Made by a program: the position numbers and the translations under genes
From: Oscillospiraceae bacterium
GTDB taxonomy: Bacteria; Bacillota; Clostridia; Oscillospirales; Ruminococcaceae
DNA: 12,797 bases
Direction: 5' to 3'
NCBI GenBank assembly: GCA_015067375.1
Contig: SVMQ01000037.1
Location: 1-12,797, forward strand
In this document: positions 1 through 12,797 of the stretch, piece by piece
Layout of the letters: each line of letters starts with the position of its first letter
How positions within the stretch are numbered: the stretch's first letter is position 1
The notes under the pieces: generated by a model
Seen by the model: only the letters and a program-made list of their open reading frames with translations
Told to the model about the DNA's origin: nothing
Databases searched by the model: none

Positions 1-80
1 TTGTGTTCTCGCATATCCATTATAACAGATATTTTAAATTCTGGCGAGTAGCTTTTGTTTTTTCTTCCTGTTTTGCCCAT
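1..80 (-). CDS. IS3-family transposase OrfA, N-terminal fragment (cut by window edge)
   Basis: An open frame starts at ATG 80-78 on the minus strand and runs off the left edge after 26 codons. It begins MGKTGRKNKSYSPEFK and continues ISVIMDMREH. A basic start followed by a YSPEFK-like segment and a helix is typical of the first helix of the HTH_Tnp_1 domain in IS3-family OrfA proteins, which bind the inverted repeats and are fused to the OrfB DDE integrase by programmed -1 frameshifting. A GGAGG Shine-Dalgarno lies about 11 nt upstream, somewhat far but usable. No function beyond transposition is suggested. The call rests on few residues plus the adjacent IS-like terminus. Confidence 0.65.
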   Translation of the reverse strand, partial: MGKTGRKNKSYSPEFKISVIMDMREH

Positions 81-122
81 AAAAAATATGCACCTCCAAA
101 AGTGTCTAACTTTTGGGGTGCA
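1..122 (-). mobile_element. IS3-family insertion sequence, left end only (continues beyond the window)
   Basis: Read on the minus strand, the sequence beginning at 122 is TGCACCCCAAAAGTTAGACA. This closely resembles the terminal inverted repeats of IS3-family elements in Firmicutes, whose ends start with TG and carry a CCCC-AAAAGTTAGACA core. It is followed by a Shine-Dalgarno and an ORF whose first residues look like an IS3 OrfA. The element ends 24 bp past the stop codon of the XRE gene, so that gene looks intact. Only about 120 bp are inside the window, so the other end, the orfB integrase and the 3-4 bp target duplication cannot be seen. IS150-like or another IS3 subgroup cannot be decided. 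Confidence 0.7.
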
Positions 123-125
123 TAT
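86..125 (-). terminator. IS-end hairpin with T-tract; also hides the orfA ribosome-binding site
   Basis: Arms 86-102 and 110-125 are complementary over 16 bp with one bulged base and a 7-nt loop. In minus-strand RNA the hairpin is followed by six U (86-81), so it can act as an intrinsic terminator for the XRE gene upstream. The 3' arm contains the GGAGG Shine-Dalgarno of the IS orfA, so transcripts entering from outside would both stop and have that site sequestered. Confidence 0.7.
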
Positions 126-146
126 CATTTTACGAGGGCGCTGCTT

Positions 147-473
147 TTATATAAGCTCGATCGCTTTTTGCAGCAACTCCAAAAGGATCTGCTGTTTATC
201 AGGCGATGTCTGCATGAAAAGATCGTATGCCTGCTGCGCGGGGGTGTGCTCTCTCTCCAGCTCCACTTCTCCAAAAAGCAGCGTCGGTGAGATATCAAGC
301 CCTTTGCTAACTCGCACGATCGTTTCAAGCGACGCATTCTTCTCGCCGCGTTCAAGCTGCCCTATATACACAGGATGCAGTTCACACAGCTCAGCCAGCT
401 TCTCCTGACTGAGTTTTTTCAGTTTTCTGTATAATCGTACTCGCCGCCCAAAAATAATTGCTATACTTTCCAT
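147..473 (-). CDS. XRE-family helix-turn-helix transcriptional regulator
   Basis: This 108-residue protein is a small cytoplasmic DNA-binding repressor of the XRE/Cro-C1 (HTH_3) type. The HTH domain spans about residues 9-67. Typical landmarks are LSQEKLAEL (21-29), the recognition-helix region HPVYIGQLERGE (33-44), SLETI (48-52) and ISPTLLF (61-67). The last 40 residues form a short helical tail that may dimerise. The ATG at 473 has a strong AGGAGG 5-8 nt upstream, which fixes the start. The gene is divergent from the membrane-protein gene at 625, and their promoters share the 150-bp space between them, so local control of both is likely but not shown. The ligand is unknown. An insertion sequence lies just downstream without breaking the frame. 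Confidence 0.9.
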   Translation of the reverse strand: MESIAIIFGRRVRLYRKLKKLSQEKLAELCELHPVYIGQLERGEKNASLETIVRVSKGLDISPTLLFGEVELEREHTPAQQAYDLFMQTSPDKQQILLELLQKAIELI

Positions 474-503
474 AAGCCCCTCCTGTTAATGTGTTTTCTA
501 TAT

Positions 504-533
504 ACTATAAATTTTCTGTAGGAAATAAAACAA
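504..533 (-). promoter_or_regulatory. Putative SigA promoter of the XRE gene
   Basis: On the minus strand TTGTTT (533-528) and TATAGT (509-504) are separated by 18 bp, placing the start about 25 bp before the coding region. The match is moderate. It lies back to back with the plus-strand promoter at 538-566. Confidence 0.45.
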
Positions 534-537
534 ACTA

Positions 538-566
538 TTGACTTTTATAAATAATTAGTGTATACT
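538..566 (+). promoter_or_regulatory. SigA promoter of the four-TM membrane protein gene
   Basis: TTGACT (538-543) and TATACT (561-566) are separated by exactly 17 bp. Transcription should begin near 573, which is before the chosen TTG start at 625. The -10 is embedded in TATACTATA, a 9-mer that is also found at 501-509 inside the divergent promoter. Confidence 0.8.
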
Positions 567-624
567 ATAGATGTGATTTTCATCAGAATTGATATTTATA
601 GTATATGAAACGGAGGCAATAACA

Positions 625-1293
625 TTGAATAAGAAAGCAAAGGCTATAAATATGATCATACTGATCTGCATGGTTGGGATAATTATTCTGACGTTTTTAC
701 CGACCTTTGTGTTCACATGGAAAGCATCAACTGCCGTCGGAACTGCAAGCATGAAATTCAGCTTTACCATCACAGGAGTATGGGTCACCGCAGATTATGA
801 TCTGGCAATATCGGGAGGTCTGAGCTCACTGTTGGACGACGAGGTCTCCTCAGGCGATACGGTGAGGCTGCGGATCACTGAGAAGCAGGCTTTTGATATT
901 ATTTATATGCTTACTGACGATAACTGTCCCCGCGATCTGGGAGAGTATGCAAAAGCTATGGGAACAGTGCATTGCACTACGCTTTGTATAACGCTGCTAT
1001 GGATGGTGTTCACATTCCTGCTGACACAGGACGATATAAAGCACAGACTAGTGATAATACCATTTGTTACTCTGCTGCATACGGCGCTTTATTTCGTAAC
1101 CCCACTGGTTACATCTGCCATATTTGAAAGTCACAAGTCCGACTGGTTCGGAAACATGATAAGTTCCAAAATACTGCCGAGCGCATTTTCGATAGCGTCA
1201 ATAGTATTAGCTGCAGCCGCGTGTGCAGTCTATATTAAATATCGTTGGTTCGACCGCAGCAATGCAGAACAAATTGCAGAATGCTGTATATAA
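625..1293 (+). CDS. Four-TM membrane protein of unknown function
   Basis: The start is taken as TTG 625, because CGGAGG (611-616) lies 8 nt upstream and the predicted transcription start is about 573. An in-frame TTG at 589 has no ribosome-binding site. The 222-residue protein has a short basic N-terminus (NKKAK), TM1 at about 8-28, a polar loop of about 85 residues, and three more hydrophobic segments at about 117-134, 143-163 and 187-206. It ends in a short tail with two Cys. The loop, probably outside the cell, contains two short hydrophobic stretches and several acidic residues. I recognise no family and no catalytic motif. It is a single-gene unit with its own promoter and a weak hairpin behind it. 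Its divergent partner is the XRE regulator, which may control it. Confidence 0.8.
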   Translation: MNKKAKAINMIILICMVGIIILTFLPTFVFTWKASTAVGTASMKFSFTITGVWVTADYDLAISGGLSSLLDDEVSSGDTVRLRITEKQAFDIIYMLTDDNCPRDLGEYAKAMGTVHCTTLCITLLWMVFTFLLTQDDIKHRLVIIPFVTLLHTALYFVTPLVTSAIFESHKSDWFGNMISSKILPSAFSIASIVLAAAACAVYIKYRWFDRSNAEQIAECCI

Positions 1294-1295
1294 CT

Positions 1296-1317
1296 TTTAT
1301 ACCGTTATCGGTATAAA
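1296..1317 (+). terminator. Weak hairpin after the four-TM protein gene
   Basis: The arms TTTATACC (1296-1303) and GGTATAAA (1310-1317) pair over 8 bp with a 6-nt loop, 3 nt after the stop codon. The stem is AT-rich and the following sequence is only moderately T-rich, so termination would be weak. Confidence 0.4.
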
Positions 1318-1333
1318 TTAATCGTTTACTACA

Positions 1334-1373
1334 GTTATTTTGTACAATATATCCATATATTTTCTACAAAAAT
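1334..1373 (+). repeat. Upstream regulatory repeat, copy 1
   Basis: This 40-bp stretch begins GTTATTTTGTACAATAT and ends TTTTCTACAAAAAT. It is 38/40 identical to 2481-2520. It starts 51 bp before the -35 box of the promoter at 1385, exactly as the second copy does. Inside it is a tandem 8-mer ATATATCC-ATATATTT. No known operator is recognised. Confidence 0.75.
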
Positions 1374-1384
1374 AAATTCTACTA

Positions 1385-1413
1385 TTGACAATTGAGATAA
1401 AATAAGGTATACT
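1385..1413 (+). promoter_or_regulatory. SigA promoter of the single-pass membrane protein gene
   Basis: TTGACA (1385-1390) and TATACT (1408-1413) are 17 bp apart, a near-consensus promoter. The start should lie near 1420, leaving a leader of about 50 nt before the ATG at 1472. The -10 again reads TATACTATA. Confidence 0.85.
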
Positions 1414-1471
1414 ATAACTGTGATTTGCTATGATCATATTAAATAGTTATACATAACAGGAGGAAAATATT

Positions 1472-2425
1472 ATGGGAACTAAGGGTAATAAAAAATCAGG
1501 CGGTTTGGGTGCGCTTTTGCCTGTTATAGTTATCGTAGGTATTCTCGTTATCATCTTGCTCGTTTCTTATTTTGGCTGGGCATTCTTACAGTCGGGAACT
1601 TATCGTATTGCTTTTAACGGCGAAAAGCTCAATCCTGCTCGTGCTGTAGAATTCAAGCCTTTTGGTTCCTGCACGATATACTATACTGTTACTGAGACCA
1701 AAACAGAAGTAAAGAACAAGGACGGAAAGCCCGAGGTCAAAACTGAAGTTGAATACTCTGATGGAAAAGAGTATTCCTATAACCCCGCTGATGCCAATGT
1801 ATTCTCTAACTGTGGTATTTTCGAGATAAAGGATGACAATGATAATATCATAATGCTCCTGAAGCGTGCAGGCGATGAGCTTGTAAGCATCTCTCCCGCT
1901 AATTTCGATGCAGAAAACAAGTCCATCGTAAGAAACGATGATGTTTATGAGATCACCAACAACGGCGCTCTGACACAGATCGTTACAACAGATGATAAGT
2001 TCATTACTTTCGGTGAAGTAAAGGGCGATCCTTTCAAGAAGGTTGAAGGATATCACGTTTACGAAAGAATCGATACAGATTACATCACAAATCTCCTCGT
2101 TCGTATTGATGGTACTTACAAGAATATCAACGTTAAGAAGTATGATGTAACCAAGGATATGAATGTATATGAGATCGTAAAGAGCGGCGAATTCCAGCAG
2201 ATCATCGTTTGCGGCAAGGATGACAGCGTTGCTATCCCCGAGATCGGCAAGACATTCGAGTCCGGTAAGGGCATGGAGATCGTAAAGACAGAGACCGGAT
2301 ATAACATCTACACCACCGAAGAACAGAAGGATTCCAACGGCAAGAAGCTTGAGCCTCTCAAGACACTTGTCCAGACTGTAACTCTTGATGGCGACGAGTA
2401 TGTTATCGAAGATGTTAAAGATTAA
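1472..2425 (+). CDS. Single-pass membrane-anchored protein of unknown function
   Basis: The 317-residue protein starts at ATG 1472, 7 nt after a strong AGGAGG. It has a short Gly/Lys-rich cytoplasmic N-terminus (1-12), one long hydrophobic segment at about 13-38, and then a hydrophilic domain of about 275 residues, presumably outside the cell. No Cys lipobox or cleavage site is clear, so it is probably a type II anchored protein. The outer part is rich in Lys, Asp, Glu, Thr and beta-branched residues, with a Lys/Glu-rich stretch near 75-95, and looks like an all-beta or alpha-beta domain. I recognise no family. It forms a single-gene unit, and its promoter shares a 40-bp upstream element with the LRR gene that follows, so the two are probably co-regulated cell-surface proteins. 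Confidence 0.85.
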   Translation: MGTKGNKKSGGLGALLPVIVIVGILVIILLVSYFGWAFLQSGTYRIAFNGEKLNPARAVEFKPFGSCTIYYTVTETKTEVKNKDGKPEVKTEVEYSDGKEYSYNPADANVFSNCGIFEIKDDNDNIIMLLKRAGDELVSISPANFDAENKSIVRNDDVYEITNNGALTQIVTTDDKFITFGEVKGDPFKKVEGYHVYERIDTDYITNLLVRIDGTYKNINVKKYDVTKDMNVYEIVKSGEFQQIIVCGKDDSVAIPEIGKTFESGKGMEIVKTETGYNIYTTEEQKDSNGKKLEPLKTLVQTVTLDGDEYVIEDVKD

Positions 2426-2442
2426 GTGAAAACATGAATTAC

Positions 2443-2477
2443 AAAGATCCTCGTCCGAACAGGGTGAGGATCTTTTT
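2443..2477 (+). terminator. Intrinsic terminator of the single-pass membrane protein gene
   Basis: AAAGATCCTC (2443-2452) pairs perfectly with GAGGATCTTT (2466-2475) over 10 bp, with a 13-nt loop. It is followed by a T run to 2477. Confidence 0.9.
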
Positions 2478-2480
2478 ATC

Positions 2481-2520
2481 GTTATTTTGTACAATATCTC
2501 CATATCTTTTCTACAAAAAT
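2481..2520 (+). repeat. Upstream regulatory repeat, copy 2
   Basis: This stretch is 38/40 identical to 1334-1373 and has the same 51-bp offset to the -35 box. The two differences (A to C) fall at the same position of each half of the internal tandem 8-mer, here ATATCTCC-ATATCTTT. That is what a protein reading two equal half-sites would allow. Confidence 0.75.
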
Positions 2521-2531
2521 CCAAGTAACTA

Positions 2532-2560
2532 TTGACTTTTCAATACAGATGTTATATAAT
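2532..2560 (+). promoter_or_regulatory. SigA promoter of the LRR protein gene
   Basis: TTGACT (2532-2537) and TATAAT (2555-2560) are separated by 17 bp. The start is expected near 2567, giving a leader of about 63 nt before GTG 2630. Confidence 0.85.
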
Positions 2561-2629
2561 AGTAATGTGGTTTATTGTTTAATGAGTAACCATATTCTTA
2601 TTTAGGCTTATGCCAATGGAGGTATTGAA

Positions 2630-4192
2630 GTGAAACTTAAAAAGTGCTTGTCCGCTATTACAGCAGGGGCAGTTACAATATCCGCAATTGCAGTTGCACA
2701 GTTCGTTTCCGCTGATGGCGGTGTTGACGCCGCTGCAGCCGAGGCATTCTGGGGCAGCGATTACAACATGGCAGAAACTCAGGCAACCGAGTTTACATAT
2801 CACTTTGACGAAAACTTAGGCGGTATCGTCGTTACCGATTATCTCGGCAGCGAGCCTAAGGTAAGGATCCCCGAGCAGATCGACGGAAGCCCTGTGCTTG
2901 AAGTGGATCTCAGTGCTTGTATGTACAATTTCAAGGCTCTTATGATTCCCGACACAGCAAACGAAGTCAGCCTTGCTACCTACAACTCGCTGTTAGAGTA
3001 CTACAAGACCTATGCAGCTGCTCCCATCACCGACTTTGAGTTCTATTATGATAAGGAGATCAAGGGCGTAGTTATCACCGACTACAAGAAGGATTCTCCT
3101 ATCGTAAAGATCCCCGAAAAGGTTAAGATGATCGATGTAAATGATTCCTCCAAGGTTTCCGAATACACAGTTAAGAAGATCGATCTCACAGATTCCAAAA
3201 AGGAATTCAAGGCGCTCGTAGTTCCTGATGCCGATGAGATCATCGTCCCCAATCATGAAGATGTGACGATCTGTATTGCTCACCTTAACTCTACAGTTAA
3301 CAGATCCAGCTCCGGTAAGGATGTTTCCAAGTATCCCTACACCAACATCGGCGTAGAGAAGGTAAATGTCCCCGCTGAACTGGACGAGGTGGATACAGGT
3401 GTGTTCTCGGGATGCATGATAAGAGATGTTTACATCCCCGACTCACATTCCGATATCGGCAAATGGGCATTCAGCGATTGCTATATGCTGGCTAATGTTA
3501 CCATCGGCAGTCAGGATGCGATCATCGACGACGGAGCATTCCGCAACTGCTATGCTCTTAAATCTGTGAATATCGTCAACATCAATTCCATTGGCGAATG
3601 GGCATTCAGCGGCTGTGCAAATCTTACAGATGTGACACTCTCGGATGACCTCACAACAATTGGCAAGGGTGCATTCAGCCGTTGCCTTGCTATTGAAAAT
3701 ATCACTATCCCCGCAAGCGTTGAAACCATCGGCACCTATGCATTCAACGGCTGTGAGTCTTTGCAGACCATTACAGTAGCCGAGGGTAACAATGATTATG
3801 TTACCACTGAAGATGGTGTACTGTTCAACGCAGACATGACAGAACTGCTCAGAGTGCCTGAGGGCACGAGCATCTCTCAGTACACCATACCCGATTCTGT
3901 ATCGTATATCGCAAACAGTGCTTTCCGCAATTGCGATCTGGATGAAATAATCATCCCTGAGGGAGTTTCTCAGATCGACAACAGTGCATTTGAAAACTGT
4001 GGCTGCGGCACTGTAAAAGCGCCTCTCATACTCCCCGATTCCATCAGCACCGTTGAGCCCGGCGCATTTGAAGGCTGCTCTGTTATCAATTACAAGGGTA
4101 CTGTATATAAATCAAAGTCCTCTACAGATGAATACGATATGTCAAAAACTTTCACAGATCTGTATGTCGATATCAACACCGCTCTCTTCTGA
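2630..4192 (+). CDS. Secreted BspA-type leucine-rich repeat (LRR_5) protein
   Basis: The 520-residue protein starts at GTG 2630, 7 nt after GGAGG (2618-2622). Residues 1-28 form a Sec signal peptide with a basic start, a hydrophobic core and a probable cleavage after VSA. Residues about 53-115 and 134-205 are two related units, each starting with an aromatic-acidic strand and a G-I/V-V-V/I-TDY motif and later carrying FKALM/VIPD or FKALVVPD. From about residue 240 to 500 there are nine LRR_5 units with the signature AF-x-x-C (for example AFSDC, AFRNC, AFNGC) and I-P-D/E/A segments, as in BspA and TpLRR surface proteins. These usually mediate binding to proteins, cells or fibre. No LPXTG, SLH, dockerin or C-terminal anchor is visible, so the protein may be released or held non-covalently. 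Confidence 0.9.
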   Translation: MKLKKCLSAITAGAVTISAIAVAQFVSADGGVDAAAAEAFWGSDYNMAETQATEFTYHFDENLGGIVVTDYLGSEPKVRIPEQIDGSPVLEVDLSACMYNFKALMIPDTANEVSLATYNSLLEYYKTYAAAPITDFEFYYDKEIKGVVITDYKKDSPIVKIPEKVKMIDVNDSSKVSEYTVKKIDLTDSKKEFKALVVPDADEIIVPNHEDVTICIAHLNSTVNRSSSGKDVSKYPYTNIGVEKVNVPAELDEVDTGVFSGCMIRDVYIPDSHSDIGKWAFSDCYMLANVTIGSQDAIIDDGAFRNCYALKSVNIVNINSIGEWAFSGCANLTDVTLSDDLTTIGKGAFSRCLAIENITIPASVETIGTYAFNGCESLQTITVAEGNNDYVTTEDGVLFNADMTELLRVPEGTSISQYTIPDSVSYIANSAFRNCDLDEIIIPEGVSQIDNSAFENCGCGTVKAPLILPDSISTVEPGAFEGCSVINYKGTVYKSKSSTDEYDMSKTFTDLYVDINTALF

Positions 4193-4197
4193 TATCT

Positions 4198-4228
4198 ACA
4201 CCCCATCCTTTGCGATGGGGTGTTTTTT
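4198..4228 (+). terminator. Intrinsic terminator of the LRR protein gene
   Basis: ACACCCCATC (4198-4207) pairs perfectly with GATGGGGTGT (4214-4223) over 10 bp with a 6-nt loop. Six T (4223-4228) follow. Confidence 0.95.
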
Positions 4229-4247
4229 ATAAATTGATACTTTTCTA

Positions 4248-4276
4248 TTGACACGCCCGTTATAATATGATATACT
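4248..4276 (+). promoter_or_regulatory. SigA promoter of the SAM riboswitch-metK unit
   Basis: TTGACA (4248-4253) and TATACT (4271-4276) are 17 bp apart. The -10 is part of TATACTATA, as in two other promoters here. The start falls just before the riboswitch at 4292. A second possible -10, TATAAT at 4261-4266, is too close to the -35. Confidence 0.85.
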
Positions 4277-4291
4277 ATATACGACAGAAAA

Positions 4292-4414
4292 CCTTATCAA
4301 GAGTGGCTTCTGGCAAATTGCGGGGGACTGGTCCCTATGAAGCCCGGCAACCTATTCCGCCTATTAAACACGGAAAAAGGTGCTACATCCTGCCGTTAAT
4401 TCGGAAAGATAAGG
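4292..4414 (+). promoter_or_regulatory. SAM-I (S-box) riboswitch aptamer
   Basis: The conserved S-box core is present: CTTATCAAGAGTGG at 4293-4306, GGGACTGGTCCCTATGAAG at 4324-4342, CCCGGCAACC at 4343-4352, AAGGTGCTACATCC at 4377-4390, and GATAAGG at 4408-4414. Helix P1 pairs CCTTATC (4292-4298) with GATAAGG (4408-4414) over 7 bp. It senses S-adenosylmethionine, the product of the downstream gene. The 3' P1 strand continues into GGAGTG (4413-4418), which can pair with CACTCC (4435-4440) of the terminator to make an antiterminator. SAM binding should therefore free the terminator and turn metK off. Confidence 0.97.
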
Positions 4415-4432
4415 AGTGTTTGACGAAAGTTG

Positions 4433-4456
4433 CGCACTCCGAGGAGTGCGTTTTTT
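4433..4456 (+). terminator. Riboswitch-controlled terminator
   Basis: CGCACTC (4433-4439) pairs with GAGTGCG (4444-4450) around a 4-nt loop and is followed by six T (4451-4456). Its 5' arm competes with the antiterminator strand at 4413-4418. It lies 38 nt before the metK start codon. Confidence 0.93.
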
Positions 4457-4494
4457 GTTTGTAGTTACAATACGAGAAAAGAAAGGAAAGAAAC

Positions 4495-5670
4495 ATGGTA
4501 AAGAATTTTTTATTTACATCTGAAAGCGTAACCGAAGGTCATCCCGACAAGATATGTGACAATATCTCTGATGCGGTGCTTGACGCGATCCTCGCTCAGG
4601 ATCCCATGGGCAGAGTTGCCTGCGAGACCTGCACCACCACCGGTATGGTAATGGTAATGGGCGAGATCACCACCTCTGCAGTTATAGACATCCCCGCACT
4701 GGTACGCGACACCGTGCGCGAGATCGGCTACGACAACTCCGAATACGGATTCGACTGCAACACCTGCGCTGTGCTTACGACCATCGACAAGCAGTCCCCC
4801 GATATCGCTATGGGCGTAAATAATGCGCTCGAAGGCAGAGAGCAGAACGCTTGTGATACAGGTGCAGGCGATCAGGGCATGATGTTCGGCTATGCCTGCA
4901 ACGAAACACCTGAGCTTATGCCCCTCCCCATCAGCCTTGCGCACAAGCTTGCGCTCAAGCTTACCGAGGTTCGCAAGAACGGCACCCTGCCCTACCTGCT
5001 TCCCGATGGAAAAACTCAGGTAACAGTGGAATATAAGGACAACAAACCCGTTCGTGTAGATACTATCGTTGTATCTTCACAGCACAAGGCAGAGGCTACT
5101 CTTGAGCAGATAAGAGCAGATGTTATCGAAAAGATCATCAAAACTACCGTTCCCGCAGAGCTGCTCGACGAGAATACCAAGTATTTCGTCAATCCCACAG
5201 GTCGCTTCGTAGTCGGCGGCCCTCAGGGCGACAGCGGACTCACTGGCCGTAAGATCATCGTTGATACATACGGCGGATATGCCCGTCACGGCGGCGGCGC
5301 ATTCAGCGGTAAGGATCCGACAAAGGTAGACCGCTCCGCTGCATACATGGCTCGCTATGCCGCAAAAAATATTGTTGCTGCAGGTCTTGCCGAGCGAGCT
5401 GAGGTCGAGGTAGCTTATGCTATCGGTGTAGCAAAGCCCGTTTCTATCATGGTAGACACATTTGGAACAGGTAAATACGACGACGAAAAGATCGCCGAGG
5501 CAGTGAACAAGGTGTTTGATTTCCGCCCCGCTGCTATCATAAATACCCTCGAGCTTCGCAAGCCCCAGTACAAGCAGCTGACAGCTTATGGTCACATGGG
5601 CAGAGAAGATCTTGACGTTGCCTGGGAACGTACTGATAAAGCAGAGGCTCTTAAGGCTGCAATGGTATAA
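4495..5670 (+). CDS. metK: S-adenosylmethionine synthetase (methionine adenosyltransferase)
   Basis: MetK makes S-adenosylmethionine from methionine and ATP, releasing phosphate and pyrophosphate, in the cytoplasm as a homotetramer. The 391 residues match the usual length. Landmarks are [13 protein letters not shown] (7-19) with the ATP/Mg-binding His16 and Asp18, [12 protein letters not shown] (123-134), [13 protein letters not shown] (241-253), and the loop [18 protein letters not shown] (265-282). The ATG has an AAAGGAAAG ribosome-binding site 5-8 nt upstream. The gene is a single-gene unit under a SAM-I riboswitch, giving direct product feedback. Nothing is truncated or missing. Confidence 0.98.
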
Positions 5671-5675
5671 CATTT

Positions 5676-5737
5676 AACAAATAACAATGACCGCACGGGC
5701 GCGCCCCAAATTTCGGCGCGCTGTGCGGTTATTTGTT
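5676..5737 (+). terminator. Large hairpin after metK, probable terminator
   Basis: A GC-rich stem pairs CCGCAC-GG-GCGCGCC (5691-5705) with GGCGCGC-T-GTGCGG (5715-5728), with one small internal loop. AACAAATAA (5676-5684) pairs with TTATTTGTT (5729-5737) outside it, leaving a 6-nt bulge on the left. The 3' side is T-rich but has no clean T run, so efficiency is uncertain. Confidence 0.6.
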
Positions 5738-5785
5738 ATGTTAGCCAAAAAAACAAAAAAAATATGTCTATTTTTTAGAAATTGC

Positions 5786-5795
5786 GCGTTAACGC
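5786..5795. promoter_or_regulatory. Palindrome abutting the pilZ -35 box, possible operator
   Basis: GCGTTAACGC is a perfect 10-bp palindrome that ends directly before the -35 hexamer at 5796. Its position fits a repressor or activator site. No known regulator is recognised. Confidence 0.35.
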
Positions 5796-5824
5796 TTGAT
5801 TTATTTGCCTTGATATTGTATAAT
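5796..5824 (+). promoter_or_regulatory. SigA promoter of the pilZ/GGDEF cluster
   Basis: TTGATT (5796-5801) and TATAAT (5819-5824) are separated by 17 bp. The start would be near 5831. This argues for the pilZ start at 5903 rather than at the ATG at 5687, and it is the only convincing promoter I see before the parA-AT-hook genes. Confidence 0.75.
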
Positions 5825-5840
5825 ATAGTGAGAACTATTC

Positions 5841-5876
5841 TGCCATATTGCGCGATTTTTAAGGTAAAATATGGCA
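5841..5876 (+). promoter_or_regulatory. 5'-leader hairpin of pilZ
   Basis: TGCCATATT (5841-5849) pairs perfectly with AATATGGCA (5868-5876) over 9 bp with an 18-nt loop, in the predicted leader and 17 nt before the Shine-Dalgarno. No known riboswitch core (for example GEMM) is seen. Confidence 0.35.
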
Positions 5877-5902
5877 TTGATAAATATATAGATAAGGATT
5901 TG

Positions 5903-6583
5903 ATGCTTTTGTTTTTTGGTAATAAGATCGTAAAAGTAGAAATCCTGGATAGAAACGGAACCGTAGCGGTGACGTCTGATAAGAATTTCGTTTTCCCGAA
6001 AAATATAGAGAGCGATGAGGATAGTATACTTATAATAAAGGGTACTGACCTGAAAGAATTCACCAAGGATGAGCGAGTCCATGTGATCTCTACGACCAAA
6101 GCGGGAGATAGAATAAAGTATCCGGGAATGGTCACTGTATCTCTCAACACGCAGCTGAATGTCAGGATAATAAAAAGCCATGACACTGAGGTCTTGCAGG
6201 AACGCAGAAGATACTTCAAGATCAAAGTGTTTGAGCGCGGAAGAGTGCTCTTTATGGTAAGGGACGATGAAACGACCCGATTTGAAGAGCCTGTACCTAT
6301 GGAGATCAACGATATAAACATAGGCGGTATCTTCATGGTGACCAGCATTCCGTTGCAGCAGGACGATATAGTATGTATCGATGTAGATCTGTTCATCGAC
6401 TACAGACTTAATGCTGTGGCACGCGTATTGCGTGTGCAAAGGAATCCTGATGGCTCAATCAAAGGCTATGGATGTGCATTCCAGGGGCTTACCGCCTCGC
6501 AGGAGGACTATATCGGCAAATATATTTATAAAGTCCAGTCAGCACAGCGCCAAAAAGAAATTGCAAAAGAACGACCGTTCTGA
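5903..6583 (+). CDS. PilZ-domain protein, YcgR/DgrA-like c-di-GMP receptor
   Basis: From ATG 5903 (AAGGA 4 nt upstream, a short spacing) the protein has 226 residues. The first ~95 residues resemble the YcgR-like N-terminal beta domain found before PilZ in clostridial flagellar-brake or motility proteins. The PilZ domain runs from about 100 to 215. The c-di-GMP arginine motif is RRRYFK (101-106), so the second Arg of RxxxR is a Lys. The second motif is D137-I-N139-I-G-G142, matching DxSxxG with Asn for Ser. Upstream in-frame starts (5687) fall inside the metK terminator and before the promoter, so they were rejected. The next gene is a diguanylate cyclase 51 bp downstream, supporting a c-di-GMP role. 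The output partner is unknown. Confidence 0.85.
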   Translation: MLLFFGNKIVKVEILDRNGTVAVTSDKNFVFPKNIESDEDSILIIKGTDLKEFTKDERVHVISTTKAGDRIKYPGMVTVSLNTQLNVRIIKSHDTEVLQERRRYFKIKVFERGRVLFMVRDDETTRFEEPVPMEINDINIGGIFMVTSIPLQQDDIVCIDVDLFIDYRLNAVARVLRVQRNPDGSIKGYGCAFQGLTASQEDYIGKYIYKVQSAQRQKEIAKERPF

Positions 6584-6634
6584 CAGCGTTCCGAATAACA
6601 ATATAAACTATATAATCAGGGGGATTAGTACAAC

Positions 6635-8644
6635 ATGAGTAACGCAAAACTTAAAGTCATTCTGACAGCGATATTACTGGTCTTCGCGATCGTACCCGCG
6701 CTTATTATCGGCGCTGTTGGTACGTTCTCGATCGTCGGCTATGAGAGCAACACGAAAACTGACACGCTTAAAACGGTGTCCAGATCAAAATCCATAGCTC
6801 TGGATCAGGCTTTCACGCATTATGTGAGCAATGTAAATATGCTTGCAACATCCGATCTTCTTATTGACGCTGTCGATTCCACCGATGAAGCTCATGCAAA
6901 CAGCATCCTTGCTGCTGTTGCTGATGCAAATCCCGATATTCTGGATATCATAGTTATCAATGCTAACGGTAACGTTATCGCTTCGGCAAAGCAGGTCAAT
7001 ATCGGTGGCACCTTTGAGCATTTTGACGAAACACTTTCTCCCGTTTCGGGCATCCGTTCATGGAGCAGCTACAACAATGCACAGGCATTCTATGTTTCTA
7101 AGGAGATCTTCGAAAACCCCACAGGTCTGACAGGCTCTCTCGGTCATGTATGTGCTATCGTTTCTGTTGGTGCAGACAGCAGGATCGCAAAGGCTCTCAA
7201 CGGAACATTCCTTGACAGCGGCCGTATGATCGCATTCGATACATCAGGCAATGTTATCAATTTCGGCGGAGATATGGCAGTTACAACAGCTGACCCCGAT
7301 ATTGCACAGGATCTTCAGGAGATCGTAGCTTCCACAAGCAATGTAAATATCACCTCCCTAAGACAGGAACTTTCCACAGGCAAGTTTGATAAGTATACAT
7401 ACTGCGCAGGCATCATCCCCCAGATCAATACATGGAGATGGGCCGGTATCGTTGAATCCGGTTCTATCGGCTCTTTCGCATTAAAGACAAATCTCATTTG
7501 CTGGGGCGTTGTACTTGTATCCTGTGCGCTGGCAGCTCTTGTTGGTTGGCTGATAGTAAACAAGTTTACAGGAAATATGTCTGAGATGCTCCGCACTATG
7601 GACGCTATCGCTGAAGAAGAGAACGGATATGAGATCCGCTTCAAGATCAAGAACAGAAAGAGTGAGCTTGGTCGTATCAAGGACGCATTCAACGATATGC
7701 TGGATGAGGTCATCATGAGCGAGGAGCGTCACCGCACCATCGCAGAGCTGTCCGACAATATGCTGTTCGAGTGGGACTTCCACAAGGAGAGTATGTATGT
7801 TTCCAAGAACACACTTGCAAAGTTTGAGATAGACACCGCAAACTCCACCCTCTCCAACGGTAGATTTATCGACGCTCTCATGAGCACGGATGACGCTGAA
7901 AAGTATAAGAGAGATATCAGCCAGCTGCTGCGTGACAAGAACGGATACAGCGCTGAATATCAGCTCAAGGCTAAGTCAGGTACAGTCATCTGGGTATCCC
8001 TTCGTGCAGTCTGCATCACAGACCGTCTTGGCGAGCCGCTGAGAGTTATCGGCGTCATGACTGATATCGACAATGAGAAGAAGATGGAGCTTCAGCTCTC
8101 CGAGCGTGCAAGCTTTGACTTCCTCTCCCAGCTGTACAACAGAAACACATTCACCAGAACACTTACTGCAGAGCTTGAGCGCCGCGGTGCTAACAAGATC
8201 GCACTTCTGTTCATCGACGTTGACGACTTTAAGTTCATCAACGACAGATATGGTCACACCATCGGTGACGAGGTCATCAAGTATGTTGCCGACACCATCC
8301 GCGTTAAGGTTGACGACAAGGGCGGCTTCGCCGGACGCTTCGGCGGCGACGAGTTCGTTCTGTGCTTCACCGATCAGGAGGATATCGAGAACATCGAGAA
8401 CATCTCCATGGATATCATCAACGAGCTGTATGTCGGCTATACAACATCTGACGGCAGCATGACCATCAATGTAAAGGCAAGTATCGGTATCGCACTCTGT
8501 CCCGAGCATTCTGAGGACGTAAACGAGCTGCTGATGTTCTCCGATACAGCAATGTACTTCGTTAAGAAGAACGGTAAGACCAACTATCATATGTACTGCC
8601 CCGAAGATACAGAGTCCGGCGAGTACATCGACCCCGAGTTCTGA
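6635..8644 (+). CDS. Membrane diguanylate cyclase: dCache-HAMP-PAS-GGDEF
   Basis: The 669-residue enzyme makes c-di-GMP from two GTP at the inner face of the membrane. It has TM1 at about 7-32, an extracellular sensor of about 250 residues resembling a dCache domain, TM2 at about 286-309, a HAMP-like linker to about 360, a PAS domain with PAC at about 365-485, and a C-terminal GGDEF domain. The metal/substrate region FIDVDDFKFINDRYGH and the active-site loop GGDEF (570-574) are intact. The inhibitory I-site (RxxD, starting nine residues before GGDEF) is replaced by DKGG, so canonical product inhibition is not expected. AGGGGGA lies 10 nt before the ATG. It is probably co-transcribed with pilZ. 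The sensor ligand is unknown, and no EAL or HD-GYP hydrolase is seen in the window. Confidence 0.95.
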   Translation: MSNAKLKVILTAILLVFAIVPALIIGAVGTFSIVGYESNTKTDTLKTVSRSKSIALDQAFTHYVSNVNMLATSDLLIDAVDSTDEAHANSILAAVADANPDILDIIVINANGNVIASAKQVNIGGTFEHFDETLSPVSGIRSWSSYNNAQAFYVSKEIFENPTGLTGSLGHVCAIVSVGADSRIAKALNGTFLDSGRMIAFDTSGNVINFGGDMAVTTADPDIAQDLQEIVASTSNVNITSLRQELSTGKFDKYTYCAGIIPQINTWRWAGIVESGSIGSFALKTNLICWGVVLVSCALAALVGWLIVNKFTGNMSEMLRTMDAIAEEENGYEIRFKIKNRKSELGRIKDAFNDMLDEVIMSEERHRTIAELSDNMLFEWDFHKESMYVSKNTLAKFEIDTANSTLSNGRFIDALMSTDDAEKYKRDISQLLRDKNGYSAEYQLKAKSGTVIWVSLRAVCITDRLGEPLRVIGVMTDIDNEKKMELQLSERASFDFLSQLYNRNTFTRTLTAELERRGANKIALLFIDVDDFKFINDRYGHTIGDEVIKYVADTIRVKVDDKGGFAGRFGGDEFVLCFTDQEDIENIENISMDIINELYVGYTTSDGSMTINVKASIGIALCPEHSEDVNELLMFSDTAMYFVKKNGKTNYHMYCPEDTESGEYIDPEF

Positions 8645-8738
8645 TCGGGCTGCAGCTTACATCCTGCTTTACGCATGGTGCGGCTTCTGTCGCGTAGACG
8701 CGTCCGTGGATCGCGGCGGGTAACATCATAAATCAACT

Positions 8739-8765
8739 TAGGGCGGACAGAAATTGTGCGCCCTA
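8739..8765 (+). promoter_or_regulatory. Leader hairpin just before the parA ribosome-binding site
   Basis: TAGGGCG (8739-8745) pairs perfectly with CGCCCTA (8759-8765) over 7 bp with a 13-nt loop, 8 nt before GGAGG (8774-8778). There is no T run, so it is unlikely to be a terminator. The rest of 8645-8786 is GC-rich with a small CGCGT/ACGCG palindrome at 8691-8702 and no clear promoter. Confidence 0.4.
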
Positions 8766-8786
8766 GTGACTTTGGAGGTAACTATT

Positions 8787-9560
8787 TTGGCAAAGGTTAT
8801 TGCTATTACCAATCAAAAAGGCGGCGTGGGCAAAACCACGACCTGCTGCGGACTTTGCGGCGGTCTGGTGCAGCGCGGCTATAAGGTGCTTGCCATCGAC
8901 CTTGACCCACAGGGCAATCTCAGCTTCAGCCTTGGCGTAGAGGCAGACGATAACTTCACCGTATACGATCTGTTCAAAGGCAATTGCGGCATAAGCGACG
9001 CTATACTGACAGGCGGCGTTTGCGATGTTATACCATCCAATATTCTGCTCTCAGGCGTAGAGCTGGAGCTTACAGGAGTGGGTCGTGAGTATGTTCTTCG
9101 TGAGCAGCTCGAGGAGATCAAAGATCAATATGACTACATAATCCTCGATACTCCACCTGCATTGTCCGTTCTTACCATCAACGCCTACACAGCTTCTGAC
9201 GAGCTTATCATCCCCATGCTGTGTGAGATACTCAGCCTGCAGGGTATAGCTCAGCTCAAACAGACTATCTTCGCTGTACAGCGCTACTACAACAAGGCGC
9301 TCAAGGTGCGCGGCATACTGCTCAATAAATATAATTCACGACTTACCCTGACAAAAGAGGTCGAGGAGCTTGCTCAGATGATCGCTGAACAGCTGGATAC
9401 AGAGATATTCGCAAGCAGGATAAGCACCAGCGTATGTATAGCAGAGGCACCTGCACACGGCGAATCTGTCATGACCTATTCGCCTAAATCCAAGGCAGCC
9501 AAGGAGTTTGACGCTTTCATTGATGAACTTACAGGTACTAAGAAAAAAGGAAAGAAATAA
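8787..9560 (+). CDS. parA: ParA/Soj-family ATPase (partition or positioning ATPase)
   Basis: ParA ATPases bind DNA non-specifically as ATP dimers and form gradients that move chromosomes, plasmids or protein cargo. The start is TTG 8787, because GGAGG (8774-8778) is 8 nt upstream. An in-frame TTG at 8754 lacks such a site and falls in a hairpin. The 257 residues carry the deviant Walker A KGGVGKTT (11-18) with signature Lys11, the Walker A' segment AIDLDPQGN near residue 40, and the Walker B-like YIILDTPPA near 125. There is no N-terminal HTH, so it is of the small Soj/type Ib kind. No ParB gene follows. Instead the next ORF, starting at the base after the stop codon, encodes an AT-hook/ComFB-like protein. 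The gene symbol is a family-level name. Confidence 0.92.
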   Translation: MAKVIAITNQKGGVGKTTTCCGLCGGLVQRGYKVLAIDLDPQGNLSFSLGVEADDNFTVYDLFKGNCGISDAILTGGVCDVIPSNILLSGVELELTGVGREYVLREQLEEIKDQYDYIILDTPPALSVLTINAYTASDELIIPMLCEILSLQGIAQLKQTIFAVQRYYNKALKVRGILLNKYNSRLTLTKEVEELAQMIAEQLDTEIFASRISTSVCIAEAPAHGESVMTYSPKSKAAKEFDAFIDELTGTKKKGKK

Positions 9561-10400
9561 ATGAGTGGCAGAAAAACCGAAACCACTGAGATGGAGCTTA
9601 CTCCTGCAACAGCGCCCCGAAAACGCGGAAGACCGCGTAAGGTGCCTGTGGCTGAAACGGCTGAAACAAAACCCGCTGTAACCGAGCAGCCAAAACGCCG
9701 TCAAAGCCGCACTGCTCAGAATACAGAAGAAACAAAGTCTGTAAAAAAGCCAGCCGTTACAAAATCAGAAACTGACAGCAACACAATATCCGCTCCAAAA
9801 AAACGCGGCAGACCACGCAAAGTGCCTGAGGCAGAGGCAGAAAAAACGAACACCCCTACCTCAGAACAAAAGCCTGAAGCTACGCTGAATACTCAGAAAA
9901 AAACGCGCAAGTCCACGACAAAGCAAGCCAAGCCTCAGGATGCGACCATTGGCGATATCAGCAGCAAAACGCCGCAGGTAATGCGCCTTGTTCAGCAGGG
10001 CAATGATATGGTAAACCCTACTATCATGGCAGGCAAGAGCAGCATACCACGCAAGCTCAGGGGTCTTGAGCCGCTGACAAAGATAATGAAACGTGAAGCT
10101 GAAGAGATCTTTGGTACTGACCAGGAGGATGAAACATTCAATCTCACCGCGCTTGTTATAGACGACAATGCCGCCGAGATACTCCGACGTTTTAACGCGT
10201 GCGATTGCGAGATATGCGTAGAGCAGCTGTCAAGGCTAACCGCGGATATAGTTCCTGCAAGATTTGCAAAGCTGAAAAGGCGTGCGGTCGAGCGCAACAC
10301 CCCCGAAGTGGAAGAGCTGAAGGCGCCTCTTCGCAGAAGCGTTACCTCTCAAATGATACGACTGGTTATTCAGAACAAAAAGAGAAGCTATCACGATTAG
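9561..10400 (+). CDS. AT-hook protein with C-terminal ComFB-like domain
   Basis: The 279-residue protein starts with ATG 9561 directly after the parA stop, with AAGGAAAG in the parA tail, so translation is probably coupled. Residues 1-130 are basic, low-complexity and likely disordered. They hold two near-identical AT-hooks, KRGRPRKVP at 21-29 and 81-89, with cores RGRP at 22-25 and 82-85, which should bind the minor groove of AT-rich DNA. A further basic patch lies near 112-125. Residues about 190-275 resemble the ComFB family: a helix before C214-D-C216-E-I-C219, then a helix, then the P-A-R-F segment (232-235) where ComFB proteins have P-x-R-Y, then a C-terminal helix. ComFB was named from a B. 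subtilis competence operon and, as I recall, cyanobacterial ComFB proteins bind c-di-GMP. The domain call is from motif memory only. Confidence 0.7.
   Translation: MSGRKTETTEMELTPATAPRKRGRPRKVPVAETAETKPAVTEQPKRRQSRTAQNTEETKSVKKPAVTKSETDSNTISAPKKRGRPRKVPEAEAEKTNTPTSEQKPEATLNTQKKTRKSTTKQAKPQDATIGDISSKTPQVMRLVQQGNDMVNPTIMAGKSSIPRKLRGLEPLTKIMKREAEEIFGTDQEDETFNLTALVIDDNAAEILRRFNACDCEICVEQLSRLTADIVPARFAKLKRRAVERNTPEVEELKAPLRRSVTSQMIRLVIQNKKRSYHD
9612..9653 (+). repeat. AT-hook coding repeat, copy 1
   Basis: These fourteen codons encode residues 18-31 with an RGRP core. They correspond to 9792-9833, exactly 180 nt (60 codons) downstream, and 12 of 14 residues are the same. Confidence 0.85.
9792..9833 (+). 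repeat. AT-hook coding repeat, copy 2
   Basis: This is the second copy (residues 78-91) of the AT-hook module. Synonymous sites have drifted relative to copy 1 while the protein sequence is kept, suggesting selection on both hooks. Confidence 0.85.
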
Positions 10401-10419
10401 TTTCAAGTTATAAAAGATC

Positions 10420-10456
10420 GATCCGAAGAAGTTCGTACAGCTTCTTCGGATCTTTT
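10420..10456. terminator. Bidirectional intrinsic terminator between convergent genes
   Basis: GATCCGAAGAAG (10420-10431) pairs perfectly with CTTCTTCGGATC (10441-10452) over 12 bp with a 9-nt loop. On the plus strand it is followed by TTTTATTTG, ending the pilZ-to-ComFB cluster. On the minus strand a CTTTT tract follows a few bases after the stem, serving the TraX gene. Confidence 0.93.
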
Positions 10457-10470
10457 ATTTGTTCAACAAG

Positions 10471-11235
10471 CTAGAACAAAACCTTGGCCAAAAATATCAG
10501 CACCAGATGCAAAGGATAAAACAGATAGAAAAACCACTTCGCAAGTACAGGATGCCTGCCCTTTTCTCCGTTGTAAAATTTACTTATAACAAAATAGGCT
10601 GCAAGGCAGGCAAGCGTCTGTATGATGAATATCGCAGCTGTCCAGCCCCAGCCCGAAAAGGCGAGAATGCCGCTGACAGTCTGCATGGTAAGCACTATAC
10701 CTAAGAAAGCTAAAAAACGCTTTTTCGGATCATCCTTCAGATGATACAACACAAGCATAATAGGAATACCAAATATCATCCATTCCGAGCTGATAAGCAC
10801 AGTCGCTGCATCCAGCAGAAGGATGATAATTATCCTGACGGGCTTTTTCAGCTTTGATTCTGACACCATAAGCGCAATCAGGCCTATCAGCAAGGTGAAG
10901 ATAATGTTCAACGGACTGAAAAAAGACCATGTCAGCAGCGTCCCCTCATTTGCAAGAACGAAAGGTATCTGTGTTATCACCGCAAACAGCAAAAGCCGCA
11001 GGGCGTACTTTTTTCGGGAATGTGTGTATCGGAAGCCCTCTGCTATAAAGAAAAAGAATATCGGCGGCGCAAACATGGACAATTGTATCAGCAGGAATAC
11101 TATTAACGGCATATCCGCATACATAGTACCCTCAGTAAGATACGAACAGAAATGTCCGATAGTCATTGGTATGATTGCAAGAAATTTAAGCATATCACGG
11201 TCTATCACCTTGTAATCTTTCTTCGTACTATCCAT
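10471..11235 (-). CDS. TraX-family multispanning membrane protein
   Basis: The 254-residue protein has about seven or eight hydrophobic segments and a short hydrophilic N-terminus. It shows the TraX family (PF05857) landmarks: DMLKFLAIIPMTIGHF near residues 14-29, where most members have LK-x-x-A-x-x-x-M-x-x-DH, and the C-terminal FFYLFYPLHL. F-plasmid TraX acetylates the N-terminus of pilin. Chromosomal members in Firmicutes are of unproven function, likely membrane acyltransferases. The Asp of the common DH is Gly here. The ATG at 11235 has AAGGAGG about 6 nt upstream. It is a single-gene unit with its own promoter and terminator, convergent with the AT-hook gene, and there are no conjugation genes around it. 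Confidence 0.85.
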   Translation of the reverse strand: MDSTKKDYKVIDRDMLKFLAIIPMTIGHFCSYLTEGTMYADMPLIVFLLIQLSMFAPPIFFFFIAEGFRYTHSRKKYALRLLLFAVITQIPFVLANEGTLLTWSFFSPLNIIFTLLIGLIALMVSESKLKKPVRIIIILLLDAATVLISSEWMIFGIPIMLVLYHLKDDPKKRFLAFLGIVLTMQTVSGILAFSGWGWTAAIFIIQTLACLAAYFVISKFYNGEKGRHPVLAKWFFYLFYPLHLVLIFLAKVLF

Positions 11236-11270
11236 CTCATCCTCCTTGTTTTTAGTCGCTCATTATGATA

Positions 11271-11299
11271 ATTATAACAGCAATACCGCAAACAGTCAA
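11271..11299 (-). promoter_or_regulatory. SigA promoter of the TraX-family gene
   Basis: On the minus strand TTGACT (11299-11294) and TATAAT (11276-11271) are separated by 17 bp. The start should be near 11264, about 29 nt before the ATG. Confidence 0.88.
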
Positions 11300-11305
11300 T
11301 GCTAT

Positions 11306-11340
11306 AAGAAAACGCTTCCGATACAGATATCGAAAGCGTT
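11306..11340 (-). terminator. Intrinsic terminator of the rluA-lipoprotein unit
   Basis: Minus-strand AACGCTTTCGATA (11340-11328) pairs with the arm at 11323-11311 over 13 positions with one mismatch and a 4-nt loop. TTCTT follows to 11306. It also separates this operon from the TraX promoter just downstream. Confidence 0.85.
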
Positions 11341-11351
11341 TTTTCTATTGA

Positions 11352-11987
11352 TCATTCAGACGCTATGCTGTCAATGACAGACAATGCTTCTTCCTTAGCC
11401 TCTTTATCAAAATAACAAATCTGAACAGTATATATCAGCTCGTCACGCTGGAAGAAAAACTCCGAAAAGCCAAGCGTAAACTCAGGCTCTTCATCCTTCG
11501 TGTAAACCTCAAAATATGAGAGGTAGCCGTCAATACCGCCTATGTTGGTCTCCGAAAAGCTGCTGTCGCCGCCTGTCTTATAACCACTTGCAAAATAGTC
11601 AAAGATAGTGGAATCATGGACGGAGCGCGCATAATCTGCAAGCGTCACCTGCTCATCCTCGGCGCTCTCTGGCGTGATATCCTGAGAGGAGATAACGACC
11701 TGCATGGTGTTATTGCTGTTGCAGGCGCGTGCATAATATGTAAAGCCCTGCTCCTCATAGTACTCTGTCATCTCATCGAAATCCGAATAAGAATAGCCGC
11801 TGAGGGGCAGCATCTCCTCATACAAGTCTTTCCCCACAGTTACAGCCCATTCGTCAGGTACAGTTACAGATACGCTTATATCATCCAGTATAACGTTGCC
11901 GTCCTGTACAGTAACAGCGGAATTGCCGCTGCAGGCTGCAAGCAATAATGAGGCCGCACAGAAAATGCTCATCAGTATTTTTTTCAT
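11352..11987 (-). CDS. Lipoprotein of unknown function
   Basis: The start is ATG 11987 with GGAGG 7 nt upstream. An earlier in-frame start at 12092 would only add residues out of the overlapping rluA frame and hide the signal peptide. The 211-residue protein has a type II signal peptide, MKKILMSIFCAASLLLAAC, with the lipobox Cys at 19, so it should be lipidated and sit on the outer face of the membrane. The mature part is acidic, about 190 residues, with the pattern V-T-V-P-D-E-W near the start and alternating strands. This recalls small PsbP/DcrB-like lipoproteins, but I do not claim that family. It overlaps rluA by 4 bp (ATGA) and shares its transcript. No functional link to rRNA modification is evident. 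Confidence 0.85.
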   Translation of the reverse strand: MKKILMSIFCAASLLLAACSGNSAVTVQDGNVILDDISVSVTVPDEWAVTVGKDLYEEMLPLSGYSYSDFDEMTEYYEEQGFTYYARACNSNNTMQVVISSQDITPESAEDEQVTLADYARSVHDSTIFDYFASGYKTGGDSSFSETNIGGIDGYLSYFEVYTKDEEPEFTLGFSEFFFQRDELIYTVQICYFDKEAKEEALSVIDSIASE

Positions 11988-12797
11988 GTAATACCTCCGT
12001 TGTCGAATAGTGCGCGGATATCTTCGGGCAGCTCGGAGCGTAGTGTTATCCGCTCTCCGCTGACGGGATGCGTAAAGCTCACCTCGCCGCAATGCAATGC
12101 CTGCCGCTGTATCAGCTCAGTGTTGCCGCCGTACATATCATCACCGCACAGCGGAAAACCGATATACGCGAAATGCACGCGTATCTGATGTGTGCGCCCT
12201 GTTTTTAAGATAACACGCGCGAGCGAGTGTCCGTTTTGATGAAGCACCGTTTCATACAGCGTAAGCGCATACTGTCCGTTAGGGGTAACATTGCGGTAGA
12301 TTATGCTGTCCTCTACCCTGCCTATCGGCACATCGATCTCGCCACAGCCCAGCTCTCCGTCTACCGCCGCATAGTATACCTTATCCACGCTCTTTGTCAG
12401 TCCTGCCGCCGCAAAACGGTTCTTTGCACAAACGCAAAGTCCCGATGTGTTGCGGTCGAGCCTATTGATAGCACGGAATGGTGTATCAGGAAACATCGCG
12501 CAGAACAGATTTCCAAGTGTATCGCTGCTGTGCTTTATAGAGGGATGCACCGCCATATAAGGCGGCTTGTCAAAGACGATAACATCCTCGTCCTCGTAGG
12601 CGATGCCTGCCCTGAGATCGGGATTGGGGATAAGTCCGCCGCTGTCCTCAAAAACAACGTGTATCTCGTCGCCCTCATTCACCGTATCTATGGTACGGAT
12701 GATCTCGCCGCCGCGCGTTAATCCGCCCGAATGCTTGAGCTTAACGATGCTGCGGCGTGATATCCCGTTGTCCGTAAGCAGCTTCATCAACTGCTGA
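11984..12797 (-). CDS. RluA-family 23S rRNA/tRNA pseudouridine synthase, probably 5'-incomplete
   Basis: The enzyme isomerises specific uridines in RNA to pseudouridine. Visible parts are an S4-like N-terminal segment (GISRRSIVKLKHSGGL) and the catalytic domain, with FDKPPYMAVHPS (motif I), RAINRLDRNTSGL with the catalytic Asp of RLD (motif II), and KTGRTHQIRVHFAYIGFPLCGDDMYG near the C-terminus. The usual His before RLD is Asn here. The frame is open to the right edge (Gln-Gln before TTG 12790 and ATG 12787). No ribosome-binding site precedes those codons, and family members normally start some residues earlier, so the true start is probably outside. The subfamily (RluD, RluC or YjbO type) cannot be set. 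It is translationally coupled to the lipoprotein gene. Confidence 0.93.
   Translation of the reverse strand, partial: QQLMKLLTDNGISRRSIVKLKHSGGLTRGGEIIRTIDTVNEGDEIHVVFEDSGGLIPNPDLRAGIAYEDEDVIVFDKPPYMAVHPSIKHSSDTLGNLFCAMFPDTPFRAINRLDRNTSGLCVCAKNRFAAAGLTKSVDKVYYAAVDGELGCGEIDVPIGRVEDSIIYRNVTPNGQYALTLYETVLHQNGHSLARVILKTGRTHQIRVHFAYIGFPLCGDDMYGGNTELIQRQALHCGEVSFTHPVSGERITLRSELPEDIRALFDNGGIT

Follow-up and report, generated by a model that had tools for sequence, protein, structure and literature searches.

In Synechocystis, both c-di-AMP and c-di-GMP are ligands of ComFB (PMC12313861), and CdgR controls the cell size of Anabaena through c-di-GMP (PMC13075795). Orphan ParA/MinD positioning systems such as McdAB, PomXZ, ParC and PpfA-TlpT each consist of a ParA ATPase and an unrelated protein dedicated to it, whose N-terminus is positively charged (PMC10241942, PMC13170346, PMC9178275). 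Orphan ParA proteins often lack an identified partner or cargo. The locus described here, located in a stretch of 12,797 nucleotides of an Oscillospiraceae genome (the window), provides a partner whose fold can be recognised as receptor-type, and it does so in a second-messenger gene set.

Gene organisation of the locus

The first gene of the set (5687..6583, + strand) encodes a PilZ-domain protein (PF07238, E 1.1e-8), a possible c-di-GMP receptor. Its annotated start is doubtful, and translation may begin further downstream, given that relatives have about 228 aa. RxxxR and DxSxxG, which we take to be the PilZ motifs, read RRYFK and DINIGG in the window protein, and the second arginine of RxxxR is a lysine in 26 of the 27 family members read. 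The next gene (6635..8644, +) encodes a predicted membrane sensor diguanylate cyclase of the Cache/HAMP/PAS/GGDEF type (PF00990, E 1.9e-34), with PAS_3 above the Pfam cut-off and the HAMP and dCache matches below theirs. The GGDEF motif is intact in 32/32 cyclases, and RxxD, presumably the I-site of GGDEF cyclases, is absent from all 32. The gene for an orphan ParA ATPase (8787..9560, +) and the gene for its partner (9561..10400, +; 279-aa ORF) complete the set.

The window was compared with 33 further loci, obtained in a scan of named genome contigs and all titled as metagenome-assembled genomes of Oscillospiraceae, Ruminococcaceae or uncultured Clostridia. In searches with the window proteins, the order PilZ-GGDEF-ParA-partner was present in 32 of these 34 loci, and the contigs of the other two start inside parA. 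A gene for MreB/Mbl comes next after the partner gene in 26/34 loci (PF06723, E 2.7e-128, for the one member searched with Pfam). MreB was not found downstream in the window, its three nearest relatives, L091 and L093, and in L078 and L079 no more than 0.8 kb of contig is left. The MreB orthologue of the window genome, 86% identical, is encoded on another contig. In the window, the place downstream of the partner gene that MreB takes in most relatives is occupied by a gene for a TraX-family membrane protein (10471-11235, -). The window also possesses a gene for a BspA-type leucine-rich repeat protein, possibly secreted (2630-4192, +; PF13306, E 1.7e-53).

The ATG of the partner gene at 9561 follows the parA stop codon TAA (9558-9560) with no gap, as the first-pass annotation of the window had noted. 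Such a zero gap occurs in 3 of the 32 readable loci, window included, and 21 of them have a gap of -4, with parA and partner gene overlapping by ATGA; the longest gap, in one locus, is 99 bases. For each partner gene, the start codon closest to the end of parA was used, a choice that biases these counts towards short gaps, and L101 and L102, with cut ParA, were left out here and in the ParA-tail counts. The zero gap of the window is a variant of the ATGA overlap that is commoner in its relatives, and this overlap fits translational coupling of parA and the partner gene. The tight pairing with ParA that had been proposed holds across the family, as both genes are present in 34/34 loci and both are absent in four genomes.

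Distribution in related genomes

Among 61 genomes searched, an orthologue of the partner was found in 31 of the 37 genomes of the same genus, including the window's own (32 if the 100-aa frame of G018, not counted here, is added), and none was found in the 24 genomes of other families. A profile was made from A1, an alignment of the C-terminal part of the partner with 29 rows, from which L023 (undetermined bases) and G022 (no locus) were left out. It matched 6 of 295 evenly drawn genomes of the order, namely the window's own, G255, G144 and G103 from a second genus of the family (G103 through nothing but a short stand-alone ComFB) and, from other families, G235 and G117. The arrangement PilZ-GGDEF-ParA-partner is present in 3/3 genomes of this other genus, the third of the partners being recognised by its position and a KTKHVMDLV stretch only. 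In the locus L038 of G255, a gene encoding a methyl-accepting chemotaxis protein (MCP; 141-1469, -; PF00015, E 3.8e-40) follows the ParA-partner pair.

Four congeners (G002, G005, G007 and G009), with 96-99% completeness, lack PilZ, ParA and partner in the corresponding loci (L110-L113), and no PilZ or partner orthologue was found anywhere in these genomes by genome searches. Their best ParA match is Soj-like and 36-37% identical. Each of the four keeps a GGDEF protein (52-53% identical), with a pseudouridine synthase gene before it and MreB directly after it, as in intact loci. The locus and genome searches show that PilZ, ParA and partner are missing together, and that the cyclase and MreB remain; one shared loss may account for this joint absence. 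G028, whose contig ends inside the GGDEF gene, and G018, which is 73% complete, are not informative in this respect.

The ParA ATPase

The most likely start of parA is TTG at 8787, which gives a small product of 257 aa without N-terminal extension. The protein carries a ParA domain (PF13614, E 7.6e-57) and the deviant Walker A motif KGGVGKT, the combination of domain and KGGxGKT that defines ParA/MinD ATPases, and ends in a basic tail, KKKGKK. It is 37-38% identical to Soj of the same genome. In the PDB sequence set, the two top-ranking entries are named cobyrinic acid a,c-diamide synthase; a ParA family protein and Soj come next.

Basic residues of the PRNVR loop contact DNA in other ParA proteins (PMC7229837, PMC11229316). 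The Soj-type DNA-contact residues, R221 and R224 of CcParA, were not found in the window ParA family, in which the loop is STSVC-like with both basic positions uncharged (36/37 ParAs by pattern, L040 by eye). An arginine upstream of this loop is kept in 31/37 ParAs, with histidine in five and lysine in one, and 27 of the 32 ParA tails from the window's genus carry a net positive charge over their final 25 residues. The ParA of L046, from the other genus of the same family, has a C-terminal tail with an AT-hook-like GRGRPRK (L046:2272-2331, +), and its partner has neither an AT-hook nor CxCxxC. It is tempting to speculate that the ATPase body gave up its affinity for DNA to tails of one protein or the other, but MipZ binds DNA by other residues (PMC7229837). 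MipZ also lacks these arginines, and the trait is not superfamily-wide.

The partner protein

The partner starts with a basic, low-complexity arm of 135 residues and net charge +14 (9561..9965, +, as for all features of this gene). Two AT-hooks had been assigned to it, and RGRP is indeed present in the 279-aa ORF at residues 22-25 (9624..9635) and 82-85 (9804..9815); Pfam AT_hook also recognises two stretches above its cut-off (18.9 vs 17.4 bits). Shuffling of the same arm gave at least two RGRP in 1 of 200,000 shuffles, so that the pair is not expected from the composition of the arm. Across the family, RGRP was present in 2/34 arms, twice in the window and once in L073. The hooks are nearly private to the window species, and the idea that they form the core of the design was not borne out.

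The arms of the 34 loci vary from 14 to 145 residues and from +2 to +20 in net charge, positive in 34/34. No acidic residue occurs at residues 2-5 in 34/34 arms, and Lys/Arg occupies residue 3 in 19 of them and residue 4 in 24 (for L101 a later Met was taken here than for arm length and charge). In the A1 alignment the arm is directly followed by KTPxVMxLV (residues 136-144, 9966..9992), a proposed ParA-contact peptide, and then by a second conserved linker motif, AGKSxxPxxLRGxEPLS (10029..10082). T, P, V, M and the L at the eighth position of KTPxVMxL are invariant in 29/29 rows, with K/R at the first position. The partners of L038, L039 and L046 have hardly any arm and a KTPxVMxL-like stretch near the N-terminus, altered at P. 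L046 keeps this stretch although its CxCxxC is gone, and Pfam did not find ComFB in it. By sequence, what is conserved in the partner is the basic N-terminal arm and KTPxVMxL, which matches the build known for ParA-activating partners, whose trait, a positively charged N-terminal peptide, is present throughout the window partner family. By analogy, the arm tip, KTPxVMxL or both would be the ParA-activating peptide here.

The C-terminal part (10137..10397) carries CDCEIC at residues 214-219 and PARF at 232-235. Its putative zinc site consists of C214, C216, C219 and, as fourth ligand, the near-terminal H278. This Cys3His site is kept in 29/29 relatives of A1 and agrees with the CxCxxC plus distal Cys/His motif of the ComFB zinc ligands (PMC4381287). 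The domain profile matched ComFB with E 2.7e-10, and the best structural matches were ComFB 4WAI and CdgR with c-di-GMP. The first-pass annotation had proposed a ComFB-like domain and named a missing structural match to ComFB as its refutation, which did not occur. The search with PF10719 that it had suggested gave no match for the window protein or its domain; 8/29 A1 members match at E<=0.1, the best at 7.9e-4. The ComFB interface residues D33 and N40 are each found in 0/29 A1 members and a tyrosine equivalent to Y46 in 6/29. Equivalents of ComFB N4 and E7 are present in 23/29 and 20/29, the window having N, not E. These alignments and matches identify the domain as a divergent ComFB fold. 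For A2, 19 of 31 ComFB proteins were used; L137 (no motif match), 11 proteins close to kept ones and the ParA-paired L040 and L041 were left out.

Possible function of the ParA-partner pair

We consider it somewhat probable that the partner is a dedicated adaptor and probable ATPase activator of the adjacent orphan ParA, in a c-di-GMP gene context. Gene order, joint absence, the ComFB fold with Cys3His, the basic arm and KTPxVMxL are read from the sequences; ligand gating, cargo and ParA contact are inferred, ligand binding and ParA contact being plausible. In the proposed mechanism, ParA-ATP would bind the nucleoid, and the basic arm and KTPxVMxL of the partner would engage the ParA dimer and set off hydrolysis. 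The ComFB-fold domain would either link ParA to a cargo or act as the sensor of a cyclic dinucleotide made by the co-encoded GGDEF enzyme, with PilZ as a parallel receptor. The AT-hooks would add DNA affinity in the window lineage only. If there is a ligand, c-di-GMP is the likeliest, because the cyclase and PilZ lie upstream wherever the contig shows this region and PilZ is missing where ParA and partner are missing; the main argument against it is the lost ComFB residues. More tentatively, and with a probability clearly below even, the partner may sense c-di-GMP from the co-encoded membrane cyclase and thereby switch hydrolysis by ParA; the position of a cargo on the nucleoid, be it chemoreceptors, the MreB machinery or another, would then be set by an extracellular signal.

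The neighbouring genes suggest MreB and MCP as cargo candidates, and both are compatible with a ParA-activating adaptor. That ParA places chemoreceptor clusters under c-di-GMP, comparable to PpfA-TlpT and ParC, draws on the MCP gene next to the pair in L038 and on 14 MCP matches in the window genome. However, the conserved follower in the window's genus is MreB (26/34), and MCPs were sought beside L038, not beside other loci, which leaves a chemotaxis or motility cargo rather unlikely, though credible. We give the same modest chance to an output in cell shape or size, in which the pair would work together with the adjacent MreB, as a parallel to the ComFB homologue CdgR, by which Anabaena adjusts its cell size through c-di-GMP (PMC13075795). 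The position of MreB/Mbl directly downstream in those 26 loci argues for it. Nevertheless, MreB is missing from this place in the window, whose orthologue is on another contig, in its three nearest relatives and in L091 and L093, and it is retained by the four genomes that lack the pair.

Alternatively, the partner could be a nucleoid-associated protein whose arm and AT-hooks bind AT-rich DNA, with ParA only as a co-expressed regulator of its distribution, which would be in line with two AT-hooks above the Pfam cut-off that are unlikely by chance in this composition, with the net positive charge of all 34 arms and with the GRGRPRK AT-hook on the L046 ParA tail, which indicates that DNA-binding tags arise on either member of the pair. 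The restriction of RGRP to two arms, and the shortening of arms down to 14 residues while the C-terminal part is conserved, make this unlikely. The first-pass annotation had suggested that the partner replaces ParB, and its pairing with ParA and its DNA-binding motifs could speak for a ParB substitute in chromosome or plasmid partition. This is contradicted by the window genome itself, which possesses a soj-parB pair on C276 and a second ParB on C168 (L032, G000). Furthermore, Pfam detected no ParB domain (ParB_N) in the partner, and four genomes live without the ParA-partner pair; a substitute for ParB is very improbable. The second ParB gene lies after genes read by eye as mnmG and rsmG, which we take to be the usual place of Noc, and is in this sense in a Noc-like position. 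A stand-alone ComFB is also encoded in the window genome. Overall, the interpretation given in the first-pass annotation is partly supported.

With an adaptor of this kind, the coupling of intracellular positioning to c-di-GMP becomes directly testable. The locus hints at a protein-positioning system under c-di-GMP control in a group of gut bacteria and suggests that ComFB-type domains have a role outside competence.

Comparison with known systems

A ParA-partner pair of this build was not found in the literature searched. Similar to ParAB/Soj-Spo0J, the locus has a ParA part, about 37-38% identical to the Soj of the genome; in contrast to that system, no ParB domain was found in the window partner, and a separate soj-parB is present.

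With ComFB of Bacillus subtilis (4WAI, PF10719) the partner shares the helical fold, the zinc site of CxCxxC and a distant His/Cys, and the P-x-R/K-F/Y position. Unlike ComFB, it has a long basic arm and the KTPxVMxL segment in front, is paired with ParA and not with comFA/comFC, and belongs to a family in which D33, N40 and mostly Y46 are replaced, the window protein lying below Pfam detection. CdgR (8HJA, with c-di-GMP) lacks the Cys motif in the aligned stretch and keeps DIAAxALNxLPPxY, whereas the window family lost DIAAxALNxLPPxY.

The ParA and partner of this locus are a genuine, conserved pair and fall among the orphan ParA positioning systems that are already known. Like McdAB, PomXZ, ParC and PpfA-TlpT, the locus joins a ParA ATPase to an unrelated, dedicated partner with a positive N-terminus, and it differs from all of them in the ComFB fold of the partner and in the PilZ and GGDEF genes that accompany it.
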